From an uncultured Pelagibacteraceae bacterium (lineage in GTDB: Bacteria; Pseudomonadota; Alphaproteobacteria; Pelagibacterales; Pelagibacteraceae): a DNA stretch of 63,899 nucleotides. A program made the position numbers and the translations under genes. Positions 1 to 63,899 of this stretch are shown here, piece after piece. Each line of letters opens with the position of its first letter. Position 1 is the stretch's first letter. The stretch lies in contig CACPCL010000005.1 of NCBI GenBank assembly GCA_902632445.1, positions 1 through 63,899 on the forward strand, given 5' to 3'. The notes under the pieces are model-generated. The model searched no databases. It saw only the letters and a list, made by a program, of their open reading frames with translations, and was not told where the DNA came from.

Positions 1-1
1 T

Positions 2-766
2 TGGAGACAGATGACCCAGTTTGCAATCAAGAAAAGACTATTTAGTCGTTCTGATTGTTTAGAAGATGAGAAAAACTATGGTATCTATGACGACCCTAGA
101 AACCAGAGTAAACCTAAAACACCTCTAACAATTGATGACGAGGACAAGTTAATCCAAATGTGTAATGATAATAATGACGACTTTTGGAGTGATTGTTTTT
201 CAGTAGCAATTGATACTGGTGTAAGACATGAAGATGAACTTACTGCCTTATGTCCTAAGTGGATTAACTGGAAGACAAAAAGGTTAGAGTTCAAAAGACC
301 AAAAACTGGGAACTGGTCTAGTATCCCATTAACACCAAGAGTATATGAAATACTTAGAAGAAGAAAACCTGTTGCAATGCAAGACGCAGAGAATAGGTTC
401 TTTCCTGTAAGTAGAAGTAGTATCAGACACGCATGGAATAAGTATATGAGAATGTGTGGCTTCACTCAGATGGTAAAAGATAGGAAAGGTAGAGACGCAA
501 TTAGAAGTATCTATCAACCTTACGCAACTAGACATACATTCGTCACTAGATTGGTTGAAGCTAAAGTCCAACCAAAGCAGGTGATGGATTTAGCAGGTCA
601 TAAGTGCATTGAAACAACTCTAAGTTTCTACACTCACAGCACAGATGATTTGCTTGAAGAAGCAATAACTTCACTAGAAACCTACAAAGAAAAGAAAAGA
701 AAGCGAAGTAAACCTGCTGATGTTTCTTCTATGATAGGTCACAATAGTAGAAAGGAGTTGAAATAA
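2..766 (+). CDS. int: Tyrosine recombinase / phage-type integrase, C-terminal part (open at left edge)
   Basis: Site-specific recombinase that would integrate or excise a mobile element. The reading frame is open to the window edge; the first ATG in view is at 11, giving 251 residues, whereas phage integrases usually have 330-400, so the N-terminal arm and core-binding domains probably lie outside the window. Counting from that ATG, the catalytic set is visible: Arg72 in TGVRHEDE, Lys99 in the RPKTG hairpin, Arg174-His175 in YATRHTF (a Tyr takes the usual first His of HxxR), His197 in LAGHK and the nucleophile Tyr208 in LSFYTHS. The C-terminus is basic (KEKKRKRSK). It ends 39 bases before a tRNA-Leu and points at the tRNA remnant, the usual position of an integrase next to its attachment site. 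Family assignment is secure; identity of the element is unknown. Confidence 0.92.
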   Translation, partial: WRQMTQFAIKKRLFSRSDCLEDEKNYGIYDDPRNQSKPKTPLTIDDEDKLIQMCNDNNDDFWSDCFSVAIDTGVRHEDELTALCPKWINWKTKRLEFKRPKTGNWSSIPLTPRVYEILRRRKPVAMQDAENRFFPVSRSSIRHAWNKYMRMCGFTQMVKDRKGRDAIRSIYQPYATRHTFVTRLVEAKVQPKQVMDLAGHKCIETTLSFYTHSTDDLLEEAITSLETYKEKKRKRSKPADVSSMIGHNSRKELK

Positions 767-805
767 TAAAAGATGTCTACTACAAGTTCACCAATAATAG
801 TATCT

Positions 806-890
806 GGGGCGATGGTGGAATTGGTAGACACGCCAGTCTTAGGAACTGGTCGAGCAATCGGTGAAGGTTCGAGTCCTTTTCGCCCTACCA
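806..890 (+). tRNA. tRNA-Leu (UAG anticodon), intact
   Basis: Complete class II tRNA. Acceptor stem 806-812 pairs with 880-886 (one G-U), the discriminator is A887, and CCA is encoded at 888-890. The anticodon stem CCAGT/ACTGG (833-837/845-849) encloses loop 838-844 with anticodon TAG at 840-842. A short variable arm (851-853 with 858-860) and a T-arm (863-867/875-879, loop TTCGAGT) are well formed. It lies between the integrase and the damaged tRNA-Leu of the same anticodon at 992-1047. It probably belongs to the integrated element rather than to the original host locus. Confidence 0.95.
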
Positions 891-895
891 TTGTT

Positions 896-942
896 GATAC
901 GATTGATACGATTAGTGATACGATTAACAATGTATTGATACG
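896..942. repeat. Direct repeats GATACGATT, candidate integrase arm-binding sites
   Basis: Three exact copies of GATACGATT start at 896, 905 and 917, and a fourth partial copy (GATACG) starts at 937. They fill most of the spacer between the intact tRNA-Leu and the tRNA remnant. Short direct repeats beside the crossover site are typical of arm-type sites of phage integrases; this role is inferred from position and spacing only. Confidence 0.5.
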
Positions 943-991
943 CAGTAGGAAGAAAGGAGTGTTGGTAGTTCAGGGTTCTAGACAATACGTT

Positions 992-1047
992 AGTCTTAGG
1001 AACCAGTGCCGCAAGGCTTAAGAGTTCGAGTCTCTTCTTGCCCACCA
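992..1047 (+). pseudogene. 3' half of a tRNA-Leu (UAG): probable attR junction
   Basis: From the anticodon loop onward this is a normal tRNA-Leu: loop 995-1001 with anticodon TAG, variable arm GCC-GCAA-GGC (1008-1017), T-arm 1020-1036, acceptor 3' strand CTTGCCC (1037-1043), discriminator A and CCA (1045-1047). The 5' half is missing. No GGGCAAG strand to pair with the acceptor is found in the preceding 60 bases, and the 5' anticodon strand (990-994) gives an A-C mismatch (992/1004) and a G-U pair. The break between foreign and tRNA sequence therefore falls at the anticodon stem-loop. It shares the 12 bases AGTCTTAGGAAC with the intact tRNA (835-846). Best read as the host tRNA gene split by integration. 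Confidence 0.75.
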
Positions 1048-1054
1048 AAAAATT

Positions 1055-2410
1055 ATGAAAATAGAAGTGCAATCAAAAAAAGGATTAAGAACTATCTTGT
1101 CAGTAGTGGTCGATAAAAGAATAATTCAATCTAAACTGGATGAGAGACTTAACGAATTACAAAAAGAGGTAGCTTTAAAAGGTTTTCGTCCCGGTAAAGT
1201 TCCTCCATCAGTAATAAAAAGCCAGTTTGGAAAATCAATTTATGGAGAAGTAATAGATAAAGTTTTAAGGGAATCTTCCTCAAAAGCTATCGCAGAAAAA
1301 AAAATAAAAGTTGCTGGACAACCTAAAATAGACTTAAAACAATTCGGAGAAGGAAAAGACCTGAATTATGAATTACAAGTTGACTGTTTACCAAATATTA
1401 AATTAAAACCTTTCAATAATTTTAAGGCATATGATTATAAAGTAAAAATTGAAAAAAAAATTATCGATAGTAAGCTAAAAGAGCTAGCTGATCAGAATAA
1501 AAAGTTTGAAGATAAAAAAGAAAATGAAAAGTCAGTTATTGGAGATCAAATTGTTTTCAACTATTCTGCAACAGCCGATGGTAATAAATTTGATGGAAGT
1601 GAGGGAAAAGGCGTTCAAATAGAATTAGGTAAAAATCTATTTTTGAAAGGATTTGATGATCAATTAACAGGAGTTAAAAAAGGTGATGTAAAAAAAGTTA
1701 ATGCTATTTTACCAGCCAATCATCCAAAAAAAGAATTAGCAAATAAGAAAACAATCTTCGAATGTAAGATTTTAAGCGTTAAAAAAGCTTTAGAAGCTAA
1801 AATTGATAATTCTTTTGCAACAATGATGGGCGCAAAAGATATCAATGATTTAAGAAATTTAATTGAGAAACAAATTTCAAGTCAATATTTGCAAGCCTTA
1901 AATTCAATTACAAAAAAAGAAATATTAGATCAAATTGAAAAAAATCATGATGTAGATCTTCCCAAAAATCTAATTGAACAAGAAATTTCTTTAATAACAA
2001 AGAATTTAAAACCAGATGAAAAAGAAAGACATAAAGAAAAAAATGAAAAAATTGCTAAATCTAGGATTAAACTTGGGCTACTTTTAAATGAGTTTGGAGA
2101 GCAAAATGAATTAAAAGTTTCGGATGATGAAGTTCGAGCAGAAATACAAAAGCAGATAAAAGCTATGCCCGGACAAGAAAAAATGGTTTTAGAATATTAC
2201 CAAAAAAACCCTAGCGCATCTCAAAGTCTAAAGGGCTCTTTATACGAGGAAAAAATAATTAATTTAATTAAATCAAAAATTAAATTGAGCACTAAAGAGT
2301 TAGAAACAAAAGAAGCGGAAAAAATAATTAACGATTTCAATAAACCAAATATAGAAAATAAGTCATCTGTAAAAGTTAAACCCACTAATAGAAAAAAGTC
2401 AGTCAAATAA
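1055..2410 (+). CDS. tig: Trigger factor, ribosome-associated chaperone and peptidyl-prolyl isomerase
   Basis: Binds the ribosome near the polypeptide exit and shields nascent chains. At 451 residues it has the usual length. The N-terminal ribosome-binding domain carries the signature region GFRPGKVPPSVI (residues 44-55); an FKBP-type domain follows (about 155-245, with the core GDQIVFNYSATADGN), then the helical C-terminal chaperone arms. The tail is very lysine-rich. The start codon is only 7 bases after the CCA end of the tRNA-Leu remnant, so the ancestral tRNA gene was probably transcribed into tig; the element now supplies the upstream DNA. Followed by clpP and clpX, a conserved bacterial string. 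Confidence 0.97.
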   Translation: MKIEVQSKKGLRTILSVVVDKRIIQSKLDERLNELQKEVALKGFRPGKVPPSVIKSQFGKSIYGEVIDKVLRESSSKAIAEKKIKVAGQPKIDLKQFGEGKDLNYELQVDCLPNIKLKPFNNFKAYDYKVKIEKKIIDSKLKELADQNKKFEDKKENEKSVIGDQIVFNYSATADGNKFDGSEGKGVQIELGKNLFLKGFDDQLTGVKKGDVKKVNAILPANHPKKELANKKTIFECKILSVKKALEAKIDNSFATMMGAKDINDLRNLIEKQISSQYLQALNSITKKEILDQIEKNHDVDLPKNLIEQEISLITKNLKPDEKERHKEKNEKIAKSRIKLGLLLNEFGEQNELKVSDDEVRAEIQKQIKAMPGQEKMVLEYYQKNPSASQSLKGSLYEEKIINLIKSKIKLSTKELETKEAEKIINDFNKPNIENKSSVKVKPTNRKKSVK

Positions 2411-2448
2411 AATTAGTAAAAAGTAACTAATAGTTGTATAAATCAATC

Positions 2449-3060
2449 ATGAGTCGCGATTTTGAAGAAAAAATGAATAGTTTAATTCCTATGGTTGTTG
2501 AGCAAACAGGCAAAGGAGAAAGAGCTTACGATATTTATTCTAGGCTTTTAAAAGAGAGAATTGTATTTTTAGTTGGTCCAGTTAATGATACTGTAGCTTC
2601 TCTTGTTACGGCTCAGTTATTATTTTTAGAGTCCGAAAATCCAAAAAAAGAAATAAACTTTTATATTAATAGTCCAGGTGGTTTAGTGACAGCTGGCCTA
2701 GGGATTTATGATACAATGCAATATATTAACTCTCCTGTGTCTACATTGTGTATAGGCCAAGCTTCATCAATGGGTTCATTTCTATTAGCTGCAGGGGAAA
2801 AAGGAAAGAGATACTCTCTACCAAACTCAAGAATAATGGTGCATCAGCCATCAGCAGGATTTCAAGGTCAAGCAACAGATATACAGATTCATGCAAAAGA
2901 AATTTTATCTCTTAAAGAAAGACTTAATAAAATTTATTCAAAACACACAGGAAAATCTGTAAATGAAATATCTGAAGCTTTAGAACGTGATTATTTTATG
3001 ACAGCTGAAGAAGCTAAAAAATTTGGCTTAATAGATACTGTTGTGGAAAAAAGAAAATAA
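2449..3060 (+). CDS. clpP: ATP-dependent Clp protease, proteolytic subunit ClpP
   Basis: Serine protease that forms the two-ring chamber of the ClpXP machine. The start is taken at ATG 2449 ([10 protein letters not shown], 203 residues); a TTG five codons upstream is also in frame but less likely. The catalytic triad is Ser107 in ASSMGSF, His132 in VHQPS and Asp181 in ERDYF. The usual INSPGG substrate-binding segment is present at 74-79. The protein begins without a long propeptide. It lies between tig and its unfoldase partner clpX. Confidence 0.97.
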
Positions 3061-3093
3061 AGCACTACATATAGTTTAAATTTCAACTACGAC

Positions 3094-3122
3094 TTGATAA
3101 GCACATAATAGAGAATTATATT
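3094..3122 (+). promoter_or_regulatory. Candidate sigma-70-type promoter for clpX
   Basis: TTGATA (3094-3099) and TATATT (3117-3122) are separated by exactly 17 bases in the 78-base gap between clpP and clpX, with the -10 element 16 bases before the clpX start. Each hexamer has one mismatch to the housekeeping consensus. It suggests that clpX can be transcribed separately from clpP. In A+T-rich DNA such matches occur by chance, so this is only moderately supported. Confidence 0.45.
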
Positions 3123-3138
3123 AAGTTATTGATTCGTT

Positions 3139-4392
3139 ATGCCAGAAAAAAATAATAAAAATATTCTTTATTGCTCGTTTTGCGGAAAAAGTCAGCACGA
3201 GGTTAGGAAACTAATTGCGGGACCTACAGTATTTATATGCGATGAGTGCGTAGAACTTTGTATGGATATAATCAAGGAGGAGAATAAAAGCTCTTTGGTA
3301 AAACATCAAGATGGTGTGCCTTCACCAAAAGAAATATGCAATGTATTAGATGACTACGTAATCGGCCAAAAATTTGCAAAAGAAATATTATCAGTAGCAG
3401 TGCACAATCATTATAAAAGATTAAATCACGAAACAAAAAATAATAAAGATGTAGAACTTTCAAAATCAAATATTTTAATGGTTGGCCCAACTGGTTGTGG
3501 AAAAACATTACTTGCACAAACTTTAGCTAGAATTTTAGATGTTCCTTTTACCATGGCTGACGCAACTACATTAACTGAAGCAGGTTATGTGGGTGAAGAT
3601 GTGGAAAATATAATTCTTAAACTTTTACAAGCTGCTGATTACAATGTTGAGAAGGCTCAAAGAGGAATTGTTTATATAGATGAAGTCGATAAAATTAGTA
3701 GAAAATCTGAAAATCCCTCTATAACTAGAGATGTATCTGGAGAAGGAGTTCAACAAGCATTATTAAAAATTATGGAAGGCACTATTGCCAGTGTTCCTCC
3801 TCAAGGCGGTAGAAAACATCCTCAACAAGAATTTTTACAAGTTGATACCACAAATATTTTATTTATTTGTGGTGGAGCTTTTGCTGGATTAGATAAACTT
3901 ATTGATAGTAGGGGAAAAGGAAGTTCAATCGGCTTTGGTGCTAAAGTAAAAAATTTCAAGGAACAACCTCTTTCCGAAATAATGAAAATGCTTGAGCCTG
4001 AAGATTTAATAAAGTACGGGTTAATCCCTGAATTTATTGGACGGATGCCGATTATAGCAACTTTGGATGATTTAGATGAAAAATCTTTAGTTAAAATTTT
4101 AAAAGAGCCAAAAAATTCACTTATAAAACAGTATAAAAGATTGTTTGAATTTGAGGACGTTGAACTCGAATTTCAAGATGACGCAATATCTGAAATAGCA
4201 AAAAAAGCCATTTCGAAAAAGACCGGAGCAAGAGGTTTAAGATCTATATTAGAAAATATTTTATTAAAAACTATGTTCGAGCTCCCAGATATGGAAAATG
4301 TAATTAAAGTCACAGTGGATAGCGCTTCAGTCAAAGGTTCTTCAGAACCCATTGTCACATATGGTAAAAAATCATCAACATCAGTAGCTTAA
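3139..4392 (+). CDS. clpX: ATP-dependent Clp protease ATPase subunit ClpX
   Basis: AAA+ unfoldase that recognises substrates and feeds them to ClpP. The N-terminal zinc-binding domain has four Cys (12, 15, 34, 37). The Walker A motif GPTGCGKT is at 116-123 and Walker B is IVYIDEVDK; the sensor and pore regions follow in the usual order (for example [18 protein letters not shown]). Length 417 is normal. It lies downstream of clpP with its own candidate promoter and upstream of lon, so the main cytoplasmic proteases are clustered. Confidence 0.97.
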
Positions 4393-4405
4393 TCTAAATT
4401 TGTTT

Positions 4406-4433
4406 CTTGAAATTGGTAAATTAATCGCCATAT
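4406..4433 (+). promoter_or_regulatory. Candidate heat-shock (RpoH/sigma-32) promoter for lon
   Basis: CTTGAAA (4406-4412), a 13-base spacer, then CGCCATAT (4426-4433) match the sigma-32 pattern CTTGAAA-N13-CCCCATNT with a single mismatch in the -10 part. The site is in the 51-base gap before lon, a classical heat-shock gene, and ends 10 bases before the start codon, so the transcript would have almost no leader. An overlapping housekeeping-like pair (TTGAAA, 18 bases, TATTAT) is also possible. Confidence 0.55.
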
Positions 4434-4443
4434 TATTACTTTA

Positions 4444-6828
4444 ATGAAAACAAGTTATCTAAAACCATTACTCCCTTTAAGAGACATAGTAATTTTTCCT
4501 TCTATGGTAGTGCCGCTATTTGTTGGAAGGGAAAAGTCTATAAAAGCTCTGCAAGAGGTAATGAAGTCTGACAAATCAATTGTCTTGGTAACTCAAAAAA
4601 ATTCAGAAGTTGATGATCCCGAGGGTAAAGATCTTTATCAGTTTGGATGTTTAAGTAAAGTTTTACAACTTTTGAAACTTCCTGACGGAACAGTTAAAGT
4701 TTTAGTTGAAGGAGAAAAAAGAGTAAAGATACTTAAGTATAATGAAACTCAAAATAATCACTTAACATGTGAGGTTGAAATAGCAGAGGATTTGAATGTA
4801 TCTAAAGAATTAGAACAATTTTCGATCGGGTTAGTTAAAAAATTTGAAAAATTGCAGATTTTAAGCAAAAAAGACTTAGGAGAGGGAACTAATAATTTAA
4901 AAAATTTAAAAGATCCCATTCAAATAGCAAATAATATATCCTCAAATTTAAGTATACAAATTTTTGAAAAGCAAGAGTTGCTAGAAATAACCGACCTAAA
5001 AAAGAGATTAGAAAAAATACACTCATTTATTGAAAAAGAAACTAGCGTTATTTCAGTAGAGAAAAAAATTCGAGGAAGAGTTAAAAATCAAATGGAAAAA
5101 ACTCAACGTGAATATTATTTAAACGAACAACTGAAAGCAATTCAAAAAGAACTTGGAGAAATAGATGAAGGTAAAGATGAGTTAACATCTATCTCAAAAG
5201 CTATTTCAGATGCAAAAATGCCAAAGTTGGCGAGAGAAAAATGTTTATCAGAGTTAAAAAAATTAAAATCTATGAGTCCTATGTCTGCTGAGGCTACAGT
5301 TGTCAGAAATTATCTTGACTGGATGACAGATTTACCTTGGTCTAATAAGTCAAAAATAAACACTGATTTGAGCAATGCGCAAAAAATATTAGACGAAGAT
5401 CATTATGGCTTAGAGAAAGTTAAAGAGAGAATTATTGAATTTTTAGCAGTCCAAAAAAGAATTCAGAAAATGAAAGGGCCAATTTTATGCTTAGTCGGCC
5501 CACCAGGTGTTGGTAAAACTTCCCTTGGTAAATCAATAGCAAAAGCTACTAATAGAAAATTTATTAGAATTTCTCTAGGTGGAATAAGAGATGAAGCTGA
5601 AATTAGAGGTCATAGAAGGACTTACATAGGCTCTTTACCTGGTAAAATTATTCAAATGATGAAGAAAGCCGGAACCAAAAACCCACTTTTTCTTTTAGAT
5701 GAAATAGATAAAGTAGGAAATGATTATAGAGGGGATCCATCTTCGGCTTTATTAGAGGCATTAGATCCAGAGCAAAATAAAGAATTTAATGATCACTATT
5801 TAGAGGTAGATTATGATCTCTCTGATGTAATGTTTGTTACAACCGCGAACACATTGAATATACTGCCTCCATTATTAGATAGAATGGAAGTAATTAGGCT
5901 TTCAGGTTATACAGAAGACGAAAAAGTAAACATTTCCCAAAAATTTTTAATTCCTAACCAAAGTAAAAATAATGGTTTAAAAAATGATGAGTGGAAAATA
6001 AACGAAGAGATAAATAGAAAAATAATTAGACATTATACAAGGGAGTCAGGTGTAAGAAATCTTGAGAGAGAGATTTCAAAAATTGCTAGAAAATTGGTAA
6101 AAAAAATAGACAATAAAGAAAAGGTCAATAATCCTATTGATGAAAAGGATTTAAAAGATTTACTAGGCGTACAAAAGTTTAATTATGGAGAAATAGAAGA
6201 AGAAAATAGAGTGGGAGTTGTTACAGGGTTGGCTTGGACGGAAGTAGGTGGCGAAATCTTAAAAATAGAATCCGCTGTTATGCCAGGAAAAGGAAAAATG
6301 CAAATAACTGGAAAACTTGGAGATGTTATGCAGGAGTCAGTGAAAGCCGCAAAGTCTTATATTAGATCAAAAAGTTTGGACTACGGTATTATACCTCCAG
6401 TTTTTGACAAAAAAGATTTTCATATTCACGTGCCAGAGGGAGCGACACCAAAAGACGGTCCTTCGGCTGGAGTTGGAATGGTAACTTCTATAGTTTCTGC
6501 AATAACTGAAATTCCTGTTAATAAAAATGTAGCTATGACTGGGGAAATTACGTTAAGAGGTTTAGTATTACCTATAGGAGGTCTGAAGGAAAAATTATTG
6601 GCAGCTCATAGAGCTGGTATAAAAAAAGTTTTAATACCTATAGAAAACAAAAAAGACTTAATTGAAGTTCCGAAGACCATTTTAGATAACATTGAGATAA
6701 TTACAGTAAAAAATATTGATGAAGTATTAAAAGTAGCTTTAACAAAACCGTTTAAAAGAGTCGAATGGGTTGATGTTGATCAAATTACAAAAAAAGATAA
6801 AGGCAAAGAAGAACTAAGTACCCATTAA
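4444..6828 (+). CDS. lon: ATP-dependent protease Lon
   Basis: Homo-oligomeric AAA+ serine protease that degrades misfolded and regulatory proteins. At 794 residues it has the normal length: N-terminal substrate-binding domain (LPLRDIVIFPSMVVPLFVGR), a coiled-coil middle, an AAA+ module with Walker A GPPGVGKT and Walker B FLLDEIDK, and a C-terminal protease domain. The catalytic Ser674 lies in KDGPSAGVGM and Lys717 in GGLKEK, giving the Ser-Lys dyad. Its stop codon abuts the stop codon of the convergent glycosyltransferase gene, leaving no room for an intergenic terminator. Confidence 0.98.
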   Translation: MKTSYLKPLLPLRDIVIFPSMVVPLFVGREKSIKALQEVMKSDKSIVLVTQKNSEVDDPEGKDLYQFGCLSKVLQLLKLPDGTVKVLVEGEKRVKILKYNETQNNHLTCEVEIAEDLNVSKELEQFSIGLVKKFEKLQILSKKDLGEGTNNLKNLKDPIQIANNISSNLSIQIFEKQELLEITDLKKRLEKIHSFIEKETSVISVEKKIRGRVKNQMEKTQREYYLNEQLKAIQKELGEIDEGKDELTSISKAISDAKMPKLAREKCLSELKKLKSMSPMSAEATVVRNYLDWMTDLPWSNKSKINTDLSNAQKILDEDHYGLEKVKERIIEFLAVQKRIQKMKGPILCLVGPPGVGKTSLGKSIAKATNRKFIRISLGGIRDEAEIRGHRRTYIGSLPGKIIQMMKKAGTKNPLFLLDEIDKVGNDYRGDPSSALLEALDPEQNKEFNDHYLEVDYDLSDVMFVTTANTLNILPPLLDRMEVIRLSGYTEDEKVNISQKFLIPNQSKNNGLKNDEWKINEEINRKIIRHYTRESGVRNLEREISKIARKLVKKIDNKEKVNNPIDEKDLKDLLGVQKFNYGEIEEENRVGVVTGLAWTEVGGEILKIESAVMPGKGKMQITGKLGDVMQESVKAAKSYIRSKSLDYGIIPPVFDKKDFHIHVPEGATPKDGPSAGVGMVTSIVSAITEIPVNKNVAMTGEITLRGLVLPIGGLKEKLLAAHRAGIKKVLIPIENKKDLIEVPKTILDNIEIITVKNIDEVLKVALTKPFKRVEWVDVDQITKKDKGKEELSTH

Positions 6829-7719
6829 TCAATCTAACCATTCTTGATATTTGCTCAAATTTGAATTTATATACTTAGGCAATAATTGATTATCAATCTT
6901 GATTAATTTTGACTTTCCAGACCATTTAAAACCCTTCTGGTCTATAGTATGATCATACATTACTCTTTTTTCGTCCATCATTTTTTTTAAATCTTTAATT
7001 GCCAATCCACTTTGCTCATATTCGTAATGATGTGCAAAATTTAAAAGTTTCTTTTCTAGTTCCTCTGGTGTTCTTAAACATGTGAAATGCCACCCTCCAT
7101 TCTTAATAAATATCAGATTAGAATATTTTTTCTTTGAAAAAAAAACATCTAGTCTCCATTTAGCATATTTTTTTCCTTTAATATTTCTTAACCATTGAGG
7201 TGATATAAAATTTTTATATTTTGTCCCTTTTGATCCCTGCCACACGAAATCTTTGTAAAATAAATTTAGTTTATAATAAAACATTTTTTGTTCAAAAATT
7301 ATAATGTTATTGTTTATTTCTGATAATTTTAATTCTTCTAAATTTGGAATTTCATCAAGGTCACTAATCAAAATTAAATCATCATCTAATGCCTCAGTTA
7401 AACCTTTTTTTAAATTTTCTCTTTGATGATAGTCTCTAGCCATACCGTTTAAAATCAATTTTTCTCCTTTTTGGTCATTATTATCACTGTCATTGAATTT
7501 TAAAATATTCTTAGGTTGATCCTCCACAATTATATAATTGATTTTATCTTTGAATTTTTTAAATTTATTAATGTCAAATTTGAGCTTTTTATCACTGCCA
7601 TTATGGGTATAAGTCGCTTCTGTAATAACGAATTTTTTTACAAATTTATCTAAAGAATGTAATCTTAAATCTAATAGTAAATCCTCATCAAAATACATAA
7701 AGCAATCATAAATATTCAT
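6829..7719 (-). CDS. Glycosyltransferase family 17 protein (GlcNAc-transferase-like)
   Basis: The start is set at the ATG giving MNIYDCFMYFDEDLLLDLR (296 residues), the conserved beginning of this family; an upstream in-frame extension of 13 hydrophobic residues looks spurious. The metal and nucleotide-sugar binding motif appears as SDLDEIPN, and GGWHFTCL in the C-terminal half is also typical. The eukaryotic family member adds bisecting GlcNAc to N-glycans; the bacterial members probably decorate lipopolysaccharide or exopolysaccharide, and the acceptor here cannot be told. No signal peptide or membrane segment is seen. It diverges from the sugar-modifying fusion gene at 7771 across a 51-base gap, and the two probably form a small glycan module inserted between lon and the nuo region. 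Confidence 0.8.
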   Translation of the reverse strand: MNIYDCFMYFDEDLLLDLRLHSLDKFVKKFVITEATYTHNGSDKKLKFDINKFKKFKDKINYIIVEDQPKNILKFNDSDNNDQKGEKLILNGMARDYHQRENLKKGLTEALDDDLILISDLDEIPNLEELKLSEINNNIIIFEQKMFYYKLNLFYKDFVWQGSKGTKYKNFISPQWLRNIKGKKYAKWRLDVFFSKKKYSNLIFIKNGGWHFTCLRTPEELEKKLLNFAHHYEYEQSGLAIKDLKKMMDEKRVMYDHTIDQKGFKWSGKSKLIKIDNQLLPKYINSNLSKYQEWLD

Positions 7720-7770
7720 GATATTTGAGTTATAATAAAATATAATATAAGTAAACATTTATTAAATTTT
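7720..7770. promoter_or_regulatory. Divergent intergenic region with two TATAAT hexamers
   Basis: This 51-base spacer separates the starts of the glycosyltransferase (minus) and the fusion enzyme (plus). It contains two exact TATAAT hexamers on the plus strand at 7731-7736 and 7741-7746, either of which could serve the plus-strand gene. No good -35 hexamer accompanies them. The minus-strand promoter is not evident. Confidence 0.3.
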
Positions 7771-10323
7771 ATGAAAAAAAAAATCATCATTACAGGTGGT
7801 CTTGGATATATCGGAACAGAGCTTTGTAAACTTTATTCAGGTGTTAGCTGGCATCATGATATTACAGTAATAGATAACAGATTTATATCTGAGAGAGTAA
7901 ATCAAATTCGTAATTGGAACATGAATTTTGTTCATGGGGATATACTGGATAAAAATTTTATTAACATGCATTTTAAAGATGTTGATGTTGTACATCACCT
8001 AGCAGGCGTAACTGATGTTCCTAGGACTAAAAGTGAAGCCAATAGATTTCAAGATGAAAAAATTATTAATGTAGGTCAAACTGGTACCCAAAATATTTTA
8101 GAAGCAATAGGTAAAAACTGTAAAATTATTTTTCCATCCACGCATGTGGTCTTTGAGGGTTTGAACGAGGTTAAGAAAAATATCCAAGAGGATGAAGCAA
8201 CTAAGCCAATATTAAGTTATTCAACATCGAAAGCATTTAATGAAAAGCAACTCAAAGCTTCAGGTAAAAATTATATAATTTTAAGACTTGGTTCGGTTTA
8301 TGGATATTCAACGGACTCAACACGTATAGATATAATGCCAAATTTGTTTTCTAAAATTGCATCTCAGAACGGAACTTTGAAACTGTTTGCAGGCGGACGT
8401 CAAATTAAAAGTTTGGTGCCATTAGTTGATGTAGCAAGATGTTTTAAATTTATGGAGGAAAAAACTGAAATTAATTCTGAGATTTTTAACTTAACTAAAG
8501 ATACTTTAACTGTAAAAGAGGTCGCTCAAATTTGTAAAAAACACAACTCTAAAATTTTACTAAAAGAGACAAATGATGAAGTTCCAAATTTAGGATTTTC
8601 TTTATCTAATAAAAAATTACTAAATACAGGATTTAAATTTCTATACAATTTAGATCAAAGCATAAAAGAGATGATACAGAAATGGTCAAAGCAGAAAATA
8701 GTCCAAGATTTGGAGTATGTGAAGAAAGGTGAAAATTTATTCTCAGATAACCGGGGTACAATTAGCAATCATGAGCTAACAGAGCCAATTAATTTAATTG
8801 GTCTAATAGACTCTAAAAAAGGAACGATAAGAGCAAATCACTATCATCCTCAACAAGAACAAAAATGTTTGTTTACTAAAGGTCAAATAATTGAAATTTT
8901 TCAGGATATTGTAAATCCATATTCACCTAAAATTACTCAAGTTGTAAATGCAGGTGAACTTTCAGTTATAAAACCAAATGTTGCTCATGCAATGGTGTTT
9001 TCAAAAGACACTACATTCTTAAATTTAGTTAGAGGAGAAAGAGATCACGAAAATTATGGAATTACTCACACGATAAAACACGTTTTTGTAGATGAAAAAG
9101 AAAAAAATTTGTTGTTAAGTTGTTACAAATTTGATTGTAGATCTTGCGGTAACACGAATTTAAAGAGAGTCGTTTCATTAGGCTATCAGCCTTTAGCAAA
9201 TAATTTACTAACAAAGAAAAATGATAAATGTGAATTATACCCGCTAGAAGTAAATTTTTGTGAAAAATGCTACAATTGTCAATTATCAGTATCAGTAGAT
9301 CCAAAAAAAATGTTCTCAAACTACTTATATACTTCCTCAACTTCTAGAGTATTTAGAAATCATTTTGTTCAAGCTGCAAAAAAATATCAAACAGAGTTGA
9401 AGTTAAATAAAAATAAATCTTATATAATTGATATTGGCAGCAACGATGGTGTAGCCTTAAAACCATTTTTAGATTTAGGTTTTAAAAAAGTTTTAGGTAT
9501 TGAGCCTGCAAAAAATCTAGCAAAACTTGCAAATAAAAATAAAATCAAAACTTTTAATGGTTTTTTAGAGAAAAAAAATCTAAAAAAAATAAAAAAAAAT
9601 GCAGACTTAATTTTAGCATCTAATGTATTCGCTCACTCTGACAAACTAAAAGAAATGGCAGAATGCATGTTAAGCCTACTAAGTAAAAAAGGTACTATAG
9701 TGATTGAAGTACAATATTTGATTAATACTTTAAAAGATTTAACTTTTGATAATATTTATCATGAACATTACAATTATTGGACACTTACTTCTTTAGTAAA
9801 TTTCTTTGACAATTTAAATGCAAAAATAGTCAAATCTGAATTAGTAGACACCCATGGTGGTTCTATTAGAATTTATGTTAAAAATAATAAAAAAGCTAAA
9901 GTTGAAAAAAGTGTTCGTCAAATGCTCAAAGAAGAAGAAAAATTTGGAGTGAAAAAATTTGAAACTTATAAAGAATTCGGTGAAAAAGTTTATAGAATAA
10001 GAGATAATGTAAGAAAAAATATAAAGAATTTAAAATATAAAAATAAATTAGTAATTGGTTATGGTGCTCCAGCAAAAGCTACGACAGCATTAAATTTTTT
10101 TGGTATATCAAAAGAAATTGATTTCGTAATTGAGGATAATAAATTAAAGCATAATAAATTTATACCAGGTGTAAATATTGAAATAAAAAATAAAAAAAGC
10201 GTAAAAGATAAAAATAATACAATTATCGTACTTGCATGGAATTTTTACGATGATATAAAAAAAAGTAACTCAAAACTTTCTGATAAAATTATAAATATAA
10301 AAGATTTAGAGGCTAATAACTAG
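7771..10323 (+). CDS. Three-part sugar enzyme: NAD-dependent epimerase/dehydratase + cupin + SAM-dependent C-methyltransferase
   Basis: 850 residues with three recognisable parts. Residues 1 to about 310 are an extended SDR nucleotide-sugar epimerase/dehydratase: NAD-binding GGLGYIG at 9-15 and active-site Tyr150-xxx-Lys154 (YSTSK). Residues about 325-440 are a cupin with metal-ligand candidates His357, His359, Glu363 and His406, like sugar isomerases and epimerases. Residues 451-850 follow the NDP-hexose C-methyltransferase layout: a zinc site (Cys456, Cys459, Cys497, Cys500), SAM motif DIGSNDG at 554-560 and the C-terminal block GYGAPAKA at 763-770. Together they could make a branched deoxysugar from one NDP-sugar. 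I see no internal stop or frameshift, so the fusion looks real. It overlaps the convergent zinc-ribbon gene by 11 bases. The substrate is unknown. Confidence 0.85.
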   Translation: MKKKIIITGGLGYIGTELCKLYSGVSWHHDITVIDNRFISERVNQIRNWNMNFVHGDILDKNFINMHFKDVDVVHHLAGVTDVPRTKSEANRFQDEKIINVGQTGTQNILEAIGKNCKIIFPSTHVVFEGLNEVKKNIQEDEATKPILSYSTSKAFNEKQLKASGKNYIILRLGSVYGYSTDSTRIDIMPNLFSKIASQNGTLKLFAGGRQIKSLVPLVDVARCFKFMEEKTEINSEIFNLTKDTLTVKEVAQICKKHNSKILLKETNDEVPNLGFSLSNKKLLNTGFKFLYNLDQSIKEMIQKWSKQKIVQDLEYVKKGENLFSDNRGTISNHELTEPINLIGLIDSKKGTIRANHYHPQQEQKCLFTKGQIIEIFQDIVNPYSPKITQVVNAGELSVIKPNVAHAMVFSKDTTFLNLVRGERDHENYGITHTIKHVFVDEKEKNLLLSCYKFDCRSCGNTNLKRVVSLGYQPLANNLLTKKNDKCELYPLEVNFCEKCYNCQLSVSVDPKKMFSNYLYTSSTSRVFRNHFVQAAKKYQTELKLNKNKSYIIDIGSNDGVALKPFLDLGFKKVLGIEPAKNLAKLANKNKIKTFNGFLEKKNLKKIKKNADLILASNVFAHSDKLKEMAECMLSLLSKKGTIVIEVQYLINTLKDLTFDNIYHEHYNYWTLTSLVNFFDNLNAKIVKSELVDTHGGSIRIYVKNNKKAKVEKSVRQMLKEEEKFGVKKFETYKEFGEKVYRIRDNVRKNIKNLKYKNKLVIGYGAPAKATTALNFFGISKEIDFVIEDNKLKHNKFIPGVNIEIKNKKSVKDKNNTIIVLAWNFYDDIKKSNSKLSDKIINIKDLEANN

Positions 10324-10846
10324 TAATTAAATTCTTCCAAATTTCAAAAATATTCCTCATGCTTTCAAAAAAATATGTTAGATAAAATTCCGTAATTGGA
10401 AATGTAGAAACTATAAAGTCTTGAGAAAAGTATAATATTCGAGAAAAAGCAATAGAAAAAATAATTAAAAAAATTAGTGTATTGTAAAAACCAAAAGAAA
10501 CCTTCTCTTTTTTATTTTGTAAAATATTTTTTTGCGGCTTCAGTTCTCCAATTTTAATACCATGCTTTTTTGCTAAATATTCAGGTGAGTACAAACTTAT
10601 TTCTCGTATTTTTTTTGTAGCAACCTTTTTAGTTTTTTTTGGTTTTTGTATTTTTCGATTTATAGGTCGAGGTTTTGAAACTGTTTTTCTAGAAGAAGAA
10701 AATGATTGTGTTTTTCCAATAATATTTATTGGAAATTGTTTCCATTTATTACCACAAGATCCACATTGTACTATTCTGCCAGCTGCCGTAATTGCATTGT
10801 CTGGAACCACAAACTTTTTTCCGCATGAGTTACAAGATAAAATCAT
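10313..10846 (-). CDS. Zinc-ribbon (MJ0042-type) domain protein with C-terminal membrane helix
   Basis: 177 residues. The N-terminus is a zinc ribbon with Cys5, Cys8, Cys28 and Cys31 (MILSCNSCGKKF ... VQCGSCGNKW), the pattern of the MJ0042 finger family common in alphaproteobacteria. A long basic, lysine-rich linker follows (residues 50-90). Around residues 122-140 is a hydrophobic stretch (NTLIFLIIFSIAFSRILYF) that is probably a transmembrane segment, followed by an aromatic-rich tail. The role of the family is not established; a membrane-anchored regulator or assembly factor is possible. It is transcribed away from the tRNA pair and its 3' end overlaps the fusion gene by 11 bases. Confidence 0.75.
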   Translation of the reverse strand: MILSCNSCGKKFVVPDNAITAAGRIVQCGSCGNKWKQFPINIIGKTQSFSSSRKTVSKPRPINRKIQKPKKTKKVATKKIREISLYSPEYLAKKHGIKIGELKPQKNILQNKKEKVSFGFYNTLIFLIIFSIAFSRILYFSQDFIVSTFPITEFYLTYFFESMRNIFEIWKNLITSY

Positions 10847-10946
10847 AATATATCAATAATACTGCTATTTATATAAATTACACTAGAAATTAAATACTTT
10901 TTTACTTTATAAAGTTTTTATTGTATATCTCGTTTTTATTTAATAA

Positions 10947-11022
10947 GGGCGGTTAGCTCAGTTGGTAGAGCATCTCGTTTACACCGAGAGGGTCATAGGT
11001 TCGAGTCCTTTACCGCCCACCA
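10947..11022 (+). tRNA. tRNA-Val (UAC)
   Basis: Acceptor GGGCGGT (10947-10953) pairs with ACCGCCC (11012-11018), with encoded ACCA (11019-11022). The anticodon stem TCTCG/CGAGA encloses loop TTTACAC, giving anticodon TAC. The D-arm (GCTCAGTTGGTAGAGC) and T-loop TTCGAGT are standard. The 100 bases upstream, to the zinc-ribbon gene, hold no gene and no clear promoter beyond A+T-rich hexamers. Confidence 0.97.
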
Positions 11023-11031
11023 TTGAATAGT

Positions 11032-11109
11032 GGGGGTGTAGCTCAGCTTGGTTAGAGCGCCTGCCTGTCACGCAGGAGGTCGCGGGTTCGAGTCCCGTCA
11101 CTCCCGCCA
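11032..11109 (+). tRNA. tRNA-Asp (GUC)
   Basis: Acceptor GGGGGTG (11032-11038) pairs with CACTCCC (11099-11105) with one G-U, then discriminator G and encoded CCA (11107-11109). The anticodon stem CCTGC/GCAGG encloses loop CTGTCAC, anticodon GTC. It lies 9 bases after tRNA-Val, so the two are surely cotranscribed. Confidence 0.97.
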
Positions 11110-11114
11110 CTTAT

Positions 11115-11129
11115 TGATAATGATTTTCA
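11115..11129. promoter_or_regulatory. Fur-box-like inverted repeat upstream of the nuo operon
   Basis: TGATAATGATTTTCA matches the 7-1-7 Fur-type consensus TGATAAT-N-ATTATCA at 13 of 14 defined positions. It begins 6 bases after tRNA-Asp and lies about 145 bases before nuoA. The rest of the gap, 11130-11274, holds no gene that I can see. The match could be a chance product of A+T-rich DNA or could bind an iron- or manganese-responsive Fur-family regulator. Confidence 0.3.
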
Positions 11130-11274
11130 TGTAGAAAGATATAAATCAACAATTATAGATCAACATAAATGCTTCTTTCTGTCCTGTACTCTTAAGCTGT
11201 AAATGTTATAAGTAACAATAATTAATATAAGAATCCTCAAACTACGGTATTGGGGTAGGTATTAATAAAACAAA

Positions 11275-11643
11275 ATGATTTATAATTTTTTATCAGAATA
11301 CTTATCAATAATAATATTTTTATTTATTGCTCTATTTTTAAGTATAGGATTCATCCTAGCTAATTATTTAGCATCTCCATCCAATCCAGATCCAGAAAAG
11401 CTTTCAGCCTATGAGTGTGGATTTGAGGCTTTTGATGACTCTAGAATGGAGTTCGATGTTCGTTTTTATTTGGTAGCTATATTATTTATAATATTTGATC
11501 TTGAAATAGCATTTCTTTTCCCCTGGGCGATATCTTTAGGGAGTCTTGGGGCATTAGGTTTTTGGTCTATGATGGTTTTTCTATCCATCTTAACAATTGG
11601 ATTTATATATGAGTGGAAAAAAGGAGCTTTAGAATGGGAGTAA
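11275..11643 (+). CDS. nuoA: NADH-quinone oxidoreductase subunit A
   Basis: Small membrane subunit of respiratory complex I that contributes to the quinone-site loop. It has 122 residues and three transmembrane helices (about 8-30, 65-85, 92-113); the conserved loop [15 protein letters not shown] contains the family Cys. First gene of a complete nuoA-N operon. Its 3' end overlaps nuoB by 10 bases. Confidence 0.97.
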
Positions 11644-12170
11644 AAATTGATTTAAGTTCAGAAAAAGAAAAGAAAATTCCAGAGGAATTCAAGGAACTTG
11701 CAAAAGATTTTGCAGAAAAGGGTTTCATAACAACTTCGTCTGCAAATTTAGTTAATTGGGCTAGAACAGGCTCCTTACACTGGATGACTTTTGGATTAGC
11801 TTGTTGTGCTGTTGAAATGATGCAGACATCAATGCCAAGATACGATCTAGAGAGATTTGGTGCAGCACCAAGAGCATCACCAAGACAATCAGATGTAATG
11901 ATTGTTGCTGGGACATTAACAAACAAAATGGCTCCAGCTTTAAGAAAAGTTTATGATCAAATGCCCGAACCAAGATACGTGGTATCAATGGGAAGCTGTG
12001 CGAATGGCGGTGGTTATTATCATTACTCTTACTCCGTAGTAAGAGGATGTGATAAAATTGTTCCCGTAGATATTTATATTCCTGGATGCCCACCATCTGC
12101 AGAGGCCCTTCTATATGGAATTTTACAATTGCAAAAAAAGATTAGAAGAGAGGGAAACATACAAAGATAA
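11634..12170 (+). CDS. nuoB: NADH-quinone oxidoreductase subunit B
   Basis: Peripheral subunit that carries iron-sulfur cluster N2, the last electron carrier before quinone. The start is ATG 11634 (178 residues), preceded by AAGGAG at a suitable distance; a GTG seven codons upstream is also in frame. Cluster ligands are Cys57, Cys58 ([10 protein letters not shown]), Cys122 (GSCANGG) and Cys152 (PGCPPS). Its stop shares one base with the nuoC start. Confidence 0.97.
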
Positions 12171-12784
12171 TGATAGAAAATATAAAAAAACTTGAAAATA
12201 TAATTAATTCTGAGCTTACAAGCAAAATTCAAAGTTCAATAATTGAAAATGATGAATTAAAAATTGAAATAAATGATAATGATTTAATTGAAGTTGTTCA
12301 GTTTTTAAAATCTAATGAAAAATGCAAGTTTAGACAATTAATAGATATTGCAGGGGTAGACTACCCTGATGAGGAAAAGAGATTTCAATTAGTTTATCTT
12401 TTTCTTTCACATGAATACAATTTTAGAATAAAGGTTTTGATAAATTTTGAAACCAATCAAGTGATAAATTCGTTAACAAAAATTTTTCCTTCAGCTAACT
12501 GGATGGAAAGAGAGGTTTTTGATATGTATGGCGTAAAGTTTAAAAATCACCCTGACTTAAGAAGAATATTAACTGATTATGGGTTCAAAGGGCATCCTTT
12601 GAGAAAAGATTTCCCACTTACTGGTTTTAATGAGGTTCGCTATAGCGAGAAAGAAAAAAAAGTTATTTACGAGCCAGTTAAGCTTGAACAAAACTACAGA
12701 AATTTTGATTTTGAAAGTCCTTGGGAAGGAACTGACTATATAAAAGAAATTAAACAAAAAGAAAAAGATGGTAAAAAAAACTAA
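12170..12784 (+). CDS. nuoC: NADH-quinone oxidoreductase subunit C
   Basis: 30-kDa-type peripheral subunit of complex I, 204 residues, with the family signature around residues 108-150 ([16 protein letters not shown], then [10 protein letters not shown]). It is a separate gene, not fused to nuoD as in enterobacteria. It overlaps nuoB by 1 base and nuoD by 17 bases, which suggests translational coupling. Confidence 0.97.
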
Positions 12785-13943
12785 GTCATTAAATTTAAAT
12801 TTTGGACCTCAACATCCAGCAGCGCACGGTGTGTTAAGACTTATATTAGAACTAGATGGTGAGGTTGTTGAGAAAGCTGATCCGCATATTGGATTACTTC
12901 ATAGGGGAACTGAAAAGCTTATTGAGCAAAAAACATACACTCAGGCCCTACCATATTTTGATAGATTAGATTATGTTGCACCAATGAATCAAGAGCATGC
13001 TTTTGCTCTTGCCGCTGAAAAGTTACTTAATATTGAAGTTCCTATTAGGGCAAAATACATAAGAGTAATTTTTTGTGAAATTGGGAGAATTCTCAGTCAT
13101 ATACTTAACGTTACTACACAAGCATTAGATGTAGGAGCTTTGACACCATCTTTATGGGGGTTTGAAGAACGAGAAACGTTGATGACTTTTTATGAAAGAG
13201 CATCAGGATCAAGACTACATGCAAATTATTTTAGAACAGGAGGAGTTCATCAAGATATACCTTTAAAATTAATCGAAGATATAGAAAAATTTTGTAAATC
13301 TTTTCCCAAGATTATAGATGACTTAGAAGGATTACTAACTGATAATCGAATTTTTAAACAACGAAATGTGGAGATTGGAATAGTTTCTAAACAAGAAGCT
13401 TTGGATCACAGTTTTTCAGGAGTAATGTTAAGAGGCTCTGGCGTGGCTTGGGATTTAAGAAGGTCTCAACCATATGAAATATATAAAGATTTAGATTTTA
13501 AAATTCCGATTGGGAAAAACGGCGATTGTTATGATCGTTATCTGTGTAGAATTGAGGAAATGAGAGAAAGTGTAAAAATTATTATACAATGTATAGAGAA
13601 GCTTCCTAAAGGTCCTGTAAAATCAATTGATGGAAAAATATCTCCACCTAATAGAGAAGATTTAAAACAATCCATGGAGGCTTTAATTCATCATTTCAAA
13701 TTATTTACAGAGGGTTATAGAGTTCCAAAAGGTGATGTTTACTCTGCTGTAGAGGCTCCCAAAGGTGAGTTTGGAGTTTACTTAATTTCAGATGGAAGCA
13801 ATAAACCATATAGATGCAAAATTAGAGCACCAGGTTTTTCACATCTCCAAGCTATGGATTATTTAATTAGAGGACACATGTTAGCCGATGTTCCAGCCGT
13901 TTTAGGTTCTTTAGATATAGTATTCGGAGAGGTTGACAGATGA
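12768..13943 (+). CDS. nuoD: NADH-quinone oxidoreductase subunit D
   Basis: 49-kDa subunit that forms the quinone-binding cavity with NuoB. It has 391 residues, the normal length. Recognisable segments are [15 protein letters not shown] near the N-terminus, [12 protein letters not shown], and the C-terminal DIVFGEVDR. The start ATG lies inside the 3' end of nuoC, and nuoE begins 4 bases before its stop. Confidence 0.98.
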
Positions 13944-14545
13944 GTTTAAAAAAAATTCATGATGATCAACCAAAAGAATTTAAATTTTCAAATGAGAATT
14001 TAAAAAAAGCTGAAAATATTTTGAAAAGATATCCCGAGAAAAATAAAAAAAGTGCAGTGATGCCATTTCTATATCTCGCTCAAAGACAGAATAACAACTG
14101 GATACCTTTGGCTGCTATGAAGTATATCGCAAAATTTTTATCAATGCCTTATATATCCGTCTACGAGATTGCAACTTTTTATACAATGTATAACTTAGCT
14201 CCAGTAGGCAAATATTTTGTACAGGTATGTACAACTACACCATGTCTTCTCAGAGGATCAGATAAAATTGTAAAGTTATGTAAAGAAAAAATTTCTCACA
14301 AGGAAAACGAAATTTCAAAAAAAGGAAACTGTTCTTGGATGGAAGTAGAATGTTTAGGAGCTTGCGTTAGCGCCCCTATGATACAAATCAACGACGATTA
14401 TTATGAAGATTTAGATGAAAAGAGCACGATAAAGATACTAGACTCTATTTTAAATGATAAGCCCTTGAAACCTGGTTCCTTTAGAGGAAGAAAAAATACA
14501 GCGCCAGAAAATAAACCGGTCTTAAATGGAGAAAAACATGCTTAA
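13940..14545 (+). CDS. nuoE: NADH-quinone oxidoreductase subunit E
   Basis: 24-kDa subunit with the off-pathway [2Fe-2S] cluster N1a. It has 201 residues. Cluster ligands lie in CTTTPC (first Cys pair) and [10 protein letters not shown] (second pair). An extra lysine/proline-rich tail of about 30 residues follows the fold. It overlaps nuoD by 4 bases and nuoF by 8. Confidence 0.97.
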
Positions 14546-15869
14546 AAAAGAAGATAAAATTTTTAAAAATCTTTATAATGAACATGGTTGGGAAATAGAA
14601 AACGCAATCAAAAGAGATGATTGGAAAAATACAAAAGATTTAATTTCTAGAGGTAGGGAATGGATTATAAATGAGGTTAAAACTTCAGAATTAAGAGGAA
14701 GAGGTGGAGCAGGTTTTTCAACTGGTTTAAAATGGTCATTTACTCCAAAAGATGTTGGATCTAGACCACATTACTTAGTAATTAATGCAGATGAGTCAGA
14801 ACCTGGAACTTGCAAGGACAGAGATATTTTAAGATTTGAACCTCAAAAGTTGATTGAAGGTTGTTTAATAGCTGGTTTCGCAGTTAATGCCCATGTCTGT
14901 TACATTTATATTAGAGGAGAATATATTAACGAAGGTAAAAGGTTACAAGAAGCAATCGATCAAGCATACGAAAAAAATTATTTAGGTAAAAATGCATGTG
15001 GAACTGGTTGGGAATTTGATATCTTTATTCATTACGGAGCCGGGGCCTATATTTGTGGAGAAGAAACAGCTTTACTAGAAAGTATTGAAGGTAACAAAGG
15101 TCAACCTAGATTGAAACCGCCATTTCCAGCACTAGTAGGTCTTTATGGGTGTCCAACAATAGTAAATAATGTAGAAACTATTGCTGTGGTTCCTACGATC
15201 CTCAGAAGAGGTGGAAAATGGTTTGCTTCGATTGGAAAACCTAAAAACACTGGCACGAAAATTTTTTGTATTTCAGGAAATGTTAACTCCCCATGTAACG
15301 TTGAGGAAGAAATGGGAATTCCTCTTAAAGAATTAATTGAAAAACATGCAGGGGGTGTTGTTGGCGGTTGGGATAATCTTCAAGCAGTTATCCCTGGCGG
15401 CTCATCTATGCCTTTATTATCCAAAAAAATTTGTGATACCATTACTATGGATTTTGACTCTCTAATTGAAAATAAAAGTGGATTAGGTACGGCAGGTATA
15501 GTTGTTATTAATAAGGATCAAGACATCGTTGCTTGCATGGCAAGAATAGCTAGATTTTACAAACATGAAAGCTGCGGTCAATGTACTCCTTGTAGAGAAG
15601 GATCAGGTTGGATGTGGAGAATACTTGATAGGGTAGTAAAAAGAAAAGCTACTTTTAGTGATATAAACTTATTATCAGATGTTACAAAACAAATTGAAGG
15701 CCATACTATTTGTGCGTTTGGAGAAGGTTCTGCCTGGCCGGTGCAAGGTTTATTAAGACATTTTAGAAAAGAAATCGATAGTAGATGTAGAGATGAACCA
15801 TTAATAAAGAAAAAAATAGATAACCCTTATTTAGTAGATCAACATTTGTTGGAGAATAAGAATGCCTAA
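14538..15869 (+). CDS. nuoF: NADH-quinone oxidoreductase subunit F
   Basis: 51-kDa subunit that binds NADH and FMN and holds cluster N3. The start is chosen at ATG 14538 (443 residues) because GGAG sits about 8 bases before it; an ATG at 14526 is also in frame and would add four residues. The nucleotide-binding segment [14 protein letters not shown] and the cluster motif [12 protein letters not shown] with a later Cys are clear. It overlaps nuoG by 8 bases. Confidence 0.97.
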
Positions 15870-17916
15870 AATCACTATTAATGGAAAAGAAATCGAATTC
15901 GAAAAAGGTATGACCGTGCTCCAAGCATGCGAGCTAGCTAATGTAGAAATACCAAGATTTTGTTATCATGAAAAATTATCAATAGCTGGAAATTGTAGAA
16001 TGTGTTTAGTGGAGATGGAAAAATCACAAAAACCGATAGCCTCATGTGCAATGCCTGCAGCTGAAGGTATGAATATAAAAACAAACACTGCATTTGTCGA
16101 AAAAGCAAGAAAAGGAGTAATGGAATTTTTATTAGCTAACCATCCTTTAGATTGTCCAGTTTGTGATCAAGGAGGAGAGTGCGATTTACAAGATCAATCA
16201 ATGTATTACGGAGTGGATAAATCGAGATTTGTAGAAAATAAGAGACAAGTAAAAGAAAAATACATGGGCCCACTTATAAAAACTCAAATGACTAGATGCA
16301 TTCACTGTACAAGATGCGTGAGGTTTGCCACAGAAGTCGCTGGTGTGCCTGAGATTGGAGCGATTGGACGTGGAGAGAACATGGAAATTACAACATATTT
16401 AGAACAAGCAATGGAGTCTGAACTTTCAGCTAACGTTATAGATTTGTGTCCTGTTGGAGCTCTTACATCAAAACCCTATGCATTTGAGGCGAGACCCTGG
16501 GAATTAAAAAAAACAGAGAGCATTGATGTAATGGATGCTGTAGGCTCAAATATTAGAGTAGATACGTACAATTGGGAAGTGAAAAGAGTTTTACCTAGAC
16601 TAAATAATGATATTAATGAGGAATGGATTTCTGATAAAACACGATACTCATGCGATGGGCTTCTTAAACAAAGGCTTGAAGTACCTTATATTAAAAAAAA
16701 TAACAAACTCGAGAGGTCCACTTGGGATGAAGCTATTTCTCTAATAGTAGATAAAATTCGATTAGTAAATCCAAATGAAATAGCTGGCCATATAGGAGAT
16801 ATGGTCAATTTAGAAAATGCACTAAGCTTTAAAAAATTTTTTTCAATTTTAAAAAGTAATAATTTAGAGTTTAGAGAAAGAGAATTTTATATAAATTCCT
16901 CAGAAAAAAGTAATTACATATTTAATTCTTCAATTAAAGGGATAGAAGAGTCAGACCTAATTCTTTTAATAGGTACTAATCCTAGACATGAGGCAACTAT
17001 GCTAAACGCGAGAATAAGAAAAGTATTTGCAAAAAGAAATGTTCCTATTTTTTCCATTGGTGATCCTGGAGACCTTACTTACAATTATAATGTTATCGGA
17101 AAAAATACAGACGATATAAAGAAAATACTTAAAAAAGAGGGTGAATTTTCAAAAAACCTATCTTCTTCAAAAAAACCAATTATCATTATAGGTGAGTCGG
17201 TATTAGAATTAAAAAGCGGTAAATATATTTTAGAAGAACTTAAAAACTTTTTAAAAAAAAATAATTTAATCACTAAGGAATGGAATTCTTTTAACTTTTT
17301 ACCACAAAACGCCTCTACAGTTGGTTTAATTGATCTAAAAATTTTATCTAAGGAGAACGAAGAAAATTTATCCTTTTTTGAAAAATTAAAAAATAATCAT
17401 TTTAAAATATTATATTTATTAGGGTCAGATAACTTAGAAATTAAAAAAAATGATGAGTTTATAATTTATCAAGGTAGTCACGGTGATAGAGGTGCTGAGA
17501 TAGCTGATTTAGTTCTACCCAGCGCTGCATTTACTGAACAAAATGGACTTTATGAAAATTTAGAGGGAAGAGTTCAAGAATGTAAAAAAGCCTCCTATCC
17601 TATCGGTGAGGCACTAGAAGATTGGAAAATATTTAATCTAATATTAAAAAAGTTAGATAAAAATGAAAATTTATCAAATTTTGAGTCATTGAGAAAAGAA
17701 GTTTTAAATTTGATACCTAATTTTACAAAATTGAACGATTTACCAAGTTTTAATGAGAGTGGAGTCAAAGATCTATCCTCTAATATTGTGAACGAAGAAG
17801 TTTACATTAGAGATTTGGATTATTATTATACAAACTCAATTTCAAGAGCTTCTAAAACCATGAGCGAATGCCGTCAAATTAAACAAAACTCAAAAAAAAC
17901 TGGTACGGATAATTAA
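15862..17916 (+). CDS. nuoG: NADH-quinone oxidoreductase subunit G
   Basis: 75-kDa subunit carrying clusters N1b, N4 and N5. It has 684 residues. The N-terminal ferredoxin-like part has the [2Fe-2S] ligands in [17 protein letters not shown]; then come the His-containing motif [15 protein letters not shown] and the four-Cys segment [13 protein letters not shown]. The C-terminal half is a degenerate molybdopterin-oxidoreductase-like domain ([12 protein letters not shown]). The N-terminal half is more conserved in appearance; the C-terminus is lysine-rich and variable. Confidence 0.97.
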
Positions 17917-18923
17917 TGATAGAATATTTACAAATCTTAGGCCAAGAAGTTTACAAAATACTTTTTTTACTGGTTCCAATTCTTGTATCTGTAGCAATGA
18001 TAGTTTGGTTAGATAGAAGAGTTTGGGGATTAGTTCAAAAAAGAAGAGGCCCAAATGTTGTAGGTCCCTTCGGTCTTTTTCAAACATTAGCTGATGCATT
18101 AAAATATATTTTCAAAGAAATTATTATTCCTGCTAGCGCTAATAAAGTAGTTTTTATTCTTGCCCCTATTATAACAATGACTCTGGCTTTAGTAGCTTGG
18201 GCTGTAATTCCCATGAGCGAAGATTTAGTTTTATCAAATATAAATGTTGGAGTTTTATATTTATTTGCTGTGTCCTCACTCGGTGTTTATGGAATAATTA
18301 TGGGCGGCTGGGCTTCAAATTCAAAATACCCTTTTCTTGGTGCAATTAGATCCGCCGCACAAATGGTTTCATATGAAGTTTCTATTGGAATAATTATAAT
18401 TAACGTACTTTTATGTGTTGGTTCACTAAACTTAAATGATATTATAATTGCTCAAAAAGATATGTGGTATGTGATACCCCTTTTTCCAATGTTTGTTATT
18501 TTTTTTATCTCTGCATTAGCAGAAACTAATAGACCACCTTTTGATCTACCTGAAGCAGAAGCAGAATTAGTAGCAGGTTACCAAACTGAATATTCTGGGA
18601 TGATGTATGCAATGTTTTGGCTGGGAGAATACGCAAATATTCTTTTAATGTGTGCGATGGGTTCAATACTTTTCCTTGGTGGTTGGTTACCAATTATGGA
18701 TGTGTATCCATTAAATGTTATACCAGCTCCAATTTGGATGATTCTAAAAATTTTATTTTTATTTTTATTATTTGCTCTTATTAAGGCTATAGTTCCAAGG
18801 TATAGATATGATCAGCTTATGAGACTAGGGTGGAAAATTTTCTTACCATTCTCATTAATATATTTGGTATTGACTGCAAGTTTTTTATTTTATTTTGATA
18901 AATTGCCTAAGGGAAATTTTTAA
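17916..18923 (+). CDS. nuoH: NADH-quinone oxidoreductase subunit H
   Basis: Membrane subunit that joins the peripheral arm to the proton-pumping arm and lines the quinone tunnel. It has 335 residues and about eight hydrophobic helices. The conserved acidic loop [18 protein letters not shown] (about residues 204-221) is intact. It overlaps both neighbours by one base. Confidence 0.98.
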
Positions 18924-19408
18924 TGAATTTAGGAAGAATTTTTAAAACTATATTTTTAATAGAGTTTATCACAGGACTATATATGGCCATAAAAGAATTA
19001 TTTAGAAGCTCAAAAACAATTAATTATCCTTTCGAAAAAGGACCGATTAGCCCAAGAATGAGAGGTGAACATGCACTTAGAAGATACCCTAATGGCGAAG
19101 AAAGATGTATTGCTTGTAAATTATGCGAAGCAGTTTGCCCTGCTCAGGCTATAACTATTGAGTCCACAGAAAGATCTGATGGTAGCAGAAAAACTACTAG
19201 ATATGATATCGATATGCTCAAGTGTATTTATTGTGGCTTATGTCAAGAGTCATGCCCTGTAGATGCAATCGTCCAGGGTCCAAATTTTGAATTTGCTACA
19301 GAAACTCGAGAAGAGCTCTACTACAATAAAGAAAAACTTTTGGATAATGGTGAAAGATGGGAGTCAGTCCTGGCGAAAAATATTAAGCTAGATAAGCCAT
19401 ATAGATAA
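18923..19408 (+). CDS. nuoI: NADH-quinone oxidoreductase subunit I
   Basis: Peripheral subunit with two [4Fe-4S] clusters (N6a, N6b). It has 161 residues and two ferredoxin motifs, [12 protein letters not shown] and [12 protein letters not shown], in the middle of the protein. The N-terminal amphipathic region ([20 protein letters not shown]) contacts the membrane arm. The next gene starts directly after its stop. Confidence 0.98.
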
Positions 19409-20035
19409 ATGATAGTTCATTCAATTTTTTTTTATTTTTTTTCTATTATAGCAATTTTTTCTTCTTTGATGGTAATTACTTCTCGAAGCACGATTAATTC
19501 AGTATTCTTTTTAATATTAGATTTTATATCTGTTGGCTGCTTATTTATAATGGTTGGAGCAGAGTTTTTAGGAATGATACTCTTAATTGTATACGTTGGA
19601 GCAGTTGCTGTTTTATTTTTATTCGTAGTAATGATGCTTAATGTTGCTGAGCAAAAACAATCATGGTTTATTGGGAAAAAATCTACACATATACCAACTG
19701 GTTTAATCGTTAGCGTATTAATTTTATTAGAATTACTTGTTGTTGTAGGTGGGTGGAAATACAAGGAAAATGTAATGTCTAGTAGCACTTTATTTTTATC
19801 AAATATATCTAACACTCATCAATTAGGTTTAGTAATGTATACTGATTATATTTTATATTTCCAATTAGCAGGAATAGTTCTTCTTTTAGCTATGATTGGA
19901 GCTATTCTTTTAACATTTAGAGAAAGAGTAGGTGTTAAAAAACAAAGTTATTTAAATCAAATTTCCAGGACCCCATTAACTGCAGTAGAGCTTAAAGACA
20001 TTAAATCTAATGAAGGAGTTAAGATTGATGATTGA
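19409..20035 (+). CDS. nuoJ: NADH-quinone oxidoreductase subunit J
   Basis: Membrane-arm subunit with about five transmembrane helices in 208 residues. The family segment [17 protein letters not shown] is present around residues 60-76. It begins on the base after the nuoI stop and overlaps the nuoK start by 8 bases. Confidence 0.96.
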
Positions 20036-20339
20036 AATAGGTTTAGGTCATTACTTATCTCTTGGGGCAATAATTTTTTTCTTAGGAGTAATTGGAATTT
20101 TTCTAAACAGGAAAAATGTAATAGTAATCTTAATGTCTATCGAATTAATTTTGTTGGCAGTGAATATAAACTTAATATCATTTTCTATATTTTCAGGCGA
20201 TATTGTGGGTCAAATTTTCACCATGCTTATTTTAACAGTAGCCGCAGCTGAAGCAGCAATAGGTCTTGCTATAATCGTAGTTTATTACAGAAATAGAGGT
20301 TCTATTAGAGTGGAGGATATCCACGGAATGCAAGGATAA
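20028..20339 (+). CDS. nuoK: NADH-quinone oxidoreductase subunit K
   Basis: Small proton-channel subunit with three transmembrane helices. The start is set at ATG 20028, giving 103 residues (the family usually has 100-103), with AAGGAG about 9 bases upstream; the ATG at 20010 would add an unusual hydrophilic extension. The channel glutamates lie in [10 protein letters not shown] and [10 protein letters not shown]. nuoL begins directly after its stop. Confidence 0.97.
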
Positions 20340-22247
20340 ATGGAATACGCAATATTATTTTTACCGTTAATTGGTTCTATAATAGGATATTTTGGCAGAA
20401 CAATTACAAAATATTTCGCGGAAATTTCCACTAGTTTGTTTGTAAGTATTTCAGCAGTTCTATCAATCTTTGTTTTTTGGAATGGATTTAAGAATGATAT
20501 TTACGGAAATTATATAATTATTGAATGGATAAGTTCTGGTAATTTTAAAGCTAATTGGTCAATTAATATAGACCCATTGAGCTCAATTATGTTGTTGGTT
20601 GTAACTTTTGTTTCAGCTCTTGTGCATATTTATTCGATTGGATATATGAGTCACGATCCCCACAAGCCAAGATTTATGTCTTATCTTTCGTTGTTTACTT
20701 TCTCAATGCTTGCTTTGGTAGTTTCAGACAATTTTTTACAGCTTTTTTTTGGATGGGAGGGAGTTGGATTGTGCTCATATTTATTGATAGGTTTTTGGTA
20801 CAAAAAAGAAACTGCAAACAATGCTGCTATTAAAGCTTTTATAGTAAATAGAATAGGAGATTTCGGACTTGCAATCGGAATATTTTTAATTTTTTTCTTT
20901 ATCGGTAGTATTAATTTTGAAGAAGTTTTTCAATCCATAGGTCAGTATGCCGAAAAAAAAATATTCTTTTTTGGTTTTGATCTAAATTTGATAACTTTAA
21001 TATGTGTATTCCTTTTTATTGGAGCAATGGGAAAATCTGCTCAATTTTTACTTCATACTTGGTTACCTGATGCAATGGAAGGCCCAACACCAGTTTCAGC
21101 TTTAATTCATGCAGCTACAATGGTAACAGCAGGAGTTTTTCTTGTTGTCAGATGTTCTCCAATATTTGAATATTCTCAAGTTGCTTTAAACCTAGTCACA
21201 ATAGTCGGAATGATAACTGCATTATTTGCAGCTTCTGTTGCATTAGTACAAAATGACATTAAAAAAATAGTTGCTTACTCAACATGTAGTCAATTAGGTT
21301 ATATGTTTTTTGCTGCAGGTATTGGAGCTTATCATGTAGCAATGTTTCATTTGTTTACTCATGCATTTTTTAAAGCACTATTATTTTTAGGTGCTGGTTC
21401 CGTGATACATGCATTTAAGGATGAGCAAGATATAAGAAATATGGGAGGAGTGCGAAAGAAACTTCCTTTTACATATTTTTTCATGTTAATAGGAACATTA
21501 GCTTTAACTGGGTTTCCATTTCTCTCAGGTTTTTATTCAAAAGATGCTATCATTGAATTTGCATATCTTAAAAACTCTTCTTTAGGAAATTATGCAGCAA
21601 CTATAGGTATTTTCACTGCATTTTTAACCTCAATTTATTCATGGAGATTATTTTTTAAAGCTTTTCATGGGCCATACAATAATAAAAAAATTCCTATGAA
21701 TGAAACACACGAATCTCCACTGGTAATGTTAATTCCTTTAATATTTTTAGGTACTGGGGCAGTATTTTCAGGTTACTTGTTTAAAACTACTTTTATTGGA
21801 AACTACAGTAGTGATTTTTGGCAAACATCAATCTTTTTTTTGAATGAAATTAAACATGATGTCATACCTTTTTGGTTTTTATTAATTACCCCATTTTTAG
21901 TTTTAATATCAATACCTCTCTCATTTTATTTTTATGTACTTAATCCAAAAATTTTAGATGATTTTAAAAATACTAATATGCCTTTATACAATTTTTTACT
22001 TAATAAATGGTATATTGATGAATTATATGAAAAAGTTTTTGTAAATCCTGCAAAAAAAATAGGTTCATTTTTTTGGAAAAAAGGTGATGTAGGTATTATA
22101 GATAAGTTTGGACCAGATGGTATCTCAAAACTTGTGAAGATTATCTCTAATAAAACAGGACGATTACAAACAGGATTTATTTATGATTATGCTTTTGTGA
22201 TGTTATTAGGTCTTTCAATTCTATTAACTTATTTAATACTTAAATAA
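20340..22247 (+). CDS. nuoL: NADH-quinone oxidoreductase subunit L
   Basis: Large antiporter-like proton-pumping subunit, 635 residues. It has the typical many-helix core with GWEGVGLCSYLLIGFW, the channel lysine segment LPDAMEGPTPVSALIHAATM, and the long C-terminal lateral helix region ending in a final transmembrane helix (MLLGLSILLTYLIL). Confidence 0.98.
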   Translation: MEYAILFLPLIGSIIGYFGRTITKYFAEISTSLFVSISAVLSIFVFWNGFKNDIYGNYIIIEWISSGNFKANWSINIDPLSSIMLLVVTFVSALVHIYSIGYMSHDPHKPRFMSYLSLFTFSMLALVVSDNFLQLFFGWEGVGLCSYLLIGFWYKKETANNAAIKAFIVNRIGDFGLAIGIFLIFFFIGSINFEEVFQSIGQYAEKKIFFFGFDLNLITLICVFLFIGAMGKSAQFLLHTWLPDAMEGPTPVSALIHAATMVTAGVFLVVRCSPIFEYSQVALNLVTIVGMITALFAASVALVQNDIKKIVAYSTCSQLGYMFFAAGIGAYHVAMFHLFTHAFFKALLFLGAGSVIHAFKDEQDIRNMGGVRKKLPFTYFFMLIGTLALTGFPFLSGFYSKDAIIEFAYLKNSSLGNYAATIGIFTAFLTSIYSWRLFFKAFHGPYNNKKIPMNETHESPLVMLIPLIFLGTGAVFSGYLFKTTFIGNYSSDFWQTSIFFLNEIKHDVIPFWFLLITPFLVLISIPLSFYFYVLNPKILDDFKNTNMPLYNFLLNKWYIDELYEKVFVNPAKKIGSFFWKKGDVGIIDKFGPDGISKLVKIISNKTGRLQTGFIYDYAFVMLLGLSILLTYLILK

Positions 22248-22248
22248 A

Positions 22249-23724
22249 ATGAATTTTCCAATATTATCAACTTTAATTTTTTTACCTTTAATCAGTTCTT
22301 TATTCATTTTATTATCTAAAGAAAAAACAAGTAACAACAGCTCAATCTACATTTCTTTATTTAGCAGTATTGCTACTTTTTTTTTATCATTATTTTTGTG
22401 GTATTCTTTAGATATTAGTACTTCTGAATTTCAGTTCGTAGAAGAAAAATCCTGGATTAATAATTTTATAAAATTCAAATTAGGAGTAGACGGTATATCA
22501 ATACTTTTTATTGTTTTAACAACCTTTATCACTCCAATTTGTATTATATCATGTGTAAACAGCGTTAAAGTAAGAGTTAAAGAATTTTTAATAGCTATTT
22601 TAATATTAGAAACATTTATGATTGGTGTATTTTGCTCGCTCGATCTTGTGATCTTTTATCTATTTTTTGAGGCGGGATTAATACCAATGTTTTTAATTAT
22701 TGGAGTTTGGGGTGGGCCGAGAAGAGTTTACTCAGCCTTTAAATTTTTTCTCTTTACTTTACTTGGTTCAGTTTTAATGCTTGTAGCGATAATAATGATT
22801 TATTGGTTAACAGGTACTACAGATATCACTCAAATATATGAAATTAAAATTCCAAGAGAGTATCAAAATATATTATGGCTAGCTTTTTTTAGTTCTTTTG
22901 CAGTTAAAATGCCAATGTGGCCAGTTCACACTTGGTTACCTGACGCCCACGTTGAGGCACCAACAGCTGGCTCAGTTATACTTGCTGCAATCTTATTAAA
23001 AATGGCAGGTTATGGTTTTTTAAGGTTTTCAATACCATTATTTCCTGTGGCCTCTGAATATTTTACCCCACTTATATTTACTTTAAGTATTATCGCTATA
23101 ATTTACACTTCTTTAGTCGCGCTAATGCAAGACGATATGAAAAAATTGATTGCATATTCTTCTGTCGCTCACATGGGTTATGTCACTTTGGGAATTTTTA
23201 CTCTAACAAAACAGGGTATTGAAGGAAGTATTTATCAAATGATAAGTCATGGTTTAATTTCTGCAGCGTTATTTCTCTGTGTTGGAGTAATATACGACCG
23301 ACTACACTCAAGAATGATTAGTACATACGGCGGGTTAGTAAATTATATTCCAAAATACTCTTTTTTATTTTTGATATTTGCTCTGGCTGCACTTGGACTG
23401 CCCGGAACTTCTGGATTTTTAGGTGAGTTTCTTGTTTTAACTGGAACATTTCAAAAAAGCTATTTGGCGGCTATGTTAGCAACCTTTGGGGTAGTCCTTG
23501 GAGCTGCCTATATGCTTTGGCTTACTAAAAGAGTCATTTTTGGTGTTACAAATAATTCAGAAATTAAAAACTTAAATGATATAAATAAATCTGAAATTTT
23601 AATGTTGGTTTCACTGGCATTTTTAATCATATTTTTTGGTTTTTATCCTCTACCGTTAATGGAAACCTTTAGTGTATCTGTTAACAGTTTAATCAATAAT
23701 TATGAAACGGCGATATCAAACTAA
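22249..23724 (+). CDS. nuoM: NADH-quinone oxidoreductase subunit M
   Basis: Second antiporter-like proton-pumping subunit, 491 residues with about 14 helices. The conserved FEAGLIPMFLIIGVWGG and LPDAHVEAPTAGSVILA segments, with the channel Glu and Lys residues, are present. One base separates it from nuoL and two from nuoN. Confidence 0.98.
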   Translation: MNFPILSTLIFLPLISSLFILLSKEKTSNNSSIYISLFSSIATFFLSLFLWYSLDISTSEFQFVEEKSWINNFIKFKLGVDGISILFIVLTTFITPICIISCVNSVKVRVKEFLIAILILETFMIGVFCSLDLVIFYLFFEAGLIPMFLIIGVWGGPRRVYSAFKFFLFTLLGSVLMLVAIIMIYWLTGTTDITQIYEIKIPREYQNILWLAFFSSFAVKMPMWPVHTWLPDAHVEAPTAGSVILAAILLKMAGYGFLRFSIPLFPVASEYFTPLIFTLSIIAIIYTSLVALMQDDMKKLIAYSSVAHMGYVTLGIFTLTKQGIEGSIYQMISHGLISAALFLCVGVIYDRLHSRMISTYGGLVNYIPKYSFLFLIFALAALGLPGTSGFLGEFLVLTGTFQKSYLAAMLATFGVVLGAAYMLWLTKRVIFGVTNNSEIKNLNDINKSEILMLVSLAFLIIFFGFYPLPLMETFSVSVNSLINNYETAISN

Positions 23725-23726
23725 AA

Positions 23727-25142
23727 ATGATTAATAATTTAAATATAATGTTACCTGAAATTTTTTTGTCTTTATCAATTTTTTCTATACTCATGATCGG
23801 GGTTTTTATTAAAAAAAGTTTTAATATAATTTTTAATCTAACATCATTAATAATAATTGTAACAATTACAATTATTTTTACGAGTCCAAACAATGAGGAA
23901 AAAATATTTTTAGATAGTTTTACAAGAGATGCTTTTTCAAATTACTTTAAAATATTGATACTTTTATCATCACTATTTGTTCTAAATTCCTCAAAGAATT
24001 TTATTATGGACAATAGACTAGATAAGTTTGAATACCCAATTATAATTTTATTATCAATTTTGGGAATGTTTTTTATGGTAAGTTCCAATGATTTGATACT
24101 TTTTTATTTAGGTTTAGAGCTTCAATCCTTATCACTTTATATTCTCGCATCAATCGATAGAGATAACTTGAGATCAACTGAGTCTGGAATAAAGTATTTT
24201 GTTTTGAGTGCGTTATCTTCGGGTTTGCTATTATATGGTTGTTCATTGCTATATGGATTTACTGGGTCTACAAACTTTGACTTTATAGCAAGTGAACTTA
24301 ATAAAGAAAATACTGGAGCAGTATTTGCGATGGTGTTTATATTAGTTGGGCTAGCTTTCAAAGTGTCAGCTGTACCATTTCACATGTGGACTCCTGATGT
24401 TTACGAAGGAGCACCAACATCAATAACAAGCTTTTTTGCGGTTGTTCCAAAAGTAGCAGGTTTAGCGCTATTGATTAAATTTATGTCTATCCCTTTTTCA
24501 AATATTTTACTAGAATGGCAAACAATTATAATTTTTATATCTATAGCCTCTATGATTCTAGGCGCTGTAGCAGCAATGATCCAAAAAAATTTTAAAAGAC
24601 TTCTAGCTTACAGCTCCATTGGACATATTGGCTATGCTCTTGCAGGAGTAGCTACAGGTGCAATATCAGGATATGAAAGTGCAATAGTTTATATATCAAT
24701 ATATGTAATCATGAATATTGGAGCATTTTCTTGTTTGTACTTGTTGAAAAAAGATGGAATATATAAAGAAAATATTTCCGACTTATCTGGAATTTCAAAA
24801 AAACATCCTTTACTAGCTATATCATTATTAATTATTTTATTTTCTTTGGCAGGTATTCCACCATTAGGAGGGTTTTTTGCCAAATTTTATGTTTTTGTAG
24901 CTGTATTGGAGCAACAAATGTATGCATTGGCAATTATAGGTTTATTAACTACTGTTATGTCAGCATTTTATTACCTTAAAATTATTAAAACGATTTATTT
25001 TGATGATAGTTTTATAACTTTTGACTCAACAAAAAACAGGATTGCGCAAATCTCAATCTTTGCAAGCTGTACTATTTTAATATCATTTTTTTTATATCCC
25101 TCAATTCTGAATAATTTAGTCGACACTCTTTTTATAGGTTAA
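23727..25142 (+). CDS. nuoN: NADH-quinone oxidoreductase subunit N
   Basis: Third antiporter-like proton-pumping subunit, 471 residues. Recognisable motifs are YLGLELQSLSLYILAS and PFHMWTPDVYEGAPTSIT. It closes the nuoA-N set, in which all fourteen subunits are present, in the usual order, with no inserted gene. Its stop overlaps the birA start by one base. Confidence 0.98.
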   Translation: MINNLNIMLPEIFLSLSIFSILMIGVFIKKSFNIIFNLTSLIIIVTITIIFTSPNNEEKIFLDSFTRDAFSNYFKILILLSSLFVLNSSKNFIMDNRLDKFEYPIIILLSILGMFFMVSSNDLILFYLGLELQSLSLYILASIDRDNLRSTESGIKYFVLSALSSGLLLYGCSLLYGFTGSTNFDFIASELNKENTGAVFAMVFILVGLAFKVSAVPFHMWTPDVYEGAPTSITSFFAVVPKVAGLALLIKFMSIPFSNILLEWQTIIIFISIASMILGAVAAMIQKNFKRLLAYSSIGHIGYALAGVATGAISGYESAIVYISIYVIMNIGAFSCLYLLKKDGIYKENISDLSGISKKHPLLAISLLIILFSLAGIPPLGGFFAKFYVFVAVLEQQMYALAIIGLLTTVMSAFYYLKIIKTIYFDDSFITFDSTKNRIAQISIFASCTILISFFLYPSILNNLVDTLFIG

Positions 25143-25705
25143 TGAAGATTAATTTAAAAAAATTTAAAAAAGTAAGAAGTACAAATGATATAGCTATAAA
25201 CCTTATCAAAAAAAATATTTCAGCACCAACTTTGATCACATCGGAAAAACAAACCAAAGGAAGAGGTAGAATCGGAAAAAAATGGATTTCAAAAAAAGGA
25301 AATCTTTTTATTTCTATATTTTTTAAATTTGATCAAAAAAAAATAAATTTCAAACAGTTTGCAATACTTAATGCTTTTTTACTTAAAAAAGTGATTTCAA
25401 AGAAAATTTCGAGAGAAATAAGCATTAAATGGCCAAATGATCTGTTATTTAATAAAAAAAAATTTTGTGGAATTTTGCAAGAGGTGATGAGATTTAATAA
25501 TTTTGATTATTTAATAGTGGGAATAGGTTTAAATACCAACGTAACTCCACAAAACAAAAGCTTTAAATCGACTTGTTTAAAAAATATATTAAATAAAAAA
25601 ATTAGTAATCAAAAAATTTTGAGAGATATTATTAATGCTTATGAAAAATTTCTAGGTGAAAAAAATAAATTCTCATTTTTAGACTTAAAAAGGAAATACA
25701 AATAG
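25142..25705 (+). CDS. birA: Biotin--[acetyl-CoA carboxylase] ligase, catalytic-only form
   Basis: Attaches biotin to the carrier protein of acetyl-CoA carboxylase through biotinyl-AMP. It has the biotin-binding loop GRGRIGKKW and the segment IKWPNDLLF. At 187 residues it lacks the N-terminal DNA-binding domain of the E. coli repressor form and also appears to lack much of the small C-terminal domain, so it is an enzyme only. It sits immediately after nuoN, the usual alphaproteobacterial order. Confidence 0.93.
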   Translation: MKINLKKFKKVRSTNDIAINLIKKNISAPTLITSEKQTKGRGRIGKKWISKKGNLFISIFFKFDQKKINFKQFAILNAFLLKKVISKKISREISIKWPNDLLFNKKKFCGILQEVMRFNNFDYLIVGIGLNTNVTPQNKSFKSTCLKNILNKKISNQKILRDIINAYEKFLGEKNKFSFLDLKRKYK

Positions 25706-25710
25706 ATAAA

Positions 25711-26457
25711 ATGTATTATATTGTTGGTGATATCGGAAATACTTCGACAAGAATTTGCCTATTAAATAAAAAATCAAAAATATTAAAATCAGTAATTTTT
25801 GATACAAAAAATATATTTCTTAAGGGTTTTGCAAAAAAAATTTTTAAAAAATTTTTTAAAAAAGATTTAAAAAAAGAAGTATTATTTTCATGCGTTGTTC
25901 CTTTAGCTTATAAAAAGATTAAAAAAGTTCTGAAAAAAGATAATTTCGATGTTTTTGAAGTAAAAAGTCTTAAATTAAAAAAACTTATAAAATTAAATAT
26001 AAAAAATAAGAATCAACTTGGTTCTGACAGAATTGTAAATTCTATAGCAGGTAAAAAATTTCATAATTGTTTAATCATAGATTTTGGAACTGCTACGACT
26101 TTTGATATTATCAAGAATCAAACTTATGAGGGTGGTGTAATTGCCCCTGGTATAAAGTTGTCTATTAAGAATTTAAGTCAATCAACAGCTTTACTTCCGA
26201 TGTTTGAATTAAAAAATAAGCAAACAAGTTACGGCAAAAATACAAAAGACGCTTTAAATGCAGGCTTTATCTGGGGTTATGATGGTTTAATAAATAATAT
26301 AATTAATAAGATTACACATAATTGGAAAATGAATTATAAAATAATACTTACTGGAGGATATGCTAATTTATTTAAAAAAATTATTAAAAGAAAAACTATT
26401 GTTGATCAAAATATTACAATTAAGGGAATTTCTAAAGTTTATAGGGAATTAATATGA
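25711..26457 (+). CDS. coaX: Type III pantothenate kinase
   Basis: First step of coenzyme A synthesis: ATP-dependent phosphorylation of pantothenate. It has 248 residues with the ASKHA-fold motifs GDIGNTSTR (phosphate 1), GSDRIVN and DFGTATTFD (with the catalytic Asp), and GGVIAPG. Type III kinases are insensitive to CoA feedback. It overlaps the rnj start by 4 bases. Confidence 0.95.
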   Translation: MYYIVGDIGNTSTRICLLNKKSKILKSVIFDTKNIFLKGFAKKIFKKFFKKDLKKEVLFSCVVPLAYKKIKKVLKKDNFDVFEVKSLKLKKLIKLNIKNKNQLGSDRIVNSIAGKKFHNCLIIDFGTATTFDIIKNQTYEGGVIAPGIKLSIKNLSQSTALLPMFELKNKQTSYGKNTKDALNAGFIWGYDGLINNIINKITHNWKMNYKIILTGGYANLFKKIIKRKTIVDQNITIKGISKVYRELI

Positions 26458-28115
26458 GTAAAGAAGAATTGATTTTCTGTCCTTTAGGTGGTTCTGGCGA
26501 AATAGGTGGAAATATGAATTTGTATGCCTATGGAAAAGAGGACGATCTAAAATGGATTATTGTTGATATGGGCGTTTCCTTTGCTGATGACTCAGTACCT
26601 GGAGTTGATCTTATTATTCCAGACGCAGGTTTTATCATTGATAAAAAGGATGATTTACTTGGTATTGTTTTAACCCACGCTCATGAAGATCATATTGGAG
26701 CAGTTGCACATTTGTGGCCACATCTAAAATGTAAAATATACGCAACACCATTTACAGCTGCTCTTATTCTTGAAAAATTTAAAGAAAAAAAAATAGATAT
26801 TTCATCTTATTTAGAGGTAGTAGCTCTTAATAGTAAAATTAAACTTGGAAACTTTGAAATAGATTTTGTTACTTTAACACACTCTATCCTCGAGCCAAAT
26901 GGTTTAAGCATTACAACCCCCTTAGGAACAGTTTTGCACACTGGAGATTGGAAAATTGATCCTAATCCTTTGATTGGAAGTCAAATTGATGAGCAAAAAC
27001 TTAAAGCTATTGGTAAAATAGGTGTCTCAGCTATGATATGTGACTCTACAAATATTTTCAGTCCAGGTAGAGCAGGGTCGGAGTCTGAGGTAAGAGATAG
27101 TCTTCTAAGAATTATGGAAATAAAAACTAATAGAATTCTAGTAACTTCTTTTGCATCAAATGTTGCAAGAATGGAGTCCGTTTTTCACTGTGCAAAAAAA
27201 ATTGGTAGAAACATATGTCTAGTAGGAAGATCCATGCAGAGAATCTATAAAGCAGCGAAAAAATGTGGTTATCTTCAAGGTCTGATAGAACCTTTAGAAC
27301 CAAGAGATGCAAAAAAAGTAAAAAAAAATAAAATTTTATATTTAGCTACAGGTAGTCAGGGAGAACCAATGGGAGCTATGAATAGGATAATTAATGGTAT
27401 CCATCCGGATGTTCATCTTGAAGGTGGCGATTGCGTAATTTTCTCATCTAAAATTATACCAGGTAATGAAAAAAAATTATATCATTTACAAAACCTGATT
27501 GTAAAAAATAAGATGGAAATGATCAGTGAAGAAAATGCTTTTGTACATGTATCAGGTCACCCAAACAGAGACGATTTAAAAGATATGTACAAGTGGGTGA
27601 AACCACAGTGTGTTATACCTGTACATGGAGAACATAGACATATGGCAGAGCATGTAAGTTTTGCAAAAGAAATGCAAGTCCCAAAAACTTTGTTAATTGA
27701 AAATGGAGATATAATTAAAATTTTGCCAGGGGATCAACCTCAAATAGTTGATAAAGCTCCATCAGGAAAAATTTATCTTGACGGAAGTATTAACGTCGAA
27801 ACTGACTCTAAATCAATAAAGGACAGAAAAAATTTGTCAGTGAATGGCTACTTAGAAATAACATTAATTGTTACAAATAATGGAAATGTTAAAAAGCCAA
27901 TAATTTCTTATAAGGGCATACCTGAAAAAAATGAAGACAGTACTTTTATTTTTGATATGGAGGACGAAATAATGAATATATGCAGAACTTTCTCAATGGA
28001 TAACAAAAAACAACAACAAAATTTAATTGAAACTTTAAAACAAAACTGCAGAAAAATAGTTAAAGAAAAAACTGGAAAAAAACCTTTTACTAATATCAAT
28101 ATTGCTAGGATCTAA
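26454..28115 (+). CDS. rnj: Ribonuclease J (metallo-beta-lactamase / beta-CASP)
   Basis: Exo/endoribonuclease in RNA maturation and decay. It has 553 residues. Metal ligands lie in HAHEDHIGAV (about 77-86), HSILEPNG and HTGDWKID; the beta-CASP motif HVSGHPNRDD and the C-terminal HGEHRHM are clear. It follows coaX and precedes a DUF1467 gene, as in many alphaproteobacteria. Confidence 0.96.
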   Translation: MSKEELIFCPLGGSGEIGGNMNLYAYGKEDDLKWIIVDMGVSFADDSVPGVDLIIPDAGFIIDKKDDLLGIVLTHAHEDHIGAVAHLWPHLKCKIYATPFTAALILEKFKEKKIDISSYLEVVALNSKIKLGNFEIDFVTLTHSILEPNGLSITTPLGTVLHTGDWKIDPNPLIGSQIDEQKLKAIGKIGVSAMICDSTNIFSPGRAGSESEVRDSLLRIMEIKTNRILVTSFASNVARMESVFHCAKKIGRNICLVGRSMQRIYKAAKKCGYLQGLIEPLEPRDAKKVKKNKILYLATGSQGEPMGAMNRIINGIHPDVHLEGGDCVIFSSKIIPGNEKKLYHLQNLIVKNKMEMISEENAFVHVSGHPNRDDLKDMYKWVKPQCVIPVHGEHRHMAEHVSFAKEMQVPKTLLIENGDIIKILPGDQPQIVDKAPSGKIYLDGSINVETDSKSIKDRKNLSVNGYLEITLIVTNNGNVKKPIISYKGIPEKNEDSTFIFDMEDEIMNICRTFSMDNKKQQQNLIETLKQNCRKIVKEKTGKKPFTNINIARI

Positions 28116-28369
28116 TGGGTATAACAGGTTCCATAATAGTTTATGTAATGATTTGGTGGATAATATTTTTTTCAGTATTACCAATTGGCATTCAATCAAA
28201 TAAAGAAGTTTTTAAGGAAAAAATTGGCGGAATGGATCCAGGAGCTCCTAAAAATCCTAAAATAGCAAAAAAATTTTTAATAACAACATTAATTACTACT
28301 ATAATTTTTGCAGTAATATATTATCTTGTTAAAATTGATTTAATTAATTTAAGAGAATTTTTACAATAA
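28115..28369 (+). CDS. DUF1467 family small membrane protein
   Basis: 84 residues with two predicted transmembrane helices (about 6-27 and 52-70) and a conserved connecting segment containing GAPKNPKIAKKF. This matches the DUF1467 family, found between rnj and proS across alphaproteobacteria. Its function is unknown. Single-base overlaps with both neighbours indicate cotranscription. Confidence 0.85.
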   Translation: MGITGSIIVYVMIWWIIFFSVLPIGIQSNKEVFKEKIGGMDPGAPKNPKIAKKFLITTLITTIIFAVIYYLVKIDLINLREFLQ

Positions 28370-29682
28370 TGTATTTATCTAAGCTATTTATTCCTATTAC
28401 TAAAGATCTTCCGACAGATGCTAAAATAAAATCACATCAATTAATGTTAAGAACTGGAATGATTAAACAGTCTTCCGCGGGGATATATTCTTGGTTACCA
28501 CTTGGTTTTAAAGTAATGAAGAAAATAGAACAAATTGTAAGAGAGGAACAAAATTTTATTGGGGCGCAAGAGATGTTAATGCCAACTATTCAATCATCTG
28601 AAATCTGGAAAGAGAGCGGGAGATACGATGATTATGGCGAAGAAATGTTAAGAATTAAAGATCGTCAAGGTAGAGAAATGCTATACGGCCCAACCAACGA
28701 AGAGCTTATAACAGATGTATTTAGATCGAGTATTAAGTCTTATAAGTCTCTTCCTCAACTTTTGTATCATATCCAGTGGAAATTTAGAGATGAAATAAGA
28801 CCGAGATTTGGTGTAATGAGGTGCAAGGAATTTTATATGAAAGACGCATATTCATTTGACCTAACAGATGAGGAGGCAAAAAAATCTTATAATAAAATGT
28901 TTTATTCTTATTTAAAAACTTTCCATAGATTAGGTTTAAAGGCGATACCTATGGCTGCTGATACTGGACCAATCGGAGGCGATCTCTCTCATGAATTTGT
29001 AATTTTAGCTGAAACTGGTGAAAGTCATATTTACGCTGATAAAAAAATATTTGAACTTGATCTAAAACATTACCAGCTTAATGACACGTCACTTCAAAAG
29101 ATGAGAGAGGATTTTACCGGAATATACGCAGTTACTGATGAAAAATATGAAAAAAAAGAATTTGATAAAAATGTGAAAAAAGAAAATCAAATGATCACTA
29201 AAGGAATAGAAGTAGGTCATATATTTTATTTTAGTGATAAATATTCTAAACCAATGAACTGCTTAATTGATGACAAGGACGGAAAAAAAACTTCTGTCAA
29301 AATGGGTTCTTACGGGATAGGAGTTTCAAGGCTAGTAGGAGCAACTATTGAGGCCAATTATAACAATAATGTGATGGTATGGCCAAAATCAATTTCTCCT
29401 TTTGATGTAACTATACTTCCAAGTATAAGCAAAAATAATAAAGAAAACTTGGAAAAAGCGGAGAAAATTTACAAAGAACTGAAAAAACAAAATATTGACG
29501 TATTGTTAGACGATGTTGACGAGAATATGTCTAATAAATTTAAAAAGCATGACTTAATTGGAATACCTTATCAAATTATTATAGGTTCAAAATCTGAAGG
29601 TGATAGTTTTGAATTTAAGGAATTAAATTCAAAAAGTGAAATATTAAGTCTTGATAAAATTAAATCAAAATTAAAAACTTAA
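28369..29682 (+). CDS. proS: Prolyl-tRNA synthetase (short alphaproteobacterial type)
   Basis: Charges tRNA-Pro. It has 437 residues, much shorter than the about 570 of E. coli, because the editing insertion between motifs 2 and 3 is absent, which is normal for this lineage. Class II motifs are present: motif 1 near AGIYSWLPLGFKV, motif 2 at RPRFGVMRCKEF and motif 3 at GSYGIGVSRLVGA. The C-terminal anticodon-binding domain follows. Confidence 0.97.
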   Translation: MYLSKLFIPITKDLPTDAKIKSHQLMLRTGMIKQSSAGIYSWLPLGFKVMKKIEQIVREEQNFIGAQEMLMPTIQSSEIWKESGRYDDYGEEMLRIKDRQGREMLYGPTNEELITDVFRSSIKSYKSLPQLLYHIQWKFRDEIRPRFGVMRCKEFYMKDAYSFDLTDEEAKKSYNKMFYSYLKTFHRLGLKAIPMAADTGPIGGDLSHEFVILAETGESHIYADKKIFELDLKHYQLNDTSLQKMREDFTGIYAVTDEKYEKKEFDKNVKKENQMITKGIEVGHIFYFSDKYSKPMNCLIDDKDGKKTSVKMGSYGIGVSRLVGATIEANYNNNVMVWPKSISPFDVTILPSISKNNKENLEKAEKIYKELKKQNIDVLLDDVDENMSNKFKKHDLIGIPYQIIIGSKSEGDSFEFKELNSKSEILSLDKIKSKLKT

Positions 29683-29686
29683 TACT

Positions 29687-30919
29687 TTGTTTACACAAGC
29701 TGAGAGATTAATTTCATTAAGAAATCTGAGACCTAAAAAGAAAGAGGGTTTTTTAAAAATTATTTCTATATTTTCATTTTTAGGCATAATGTTAGGTGTA
29801 GCCACATTAATAATTGTAATGTCAGTAATGAACGGTTTCAAAACAGATTTAACAAATAAGATTTTAGGACTTAATCCTCATATTATAATTGAACCCAATA
29901 ATTTTAAAATCGATAATGACTATATTTCCAAAATTAAAAATGAATTTCAAAATATTAGTTTGAGCAAATCTTATGTTGGAGAAGGGATTATATTAAGCAA
30001 CAACAATGCTAAAGGAGTAATGTTCAAAGGTATTGATAAAAGCGAAAGTAATAGAATCGAATTTTTTAATAATTTTATTGCAAAAGGAAATTTAGATAAT
30101 TTCAACTCCAATAGTATTTTTATTGGTTCAGAACTAGCTTATAATTTAAATTTGAAAGTAGGTGACAACTTAAATTTAATGTCTTCCGCATTTGTATCTA
30201 CTCCACTAGGAAGCTTACCAAAACAAGAAAATTTTAAAGTAGCTGGAATTTTTAACACTGGTTTTCTTGAGTTTGATAGAAATATAATATTTTTGAACAT
30301 CAAAGATGCGCTTTCAATTTTTGATAAAGAGAATAAGGATCAAAGCATTGAAATTTATCTAGAAGATCCATTACAGGCTAATTTTTATAAAAATAAATTT
30401 CAAAAGATAAATCAAAACTATTTTATTTACACATGGTCAGATTTAAACAAATCACTGTTCAGTGCATTAAAAGTTGAAAGAAATGTAATGTTTATAATTC
30501 TTTCTCTGATAGTAATTGTAGCTGCTTTTAACATAATATCTGGTTTGACTATTTTAATTAAAAATAAAACAAAAGAGATTGCAATTTTGAAAACATTAGG
30601 CTTAAGCAACAAATCAATAAAAAAAACCTTTTTTCTAACAGGTTTGACAATCGGATTTTTTGCTACATTATGTGGCATTATTCTAGGGGTTATATTTTCT
30701 TTGAATATTGAAAAACTAAGATTATTTTTGTCAGATGTATTCAATCTTGAAATTTTTCCATCTGATATATATTTTTTAGACAAACTACCCAGCGAAATAA
30801 ATTTTAATTCTATTTTAATTATTTTTATTATCTCATTATTTATATCAGCTATCGCATCATACTTACCAGCAAGGAAAATTACTAAAATGAATACTTTTAG
30901 GGCATTGAGATATGAGTAA
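29687..30919 (+). CDS. lolC: Lipoprotein-releasing ABC transporter permease (LolC/LolE)
   Basis: Inner-membrane permease that extracts lipoproteins destined for the outer membrane. It has 410 residues: one N-terminal transmembrane helix in the family signature FLGIMLGVATLIIVMSVMNG, a large periplasmic domain, then three C-terminal helices (FtsX-like permease). The start is TTG 29687; the first residues (FTQAERLISLRNLRPKKKEG) align with the expected family N-terminus, so this non-ATG start is credible. Its stop overlaps the lolD start by 8 bases. Confidence 0.95.
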   Translation: MFTQAERLISLRNLRPKKKEGFLKIISIFSFLGIMLGVATLIIVMSVMNGFKTDLTNKILGLNPHIIIEPNNFKIDNDYISKIKNEFQNISLSKSYVGEGIILSNNNAKGVMFKGIDKSESNRIEFFNNFIAKGNLDNFNSNSIFIGSELAYNLNLKVGDNLNLMSSAFVSTPLGSLPKQENFKVAGIFNTGFLEFDRNIIFLNIKDALSIFDKENKDQSIEIYLEDPLQANFYKNKFQKINQNYFIYTWSDLNKSLFSALKVERNVMFIILSLIVIVAAFNIISGLTILIKNKTKEIAILKTLGLSNKSIKKTFFLTGLTIGFFATLCGIILGVIFSLNIEKLRLFLSDVFNLEIFPSDIYFLDKLPSEINFNSILIIFIISLFISAIASYLPARKITKMNTFRALRYE

Positions 30920-31598
30920 AATTTTACTAGAAACCAATAATTTAAAAAAAAGTTTTGATCACATCAATGGTTCTATTACTCTTTTTGAAAACTTAAATTT
31001 AAAAATTAAAGAGGGAGATTTAGTAGCGCTTATTGGACCATCTGGTTCCGGTAAGTCATCATTGCTCCACTTATTAGCCTTATTAGATGAACCCTCAAAA
31101 GGGAATATTATTATTAATAGTCAGGCAACAAAAAGTCTTTCAATTAGTCAAAAAGAAGAATTTAGAAGAAAAATAATTTCAATAATATTTCAAGATAATA
31201 ATCTGCTAAATGATTTTTCTGCTATTGAGAATATAATGATGCCATTAATTATCAGAGGCGAGAAAAAAAAGATTATTAAAAAAAAAGCTGAAAAAATTTT
31301 AAAAAATATAAAACTTTTAAATAGATCAAATCATTTTCCAAGCGAATTATCAGGCGGCGAACAGCAAAGAGTTGCAATAGCAAGAGCTTTAATTGCTGAA
31401 ACTAAGATAATTTTAGCAGATGAACCTACTGGCAATTTAGACTTTAAAACTTCCAAAGAAATATTTTCTATTTTCTTAAAATTAAAAAAACTTAAAAAAA
31501 CAATTATCTTTGCAACTCATAATAGAGAACTTGCCAACAGGGCTGATTACAAGTTGTTTATTTCTGACGGTATTATAAAACGAGTAAATGCAACTTAG
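30912..31598 (+). CDS. lolD: Lipoprotein-releasing ABC transporter ATP-binding subunit
   Basis: ATPase partner of LolC/E, 228 residues. Walker A is GPSGSGKSS, the ABC signature is LSGGEQQR, and Walker B is ILADEPTGNLD, followed by the His switch (ATHN). It overlaps both lolC (8 bases) and dnaE (11 bases). Confidence 0.96.
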   Translation: MSKILLETNNLKKSFDHINGSITLFENLNLKIKEGDLVALIGPSGSGKSSLLHLLALLDEPSKGNIIINSQATKSLSISQKEEFRRKIISIIFQDNNLLNDFSAIENIMMPLIIRGEKKKIIKKKAEKILKNIKLLNRSNHFPSELSGGEQQRVAIARALIAETKIILADEPTGNLDFKTSKEIFSIFLKLKKLKKTIIFATHNRELANRADYKLFISDGIIKRVNAT

Positions 31599-34500
31599 TG
31601 ATAAAACTTTTAATAATATAAAAATTCATACTCAATACTCAATCTGCGAGGGCGCGATTAAAATTGATGAGTTAGCTGAATATTGTAAAAATAATCAAAT
31701 AAAATCCTTGGGCATAGCTGATAGTTATAATTTGTGTGGAGCTTTAGAATTTTCAGAAAAGTTATCAAAAGTTGGGACTCAACCAATAATTGGAACCCAA
31801 ATAAATCTTAGAGCATATAATACCATCGGAAAAATTACTTTATATGCTAAATCTGAAGAAGGATACAAAAATTTAACAAAATTATCTTCATTAAGTTATT
31901 TAAACAGTAAAGCAACTGAGGATCCAGGATGTGAATTAAAAGATTTAATTTCTAATAGTAAAGATTTAATTTTACTAACTGGAAACTACAGAGATTTTTT
32001 TGGAAAACTATTTTTGGCTAATAAAATAAAAAATCTTAATGAACTTGTAGATCTTTTGAAGAAAAACTTTAATAATAGAATTTATTTTGAGGTTCAAAGA
32101 CATAATGAAACAGGAGAAAAAAATTTTGAAAACTTTATATTAGATTGTTCAAAAAATCACAATATCCCATTAATTGCTACCCAGGAGGTTTTTTATATAG
32201 ATCAAGATATGTACGAGGCCCACGATGCTTTGACATGTATAGGCGGGAAGAGTTTTGTTGAGGATAAAAATAGATTTAAATACAAAAATGTTCATCATTT
32301 AAAAAAAACTACTGAAGATTTGATAAAATTATATTCAGATATTCCAGAAGCTCTAGAAAATAATTTCAATTTTCATTTAAGATTTAATTTTAAACCAAAA
32401 AAATCAAAACCAATTTTACCCTCAATTGCAAACGAACAAAGTAATTCACCAGAGGAAGAATTATTAAAACAAGCTGAAGAGGGTTTGCAAAATAGAATTA
32501 TAAATTTCGTTTTAAAAAGAAACCCAAATATAAATAAAGATCAAATTTCAAATACTTACAAAGATAGATTAAAACATGAAATTAATATTATTAATTCAAT
32601 GAATTATGCAAGCTATTTCCTAATTGTGTCTGACTATATAAAATGGGCAAAAAAAAACTCAATTCCTGTTGGTCCCGGGAGAGGATCCGGCGCTGGATCG
32701 TTAGTAGCTTATTGCCTAGATATCACCGATCTTGATCCTTTGGAATACGATCTGATTTTTGAAAGATTTTTAAATCCTGATAGAGTCTCAATGCCTGATT
32801 TTGATATAGATTTCTGTGAAGAAAAAAGAGATAAAGTTTTTGAGTATCTAAAAACAAAATATAAGGGTGGTGTCGCTCATATTATTACTTTTGGAAAGTT
32901 AAAAGCTAGAATGGCTTTAAGAGATGTTGGAAGAGTTTTGGGCTTACCTTACGGACATGTAGACAAAATTTGTAAAATGGTCCCCTTTGATCCGTCTAGA
33001 CCACTTACACTTCAAGAGTCAATTGATAGGGAGCCGAGATTTAAACAAGAAATCAAAATGAATTCTAAGGTAAAAAAACTTCTAGAGCTGTCTCTAAAAC
33101 TTGAGGGTTTAAATAGAAATATGGCTACACATGCTGCAGGAGTTGTGATTGCTGGTGATAAACTAGCAGAACAATTTCCACTTTACGTAGACCATAGTTC
33201 AAATTTGATATTACCCTCAACTCAATTTGATATGTATTCATCTGAAAATGCAGGTTTAGTAAAATTTGATTTATTAGGCCTTAAAACACTTACAGTTATC
33301 GACAAGACATTAAAGAGACTAAAAGCAAAAAATATTAAATTAGACATAAGTAAAATCGATCAGAATGATAAGAATGTTTTCTCACTTCTTTCCACAGGTG
33401 AAACCACTGGCTTATTCCAGCTCGAAAGCGCTGGAATGAGAGAAGCAATCAAACAAATGAAACCTAACAAATTTGACGATATAATTGCTTTAGTAGCTTT
33501 GTATCGTCCAGGACCAATGAGCAATATTCCAATTTATAATGATTGTAAAAATGGCATCAAAGAACCTGATTATATACACCCTATATTGAAAAAAATTTTA
33601 AAGCCAACTTACGGAATAATCATTTATCAAGAACAAGTAATGCAAATAGCTCAAATTTTAGCTGGGTTTACTGCTGGTGAAGCAGATATTTTAAGAAGAG
33701 CTATGGGTAAGAAGAAAAAAGCTGAATTAGATCGACAAAAAGAGAGATTCATAAATGGAGCTATTAAGAATGGTATTACAAAAGATGTTGCAAATTTTGT
33801 TTTTACAAAAATCGAGCCTTTTGCGCAATACGGTTTTAACAAAAGTCATGCAGCTGCTTACGCTTTAATTGCATATCAAACAGCTTATTTAAAAACATAT
33901 CATAAAGAAGATTTTATAGCTGCAACAATGTCAACAGAACTAACAAATACATCTAAATTAAGAGAGTTTGTTGAAGAATTAAAAAGATTAAACATCGAAA
34001 TTATAAGACCTTCAATAAATTATTGTTTTGCTGAATTTAAAGCATTGAATGGAAAAATTTATTATGGGTTAGGCGCAATTAAAAATGTTGGTTTTGAAGC
34101 TGTCTCAAATATCGTCAAAGAAAGAGAAAAAAATGGAATATTTAAATCGTTTAATGATTTTATTTATAGAGTAGATGTTAAAGATGTAAACAAACTCCAA
34201 TTAGAAGGCTTAACTAAAGCAGGCGCCTTTGATGAATTTGATCCAGATAGAAATAAAATTCTTAATTCAATACCAAAAATCATTCAACAAATTAAAATCA
34301 TAAATGATGAAAAAGATAATAATCAATCCAGTCTTTTCGAAAAACAAGAAAAAATATTTAATGATTTTGATTTTTTTCCATCTAAAGCTTGGTCTCAAAA
34401 AGAACTTCTGGCTGAAGAATTTAAGTCACTAGGTTTTTTTGTTTCAAGTCACCCACTTAATGAGTACGAAGAAATTTTTAATCAATTAAATGTAACTTCA

Positions 34501-35007
34501 TATAATCAATTTTATAATAATAATAATAGCGAAGGTTTAGTAGCTGGTACAATAATGTCTATTCAAGAAAAAAAAAGCGCCAAAGGCACACCTTATGGAA
34601 TTGTAAAGTTTAGCGACAAAAGAGGTGAGTTCGAACTGTTTTTATTTGCTGAAATTTTGATTTCTAACAGAGATAAATTAAAAGAGTCAGAGTCCTTTGT
34701 AATTACTTTGCAAAAGGATAAAAATTTTATAGAAAATGAAAAGAAAAGAATTAACGTAAAAAAAATTCTTAGTCTTGAGGAGATGATAAATAGACCTTAC
34801 TCAAAGGTAGTTATTGAACTTAATAAAGATTTTAATTTAGATGAAATAAAAGAATTATTATCAACTAGTGGCGATACCAAAATAAGCTTAGTAATTAACG
34901 ATAATAATAAAAAAGCATTTTACTCTCTTCAAAATACTAGAAAGTTTAATTTAAATCATCTTAAAGCGTTAAAAGCTAAGGAATATGTCGAAAAAATAAC
35001 ATTTTGA
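31588..35007 (+). CDS. dnaE: DNA polymerase III alpha subunit
   Basis: Replicative DNA polymerase. It has 1139 residues, the usual DnaE1 length. An N-terminal PHP domain begins with IHTQYSICEGA; the catalytic Asp motif is PDFDIDFCEE, with the upstream GPGRGSGAGSLVAY motif of the polymerase core. Helix-hairpin-helix and OB-type regions follow (the OB region around LVAGTIMSIQEKKSAKG). It is the last gene of the co-directional run from nuoA; lolC-lolD-dnaE is a common alphaproteobacterial order. Confidence 0.97.
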   Translation: MQLSDKTFNNIKIHTQYSICEGAIKIDELAEYCKNNQIKSLGIADSYNLCGALEFSEKLSKVGTQPIIGTQINLRAYNTIGKITLYAKSEEGYKNLTKLSSLSYLNSKATEDPGCELKDLISNSKDLILLTGNYRDFFGKLFLANKIKNLNELVDLLKKNFNNRIYFEVQRHNETGEKNFENFILDCSKNHNIPLIATQEVFYIDQDMYEAHDALTCIGGKSFVEDKNRFKYKNVHHLKKTTEDLIKLYSDIPEALENNFNFHLRFNFKPKKSKPILPSIANEQSNSPEEELLKQAEEGLQNRIINFVLKRNPNINKDQISNTYKDRLKHEINIINSMNYASYFLIVSDYIKWAKKNSIPVGPGRGSGAGSLVAYCLDITDLDPLEYDLIFERFLNPDRVSMPDFDIDFCEEKRDKVFEYLKTKYKGGVAHIITFGKLKARMALRDVGRVLGLPYGHVDKICKMVPFDPSRPLTLQESIDREPRFKQEIKMNSKVKKLLELSLKLEGLNRNMATHAAGVVIAGDKLAEQFPLYVDHSSNLILPSTQFDMYSSENAGLVKFDLLGLKTLTVIDKTLKRLKAKNIKLDISKIDQNDKNVFSLLSTGETTGLFQLESAGMREAIKQMKPNKFDDIIALVALYRPGPMSNIPIYNDCKNGIKEPDYIHPILKKILKPTYGIIIYQEQVMQIAQILAGFTAGEADILRRAMGKKKKAELDRQKERFINGAIKNGITKDVANFVFTKIEPFAQYGFNKSHAAAYALIAYQTAYLKTYHKEDFIAATMSTELTNTSKLREFVEELKRLNIEIIRPSINYCFAEFKALNGKIYYGLGAIKNVGFEAVSNIVKEREKNGIFKSFNDFIYRVDVKDVNKLQLEGLTKAGAFDEFDPDRNKILNSIPKIIQQIKIINDEKDNNQSSLFEKQEKIFNDFDFFPSKAWSQKELLAEEFKSLGFFVSSHPLNEYEEIFNQLNVTSYNQFYNNNNSEGLVAGTIMSIQEKKSAKGTPYGIVKFSDKRGEFELFLFAEILISNRDKLKESESFVITLQKDKNFIENEKKRINVKKILSLEEMINRPYSKVVIELNKDFNLDEIKELLSTSGDTKISLVINDNNKKAFYSLQNTRKFNLNHLKALKAKEYVEKITF

Positions 35008-35010
35008 GTA

Positions 35011-35038
35011 TTGATTTTTTATTTCGATTGTATATATC
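35011..35038 (+). promoter_or_regulatory. Possible promoter for rpsB
   Basis: TTGATT (35011-35016) and TATATC (35033-35038), 16 bases apart, lie directly after dnaE and ahead of the structured rpsB leader. This would give a leader of about 80 bases. The hexamers are imperfect, so support is modest. Confidence 0.35.
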
Positions 35039-35049
35039 AGTGATTAATT

Positions 35050-35124
35050 TCGCACACAGTTAAAAGGGTACTGCCCTACCGGTCCTGTAAATGGAATTAC
35101 TGTGGTGGATTAACCGGAAAATTT
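35050..35124 (+). promoter_or_regulatory. Structured 5' leader of rpsB, candidate S2 autoregulatory element
   Basis: The 117-base dnaE-rpsB gap ends in a stretch far richer in G+C than its surroundings. GGG (35066-35068) can pair with CCC (35074-35076), CCGGT (35079-35083) with ACCGG (35113-35117), and inside that helix GTAA (35087-35090) with TTAC (35097-35100). The outer helix closes 7 bases before the rpsB start codon, covering the ribosome-entry region. Leaders of rpsB bound by S2 are known in other proteobacteria, so translational feedback is the likely function, inferred from position and folding. Confidence 0.6.
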
Positions 35125-35868
35125 ATGAACGTACCAAAAATAGACATTAAACAGTTATTAGAGGCCGGCGTACATCTTGGACACAAAACCTTGAGATGGA
35201 ATCCTAAAATGAAACAGTTCATTTTTGGGGAAAAAAATTCTATTCATATAATTGATTTAACTCAAACTGTTGAGTTTTTGAAGAATGCTTTAGTGCAAGT
35301 CCATAAAGTAATTTCCAATGGAGGAAAGTTACTTATTGTTTCAACAAAAAAACAAGCATCAGAACAGGTAAGTGAACTTGCGAAAGAAACTGGTCAATAT
35401 TTCGTAAATTATAGATGGCTTGGTGGAATGTTGACTAATTGGAACACCATACAAAATTCAATTAAAAGATTAAAAAAATTAGACGATCAGCTTTCAAAAG
35501 AAAACCTCGGATTTACAAAAAAAGAAATACTTAAATTCGGCAAAGAGAGAGAAAAGTTACAAAGATCTCTCGGAGGTATAGTTGAAATGAAAAAAACCCC
35601 TGATTTAATTTTTATAATTGATACAAATATTGAGTCACTCGCAGTAGCCGAAGCAAAAAAATTAGGCATTCCGATAATTGCTGTTTTGGATACCAACTCT
35701 GATCCAACAGGTATTGATTTTCCCATACCAGGCAACGACGATGCGCGTAGATCGATCAACCTTTATTGTGAATTACTTAAAAATACAATCAAAGATGCTG
35801 AAAAATTTATAAAAGGTACAGAAGAAAAAGACACTAAATCTAAAAAGCCTTCTACTAAACAAAAATAA
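35125..35868 (+). CDS. rpsB: 30S ribosomal protein S2
   Basis: 247 residues with the family landmarks [15 protein letters not shown] near the N-terminus, [12 protein letters not shown], and [12 protein letters not shown] near the C-terminus, followed by a short lysine-rich tail. Cotranscribed with tsf, which starts 19 bases later. Confidence 0.98.
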
Positions 35869-35887
35869 TTTTTGAAGAAATCCTCTA

Positions 35888-36748
35888 ATGTCAAATAAAG
35901 ATCTACTAGAAAATATTAAAAAACTTAGAGAGATGACTGGTGTCGGATTTAAAGATTGTAAATCAGCTTTAGACGAAACTAAAGGTGACTTAGAAAAATC
36001 AATCGAATTTTTAAGAAAAAAAGGAATAGCAAAAGCTTCTAAAAAAATGAGCAGAACTGCTTCGGAAGGATTAGCCTTAGTAAACGAGGTCAATGGGGAG
36101 GTTTCCATAATTGAGATTAACAGCGAAACAGATTTTGTGGCTAAAAATGCAGATTTTATTAATTTTTGCAAAGAACTCTCAAAATTAAATTTTTTATCAA
36201 AGGGTAATTTGGAAAATTTAAATAATTCCAAAATGTCGAATGGGAATTTAGTTAAAGATAATCTTGTAAACTTAATCGCAAAAATTGGTGAAAAAATTAC
36301 AATTAGAAGAGCAAATTTTTTTGATAATTCAAAAGGTTCTAATTTTTTTTACGTTCACTCAGCTATTGAAAAAAATATTGGAAAAATAATTTCTTTAGTA
36401 AAAATTGAGGGTATAACAAAAGAAAATGAAGTTGGAGCAAAGATCGCAATGCACATAGCTGCATCTAATCCTCTTGCTATAGATAAAGATGGCATAGAAA
36501 AAAAAATTGTAGACAAAGAATTGGAAATAATTAAAGCAGAAATAACTAACAGTGGTAAACCAGCAGAAATGGCTGATAAAATTTCAAAAGGCAAAATAAC
36601 AAAATTTTTAAATGATAACTCACTTTTAAACCAAATTTGGATCATGGACCCAAAAAAAAAGGTTTCAGATATACTAAAGGAAAATTCTTCAAAAAATAAA
36701 ATTATTGTATTAGACTTTTTAAGATATAAAGTTGGAGAAGGAGTTTAA
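35888..36748 (+). CDS. tsf: Translation elongation factor Ts
   Basis: Guanine-nucleotide exchange factor for EF-Tu. It has 286 residues, with the N-terminal UBA-like domain and the exchange motif TGVGFKDCKSAL, then INSETDFVAKN. Only one base separates its stop from the TTG start of frr; the uridylate kinase gene pyrH that commonly lies here is absent. Confidence 0.97.
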   Translation: MSNKDLLENIKKLREMTGVGFKDCKSALDETKGDLEKSIEFLRKKGIAKASKKMSRTASEGLALVNEVNGEVSIIEINSETDFVAKNADFINFCKELSKLNFLSKGNLENLNNSKMSNGNLVKDNLVNLIAKIGEKITIRRANFFDNSKGSNFFYVHSAIEKNIGKIISLVKIEGITKENEVGAKIAMHIAASNPLAIDKDGIEKKIVDKELEIIKAEITNSGKPAEMADKISKGKITKFLNDNSLLNQIWIMDPKKKVSDILKENSSKNKIIVLDFLRYKVGEGV

Positions 36749-36749
36749 A

Positions 36750-37310
36750 TTGAGCAACGAATTTAATGAAAAAAATTATTCATCGAAAATGGATAAATCT
36801 ATTCAGTCATTCAAAAAAGATATTTCAACTTTAAGAACTGGTAGAGCAAATACAAGTATGCTTGATACTATTAAGGTAGATGTGTATGGACAACATATGC
36901 CAATTGAACAGCTTGGAACTATTAGTGTTCCAGAAGCAAGATTAATTTCTATTCAGGTTTGGGATAAAACAAACGTAAATCTAATTGAGTCTGCTATTCA
37001 AAAATCAGAACTTGGAATAAATCCCCAAATAGATGGCCAACTCATAAGATTAAGAATTCCTGATTTAACAGAGGAGAGAAGAAAAGATTTAATTAAAATA
37101 TTAAAAAATATGAGTGAAAAAGCAAAAGTTTCTATAAGGAATATTAGAAGAGAAGCTAATGAGGAGCTAAAAAAAAAATCAAAAGACAAGACTATTTCAG
37201 AAGATCAAAGTAAAAATTTTGAAAAAAATATACAGAAACTTACAGATTTAAATATAGAAAACATACAAAAAATTTTGTCAGACAAAGAAAAAGAGATCAT
37301 ACAAATATGA
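36750..37310 (+). CDS. frr: Ribosome recycling factor
   Basis: Splits post-termination ribosomes together with EF-G. The start is taken at TTG 36750, which gives MSNEFNEKNY and 186 residues (the family standard is about 185) and has GGAGAAGGAG a few bases upstream inside the tsf 3' end. Family landmarks are LRTGRANTSMLD and VRNIRREAN-like SIRNIRREANEEL. A longer frame upstream just translates the ribosome-binding site. It overlaps uppS by 4 bases. Confidence 0.96.
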   Translation: MSNEFNEKNYSSKMDKSIQSFKKDISTLRTGRANTSMLDTIKVDVYGQHMPIEQLGTISVPEARLISIQVWDKTNVNLIESAIQKSELGINPQIDGQLIRLRIPDLTEERRKDLIKILKNMSEKAKVSIRNIRREANEELKKKSKDKTISEDQSKNFEKNIQKLTDLNIENIQKILSDKEKEIIQI

Positions 37311-37972
37311 ATAAACTCAACCATGTTGCCTTTATCATGGACGGCAATGGAAGGTGGGGAAAAAAAAGAAATAAAAGTAGAAATTACGGACACCTTAAAG
37401 GTGTTGAGACTGTAAAAAAAATCGTTCAAAAATCTATTAAACTTAAAATTCCGATTGTCACATTTTATGTTTTTTCATCGGAAAATTGGAAAAGACCCAA
37501 AACAGAAGTATCTTACTTATTTTCACTTATCAAAAATTATTTTACTCAAGAAATCCAAAGTGTAATAAAACAAGGTATTAAAATAAATATTTTAGGAGAT
37601 ATTAATAAATTTAATTTTCAAATAAAAAACTCTTTAAAAAAAAGTATTAAACTTACTAAAAAAAATAATAAAATAATTGTAAATTTAGCAATCAATTACG
37701 GCTCTAAAAATGAGATAATTATGGCTATGAAAAAAACGAAGAAAATAAATATAAAAAATTTTGAAAAAAATCTGTATACTCAAAATATGCCAGATCCAGA
37801 TATTTTGATACGTACTGGGGGCCACAAAAGATTAAGTAATTTTATGCTTTGGCAACTAGCATACGCCGAACTATTTTTTTTAAAGAAATTATGGCCAGAT
37901 TTTAACGCAAAAGATTTGAGTTTAATAATAAAAAATTTCAAAAAAAGTAAAAGAAATTTTGGGTCAGTATGA
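37307..37972 (+). CDS. uppS: Undecaprenyl diphosphate synthase
   Basis: Cis-prenyltransferase that makes the C55 lipid carrier for cell-wall and polysaccharide synthesis. It has 221 residues with the catalytic N-terminal motif FIMDGNGRWGKKR, FYVFSSENWKRP, and the C-terminal RTGGHKRLSNFMLWQ (a Gly-His in place of the common Ser-Gly-Glu). It overlaps frr and cdsA by 4 bases each. Confidence 0.95.
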   Translation: MNKLNHVAFIMDGNGRWGKKRNKSRNYGHLKGVETVKKIVQKSIKLKIPIVTFYVFSSENWKRPKTEVSYLFSLIKNYFTQEIQSVIKQGIKINILGDINKFNFQIKNSLKKSIKLTKKNNKIIVNLAINYGSKNEIIMAMKKTKKINIKNFEKNLYTQNMPDPDILIRTGGHKRLSNFMLWQLAYAELFFLKKLWPDFNAKDLSLIIKNFKKSKRNFGSV

Positions 37973-38619
37973 TTTCACAAAATTTAAAAAAGAGATTTTA
38001 CACATCCATTGCACTGTTAATTATATTTTTTTTAATTTTTGAATTCAGTTATATACTAGTACTTAGCCTTTTGATATTAGGCGTATTATCAATCATAGAA
38101 TTTGCTGGTATCATTAAAAAATTATTTAAAAATAAATACTATAATTTTTTTTTAAATTTCTTTTGGATTATATTTATTTTTTCATATTGTTTTTTATTTT
38201 TCTTTTTTTCAAATTTCATACAATTAAAAATAATTTTATTTTCACTTTTACTAGGATGCATAGCTTCTGATATTGGTGGTTTTATTGTTGGAAAAATATT
38301 TAAAGGTCCAAAATTAACAAAGGTAAGTCCTAATAAGACTTTCTCGGGAGCCATTGGCTCCATATTATTTTCTTGTGTTGCTATCTCAATTTCAATTTTT
38401 TATTTCACAAATACTTTAAGTTACAAAATTATAATTGTTGGGGTGGCGACCTCTGTTGCTTGTCAAATAGGTGACTTATTTTTTTCCTTTCTAAAAAGAA
38501 AAGTGAAAATAAAAGACACTAGTAATTTTCTACCTGGTCATGGCGGAATTTTAGATAGATTAGACGGAATATTTTTAGGAATACCTTTCGGTTATATTAC
38601 ATTAATATTATTTTATTAA
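37969..38619 (+). CDS. cdsA: Phosphatidate cytidylyltransferase
   Basis: Makes CDP-diacylglycerol, the precursor of all phospholipids. The C-terminal signature is intact: KVSPNKTFSGAIGS, then GDLFFSFLKRKVKIKD and PGHGGILDRLDG. With 216 residues it is shorter than typical CdsA (260-285), having lost part of the N-terminal helices; about six transmembrane segments remain. dxr starts on the base after its stop. Confidence 0.94.
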   Translation: MISQNLKKRFYTSIALLIIFFLIFEFSYILVLSLLILGVLSIIEFAGIIKKLFKNKYYNFFLNFFWIIFIFSYCFLFFFFSNFIQLKIILFSLLLGCIASDIGGFIVGKIFKGPKLTKVSPNKTFSGAIGSILFSCVAISISIFYFTNTLSYKIIIVGVATSVACQIGDLFFSFLKRKVKIKDTSNFLPGHGGILDRLDGIFLGIPFGYITLILFY

Positions 38620-39771
38620 ATGAAAAAAATTTTATCAATTCTTGGGTCAACAGGTTCCGTTGGGCAATCCACACTTAAAATTGTAAACAAAAAAAAAAAC
38701 TTTTTTAAAATTCATTTATTGTCAGCTAATAAAAACTTTGATTTAATTTGTAAACAAATTATCAGATATGATCCAAAATATTTTGTTATTACAAATGATA
38801 AAATTTTTAAAAAAATAAAAAAAAAATTTAGAAAAAAAAAAGTACAAATCTTAAATGATTTTGACTCCTTAAATTTAAAAAAATCGGATATAACGATTTC
38901 TGCTATACCAGGAATAGCAGGTCTTAAACCAACGATTAATATAATTAAACATACTAAAAAACTTTTAATAGCTAATAAAGAATCTGTGATTTGCGGATGG
39001 GAATTGATAAAAAGAATTGCATTAAAAAATAAAACTAGAATAATACCGGTTGATTCAGAACATTTTTCGATACAAAAATTACTTGAAAAACATGAATTGA
39101 GAGAAATTAAAAAGATTTATATTACTGCCTCAGGAGGACCTTTCTTAAATTACAAACTACATCAATTCAAGAATATTTCTCCAAAAGATGCTCTTAAACA
39201 TCCTAAATGGAAAATGGGTAAAAAAATTACAATAGACTCATCAACTCTTATGAACAAATTATTAGAATTAATAGAAGCTCAAAAATTATTTAATATTCCA
39301 TTTAATAAATTAGATGTTTTAATTCATCCAAATTCTCTTGTACACGCAATTGTAGAATTAAAAAATGGTTTAACCGAATTTATTTATCATGATACTACAA
39401 TGATAATACCTCTTGCTAATGCAATTTTTGAAAAAGATCTTGATATTAAAGATTTTTACAAACCTAAGAAAAAAGTAAATAAATGTGAAATTGAAAATTT
39501 GTATTTTCAAAAAGTCGATAAAAAAATATTTCCTGTGATAAACATAAAAAATAGGATAAATGAACATCCTTCTACCTCTATAATAATAAATGCAGCTAAT
39601 GAAATATTAGTTGATCAATTTCTTAATAAAAAGATACCTTTTTTGAGCATTTCTAAAACCATAATGAAGATACTGAGAGATAGAAATTATAAAAAATATG
39701 CTATAAAAAAGCCTAAAAATATCAATGAAATTATTAAAATCGATAAATGGACAAGAAAAACTTTAACTTGA
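38620..39771 (+). CDS. dxr: 1-deoxy-D-xylulose 5-phosphate reductoisomerase
   Basis: Second step of the MEP isoprenoid pathway. It has 383 residues: NADPH-binding LGSTGSVGQSTL at the N-terminus, ANKESVICG, the metal site VDSEHFSI, and KMGKKITIDSSTLMNK. The site-2 protease gene rseP, which usually lies between dxr and bamA in alphaproteobacteria, is missing here; bamA begins 10 bases on. Confidence 0.96.
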   Translation: MKKILSILGSTGSVGQSTLKIVNKKKNFFKIHLLSANKNFDLICKQIIRYDPKYFVITNDKIFKKIKKKFRKKKVQILNDFDSLNLKKSDITISAIPGIAGLKPTINIIKHTKKLLIANKESVICGWELIKRIALKNKTRIIPVDSEHFSIQKLLEKHELREIKKIYITASGGPFLNYKLHQFKNISPKDALKHPKWKMGKKITIDSSTLMNKLLELIEAQKLFNIPFNKLDVLIHPNSLVHAIVELKNGLTEFIYHDTTMIIPLANAIFEKDLDIKDFYKPKKKVNKCEIENLYFQKVDKKIFPVINIKNRINEHPSTSIIINAANEILVDQFLNKKIPFLSISKTIMKILRDRNYKKYAIKKPKNINEIIKIDKWTRKTLT

Positions 39772-39781
39772 ATTTTAAGCA

Positions 39782-42010
39782 ATGATGAAAAAATTTTTAA
39801 TTACAATAATTATTCTAAGTTTCACTTCGCTTAAAGCTGAGATTGTAAAAGAGGTGGTTATTGAAGGCAATAAAAGAGTTTCAGATGAAACAATCAAAGT
39901 TTATGGAGAAATTGAAATTAATAAAGATTTTTCTGAAAATGAAATAAATAATGTCTTAAATAATTTGTATTCAACTAATTTTTTTGAAGATGTAAAAATA
40001 AATTTAAAAAATAATAAATTAATTATAATTTTAAAAGAATACCCCGTTATCAATCAACTTATACTTGTTGGTGAAAAAAAGAAAGGAAACGTCGAACAAA
40101 TAAAAAAACTTATTCAATTAAAAGAGAGGAGATCATTTATCAGATCATATCTTGCGAAAGATATAGATATAATAAAAAAATTATACTCATCGTTGGGATA
40201 TAATTTTGCAGAAGTTAATGCAAAAATAAAAGAAATTGATACTGATAATTTAGATTTAGTCATCGAAATTAAGCGAGGGAATCAAACAAAAATTTCATCA
40301 ATTAATTTTATTGGAAATAGTAATATTAGATCAAAACGATTAAGGGATGTAATAGCGAGTGAAGAAGATAAATTTTGGAAATTTATATCTAAAAATACAA
40401 ATTTAAGCGAAAATTTAATTAATTTAGATAAAAGACTCTTAATAAATTATTACAAATCCATAGGTTTTTACGATATAAAGATTACTTCTAATATAGCTCA
40501 AATAAATCAATTAGGTAATGCAGACTTAGTTTATACTATTGAAGAAGGTACGAGATATACTATAAAAAAAATATCAACTAAAGTAGATAAAGTATTTGAT
40601 AAAAAAATTTTTTTTCCATTAAATAAAACTTTTAAAAATTATGTGGGAGAATATTACTCACCTTTTAAAATTAAAAAACTTTTAGAGGAACTGGATGAAC
40701 TAATAGAAGAGAACAATCTTCAATTTGTTGAACATAATGTTCAAGAAATAATAGAAGATGACGCAATCAATATTGTCCTAAATGTTTTTGAAGGAAAGAA
40801 AAATTTAATAGAGAGAATTAATATTACAGGAAACTATGCTACTAATGAGGATGTAATTAGAGGAGAGCTTATAGTCGATGAGGGCGATCCTTTAACTAAT
40901 TTGAATCTTGATAAATCAATAGCACAAATTAAAGAAAGAAGAATTTTTAAAGACGTATCCTATGAAATTAAAGATGGGAGCCAAACTAATTTAAAGGTTA
41001 TTAATATTAATGTTGAAGAACAACCAACTGGAGAAATTGGAGCTGGTGCAGGTGTTGGAACTTCAGGGGGAACTCTTGCATTTAATATTAAAGAAAATAA
41101 TTGGTTAGGTGAGGGTAAGGCACTTGCATTTGAAGTTCAGTTAGATAATGAGTCTATAGCAGGAAATTTGACTTTTTCTGATCCTAATTATGATTTCTTA
41201 GGAAATTCATTATATTACTCAGTAGCTAGCGAACAAAATGATAAACCTAATCAAGGTTATGAAAACTCTTTAATCTCTGCCTCTATAGGCACATCATTTG
41301 AGCAATACAGAGATGTTGATGTTAATTTAGGAATTTCTGGAAGTTTTGATGATTTAAAGACAGAAGACTCCGCCTCAGAATCTTTAAAAAAACAATCGGG
41401 AAATTTTAGTGAATTATCTGCGAATTATGGTTTTACTTTTGATAAAAGAAATAGGGTTTTCATGCCTACGAGCGGTTCCGTATACAGTTTCAGTCAAAGT
41501 CTACCGATTTATGCAGATAAATCATTTATAGCAAATACATTTAGAGTAAGTAAATATAAATCGATCAGCGAAGACCTTGTTGGATCAGGAAAATTCTTTT
41601 TTTCAGCTGTCAATGGAATAGGTGACGATGATGTTAGATTGAGTAAAAGAAGAAATTTGAGCACAAAAAGACTAAGAGGTTTTGAAAGAAATAAAGTAGG
41701 ACCTGTAGATGGAATTGACCACATTGGCGGAAATTATGCAGCAGCCGTTAATTTTGAAACAAATTTACCAAATTTGCTTCCAGAAAATTCTAACACGGAT
41801 GTTGGTCTTTTTTTGGATTTTGGTAATGTTTGGGGAGTCGATTATGACGAGTCGATTGATGAAAGCAATAAAATTCGATCCTCTGTGGGAGCCGCAATGA
41901 ATTGGATATCGCCAATAGGCCCTTTAAGTTTTGTATTATCTCAAAATTTATCTAAAGCTGATACCGATGAAACTGAGAGCTTCAGTTTTAATTTAGGAAC
42001 TACATTTTAA
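39782..42010 (+). CDS. bamA: Outer membrane protein assembly factor BamA
   Basis: Omp85-family protein that inserts beta-barrels into the outer membrane. It has 742 residues. An N-terminal signal peptide (MMKKFLITIIILSFTSLKA) precedes POTRA repeats (about residues 20-420, with segments such as VVIEGNKRVSDETI and INITGNYATNEDVI) and a C-terminal barrel containing the lid motif KRLRGFERNKVGP, close to the family VRGF; the last residue is Phe, the usual outer-membrane targeting signal. Confidence 0.97.
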   Translation: MMKKFLITIIILSFTSLKAEIVKEVVIEGNKRVSDETIKVYGEIEINKDFSENEINNVLNNLYSTNFFEDVKINLKNNKLIIILKEYPVINQLILVGEKKKGNVEQIKKLIQLKERRSFIRSYLAKDIDIIKKLYSSLGYNFAEVNAKIKEIDTDNLDLVIEIKRGNQTKISSINFIGNSNIRSKRLRDVIASEEDKFWKFISKNTNLSENLINLDKRLLINYYKSIGFYDIKITSNIAQINQLGNADLVYTIEEGTRYTIKKISTKVDKVFDKKIFFPLNKTFKNYVGEYYSPFKIKKLLEELDELIEENNLQFVEHNVQEIIEDDAINIVLNVFEGKKNLIERINITGNYATNEDVIRGELIVDEGDPLTNLNLDKSIAQIKERRIFKDVSYEIKDGSQTNLKVININVEEQPTGEIGAGAGVGTSGGTLAFNIKENNWLGEGKALAFEVQLDNESIAGNLTFSDPNYDFLGNSLYYSVASEQNDKPNQGYENSLISASIGTSFEQYRDVDVNLGISGSFDDLKTEDSASESLKKQSGNFSELSANYGFTFDKRNRVFMPTSGSVYSFSQSLPIYADKSFIANTFRVSKYKSISEDLVGSGKFFFSAVNGIGDDDVRLSKRRNLSTKRLRGFERNKVGPVDGIDHIGGNYAAAVNFETNLPNLLPENSNTDVGLFLDFGNVWGVDYDESIDESNKIRSSVGAAMNWISPIGPLSFVLSQNLSKADTDETESFSFNLGTTF

Positions 42011-42013
42011 TTT

Positions 42014-42532
42014 ATGATAAGAAATTTTTTTTTTATCATCTTTTTTTTTACTTTAATTCAAACTCCAATAAAAGCAAATGACACATATTTTTTAGATTTT
42101 AAATTAATTTTAAATGAGAGTAGTGCTGGAAAAAAGGCTCAAAATTTTTTAAAAAGTAAGTTAGAAAATGGAATAAAGAATATAAAGGCTAAAGAAAAAA
42201 AAATACAAGAAGAAGAAAAAAAAATTATTCAGCAAAAAAAGATTTTGTCAGCAGAAGAATATAAAAAAAAAGTTACTGAGTTGAGGTCTAAAGTTTCCTC
42301 CCTTCAAAAAGAAAGAGATAATCTTTTAAGAACTGTAGCCAATCAAAGATCTAAAGCTAAAAGTGAATTACTTAAAAATTTAAATCCAATAGTAAAAAAT
42401 TATATGGAGGAAAAAAAAATCAGGATAGTAATAGATAAAAAAAATGTTTTATTAGCTGATGAAACCTTAAATATAACAAAAGATATAATGTCACTATTAA
42501 ATCAAAAATTGAAATCAATTAAAATCGACTAA
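42014..42532 (+). CDS. skp: Periplasmic OmpH/Skp-family chaperone
   Basis: 172 residues with a signal peptide ending near TPIKA (about residue 21) and a long lysine/glutamate-rich coiled-coil (about 45-120), the tentacle region of Skp trimers that hold unfolded outer-membrane proteins. It directly follows bamA, as expected for a partner in outer-membrane protein delivery. Confidence 0.88.
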   Translation: MIRNFFFIIFFFTLIQTPIKANDTYFLDFKLILNESSAGKKAQNFLKSKLENGIKNIKAKEKKIQEEEKKIIQQKKILSAEEYKKKVTELRSKVSSLQKERDNLLRTVANQRSKAKSELLKNLNPIVKNYMEEKKIRIVIDKKNVLLADETLNITKDIMSLLNQKLKSIKID

Positions 42533-42538
42533 TTCTAA

Positions 42539-43495
42539 ATGGAATCAAATTTTTTTTTTAAAAAAAAAAAACTTAACGTAAAAAAAGTATTTCCAGGAAA
42601 AAATCTAAAAAATTTTTTAATTAATGATGTTAAAACCCTCGAAAAAGCTCATAAAAATGATATTACCTTTTTTGACTCAGTAAAATATGAAAAAGAAGCT
42701 CAAAAAACTAAGGGTGGGTTATGTATTACGACTGATAAACTTAAGGATCTTTTACCAACTAAAACTGAAAGATTAATTGTAAAAAATGTTCTTTTTGAAC
42801 TAGCTAAAGTTTTGAAGAGTATATACCCAACGGCAGATTTAGATTACCCTGATTTATCTTTGAAAAAACCTAGTCAAAAGAAATATCAATCTGTTAAATT
42901 TTGTAATAATGTTTTAATTGGTAAAGGTGTTAAAATAGGTAAAAATACTACAGTTGGATCGAATTCAATAATAGAAAAAAACGTAAAAATTGGAAAAGAT
43001 TGTATTATTGGTTCAGGAGTTATAATTAAAAATTCAATAATTGGAGACAGAGTGGTTTTTCAAGATAACTGCAAAATTGGACAAAAAGGTTTTGGATTCA
43101 TACCAATGAAAGAAAAAAACTTTAAATTTCCTCATATCGGTAAAGTCATAATTGAAGATGATGTAGAAATTGCATCAGGATGTACAATAGATCGAGGCTC
43201 TGTTGATGATACTGTTATCGGTAAAAATACTTATCTTGATAATCAAGTCCATATCGCGCACAACGTAAAGATAGGATCAAATTGTATGATAGCAGGCCAA
43301 GTGGGATTTGCTGGTAGTGCAAAGATTGGCAACCAAGTTTCAATTGGAGGTCAGGCAGGCATATCTGGACATCTTAAAATTGGAAATAATGTAAAAATTG
43401 GTGGAGGAAGTGGAGTAGTGAAAGATATAGAAGATAATCAAATCGTAATGGGATATCCTGCAGTTTCGTTGAAAGATTTTTTGAGAAAAAAATGA
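42539..43495 (+). CDS. lpxD: UDP-3-O-acylglucosamine N-acyltransferase
   Basis: Third step of lipid A synthesis. It has 318 residues: an N-terminal uridine-binding domain, then a left-handed beta-helix of hexapeptide repeats (residues about 118-300), with HIAHNVKIGSNCMIAG carrying the catalytic His. The first codons run through ten T and twelve A in a row (42550-42571), a possible slippage site. It overlaps fabZ by 4 bases. Confidence 0.96.
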   Translation: MESNFFFKKKKLNVKKVFPGKNLKNFLINDVKTLEKAHKNDITFFDSVKYEKEAQKTKGGLCITTDKLKDLLPTKTERLIVKNVLFELAKVLKSIYPTADLDYPDLSLKKPSQKKYQSVKFCNNVLIGKGVKIGKNTTVGSNSIIEKNVKIGKDCIIGSGVIIKNSIIGDRVVFQDNCKIGQKGFGFIPMKEKNFKFPHIGKVIIEDDVEIASGCTIDRGSVDDTVIGKNTYLDNQVHIAHNVKIGSNCMIAGQVGFAGSAKIGNQVSIGGQAGISGHLKIGNNVKIGGGSGVVKDIEDNQIVMGYPAVSLKDFLRKK

Positions 43496-43944
43496 GCGTT
43501 AAAGAAATAGATAAAAAAATAATTCAGAGCTTATTACCTCATAGAGAACCTATGCTTTTAATAGATAAATTAACAAATATCGTACCCTTGAAATCTGCAA
43601 CAGCTATTATGTACGTAAAAAAAAATGGATTTTATGTGCAAGGACATTTTCCTGATCAACCAGTGATGCCAGGTGTTTTAATTGTCGAAGCATTTGGTCA
43701 AGCTGCTGCTGCTTTAACAGCTCATGGTATTGATCCAAAAGAGTATGAAAATAAGTTAGTCTTTTTGATGGGAGTTGACAAAGCAAGATTTAGAAACCCT
43801 GTAATCCCTGATTGCGAACTTCATTTGGAAATTGAGGCTATAAGATCTCATGGAAGAGTGTGGAAATATAAAGGAACAGCTAAAGTTGAGGGAAAAAGAA
43901 TGGCTGATGCTGAATGGTCTGCAACTATAGTAGATAGAAAATAA
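43492..43944 (+). CDS. fabZ: (3R)-hydroxyacyl-ACP dehydratase FabZ
   Basis: Hot-dog-fold dehydratase of fatty-acid elongation. It has 150 residues with LLPHREPMLLIDK and the active-site region GHFPDQPVMPGVLIVEAFGQ (catalytic His and Glu). It shares hydroxyacyl-ACP substrate with the flanking lpxD and lpxA, which explains the grouping. It overlaps both neighbours. Confidence 0.97.
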   Translation: MSVKEIDKKIIQSLLPHREPMLLIDKLTNIVPLKSATAIMYVKKNGFYVQGHFPDQPVMPGVLIVEAFGQAAAALTAHGIDPKEYENKLVFLMGVDKARFRNPVIPDCELHLEIEAIRSHGRVWKYKGTAKVEGKRMADAEWSATIVDRK

Positions 43945-44723
43945 TGATACATAGTTCGAGCGTAATTGATAAAAAAGCTAAGATTTCAAATAATGTTAAA
44001 ATAGGTCCTTTTTGCTATGTTGGCCCTAATGTAGAGTTGGCAAATAATATCGAATTAATTTCAAATGTTCACATCGAGGGAAATACTAAAATTGGAAAAG
44101 GAACTAAAATTTTCCCTTTTTCAAGTATTGGAACACAACCTCAAGATTTAAAATTTAGAGGAGAGAAAAATAGTTTAGTAATAGGTGAGAATAATTTGAT
44201 AAGAGAACACGTTACCATTAATCCAGGAACAGAAGGTGGAGGTTCAATAACGACAATTGGAAATAATTGTTTGTTTATGATTTCATCACATGTTGCTCAT
44301 GATTGTAATATTGGAAATAATGTAATTATTGCTAACAATGTACCTTTAGGTGGTCACGTTACAATTGAAGACTCTGTTGTAATTGGCGGCAACTCTGCGG
44401 TACAACAATTTACCAGAATCGGAAGATTAGCTATGATTGGCGGGATGACCGGAGTTCTAAAAGATGTAATCCCTTTTGGTTTATCAATAGGCAATAGAAA
44501 TTATCTTCAAGGATTAAACTTAATAGGTCTTAGAAGACATAAATATGAAAATCAAAAAATAATTGGTTTAGATAAAGCATACAAAGAAATATTTGCTTCA
44601 AAAAATTTACATGAGAAATTAAGTAAAATTAATGGTGAATTTAAAGATAACGAACTTGTAGGTGAAGTAATTCGATTTATCGAAAAAGATAAAAAAAGGG
44701 CAATTTGTTCACCACAAAAATAA
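43944..44723 (+). CDS. lpxA: Acyl-ACP--UDP-N-acetylglucosamine O-acyltransferase
   Basis: First committed acylation of lipid A synthesis. It has 259 residues, almost all a hexapeptide beta-helix, with the catalytic His segment SSHVAHDCNIGNNVIIAN and the downstream GGHVTIEDSVVIGG; a short helical C-terminal domain follows (GLNLIGLRRHKY). Confidence 0.97.
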   Translation: MIHSSSVIDKKAKISNNVKIGPFCYVGPNVELANNIELISNVHIEGNTKIGKGTKIFPFSSIGTQPQDLKFRGEKNSLVIGENNLIREHVTINPGTEGGGSITTIGNNCLFMISSHVAHDCNIGNNVIIANNVPLGGHVTIEDSVVIGGNSAVQQFTRIGRLAMIGGMTGVLKDVIPFGLSIGNRNYLQGLNLIGLRRHKYENQKIIGLDKAYKEIFASKNLHEKLSKINGEFKDNELVGEVIRFIEKDKKRAICSPQK

Positions 44724-44729
44724 TAATTT

Positions 44730-45521
44730 ATGATTGGTTTAATTTTTGGTGAAACAGAATTTCCGAAGTATATTTTAAGAAAAATTAAAAAAAAAGAAAA
44801 ATATACAATTATAGATTTAACAAAAAAAAAAACATTTAAAAAAAATAATAACTCTTATTCAGTTTCTATTGGTCAATTTGGAAAAATCATATCAATTTTA
44901 AAATCAAAAAATTGCAAAAAAGTTTTATTTGCTGGTAAGGTATACAAACCAAACTTTAAGACAATAAAATTAGACTTTAAAGGTGTTTATTATATGCCTA
45001 AAATTATAAAAAGTTCTAAATTAGGTGATGCAGCAATATTAAAACAGGTTATAAAAATTTTAAGAAAAGAAAATATTCGAACTGTAAGGTCAAACATATT
45101 TACTCCTGAATTAAGCTTGTCAAAGGGAAATTATACAAAAATAAAAGCAAACCTTTTAGATAAAAAAGATATACATTTTGGAGAAAAGGCTCTGAAAAAA
45201 TCTGGAAATTTTTCCCATGTTCAAGGTGTAGTTTGTAGAAATAACAATATTATAGCTTTGGAGGGCAAGAGTGGTACGGAAAACATGATTAAAAAAGTAA
45301 AAAAAATTAAAAAAATTCCTAATGGTGTTTTAATCAAATTCCCAAAAAAGAAACAAGATTTAAGAGTTGATCTTCCAACTATAGGATTACAAACTCTTAA
45401 ACAATGTAAAATAGCTGGACTTAAAGGAATTGTTTTGAAACATAAATTAAATATCTTCTTAAATAAACGACAAAGTATTGAATACGCAAATAAAAATAAA
45501 ATGTTTATTTTAGTCAAATGA
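44730..45521 (+). CDS. lpxI: UDP-2,3-diacylglucosamine diphosphatase, LpxI type
   Basis: Hydrolyses UDP-2,3-diacyl-GlcN to lipid X. It has 263 residues and belongs to the LpxI (formerly DUF1009) family, which replaces LpxH in alphaproteobacteria. Family segments are GDAAILKQVIKILRKE, GTENMIKKVKKIK and the C-terminal DLPTIGLQTLKQCKIAGLKG. It lies in the expected place after lpxA, but another gene separates it from lpxB. Confidence 0.9.
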   Translation: MIGLIFGETEFPKYILRKIKKKEKYTIIDLTKKKTFKKNNNSYSVSIGQFGKIISILKSKNCKKVLFAGKVYKPNFKTIKLDFKGVYYMPKIIKSSKLGDAAILKQVIKILRKENIRTVRSNIFTPELSLSKGNYTKIKANLLDKKDIHFGEKALKKSGNFSHVQGVVCRNNNIIALEGKSGTENMIKKVKKIKKIPNGVLIKFPKKKQDLRVDLPTIGLQTLKQCKIAGLKGIVLKHKLNIFLNKRQSIEYANKNKMFILVK

Positions 45522-46573
45522 AAAAAATTTTTTTAATTTTTCTATTATTTTTTACAAATCTTTATGCTGATGATTTCAAATTAGAGAAAATTATAAAAGG
45601 ATTTGAAAGGCCTTGGAGCATATCTTTTATTGACAGTCAAAATTTATTTATTACAGAAAAAACTGGAAATATAAAATTTATTAATTTGAATGAGAAAAAA
45701 ATTAAAAATGTAATCCATAATTTGAACGTTTTAGAGGACGGCCAAGGAGGGTTACTTGATATACTCTACAAAGATAACACTATTTTTGTTTCATATTCAG
45801 AAAACAGATCAAATGGAATGTCTAGCACCTCAGTAGCCAGCGCAAATTTTAGTAAGGAAAGACTCATTTTTAAAAACATTTTTCGTGCAGAACCGCCTAT
45901 AAAATCAGGATATCATTTTGGTTCTAGATTAGTAATAAAAAATAAACATCTATATGTGACTGTTGGAGAGCGAGGACAAGGTATGATTGCCCAAGACCAT
46001 ACAAAACATCCTGGAAGTATCATAAGAATAAATATTGATGGATCTATTCCCAAGGATAACCCAAAATTTGTAAATAAAAAAGATTGGCTGCCTGAAATTT
46101 ATCAAATAGGTGTAAGAAATCCTCAAGGGATGTCTCATTCTCCTTTTGATAATAAGATATATTTAACAAATCATGGAGCAAGGGGAGGTGACTGGTTTGG
46201 TACTGCAAATTTTGGAGAAAATTACGGTTGGAAGATTTTAGGATGGGGAGGCACGAATTATTCAGGGACTAAAATCGGTCCAAAATGGAAACCTGGTTTT
46301 ACTAAAGCGATAAAATATTGGGTACCTTCCATAGCTGTAAGCGCCATGACAATTTACAAGGGAAATACTTTTAAAGAATGGAATGGTGATGCTTTAATAA
46401 CATCACTAAAGGACCAATCTTTGAGAAAAATAAAGTTTAATAAAACGAAATTTATTGAGGAAAAAACAATTTTTAAAGGAAATGTTGGAAGAATAAGAGA
46501 TATTAAGATTCACGAAAATGGTGATTTATACTTATTGTCCGATAAAGGTGAAATTTGGAGAATGTATAAATGA
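45518..46573 (+). CDS. PQQ-dependent soluble sugar (aldose) dehydrogenase family, periplasmic
   Basis: 351 residues with a signal peptide (MKKIFLIFLLFFTNLYA, cleavage near residue 17) and the six-bladed glucose/sorbosone dehydrogenase fold. Recognisable parts are GFERPWSISFI, VGERGQGMIAQDHTKHPGSI, YQIGVRNPQGMSHSP and NHGARGGDWFG, typical of the YliI-type PQQ aldose dehydrogenases. It overlaps lpxI by 4 bases and lpxB by 4 bases, so it is cotranscribed inside the lipid A operon. Whether it binds PQQ cannot be told from sequence, and no PQQ synthesis gene is in the window. Confidence 0.85.
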   Translation: MKKIFLIFLLFFTNLYADDFKLEKIIKGFERPWSISFIDSQNLFITEKTGNIKFINLNEKKIKNVIHNLNVLEDGQGGLLDILYKDNTIFVSYSENRSNGMSSTSVASANFSKERLIFKNIFRAEPPIKSGYHFGSRLVIKNKHLYVTVGERGQGMIAQDHTKHPGSIIRINIDGSIPKDNPKFVNKKDWLPEIYQIGVRNPQGMSHSPFDNKIYLTNHGARGGDWFGTANFGENYGWKILGWGGTNYSGTKIGPKWKPGFTKAIKYWVPSIAVSAMTIYKGNTFKEWNGDALITSLKDQSLRKIKFNKTKFIEEKTIFKGNVGRIRDIKIHENGDLYLLSDKGEIWRMYK

Positions 46574-47700
46574 AAAAAATATTTATTCTTACTGGTGAAC
46601 CTTCAGGCGATAAATTAGCATCAAGAGTTGTTCGAGAGCTAAAAAAAATTAATTCAGAAATTGAATATTTATGTGTGGGAGGCGAAAATCTAAAAGCTTT
46701 AGAAATTAGGTCTATTTATGATTTAAAAGAGATCACTTATCTAGGATTTACAAATGTAATTTTAAATATATTTAAGATAAATAAAAAAATTAATGAAACA
46801 GTAAAAGCTATTATAGATTTTGATCCTGATATATTATTTACTGTTGATAGTCCAGATTTTACTTTAAGGGTAGCAGAACAAGTCAAAAAACAAAATGAAA
46901 AAATAAAAACTATTCATTACGTTGCGCCTCAAGTTTGGGTATGGAGAGAAGGTAGAGTAAAAAAAATTAAGAAGTTTATTGATCATATTTTATTATTATT
47001 CAGTTTTGAAAAACATTATTTCGATAAAGAGAATGTAAGCAATGAGTTTGTTGGACACCCATTATTAGATAATACTGAAGAAAGTAAAATAGACATCAAT
47101 CAAATTTTTGAAAAAAATAAAGCACTTATATCAGTTTTTCCAGGCAGCAGAATTTCCGAGATAGATGTCTTGATGCCCGTCCTTTTAGATTTTATAGAAT
47201 TAATGAATAATAATTATCAAGATTTAATTTATATATTCCATTCAACCAAACAACATTATAAATTAATTCAAAATTATATTAAATTAAAAGATATTAAAAA
47301 TTGTGAAATTATTAGCGATGACAAAATAAAGTCCCATACTTTAAAGAAGTCTATTTTTGCGGTAGCAAAATCAGGAACCGTTTCTCTTGAAATTTGTAAA
47401 TCTAAAATACCTTCAATAATTTTATATAAGATGAATTTTATAAACTACCTTATTGTAAGATCATTGGTAAAAGTGAAATTTGCTAATATAATTAATATTG
47501 CTGCAAACGAAGAAGTAATTCCAGAATTACTCCAGTCAAAATGTAACGCTAAAAATATTTGTGAGATAGTAAGTAATTTTATTGACAACCCAAGCAAAAT
47601 GAAATCACAAATAAACAAAACCCAATTAATTCTGGAAAAACTTAAGAGTCCAACCCCTTCAGCGTTATCTGCTTGTAAGACTTTAATTAAATATTTATAA
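46570..47700 (+). CDS. lpxB: Lipid-A-disaccharide synthase
   Basis: GT19 glycosyltransferase that joins lipid X with UDP-diacyl-GlcN. It has 376 residues with N-terminal LTGEPSGDKLASRVV, the central HYVAPQVWVWREGRVKK, and the donor-binding FPGSRISEI and AKSGTVSLEI. Last gene of the lpx run. Citrate synthase (gltA), often next in alphaproteobacteria, is not here. Confidence 0.97.
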   Translation: MKKIFILTGEPSGDKLASRVVRELKKINSEIEYLCVGGENLKALEIRSIYDLKEITYLGFTNVILNIFKINKKINETVKAIIDFDPDILFTVDSPDFTLRVAEQVKKQNEKIKTIHYVAPQVWVWREGRVKKIKKFIDHILLLFSFEKHYFDKENVSNEFVGHPLLDNTEESKIDINQIFEKNKALISVFPGSRISEIDVLMPVLLDFIELMNNNYQDLIYIFHSTKQHYKLIQNYIKLKDIKNCEIISDDKIKSHTLKKSIFAVAKSGTVSLEICKSKIPSIILYKMNFINYLIVRSLVKVKFANIINIAANEEVIPELLQSKCNAKNICEIVSNFIDNPSKMKSQINKTQLILEKLKSPTPSALSACKTLIKYL

Positions 47701-47747
47701 ATTCAAGTATTGTTAAAACAATTATAAGTAATAAAATACTCGTCAAG

Positions 47748-48677
47748 ATGATAGTTTATACTCATAATGATTGTTTATTAAAATTTAATGGACAAGGTCA
47801 CCCTGAAAGAAGAGAAAGATTAGAAAGTATTATTTCTTCAATAAAGTCATCTGATTTTACCGTAGAATTTAAGGATGGTCCATTGGTTGATTTAGATATT
47901 GTATCCTTGGTGCATCCAAAAAAATACATTGAAAATATTTTTAACAATATACCGAAAAATGGAATTATAGGCGTAGAAAAAGAGCCTTACGCGGACACCA
48001 TGTTATGTCCAAATAGCAAAAGTGCAATTTTAAGATCTTGCGGCTCAGGTATAGCAGCTTGTGATGATTTGATGAAAAAAAATGAAAGAGTTTTTTGCGC
48101 AGTTAGACCTCCAGGGCATCACGCAGAAACTAACAGAGCTAATGGCTTTTGTTTTATTAATAACATTGCCGTCGCAGCAAGATACTTACAAAAAAAATAT
48201 AACATAGACAAAGTAGCTATTATTGATTTTGATGTTCATCATGGTAACGGAACTCAAGAGATTTTTTATAAAGATAAATCTGTTGCTTATGGATCTTCTC
48301 ATGAATTTCCATTATTTCCTGGAACTGGAGCTGAAAATGAGACAGGTGAAGGAAATATTTTTAATGCCACTTTAAAAGCTGGAACAAAAAGTAAAGAATT
48401 CCATGAAATTTTTGAAAAAAAGATTTTAATACCTGTAGAAAAATTTAAACCAGATGTCATTTTAATTTCTGCTGGTTTCGATGCTCATAAAAGGGACCCT
48501 TTGGCAAATATAAACTTAGAGTCTAGTGATTTTTTTACTATTACGAAAAAAATAGTCGAAATTGCTTATGTTCATTCAAAAGGAAGAGTAGTTTCATTTC
48601 TGGAAGGTGGCTATGATTTACAAGCTTTATCTGAAAGTATAATTGAGCACCTTAGAGGTTTAAAAACCCATATTTGA
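47748..48677 (+). CDS. Histone deacetylase / acetoin-utilisation family amidohydrolase
   Basis: Zinc-dependent deacetylase fold, 309 residues. The active site is intact: RPPGHHAE (charge-relay His pair), IDFDVHHGNGTQ (zinc-binding Asp and His), SAGFDAHKRDPL (second zinc Asp) and LEGGYDL. Bacterial members deacetylate acetyl-lysine, acetylpolyamines or similar amides; the substrate here is unknown. A 47-base gap separates it from lpxB. Its 3' end is overlapped by a small minus-strand reading frame. Confidence 0.9.
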   Translation: MIVYTHNDCLLKFNGQGHPERRERLESIISSIKSSDFTVEFKDGPLVDLDIVSLVHPKKYIENIFNNIPKNGIIGVEKEPYADTMLCPNSKSAILRSCGSGIAACDDLMKKNERVFCAVRPPGHHAETNRANGFCFINNIAVAARYLQKKYNIDKVAIIDFDVHHGNGTQEIFYKDKSVAYGSSHEFPLFPGTGAENETGEGNIFNATLKAGTKSKEFHEIFEKKILIPVEKFKPDVILISAGFDAHKRDPLANINLESSDFFTITKKIVEIAYVHSKGRVVSFLEGGYDLQALSESIIEHLRGLKTHI

Positions 48678-48782
48678 CCAGTTATCAGGATTTTCAAATT
48701 TCTCTATTTCTTTTTTTGATAAAGGCCTAAAGAGATAAAAAATAATATAAGCTGTCAAAAAAAATAGAAAAATTGAATTCAT
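48660..48782 (-). CDS. Candidate small single-helix membrane protein (40 residues)
   Basis: The minus strand of the HDAC-yaaA-like spacer encodes a 40-residue frame: MNSIFLFFLTAYIIFYLF as a hydrophobic helix, then a charged tail RPLSKKEIEKFENPDNW and a short end. The shape (N-terminal helix, then a basic and acidic amphipathic tail) is that of real small membrane proteins rather than random A+T-rich translation, and it occupies DNA otherwise without a gene. Against it: no clear ribosome-binding site, no recognised family, and a tiny size. It overlaps the end of the deacetylase gene by 18 bases. The remaining spacer, 48783-48916, holds nothing that I can name. Confidence 0.4.
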   Translation of the reverse strand: MNSIFLFFLTAYIIFYLFRPLSKKEIEKFENPDNWSNMGF

Positions 48783-48916
48783 TAATTAATATTATCAAAT
48801 TTTAAGTAGATTTAATCATTAAAACTCAATATTTTCCTATTTTTTTTATTCACACAGCACCCAATTCGTCCACATATAAAGGTGATTTAATAAAACAAAA
48901 GTTTAAAATCCGACTC

Positions 48917-49570
48917 ATGGATCCAATTATAGTTATAGCTGCCGGAATAATTCTTGTGGTAACAGGAGCAATAGATCCTTTGATTAAAAATAAAGAAGAC
49001 GTAGCCCAAGCACCTAAAACTGAGGTTTCAACGCCTGCTCCTGAGCCTAAAAAGGAACCAGAACCAGAGCCGGAACCAGAACCAGAACCTGAGCCAGAAC
49101 CAGCTAAAGAACCGGAGCCAGAACCAGAGCCGGAACCAGAACCAGAACCAGAACCAACTCCTCAAACTGAAGAACCAAAAGAACAAGTTAACGCTGAAGC
49201 CAACCAAGAACAAGATGCTAAACCTGAAGAAGAGGAAGTCAAACCAGTTACAGAAGAAAAACCAATTGAAGAAGAAAAAGAAGGATTAAGTATTGTAAAT
49301 ATCATGTTGTACATTCTAGGTGCTATTGCAGTTATTGCTGCTGGAATATATTTCTTTATGAGAAGAGAGCCAGCTCCACAAAGTGCAGCAGACATTGCAA
49401 GAGCTCAATCACAGGAACCAACTCCCGAAACTCAGCCAGAACCTGAACAACCAGTTCAAGAGGAAACACCAACAGAAACTACTCAAGAAGAAACTCAACC
49501 AGAAAATACAGACCAATCATCTAATACAGATCAATCATCTAATAATGATGATGAAAATAATAACAGATAA
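48917..49570 (+). CDS. Two-helix membrane protein with Pro-Glu repeat and acidic tail
   Basis: 217 residues, family not recognised. Layout: transmembrane segment at 3-25 ([20 protein letters not shown]), a Pro-Glu repeat region at about 42-82, an acidic stretch to about 120, a second transmembrane segment at about 125-147 ([20 protein letters not shown]) followed by Arg-Arg, and a Gln/Glu/Thr/Pro tail ending in DQSSN repeats. The positive residues after helix 2 suggest that both ends are cytoplasmic and the repeat loop is periplasmic; Pro-Glu repeats of this sort form stiff rods, as in the TonB spacer. Its codons in the repeat are much richer in G+C than the rest of the window. It ends 1 base from the convergent nuclease gene. 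Confidence 0.75.
49058..49149 (+). repeat. Tandem duplication inside the Pro-Glu repeat
   Basis: The 32 bases at 49058-49089 recur exactly at 49118-49149, a spacing of 60 bases, and both blocks are built of the hexamer theme CCAGAA/CCGGAA/CCAGAG encoding Pro-Glu. Such repeats change length by replication slippage, so the rod length of the protein may vary between strains. Confidence 0.85.
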
Positions 49571-49571
49571 A

Positions 49572-50339
49572 TTAAAATTTCTTTCCACCTTCAAGATAAG
49601 CACACTTTTCGCAAGTTTTTTCAATTTTAGGTGGTTCATCTAAGTTTAGAACGTATTTCATTTCAATTAATTTTTTCTCTATCCAATCAGTATTTACTCG
49701 GTATGGTATTAGTGTAGTTTTAAAATCTATTTTATTATCAAATTTGTTATTTTTTTTCTCTCCATTACATACATAAAAAAAAGTTCGGTCAGAAACTTTA
49801 AAATTCATTTTCCTTAAGATATGAACATAAATATCCATCTGTAATTTATAACTAAGATGCCATTCAACATCGAGATAAGAAGATACTGTTACAGGATAAG
49901 TCGACGATTGGGCTTTATAATCTACAACAACTAATTTTTTTTCAGTCAAATCAAACCAAATATCATCAATACCTCCATGAATTATAAGGTTCGTATTTTC
50001 ATCCAAATATGAAATGCCACCTTTTAAAGAATTTCTCCACATATCTAAATCTTTGTGTTGATAAGGAACAAAGTTGAGTTTATGTTTAACCATAATTGGA
50101 TGAGGTTTTTGTTCTTTTCTATACTGATCAAATTCTTTCTTTAATAATTCATCGACTGCAACGTTTAGAGCCCACCCAGGCATTGAGGGTTCTTTTAGTC
50201 CTTTTACACGATCTAAATAAAAGCACCTTTTACAACTCATGAAGTTGAAAAATTTAGACCTACTTATTTTAAAAGGAGTATTAGATTTTTTATCGTAAAT
50301 TGAAGCTTTTCTTGTTCTGAAAGATACAGCGTCTTTCAT
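49572..50339 (-). CDS. PD-(D/E)XK nuclease, RecB/Cas4-like, with four Cys
   Basis: 255 residues. The nuclease core is visible: GGIDDIWF (Asp125), VVVDYKAQ (Asp140 and Lys142) and the RecB/Cas4 motif QMDIY (Gln167, Tyr171). Two Cys pairs, Cys36/Cys39 (SCKRC) and Cys243/Cys246 (TCEKC), bracket the domain in the way that the iron-sulfur ligands of Cas4 and AddB do, so a [4Fe-4S] cluster is likely. No helicase domain is attached and no CRISPR array is in the window, so it is a stand-alone DNA-processing enzyme. It is the last gene after lexA and gltX, with no gap to gltX, and may share LexA control. Confidence 0.8.
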   Translation of the reverse strand: MKDAVSFRTRKASIYDKKSNTPFKISRSKFFNFMSCKRCFYLDRVKGLKEPSMPGWALNVAVDELLKKEFDQYRKEQKPHPIMVKHKLNFVPYQHKDLDMWRNSLKGGISYLDENTNLIIHGGIDDIWFDLTEKKLVVVDYKAQSSTYPVTVSSYLDVEWHLSYKLQMDIYVHILRKMNFKVSDRTFFYVCNGEKKNNKFDNKIDFKTTLIPYRVNTDWIEKKLIEMKYVLNLDEPPKIEKTCEKCAYLEGGKKF

Positions 50340-51728
50340 TTAAATTTGTTTTAGTCTTTTAATTACTTCAGCCTTATCTAATGAGAGAATAACATCATAA
50401 AGACCAGGCCCAAATCTAGAGCCAACTAGCGCTATTCTTAAAGGTTGTCCTACACCTTTAAAATTAGTTTTATGTTTATCAATTAGAGACTTTATTAAAG
50501 GTTCTAAAGTTTCTCTAGATAACGAGGAAAGTTTTTCATATTCATTTATAAATTCATTTATTATTTTTTTTGATAAGCCATCAATTAATTTTTTATCATC
50601 TGCGCTTATCTCAATTTTATCGTTAATAATATACTGAGCGTTATTCCAAATATCCTCTAAAGTTTTTGCCTTATTTTTTAAAAAACCAATAGATTTTAAA
50701 AGAATATTCTCTTTTGATTGATTTAAAGGTTTTTTGTATTTTGAGACATATTCTTTAAAAAAATTAAAAAGATCCTTCTGATCGATACTCTTTATATACG
50801 TCTCATTTATTGAATAAATCCTATTCATATCTAATTTTGAGGGTGATTTTCCAACACCGCTTAGATCAAATAAATCTATACTTTCCTGCTTTGTAAAAAT
50901 TTCTTTATCTTTGTAAGACCATCCCAATCTTAATAAATAATTCCTTAAAGCGTCTGATATAACTCCTATTTTAATATAATCCTCGAGAGTGGAAGCATTA
51001 TCTCTTTTTGATAATTTTTTTCCTTGTTCACTATGAATTAAGGGGATGTGTGCAAAATTTGGAACCTCCCAACCCATTGCTTCGTAAATTTGTCTCTGTT
51101 TAAAAGAATTAATCATATGATCATCTCCTCTAATAACATGAGTTATTTTCATTTCATGATCATCAACCGTGGCCGATAGCTGGTATGTTGGAGTATTATC
51201 TTTTCTTAGTATTACAAAATCCTCAATAGTAGAATTTGAAATATTTCTATCTCCTTGAACTAAATCTTTTATAATCGTATTCCCTGATATCTTGCTTTTA
51301 AATCTTATTACTGGTTTTACTCCTTCTGGAATTTTTAAATCTTTGGCATCTCTCCATTTTCTATTATAAACATATGGTATTCCTTGTTTTTTGCATTTTT
51401 CTTTTTGCTCATTAATTTCTTCCTCAGAACAATAACATTTGTAAGCAAAACCTTTTTTCAATAATTCCTCTGCAACCGCAACGTGTTTATTAATATTTTT
51501 GGATTGAATATATTCTTCACCATCATGTTCAATGCCAAGCCAAGATAATGAAGAAATAATTTGTTTTTTGAATTCCTCTTTTGATCGTTCTTTGTCAGTA
51601 TCTTCAATTCTTAAGAAATATTTACCTTTATTTTTTTTAGCTAAAAGCCAATTGAATAAGGCCGTTCGAACTCCGCCAATGTGAAGAGGCCCAGTAGGAG
51701 AGGGCGCAAACCTACAATTAAAAGACAT
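50340..51728 (-). CDS. gltX: Glutamyl-tRNA synthetase
   Basis: Class I synthetase that charges tRNA-Glu (possibly also tRNA-Gln where a transamidation route is used). It has 462 residues with the HIGH-type motif in PTGPLHIGGVRTALFNW and the KMSKS-type motif KLSKRDNAS, then a helical anticodon-binding domain. Only 19 bases separate it from lexA upstream, and the nuclease gene starts directly after its stop. Confidence 0.97.
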   Translation of the reverse strand: MSFNCRFAPSPTGPLHIGGVRTALFNWLLAKKNKGKYFLRIEDTDKERSKEEFKKQIISSLSWLGIEHDGEEYIQSKNINKHVAVAEELLKKGFAYKCYCSEEEINEQKEKCKKQGIPYVYNRKWRDAKDLKIPEGVKPVIRFKSKISGNTIIKDLVQGDRNISNSTIEDFVILRKDNTPTYQLSATVDDHEMKITHVIRGDDHMINSFKQRQIYEAMGWEVPNFAHIPLIHSEQGKKLSKRDNASTLEDYIKIGVISDALRNYLLRLGWSYKDKEIFTKQESIDLFDLSGVGKSPSKLDMNRIYSINETYIKSIDQKDLFNFFKEYVSKYKKPLNQSKENILLKSIGFLKNKAKTLEDIWNNAQYIINDKIEISADDKKLIDGLSKKIINEFINEYEKLSSLSRETLEPLIKSLIDKHKTNFKGVGQPLRIALVGSRFGPGLYDVILSLDKAEVIKRLKQI

Positions 51729-51747
51729 TAATATTAATTAGACTATT

Positions 51748-52422
51748 TTAATGGAAGTTTCTATATAAAGAAACAAGTTTACCTTGAATTTTTATTCTTT
51801 TTGCAGCGTAAATTTTAGTTCCGTAATTTCGATTTGCTGCTTCAAGAGCGATAGTGTTCCCTTTTTTTCTAACTCTTTTTAAAGTAGCTTCCTGGTCGTC
51901 TATTAAGACTACTGCAATCTGACCATTGTCTACATTTGAAACTTTTTTTATAATAACTGTATCACCGTCAGCAATGCCCGCTTCAATCATTGAGTCACCT
52001 TTTACTTTTAGACCATAGTGCTCACCATTATTTTGAAGATCTTCTGGTAAAGCAACTCTATCAACTTCTTGTTGAATAGCTTCAATTGGTGTACCAGCAG
52101 CGATACTGCCTAACACAGATACATCTGTAGATTTATTATCATTCTTATCTAATCCACCTTTAATTACACTTGGTGTAAATGTATTAAAGATATCATTTGC
52201 GCTCGCGTTTTCTGGTAATTTGACCACTTCTAAAGCTCTTGCTTTATGTGCTAATCGCTTAACAAAACCTCTTTCTTCTAATGCAGAAATTAATCTATGT
52301 ATTCCTGATTTCGACTTAAGGTTGAGTGAATTCTTCATTTCCTCATACGACGGAGAAATCCCTGAAGATCTAATCTTCTTATTGATGAATATTAATAAGT
52401 TTTTTTGTTTTTTTGTTAGCAT
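51748..52422 (-). CDS. lexA: SOS repressor LexA
   Basis: Self-cleaving repressor of the DNA-damage response. The start is set at the ATG giving MLTKKQKNLLIFINKK (224 residues); an upstream in-frame ATG lies in the ribosome-binding region (AGG 9-10 bases before the chosen start). It has an N-terminal winged helix (1-70), the cleavage pair Ala109-Gly110 in SIAAGTPI, and the catalytic dyad Ser144 (GDSMIEAG) and Lys182 (EATLKRV). A perfect alphaproteobacterial LexA box lies 22 bases upstream, so it should be autoregulated. Downstream gltX and the nuclease gene probably share its transcript. Confidence 0.96.
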   Translation of the reverse strand: MLTKKQKNLLIFINKKIRSSGISPSYEEMKNSLNLKSKSGIHRLISALEERGFVKRLAHKARALEVVKLPENASANDIFNTFTPSVIKGGLDKNDNKSTDVSVLGSIAAGTPIEAIQQEVDRVALPEDLQNNGEHYGLKVKGDSMIEAGIADGDTVIIKKVSNVDNGQIAVVLIDDQEATLKRVRKKGNTIALEAANRNYGTKIYAAKRIKIQGKLVSLYRNFH

Positions 52423-52444
52423 AGAACAAACCTCGTACATATAT

Positions 52445-52459
52445 GTTCTATAAAAGTTC
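52445..52459 (-). promoter_or_regulatory. LexA operator (SOS box, GTTC-N7-GTTC)
   Basis: GTTC (52445-52448), 7 bases, GTTC (52456-52459) on the plus strand is an exact match to the direct-repeat operator known for alphaproteobacterial LexA. It sits in the 70-base gap between trpC and lexA, 22 bases before the lexA start, and overlaps a TATAGA sequence that could be the -10 element of the minus-strand promoter, the right place for repression. Confidence 0.85.
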
Positions 52460-52492
52460 TTTTTGAATTACAACTTCAAATAAATGGCCAAT

Positions 52493-53284
52493 TTATTGAG
52501 TAATTTGAATTAATTGTTTCATTAATTCATCAGGATTGTCAGATTTTAAAAGTGATTCTCCAATAAGAAAATTTTTAATTCCGGTTTTTTCGTAAATATA
52601 TTTTGCGTCGTTTGCAGTTTTAATTCCACTCTCAGAAATAATAGGGCCTTTGTGTGTTTTAATAACTTCAAAAATCGAAATAGTATTTCTTAAAGAAACC
52701 TCAAGTGTTTTCAAATTCCTATTATTAATTCCAATTAATGCTTGATCAAATTTTAAGGCTGTTTCAGCTTCTTTCTGATCGTGCACTTCTACTATCACAG
52801 ATAAATTATGTCTTAATGCTTCAGAATAAATTTCTTCAGCTTGGGCTCCATTAAGAGCCGCGACTATTATTAAGATACAATCACAACCAAAACTTTTAGA
52901 TAATGCGATTTGATAAGGATCAATAAAAAAATCTTTAGCTAAAATTGGTACTTTAATTTTTTTTTTTATATCTTGAATATAATCTAATTTTCCTAAAAAA
53001 TACTTTTCCTCCGTCAAAACTGATAGACAAGTAGCACCATTATCTACATACATTTTTGCAATGTCTAAATGATTAAATTTATTTACAAGAATACCAGCAG
53101 ATGGGCTAGCTTTTTTTATTTCTGTTATTAAAGAAATATTATTATTTTTTTGAATAGTTTCTTTAAAATTTAAAAAAACTTGCCCTTTTATATTTTTTTC
53201 TAAATAATCTAAAGATTTTTCTCTTTTAATTAAGTCTAGAGTGATTTTTTTCTCTTCAATAATTTTTTCTAAAATATTAGTCAT
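52493..53284 (-). CDS. trpC: Indole-3-glycerol phosphate synthase
   Basis: Fourth step of tryptophan synthesis, TIM-barrel enzyme of 263 residues. Key segments are EIKKASPSAG, ILAKDFFIDPYQI, VEVHDQKE, GINNRNLKT and SESGIK. It is a single-function protein, not fused to trpF. Last of the trpE-G-D-C run; it shares one base with trpD. Confidence 0.97.
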   Translation of the reverse strand: MTNILEKIIEEKKITLDLIKREKSLDYLEKNIKGQVFLNFKETIQKNNNISLITEIKKASPSAGILVNKFNHLDIAKMYVDNGATCLSVLTEEKYFLGKLDYIQDIKKKIKVPILAKDFFIDPYQIALSKSFGCDCILIIVAALNGAQAEEIYSEALRHNLSVIVEVHDQKEAETALKFDQALIGINNRNLKTLEVSLRNTISIFEVIKTHKGPIISESGIKTANDAKYIYEKTGIKNFLIGESLLKSDNPDELMKQLIQITQ

Positions 53285-54279
53285 TAATTTGATTGAATTT
53301 TTTCTAGGTGTTGAAAAACGTTTCCTGAATTTAAATGTTTTGTAGCTTTTTCGTATGATATTTTAAAATCGTTTTCCTTACCAGCAACAATCAATCCAGC
53401 TGCTACATTAAGTGCAACAGATTGAGAGAATTCATTTTTTTTACCTTTAAAAATTTCAATGATTTTTTTAGAATTATATTCTGCATTTTTTCCTTTTAAA
53501 TTGTCCTTATTTACAGAATTAATCCCTAAAATTTTTGGATCAATTACGAACTCTTTAATAATTTCATCTTTAAGTTCTACCACATATGTTTTTGCAAACG
53601 GTGATATCTCATCCATACCATCTTCGCTATGAACGATGAATGCGTGAATAACTCCGTTTTCTTTTAGCGCCTCAGCGAAAGGTTTCATCCATTTTTTATC
53701 AAATACTCCTACTACCTGTCTTTTAACTTGTGCAGGACTACTTAAGGGACCAATTAAGTTAAAGATCGTTTTCTTTCCCATTTTTTTTCTAGCAGGTCCA
53801 ACATGTTTCATTGCTGAGTGATAATTAGGCGCAAACATAAAAGCAAAATTAAACTTTTTTATACATTCCTCAGCCTCATTCGCTTTAAAATTAATATTTA
53901 TTTTTAATGCCTCTAATACATCCGCAGACCCGCAGTTCGAAGATACAGCTTTATTACCGTGTTTAGCAACTTTGACACCCATACTCGCTAAAACTATAGC
54001 TGCAGCAGTAGAAATGTTTAAAGAGTTTTGCCCGTCTCCCCCTGTTCCGCAGGTATCTATAGTATCTTGTTCAGCTTTAACTTTAGTAGCTTTTTCTCTC
54101 AAAACAAAAATCCCTCCAGCTAACTCATCTTTAGTTTCACCTTTTTTTACGAGAGCCTCTAAAATTTCTATAATTGAATTTTCGTTATATTTTCCCTCCA
54201 TAAGCTCATTGAAAAGAGCTTTGCTTTCTTCAAAAGAAAGGTTTTGGCCTTTTTTTAAACTTTCTACAAAATTAGACAT
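53284..54279 (-). CDS. trpD: Anthranilate phosphoribosyltransferase
   Basis: Second step of tryptophan synthesis. It has 331 residues with the PRPP-binding DTCGTGGDGQNSLNIST, KHGNKAVSS, and NLIGPLSSPA. The N-terminal helical domain begins at residue 1 as usual. It starts directly after trpG and overlaps trpC by 1 base. Confidence 0.97.
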   Translation of the reverse strand: MSNFVESLKKGQNLSFEESKALFNELMEGKYNENSIIEILEALVKKGETKDELAGGIFVLREKATKVKAEQDTIDTCGTGGDGQNSLNISTAAAIVLASMGVKVAKHGNKAVSSNCGSADVLEALKININFKANEAEECIKKFNFAFMFAPNYHSAMKHVGPARKKMGKKTIFNLIGPLSSPAQVKRQVVGVFDKKWMKPFAEALKENGVIHAFIVHSEDGMDEISPFAKTYVVELKDEIIKEFVIDPKILGINSVNKDNLKGKNAEYNSKKIIEIFKGKKNEFSQSVALNVAAGLIVAGKENDFKISYEKATKHLNSGNVFQHLEKIQSN

Positions 54280-54846
54280 TTAATTATTTATAAAGTTTTT
54301 AATTAATTTCATTCCTACTTTAGTACTTATACTTTCAGGATGAAATTGAAACCCATGAATATCATATTCTTTATGCATTAATCCCATTATTGTTTTATTC
54401 TTAGTTTCAGCAGTAATTAATAGTTTTTTTGGGAATTTTTTACGATCGACTACTAAGCTATGATATCTAGTCGCTTCAAAGTTATTTTGAATATTTCTAA
54501 ATAAGCCCTTTTTAACATGTATAATCTTACTTGTTTTGCCATGCATTAAATTATTAGCACGGATAATCTTTCCACCAAAAACTTGACCTATGATTTGATG
54601 ACCTAGGCAAACTCCAAGAATTGGAATTTTTTTGTAAACTTCTTTTACGATTTTAAGACAATTTCCAGCTTGATTAGGATTTCCAGGTCCTGGGGATATT
54701 ACAATTTTATCATATTTTTTTCTTAAAACTGTTTTTCCATCAATCTTATCATTTCTAATTACTTCAACATTTTTCTTAATTTTTGAAATGTAATGAAATA
54801 GATTGTAGGTAAAACTATCATAATTATCTATTAATAAAATTTTCAT
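54280..54846 (-). CDS. trpG: Anthranilate synthase glutamine amidotransferase component
   Basis: Class I glutaminase that supplies ammonia to TrpE. It has 188 residues with LIDNYDSFTYNL at the N-terminus, the nucleophile in GVCLGHQIIG and the His-Glu of the triad in GFQFHPES. It is separate from both trpE and trpD and abuts each without spacer. Confidence 0.97.
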   Translation of the reverse strand: MKILLIDNYDSFTYNLFHYISKIKKNVEVIRNDKIDGKTVLRKKYDKIVISPGPGNPNQAGNCLKIVKEVYKKIPILGVCLGHQIIGQVFGGKIIRANNLMHGKTSKIIHVKKGLFRNIQNNFEATRYHSLVVDRKKFPKKLLITAETKNKTIMGLMHKEYDIHGFQFHPESISTKVGMKLIKNFINN

Positions 54847-56307
54847 TTAATCTACTGCTTTCATTAATGCTTTAGCTTTATTTACTGTTTCTGCGTATTC
54901 CTTTTCAGGCTTGCTGTCAGCTACAATGCCTGCTCCAGCTTGAACATAAAACTTATCCTTTTTAATTAAAGCAGTTCTTAGAGCAATACAGGTATCAAAT
55001 TCATTATTCGGGGTGAAGTAACCAATTCCACCTGCGTATAATTTTCTTTTATTTTTTTCAAGTTCATCAATTATCTCCATCGCTCTAATTTTTGGAGCTC
55101 CACTTACTGTTCCTGCAGGAAAACCTGATAAAAGTGTTTCAAAAACTGAGGTTTGATTATTAAACTTTCCAATTACATTCGAAACGATGTGCATTACATG
55201 AGAATATTTTTCTACTTTAAATTTTTGAGTTACCTTTACAGTATCAATTTTAGAGACTTTTCCTACATCATTTCTTCCAAGATCAAGCAACATGAGATGC
55301 TCAGCTAATTCTTTTTTATCTTTAAGCAAATCTGACACGTATTTATTGTCTTCTTTTAAATTTCTTCCTCTTGGCCTTGTTCCAGCAATTGGTCTAATTG
55401 TAACTTCGCCTTTTCTTAGTCTCACCAATATTTCTGGACTACTCCCTAAAACTTTAAAATCTTCATAATTAAAATAAAACATGAATGGCGATGGATTTGA
55501 CTTTCTTAGGTGGTTGTAAATTTCAATAGGTCTTTTATTTATCTTTCTTTCAAACCTCTGACTTAAAACAACTTGAAAGATGTCTCCTTTTTTTATGTAA
55601 TTTTTAGCTCTTTTAATTAAAGAATTAAATCTTTTTTTTGATATATTTGATTTTATTGAATTTTTATTTGATTTAAATGTAAACCGCTCTGGAAGTTTTA
55701 TATTTTCAAAATTTGAATATAATTCAAATTTTTTAATTATGGAATCATAAGTTTCTTTATAATTTTTAATTTTTGTATCAGCGTAAATATTTTCAATGTA
55801 GTGAATTTTCTTTTTTAAATTGTCATAAATAACTAAGTTTCTTGGTCTTGAAAGCCTTACATCAGGAATATTTAAATCATCCTTACATTTACTAGGAATA
55901 TTTTCTACATATCGAATAATGTCATAAGAAAAATACCCAACTAACATCGAAGCCATAGATGGTAAATTTTTAGGCATTATAATTTTAAATTCTTTTAGTA
56001 ATCTATTTAAAAATTTTAATGGATTTGTTTTGATTTTTGTTTTTTTTCCAAATGTTTTTAAGGTAACTATGTTATTATTTATATCCCAAATTTTATCAGG
56101 ATTAAGTCCTATGATTGTATATCTGCCTCTAGTAGTACCTTTTTCAACAGACTCAAAAATAAAACTATTTTTTTCAGCTAATAGGAATTTATAAAGATTC
56201 TCAACTTTATAATAGTTTTTACAATTAGAGGATCTAAATAAAATTTGATGTTTTTTTTTAGAATGTTTCTTTTTAAAATCTTTAAAGCTTATGTTTATTT
56301 TCATCAA
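54847..56307 (-). CDS. trpE: Anthranilate synthase component I
   Basis: First committed step of tryptophan synthesis from chorismate. It has 486 residues with the chorismate-binding core: [39 protein letters not shown] and GIGYFTPN. Its start overlaps the stop of the ppiD-like gene by 4 bases, so there is no room for a trp leader peptide or attenuator directly before it. Confidence 0.97.
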
Positions 56308-57758
56308 AATGAATTCTTGACTCTTTCAATTGCTCTCTGATTTAATTCAACCTTATACTTTTCATTAAGACTATTATCATGAGATTGATATATTTTATTA
56401 ATTAAATTTAAACGAGCTTTAGCTTCAGATTGTTCGTATTCATTACTGTCTTTTTTTAGACTTTTTAATTCAGTTTTGATTGCTAGCACTAAAAAGCTTT
56501 TTGTTAGGGTATTATTTGTAACCAAGTTGACTTGATTTTCTTCTGTTAAAAAAATTCTTTTAATCATTCTTTCTGTAAAAATTTCATTTTGTTTCAAATT
56601 ATTAATTTTATAATCTTTGATTTCTAATTTATTGTTGGATGCAAATTGTCTAAATTTTTCTTTGTCTAGAGCCCCCATACTTATGTCTTTTAAAATTGAT
56701 GAGTTATTTTCTATCTTATTTTTAAAACTTATTTGTGCTTCCAATGCTTCTTGAACCTCAGGATCGTCTATAGATCTATTTTTCTTTTCTACTTTTGTTA
56801 TTTCAGCCAGATAATATTTATTATCAATATTCACCACTTCTGGTGACTCAGAGAATTTTAAATTATAAATTTTTTTGAATAGTTTATCAGAAATATCTTT
56901 AATCTTATTTTTATTAGCATCCTCCTTTAAAGAATTAACTTTTTCCAAAGTCACTACTTTTAAATTATTATTGAGAGTTGTTTCTTCAAAAGTCTGACCG
57001 TCTAGTACATTATTTTCAATAATGTCTAACTGTTTAAAGAAACTTTCATCAAATTCCTTCTTACCACTAATTATTTCAGGATTAATTTCAGCAAATCGAA
57101 TATTTTTAAACTCTGTGAAAAAAACGTTTTTATTTCTTTCATAAAGTTCTTTTTTTCTATCGTCAGAAGGTTTATTTTTAGAATGATATTTATCTAAATT
57201 AATATATTGAATAGTTTTAATTTGATTTTCTTTATTATACATTTGTCTTACGAGTTTTTCTGGTATTAATATCCCACCTGACAAGGAACTTAAAAACTGT
57301 CTCCTTTTTTCTTGCTCTACTATATTTGACTCAAACTGCGGAGCGGTTAGACCACTTTTTAAAAGAAATTTTTCATATTCCGTTCGTGAAAATTTTTTTT
57401 CTTTAATAAATAACTGATCATTTTTAATTATATCTCTTAAAGCATTATCAGTAATTGTAATACCAAGTTTTTCTATTTCTAATGCCATAACTTTTTTACC
57501 TATGTATTCTGATAAGATTTTTTCGATTAAATCTGTTTTAGGTAAATTTTTTATTTGATTTTCAGGTAGGTTTAATCTTCTCAGATATTCTACAAATTCT
57601 TGCGTACTTACTTTTTCAGAGTCAATAGATGCAATTACATTCTGATTTCCACCCCTGAATACATCACCCATACCCCAGAAAACAAAAGGAAGAATGATTA
57701 TCCCTACCAAAAGTTTTACAAAAAAAGACTTAGAAAATTTACCTATTGAAGTTAACAT
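56304..57758 (-). CDS. PpiD/SurA-type membrane-anchored periplasmic folding factor
   Basis: 484 residues. A short cytoplasmic tip and one transmembrane helix (FFVKLLVGIIILPFVFWGMG, residues 13-32) precede a SurA-like N-terminal chaperone domain (for example SIDSEKVSTQEFVEYLRRL and GLTAPQFESNIVEQEKRRQFL). A parvulin isomerase domain would be expected in the middle but is hard to see, and the protein is shorter than E. coli PpiD (623), so isomerase activity is doubtful. It probably helps newly translocated proteins leave the Sec channel. It is the first gene of the minus-strand run with the trp genes. Confidence 0.8.
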   Translation of the reverse strand: MLTSIGKFSKSFFVKLLVGIIILPFVFWGMGDVFRGGNQNVIASIDSEKVSTQEFVEYLRRLNLPENQIKNLPKTDLIEKILSEYIGKKVMALEIEKLGITITDNALRDIIKNDQLFIKEKKFSRTEYEKFLLKSGLTAPQFESNIVEQEKRRQFLSSLSGGILIPEKLVRQMYNKENQIKTIQYINLDKYHSKNKPSDDRKKELYERNKNVFFTEFKNIRFAEINPEIISGKKEFDESFFKQLDIIENNVLDGQTFEETTLNNNLKVVTLEKVNSLKEDANKNKIKDISDKLFKKIYNLKFSESPEVVNIDNKYYLAEITKVEKKNRSIDDPEVQEALEAQISFKNKIENNSSILKDISMGALDKEKFRQFASNNKLEIKDYKINNLKQNEIFTERMIKRIFLTEENQVNLVTNNTLTKSFLVLAIKTELKSLKKDSNEYEQSEAKARLNLINKIYQSHDNSLNEKYKVELNQRAIERVKNSF

Positions 57759-57823
57759 TGTTATAATTTATTAAGTTCCTAAAATTATACACCTATAGAT
57801 TAAATTTAATATTAAGGCAAATA

Positions 57824-58567
57824 ATGAAATATTTTATTGGAAATTGGAAAATGTTTGGAGTACCAAAATCTATTAATATACTTAACAAAATTAATTCTTT
57901 TTACTTAAAGGACAAGAATTGTAAAAAATATAGAGTTATAGTTACACCTCCTTATACCCTAATAGAGAGTTACTCAAAACATTTTAAGAACAAAAAAATC
58001 ATAATAGGTTCTCAAAATTGTTATCAAAAAGATCACTTTTCGTCTAACACTTCCGCTGTAAGCCCATTTATGATTAAAAGTGTTGGCGCTCAATATACTT
58101 TAGTGGGCCACTCAGACAATAGAATTGAAGGTGATACAAATCATATGTTAAAAAATAAAGTACACTTTGCTTTAAAAAATAATTTGAAAGTCGTCTTTTG
58201 TATTGGAGAAAATAAAAAAGAAAAACAAAACAAAAAGACATTAAACGTATTGACAAGGCAAATTTCGCAAGTTTTAGATAAAAACTTAAAAAAAAATAAT
58301 ATTATTGTAGCTTACGAACCGATTTGGTCAATTGGAACAGGCAAAATACCCAGTTCTATGGAACTTGAGAAAACAATTATTCATATAAAAAAAGTTTTGA
58401 AAACTACATTTAAATCTAAAAGCCCTGCAGTTCTTTATGGCGGATCGGTTGATGGAAGTAATGTGAAAATATTTAAAAAAATTAAAGAAATTGATGGTTT
58501 TTTAATTGGAGGAGCATCAAAATCTTCTAAAAAATTTATTGATATAATAAAGAATTACTATAGATAA
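57824..58567 (+). CDS. tpiA: Triosephosphate isomerase
   Basis: Interconverts dihydroxyacetone phosphate and glyceraldehyde 3-phosphate. It has 247 residues with the substrate-binding GNWKM at the N-terminus, catalytic His in VGHSDNR, catalytic Glu in AYEPIWSIGTGK and the C-terminal LYGGSV and IGGAS phosphate-binding loops. It diverges from the ppiD-like gene over 65 bases that contain TATAAT-like hexamers. Confidence 0.97.
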   Translation: MKYFIGNWKMFGVPKSINILNKINSFYLKDKNCKKYRVIVTPPYTLIESYSKHFKNKKIIIGSQNCYQKDHFSSNTSAVSPFMIKSVGAQYTLVGHSDNRIEGDTNHMLKNKVHFALKNNLKVVFCIGENKKEKQNKKTLNVLTRQISQVLDKNLKKNNIIVAYEPIWSIGTGKIPSSMELEKTIIHIKKVLKTTFKSKSPAVLYGGSVDGSNVKIFKKIKEIDGFLIGGASKSSKKFIDIIKNYYR

Positions 58568-58572
58568 GCATC

Positions 58573-58872
58573 ATGGAAAGTTTACTTATATTTGTAAATA
58601 TAATCTTAGCTATAATATTAATTATTATCATATTATTACAAAGGTCAGAGGGAGGAGCCTTGGGCCTCGGTGTTTCACAAGATAATTTCACGTCAGCAAG
58701 ATCTGTCGGGACTTTCTTAACTAAATTTACCTCAATTATTGCGGCTTTATTTATTATTTGCAGTATTGCTATTGTTGCTATTTCAAGAGATGAACTTCGT
58801 GAAACACAATCAGTTTTAGAAAAAGAAGAAGAAGAAAATTCGAACCTTCCACAAATACCTCAATCGAAGTAA
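58573..58872 (+). CDS. secG: Preprotein translocase subunit SecG
   Basis: Small Sec-channel subunit of 99 residues with two transmembrane helices (about 4-21 and 49-70) and the family loop QRSEGGALGLG between them, then a short acidic tail. It follows tpiA by 5 bases, the usual alphaproteobacterial order tpiA-secG-pyrG. Confidence 0.94.
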   Translation: MESLLIFVNIILAIILIIIILLQRSEGGALGLGVSQDNFTSARSVGTFLTKFTSIIAALFIICSIAIVAISRDELRETQSVLEKEEEENSNLPQIPQSK

Positions 58873-58916
58873 TTAAGACTTTGTATTTATTAAGTAATGA
58901 AGTATAACATACTTCC

Positions 58917-60539
58917 ATGGCGCGATATATTTTCGTAACTGGCGGCGTGGTTTCATCTTTAGGAAAAGGATTATCTTCTGCATCATTAGCTTACTTGTTG
59001 CAGTCAAGAGGCTACAAAGTAAGAATTAGAAAACTTGATCCTTATTTAAATATTGACCCTGGAACGATGAGTCCCTTTCAACATGGTGAAGTTTATGTAA
59101 CAGATGATGGAGCAGAAACTGATTTAGATTTAGGACATTATGAAAGATTTTCAGGAATATCAGCAAAAAAAACAGACAATATAACAACCGGAAAAATTTA
59201 TAATGACGTTTTAAAAAGAGAAAGACAGGGAAAATACTTAGGAAAAACAGTTCAAGTTATTCCACACATTACTAATAGAATTAAAGAATTTATAAAAAAT
59301 GATGTAGCAAAAGAGGATTTTGTTATTTGTGAAATTGGCGGGACAGTAGGTGATATTGAAAGTTTACCTTTCCTGGAGGCTATAAGACAATTTTCAAATG
59401 AAATAGGTAGAATTAAAACTTTATTTATTCATTTGACTTTAGTTCCTTATATGAAAGCATCTGATGAAATAAAGACAAAACCCACACAACATTCAGTTAA
59501 AGAATTAAGGAGTATCGGTATTCAGCCAGATATTATTATCTGCAGATCAGAAAGAACAATTCCTTTAGACCAAAGAAAAAAAATTTCATTATTCTGTAAT
59601 GTGGGAATAGAGGATGTTATAGAAACCGTTGATGTAAAAACTATTTATGAAGCTCCTATAAGTTTTAATAAACAAAAACTTGATGAGAGAGTTCTTAAAT
59701 TTTTCAAAATAAAATCAAAAAAGAAAGTTAATCTTCTGCCCTGGAAGAAAATTACTCAATTAGTTTTAAATACTAAAAATAAAGTAAATATTGCAATAAT
59801 TGGTAAATATGTAGAACTCAAGGATGCATATAAATCTCTAGATGAAGCACTAACGCATGGCGGGATTGCAAACAATTTTAAGGTTAAAATAATAAGGATT
59901 GAATCTGATGTTTTAAAAAAAAGTGAAATTAAAGATAAATTAAAAGATGTTGATGGAGTTTTGATACCAGGAGGATTTGGTAAAAGAGGAACAGAAGGAA
60001 AAATTGCAGCTATCAATTATGCAAGAATGAATAAAATCCCTTTTTTAGGAATCTGCTTTGGTATGCAAATGGCTGTCATAGAGTTTGCAAGAAATAAATT
60101 AAATATAAAAAATGCAACATCAAGTGAATTTGGGTCATCTAAAGCATCTGTAATTGGTTTGATTAGCGAATGGACAAAAGATGGAAAATTAATGAAAGGA
60201 ACTGATAAAGAACTTGGCGGAACTATGCGTTTAGGTAGTTATGAAGCAAGACTTAAAAAAGACACAAAAATAAGTAAAATTTATAAATCTTTGAGAGTAT
60301 TTGAAAGACATCGACATAGGTATGAAGTTAATATTAATTATAAAAAGGACTTTGAAAACAAAGGGATGATTTTTTCGGGTTTGTCACCAGATAATAAACT
60401 ACCAGAAATTATAGAGTTAAAAGATCACCCTTGGTTTATAGGTGTTCAGTTTCATCCAGAATTTAAATCTAGACCTTTAGCGCCACATCCTTTATTCTCA
60501 TCTTTTATAAAAGCCGCAATAATCAATTCAAAAAAATGA
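58917..60539 (+). CDS. pyrG: CTP synthase
   Basis: Converts UTP to CTP using glutamine. It has 540 residues: an N-terminal synthetase domain with [16 protein letters not shown] and [18 protein letters not shown], and a C-terminal class I glutaminase domain with the nucleophile in LGICFGMQM and the His-Glu pair in [12 protein letters not shown]. It overlaps kdsA by 4 bases. Confidence 0.98.
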
Positions 60540-61357
60540 ATAATCATAAAGTAAAATGCTCTAATTTCGAAATCGCTAATAACAAACCATTTACTCTTAT
60601 AGCTGGACCTTGCCAACTTGAAAGTGAAGAACATGCTTTAAAAATCTCAAATGAATTGAAAGAAATTACTAAAGAACTAGGAATAAATTTAATTTACAAA
60701 ACTTCATTTGATAAAGCTAATCGAACAAGCTTAAAGGGTAAAAGAGGATTAGGTTTAGACAAATCACTACCAATATTTGATAAAATCAGAAAAGAGGTGG
60801 GAGTCCCAGTTTTAACTGATATACACTCATCCGAACAATGTTCAATAGTTGCAAATCATGTAGATGTTTTACAAATTCCAGCATTTTTGTGTAGACAAAC
60901 AGATTTACTTATTGCTGCAGCTAAAACTGGAAAAATAATTAATGTCAAGAAAGGACAATTTTTAGCTCCTTGGGATATGGCCAATGTAATTAAAAAAATC
61001 GAAGACTCTGGAAATAAAAATATTTTAATAACTGAGCGAGGCGCAAGCTTTGGTTATAATACTCTTGTATCAGATATGAGGGCTTTGCCAATAATGTCAA
61101 AATTTGGTTTCCCTATAGTTTTTGATGCTACTCATTCAGTACAGCAACCGGGAGGCATGGGAGAAAGAAGTGGCGGCCAGAGAGAGTTTGTTCCTTTTTT
61201 AGCTCGTGCAGCTATTGCGGTAGGAGTAGGAGCAATCTTCATAGAAACTCACGAAGACCCAGACAATGCTCCCTCAGATGGTCCCAACATGGTTCCTTTA
61301 AATGAAGTGAAAACTTTATTAAAAAAATTAATTGAGATTGATAAAATAGTAAAATAA
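60536..61357 (+). CDS. kdsA: 3-deoxy-8-phosphooctulonate synthase
   Basis: Makes KDO 8-phosphate from arabinose 5-phosphate and PEP, for the inner core of lipopolysaccharide. It has 273 residues with [30 protein letters not shown] and [12 protein letters not shown]. With the lpx genes it indicates that this organism makes a KDO-containing lipid A core. Confidence 0.97.
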
Positions 61358-61359
61358 AA

Positions 61360-62616
61360 ATGGCGAAGATTAAGACAGTAAAAGGCAGGCAAGTCTTTGA
61401 TAGCAGAGGAAACCCTACTGTAGAGGCAGAGGTAATTTTAGAAAATGGCATTTCTGCTACTGCCATATCACCTTCAGGTGCATCGACTGGTGCATTCGAG
61501 GCGCATGAATTAAGAGATAAAGATAAAAATAAATTTTTAGGCAAAAGTGTCAACATTGCAGTTGAAAATATAAATAAAAAAATTTTTGATAAATTAAGCG
61601 GACTAAACTCAGATGATCAAAAAAATATTGATCAAGCATTAATAGATTTGGATGGAAGTGAAAATAAAGAAAAATTAGGAGCAAATTCCACTTTAGCTGT
61701 TTCTTTAGCTAATTCTAAATGTTCAGCGTTAAACAAAAACAAACCTCTTTTTAAAAATTTAGGAAATAATTTTTCTATACCTATTCCCTTAATGAATATT
61801 ATTAATGGTGGAGCTCACGCAGATAATGATTTAAATATTCAAGAATTTATGGTTAGGCCTGACTCAGCAAAAAATTTTATGGATGCTATTGAGAAATGTT
61901 ATTTAGTAATTCAAAATTTAAAAAAAATATTAAAGTCAAAGAAAATGCTAACAAATGTCGGAGACGAAGGTGGATTTGCTCCCTCTATAAGTACTAATGA
62001 AGAAGCTTTAGAATTAATTGTTGATGCAATCGAAAGATCAAAATTAAGTCCAGGAAAAGATGTAGTTGTTTGTCTAGATGTTGCTGCTAATGAGTTGAAA
62101 AATGAAAAAGGAGAATATTCAGTTCAATCAAAAAATTACGCACCTGTTGAACAAACTATAAGTTATTACAAGAAATTAATCTCAAATTACCCAATTAAAT
62201 CTATCGAAGATCCATTTGCAGAAGAAGATTGGAAATCTTGGAAAAAATTAACAAATGAAATAGGAAAAGATGTTCAAATAGTGGGTGATGATTTATTTGT
62301 AACAAACTCTAAACGTCTTGATAAAGGTATTAAAGATAAGTCAGCTAATTGTATTCTGGTGAAACCAAATCAAATTGGGACATTGACTGAGACTTTAGAA
62401 GTAGTCAAAATGGCAAAAGCAGCAAAATTTAACACTATAATTTCACATAGATCAGGAGATACCGAAGATACATTTATTGCCGATTTGGCTGCAGCGACAA
62501 TGTCCTCTCAAATTAAAACCGGATCCTTAGCAAGATCCGAAAGAGTAGCTAAATATAACAGATTATTGCGCATCGAAGAAGAACTTGGCAATCAAGCTAA
62601 AATGGCTAAGATCTAG
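61360..62616 (+). CDS. eno: Enolase
   Basis: Converts 2-phosphoglycerate to PEP. It has 418 residues with PSGASTGAFEA, NGGAHADNDLNIQEF, VGDDLFVTN and SHRSGDTEDTFIADLA, so all metal and catalytic residues are in place. It begins 3 bases after kdsA; PEP is also a kdsA substrate. Confidence 0.98.
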   Translation: MAKIKTVKGRQVFDSRGNPTVEAEVILENGISATAISPSGASTGAFEAHELRDKDKNKFLGKSVNIAVENINKKIFDKLSGLNSDDQKNIDQALIDLDGSENKEKLGANSTLAVSLANSKCSALNKNKPLFKNLGNNFSIPIPLMNIINGGAHADNDLNIQEFMVRPDSAKNFMDAIEKCYLVIQNLKKILKSKKMLTNVGDEGGFAPSISTNEEALELIVDAIERSKLSPGKDVVVCLDVAANELKNEKGEYSVQSKNYAPVEQTISYYKKLISNYPIKSIEDPFAEEDWKSWKKLTNEIGKDVQIVGDDLFVTNSKRLDKGIKDKSANCILVKPNQIGTLTETLEVVKMAKAAKFNTIISHRSGDTEDTFIADLAAATMSSQIKTGSLARSERVAKYNRLLRIEEELGNQAKMAKI

Positions 62617-62619
62617 CTT

Positions 62620-62913
62620 ATGCGACTAATTGAAAGTTTAAAAAAAAAAAAATTTGTATTATTCAACATTTTTTTTACTCTCTATATAGGTATTAATCTA
62701 ATTGGGGGTGAAAGAGGCCTTATATCTTACTTTGATAAAAAAAGTATTCACAAGGATTTAGTGAAAAAAGAAAAAAACTTAAAGATAAAATTAGAAGAGC
62801 TTGAACACAAAATATCTTTAGTTAAAAATAATGATATAGATTACTTAGACATGCTTTATAGAGAAAAATTTAGATACGGAACAAAAGAAGAAATTATAAT
62901 TAAATTAAGATGA
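62620..62913 (+). CDS. ftsB: FtsB/DivIC-type septum formation initiator
   Basis: 97 residues: a short basic start, one transmembrane helix (about 12-30, [19 protein letters not shown]), then a charged coiled coil (about 40-70) and the family-like ending [14 protein letters not shown]. It would form the FtsB/L/Q division subcomplex. The gene is placed right after eno, where alphaproteobacteria keep this family. A 13-A run (62640-62652) near the start could be slippage-prone. It overlaps lipA by 4 bases. Confidence 0.82.
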
Positions 62914-63854
62914 ACAAAAAACTTAGACATCCAGAGAAAATTAATAAACCTTTTAATCCTATAAAAAAAAAACCAGAGTGGATTAGATCAAAAATTGTAG
63001 ATTCGCAAATTTTCTTTCAAACTAAACAAGTAGTTAATCAAAACAATCTAGTAACTGTTTGTCAGGAAGCTAACTGTCCAAATATAACAGAGTGTTGGAG
63101 TAAAAAACATGCAACCTTTATGATCATGGGAGACACGTGTACAAGAGCATGTGCATTTTGTGATGTCAGAACCGGAAAACCTAATGACCTTGATATTTTC
63201 GAACCAGCAAAAATTGCTAAGGCAGTTCAAAGCTTAAATTTAAAACATGTAGTCATAACTTCAGTTGACAGAGATGATTTAAAAGATGGTGGATCTGAAC
63301 ATTTTTACAAAGTTGTAAAAGCTACTAGGGAAAAAAATCCAAAAACATCCATAGAAGTTTTAACACCAGACTTTCTAAGAAAAGGAGAAGCATATAAAAA
63401 AGTTTTAGAAGCTGATCTAGATGTTTTTAATCATAATATAGAAACAGTGCCTAGACTATACACAACAGTCAGACCAGGAGCGCGTTATTTTGCTTCATTA
63501 GAACTTTTGAAAAATGCAAAAAAATCAAATAAAAAAATTTTTACCAAATCAGGAATAATGGTTGGCTTAGGTGAAAATAAAGAAGAAATAATTCAAGTTA
63601 TGGATGATCTAAGATCTGCTGAAGTTGATTTTATTACCATCGGTCAGTACTTACAGCCATCTCCAAAGCATCATCCATTAGACCGTTATTATCATCCTGA
63701 TGAATTTAAAGAGTTCGAGTTAATTGCAAAGACAAAAGGGTTTTTACTTGTTTCTTCATCGCCTTTAACAAGATCTTCGTATCATGCAGATGAAGATTTT
63801 AGAAAGTTACAGGACGCAAGAAATAAACAGCTTGAATGTCATCAGCATCAATAA
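62910..63854 (+). CDS. lipA: Lipoyl synthase
   Basis: Radical SAM enzyme that inserts two sulfurs into octanoyl groups of lipoyl domains. It has 314 residues. The auxiliary cluster has Cys residues in [13 protein letters not shown], the radical SAM cluster in [10 protein letters not shown], and the conserved C-terminal Arg-Ser-Ser in TRSSYHADE. Its start overlaps the ftsB-like gene, so the pdh genes often found between them are absent at this site. Confidence 0.97.
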
Positions 63855-63899
63855 AAAAAATTATCCCTTGTAAAAAAGAACAGTTAGTTGAAATGGTTC
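63836..63899 (+). CDS. Start of a probable RatA/COQ10-family protein (partial, right edge)
   Basis: An ATG at 63836, inside the lipA 3' end, opens a frame that runs to the window edge: [20 protein letters not shown], 21 codons visible. The pattern of a basic beta-strand, then IIPxxxEQLxEMV resembles the N-terminus of START-domain proteins of the RatA/coenzyme Q-binding family, which follow lipA in many alphaproteobacteria. The evidence is a short match plus position. Confidence 0.5.

Follow-up and report, generated by a model that had tools for sequence, protein, structure and literature searches.

The window, by which we mean the whole stretch of 63,899 nucleotides analysed here, is contig C5 of the genome of an uncultured Pelagibacteraceae (SAR11) bacterium, denoted G000 (835 kb, 33 contigs, estimated 80% complete). 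Positions 1 to about 1003 are the right end of a T7-like pelagiphage prophage, which abuts the host gene for trigger factor as follows:

2 to 766, + strand: phage tyrosine integrase, C-terminal 251 aa (PF00589, E 3.9e-14; phrog_1, E 1.4e-30)
806 to 890, + strand: phage tRNA-Leu(UAG), complete, CCA encoded; proposed stand-in for the broken host gene (ARAGORN, Rfam)
891 to 991, + strand: phage side of attR, with repeated GATACG motifs and the left arm of the attP inverted repeat (about 951 to 967)
992 to 1003, + strand: attR core AGTCTTAGGAAC, anticodon loop and flanks
993 to 1047, + strand: host tRNA-Leu(UAG) 3' half, without its 5' half (98% to host-gene positions 31 to 85)
1055 to 2410, + strand: tig (trigger factor), host flank marking the site (homologues 76-80% identical in the 30 best-matching relatives)

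An earlier note, made from the sequence, had placed an integrase beside a complete tRNA-Leu(UAG) inside the element. The integrase is indeed of the tyrosine type, with the correction that its N-terminal part is absent from the window, since the contig starts inside the gene; it is 27-38% identical to the integrases of six pelagiphages or uncultured relatives. The tRNA gene follows int directly and is the single complete tRNA-Leu(UAG) that ARAGORN calls in the window, scoring 56.5 bits against an Rfam tRNA gathering score of 29. A further 101 bp separate it from the attR core, and the GATACG repeats in this interval, judged by eye, are possible integrase arm sites. The host tRNA 3' half ends 7 bp before the start of tig.

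Division of the host gene between two junctions

The sequence at 993 to 1047 corresponds to the relatives' intact host tRNA-Leu(UAG) from position 31 onwards, so that only the 3' half is kept beside tig, as the note had proposed; the anticodon stem formed with the bases upstream of the core has the one A-C mismatch described there (confirmed by eye). Same-genus relatives carry an uninterrupted tRNA-Leu(UAG) directly before tig in 28 of the 29 loci read, the exception (L041) starting inside the gene. The missing 5' half has one exact place in the same genome, C12:11888 (search with up to 3 mismatches), where host sequence runs through GGGCAAGTGGCGGAATTGGTATACGCGCTGGTCTTAGAAAC and then gives way to other DNA with an RNA polymerase gene (321-aa part; phrog_414, E 2e-35). 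This is attL; a position on the window itself is ruled out, as the contig begins inside int. No tRNA is called by ARAGORN at the C12 junction. The host tRNA-Leu(UAG) is cut in the anticodon loop and neither junction rebuilds it, which bears out the proposed crossover in the anticodon stem-loop.

Exact copies of the 12-mer AGTCTTAGGAAC lie at 835 and 992, and with up to one mismatch there are 3 matches in the window against 0.29 expected (1 of 100 shuffles reaches 3). The note had looked to attL for the host 5' half ending at this core; the half is there, but the core reads GGTCTTAGAAAC, because the main type of native gene in the genus has A beside the anticodon where the phage has G. This native type, found in most relatives of the genus (e.g. 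L036, 1407 to 1491), has A37 (CTTAGAA) and the window phage tRNA has G37, so integration changes the base beside the anticodon. Position 37 is A at attL and G at attR in G000, A at both ends in the lysogen G034, and A at attR in the lysogen G145. A mismatch lying within the stretch that was exchanged may account for these bases.

The attR stretch was also considered as a second functional tRNA, which is unlikely: in G000 it scores 18.7 bits, below the cut-off of 29, receives no ARAGORN call and folds with a z of −0.92. In another lysogen, G051, ARAGORN calls a weak tRNA-Leu(UAG)-like fold of 89 nt at attR.

The same attR is found in nine lysogens (G000, G034, G051, G145, G365, G426, L389, L390 and L392), all with the order integrase, tRNA-Leu(UAG), core, host 3' half, tig (the integrase of G426 by visual inspection). 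G000, G034, G051 and G365 were read at both junctions, and ARAGORN calls no tRNA at any of these four attL sites; attL of G145 and G426 was looked for and not found. A search for the 85-nt host gene across the genus covered 169 genomes, of which 158 have a match. Among the matches listed the gene is full length at 94% identity or more in at least 120 genomes, with two copies in G088 and G089, and is present only in split form in four: G000, G034 and G051 (two halves) and G145 (one half). It is partial at a contig start in G079; in G163 three matches are listed and one was resolved; the remaining genomes have weaker matches or none. In a second genus, g4, tig was matched in 121 of 139 genomes, and inspection of 110 of these loci brought to light the lysogens G365 and G426 as well. 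Scanning named genomes with the G051 integrase gave 7 loci, six of them 86-100% identical (including G034, G051 and G365), and added the lysogens L389, L390 and L392.

Where one contig holds both ends (G034, G051, G365), the prophage measures 36.7-37.1 kb, and 4 of 6 G034 prophage proteins have PHROGs matches, which include a terminase, a tail fiber and an internal virion protein. Of the window prophage itself the two ends were read, and its middle was not located among the contigs. In favour of an artefact, with the split created by assembly at a contig end, it can be said that the window begins at such an end and that attL lies on another contig. We consider this scarcely credible, as three relatives hold both junctions on one contig and as L182, a viral-contig record in IMG/VR, shows the same junction into the tig of another host (tig identified by eye).

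In several phages (L145, L146, L154, L156, HTVC025P and others) the attP core sits in the loop of a long inverted repeat. For G000, attP was assembled from window positions of about 951 to 1003 followed by L072 beginning at about 1533. Of 22 non-redundant attPs, 10 form at least 9 of 12 pairs at one common register, compared with 0-2 of 22 at 16 other offsets; in the remaining 12 the repeat is weak or absent at that register, AP013543 being one base out. The stems of the 10 contain 95 Watson-Crick pairs, 18 G-U, 2 A-C and 5 other, and the G-U excess suggests that the stem may act as RNA of the int strand. For five selected attPs the folds have z from −4.0 to −6.0. No terminator was found at the attP hairpin in the window or L145 by a scan limited to loops of 3-8. 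Integration parts the two arms of the repeat.

The phage tRNA and its proposed role in lysogeny

The earlier note had further suggested that the element brings a replacement for an essential isoacceptor. In G034 (94% complete), 27 tRNAs pass the Rfam cut-off, with tRNA-Leu represented by CAA, GAG and the phage UAG; no UAA tRNA-Leu is seen, so this set is incomplete. In G000, ARAGORN at the Rfam tRNA loci gives only the phage UAG and one GAG. Thus no tRNA-Leu(UAG) besides the phage copy was found in either assembly, where an unseen UAG gene is possible because the genomes are 80% (G000) and 94% (G034) complete. Reading of CUA and CUG codons in the lysogens would depend on the phage copy, and we infer from codon rules that the disrupted host tRNA is essential. 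Relatives carrying both tRNA types but no integrase, which would have spoken against replacement, were not seen at the 110 g4 tig loci or among the matches listed for the 169 genomes, where no genome combined a full-length with a split copy. Together with an attL that restores nothing, the census supports the replacement reading, which is already in print (PMC6811365; PMC10865867). One limit is that prophage-free relatives with the phage-type tRNA alone exist (G306, G367; see below).

The pairing of integrase and tRNA extends well beyond these lysogens. A tRNA-Leu(UAG) follows int in HTVC025P, HTVC011P, HTVC041P, EXVC018P and AP013543, the corresponding stretch of EXVC020P reading N. In IMG/VR, a scan with an alignment of eight integrases gave 59 loci and one with the EXVC018P integrase gave 8; single-protein scans with the window, G145 or HTVC025P integrase found no relative. 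A tRNA-Leu(UAG) lies after int in 46 of the 59 loci, with a complete cloverleaf in all 46 and no other tRNA called there. A second core, scored by the 5-mer CTTAG, is present in 45 of the 46 (L196 ends too early), and every locus with a second core carries the tRNA (45/45). The longer GTCTTAG is found in 42 of the 45, L163, L164 and L175 differing. The second core lies 215-312 bp past the matched int end in 43 loci and 533 bp past it in L176 and L177. Among the 13 loci without the tRNA, four are cut at a contig end (L152, L169, L170, L200), four have distant integrases (L199, L201-L203) and five are close relatives (L148-L151 and L157, integrases 43-48% identical). In these five the next gene follows int directly, both tRNA and core being absent; they appear as phages with a related integrase that lost both, and represent few independent cases because L148-L151 are near-identical. 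Attachment core and tRNA are retained or lost jointly.

Integrases that are 88% identical go with tRNA-Leu(UAG) genes only 71% identical (L390 compared with G051 and G365), so it is function that is conserved. L390 (4374 to 4458) likewise differs greatly in its tRNA-Leu(UAG) gene from L388, L389 and L393, with integrases at least 88% identical and similar spacers; the tRNA cassette seems to have been exchanged independently among these phages.

Positions 1 to about 1003 very probably form the attR end of a T7-like pelagiphage that has integrated, is of the same kind as HTVC025P and HTVC011P and uses tRNA-dependent lysogeny. In the proposed mechanism, the host has one tRNA-Leu(UAG) gene, next to tig, whose anticodon stem-loop the integrase would recombine with a short attP core, and the two halves of that gene would end about 37 kb apart (size from relatives) with neither end rebuilt. 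The phage tRNA-Leu(UAG) would then take over the reading of CUA and CUG and keep the lysogen alive, for which it is presumably expressed, charged and required. Several features of tRNA-dependent lysogeny are present at the locus: a tyrosine integrase with attB inside a host tRNA gene (PF00589; anticodon-loop split), a shared core of about 12 bp with no tRNA at four attL sites (and the weak tRNA-like call at G051 attR), and the phage-borne tRNA. Also present is the combination that marks group III pelagiphages, i.e. integration in tRNA-Leu(TAG) beside trigger factor with a tRNA-Leu of the phage's own.

Phage tRNAs in general have been proposed to serve lytic translation or evasion of tRNA-cutting defences (discussed in PMC10865867), and here the position beside the attachment site would then be incidental. 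Such a role may exist in addition. As the explanation of the locus it is highly improbable, given that all 46 IMG/VR tRNAs after int have the anticodon of the broken gene, that tRNA and core are jointly absent in five relatives and that no other UAG gene was found in G034. A tRNA left behind passively when a phage excised imprecisely from an earlier host, put forward for LUZ100 and pelagiphages (PMC10134795, in part), or a mere marker of the integration site, as the EXVC018P tRNA has been taken (PMC8163748, in part), would account for phage tRNAs that do look host-derived. A passive relic should decay, whereas the cloverleaf is complete in 46/46 loci despite identities down to 61%, and the real core is downstream of the tRNA; we give a tRNA without any role almost no credence.

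The proposed mechanism has close precedents, compared here from parts of the papers cited. Pelagiphages of the HTVC011P/HTVC025P type integrate in tRNA-Leu(TAG) and are said to make up for its loss with a tRNA-Leu of their own (Chen et al., 2019; PMC6811365). These HTVC019Pvirus group III phages (uv-Fonsiphage-EPL, HTVC011P, HTVC025P) resemble the window prophage in the tRNA target and trigger factor flank, in an 11-bp core and in a tRNA-Leu of their own (PMC6811365); they would also share with it T7-like gene content and a split RNA polymerase gene, of which a 321-aa part lies beside attL. The window prophage differs in host genus and tRNA, and its integrase is 36% identical to that of HTVC025P and 30% to that of HTVC011P, kinship being compared through integrases alone. 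Relative to that paper, the present study compares junctions over nine lysogens and adds a tRNA census.

Mycobacteriophage mutants showed that such a tRNA is required, and the term tRNA-dependent lysogeny comes from this work (Guerrero-Bustamante and Hatfull, 2024; PMC10865867). Fionnbharth, LeBron and Gaia likewise have cores of 8-17 bp, a host tRNA that is not rebuilt and a phage tRNA of the same isotype, and Gaia also uses a tRNA-Leu (CAA). Those are Actinobacteria phages with proof from mutants, whereas the window, studied through its sequence, concerns a proteobacterial host. The authors ask how prevalent the strategy is outside Actinobacteria (PMC10865867), and nine SAR11 lysogens with junctions and tRNAs checked answer part of this. 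The marine T7-like cyanophages P-SSP7 and S-TIP37 share the tRNA-Leu target and an integrase with attP downstream, but in them attP and host tRNA agree over about 39-44 bp (PMC8776855), compared with about 12 bp and nothing rebuilt in the window phage.

Exchange of tRNA genes and their possible take-over

Against the native gene of the genus in which it is found, the window phage tRNA has 76.5% identity; against the gene of eight g4 genomes it has 92.9%, and there the last 42 nt are the same. The tRNA of phages L156 and L165 is 97.6% identical to a g4 host gene. Judged by these identities, the phage tRNA gene is apparently swapped between lineages. Phages may also have captured such genes from hosts outside the sample, which would account for some of the patterns here and below.

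The 110 g4 loci have one Leu tRNA each: 105 are of native types, two belong to lysogens, one (G318) is foreign, and two (G306 and G367) are of phage type. G306 and G367 are prophage-free with the tRNA at the native locus, and phage tRNAs match it at 95-96% identity, whereas no native host gene in the set exceeds 84%. Both contain GGTGGAA, a motif present in 22 of 31 distinct phage tRNAs; among 23 distinct host tRNAs no further one has it. For the 32-mer at the 5' end of this tRNA type IMG/VR has no exact match, though the lysogens G051 and G365 carry it. In the Tig tree, G306 falls in a clade (support 1.0) with G278, G346 and G428, all of which have the native gene; its upstream 50-60 bp are nearly as in these three, and the ORF further upstream differs. 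G367 is sister to the native-type G453 (0.992). Its tRNA-to-tig interval contains pieces like the native 5' half (17 nt exact and inverted, and 20/24 direct), neither reached in 2000 shuffles; they count as one because both belong to one inverted repeat. As a control, the new tRNA of G367 itself gives no such match there (652 of 2000 shuffles).

No second UAG gene was found in G306, G367 or G318. G318 was not upheld as a clear take-over: the closest phage and host tRNAs are 76.5% and 75.3% identical to its own, the stretch that may remain of the old tRNA measures 7 nt (equalled in 126 of 2000 shuffles; other strand 8 nt, 23 of 2000), and its anticodon-arm 20-mer has no exact match in IMG/VR. 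The tRNAs of G099 and G259 are 89-91% identical to the G145 phage tRNA. The tRNA tree agrees with the take-over picture, with supports of 0.84-0.93 for these groups over 85 positions.

We lean slightly towards the reading that a phage tRNA-Leu(UAG) can outlive its prophage, becoming the cell's permanent gene at the native locus while the native one decays, and that tRNA-dependent lysogeny may thereby drive repeated replacement of a near-invariant gene in SAR11. The comparisons suggest G306 and G367 as the best candidates, with G099 and G259 possible in either direction and G318 uncertain. If true, the foreign alleles that an essential tRNA gene shows in very abundant ocean bacteria would trace back to a phage strategy, and imprecise loss of such a prophage is possible only if its tRNA stays. 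A literature search of titles and abstract openings returned no phage tRNA kept after prophage loss in SAR11. Sinorhizobium prophages with extra tRNA genes are alike in that a foreign tRNA substituted the host's after prophage integration; that case involves Met/fMet tRNA and other elements, with no take-over after prophage loss in the portion of the text examined (PMC11476347).

Three g4 genomes outside the 110 set (G393, G291, G309) carry a g1-like type that looks native and lacks the phage signature; host-to-host exchange therefore also occurs, or the type is old. The window phage tRNA itself carries the 12-bp core in its anticodon stem-loop (835 to 846), so that another phage of this sort might in principle target it; the HTVC025P and EXVC018P tRNAs read GCCTTAGGAGC at this place. 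The host tRNA-Leu(UAG) beside tig in G259 (L238, 1788 to 1872) has an altered anticodon stem-loop, CAGATTTAGGATCTG, without the attachment core, and this host is possibly resistant to these phages.
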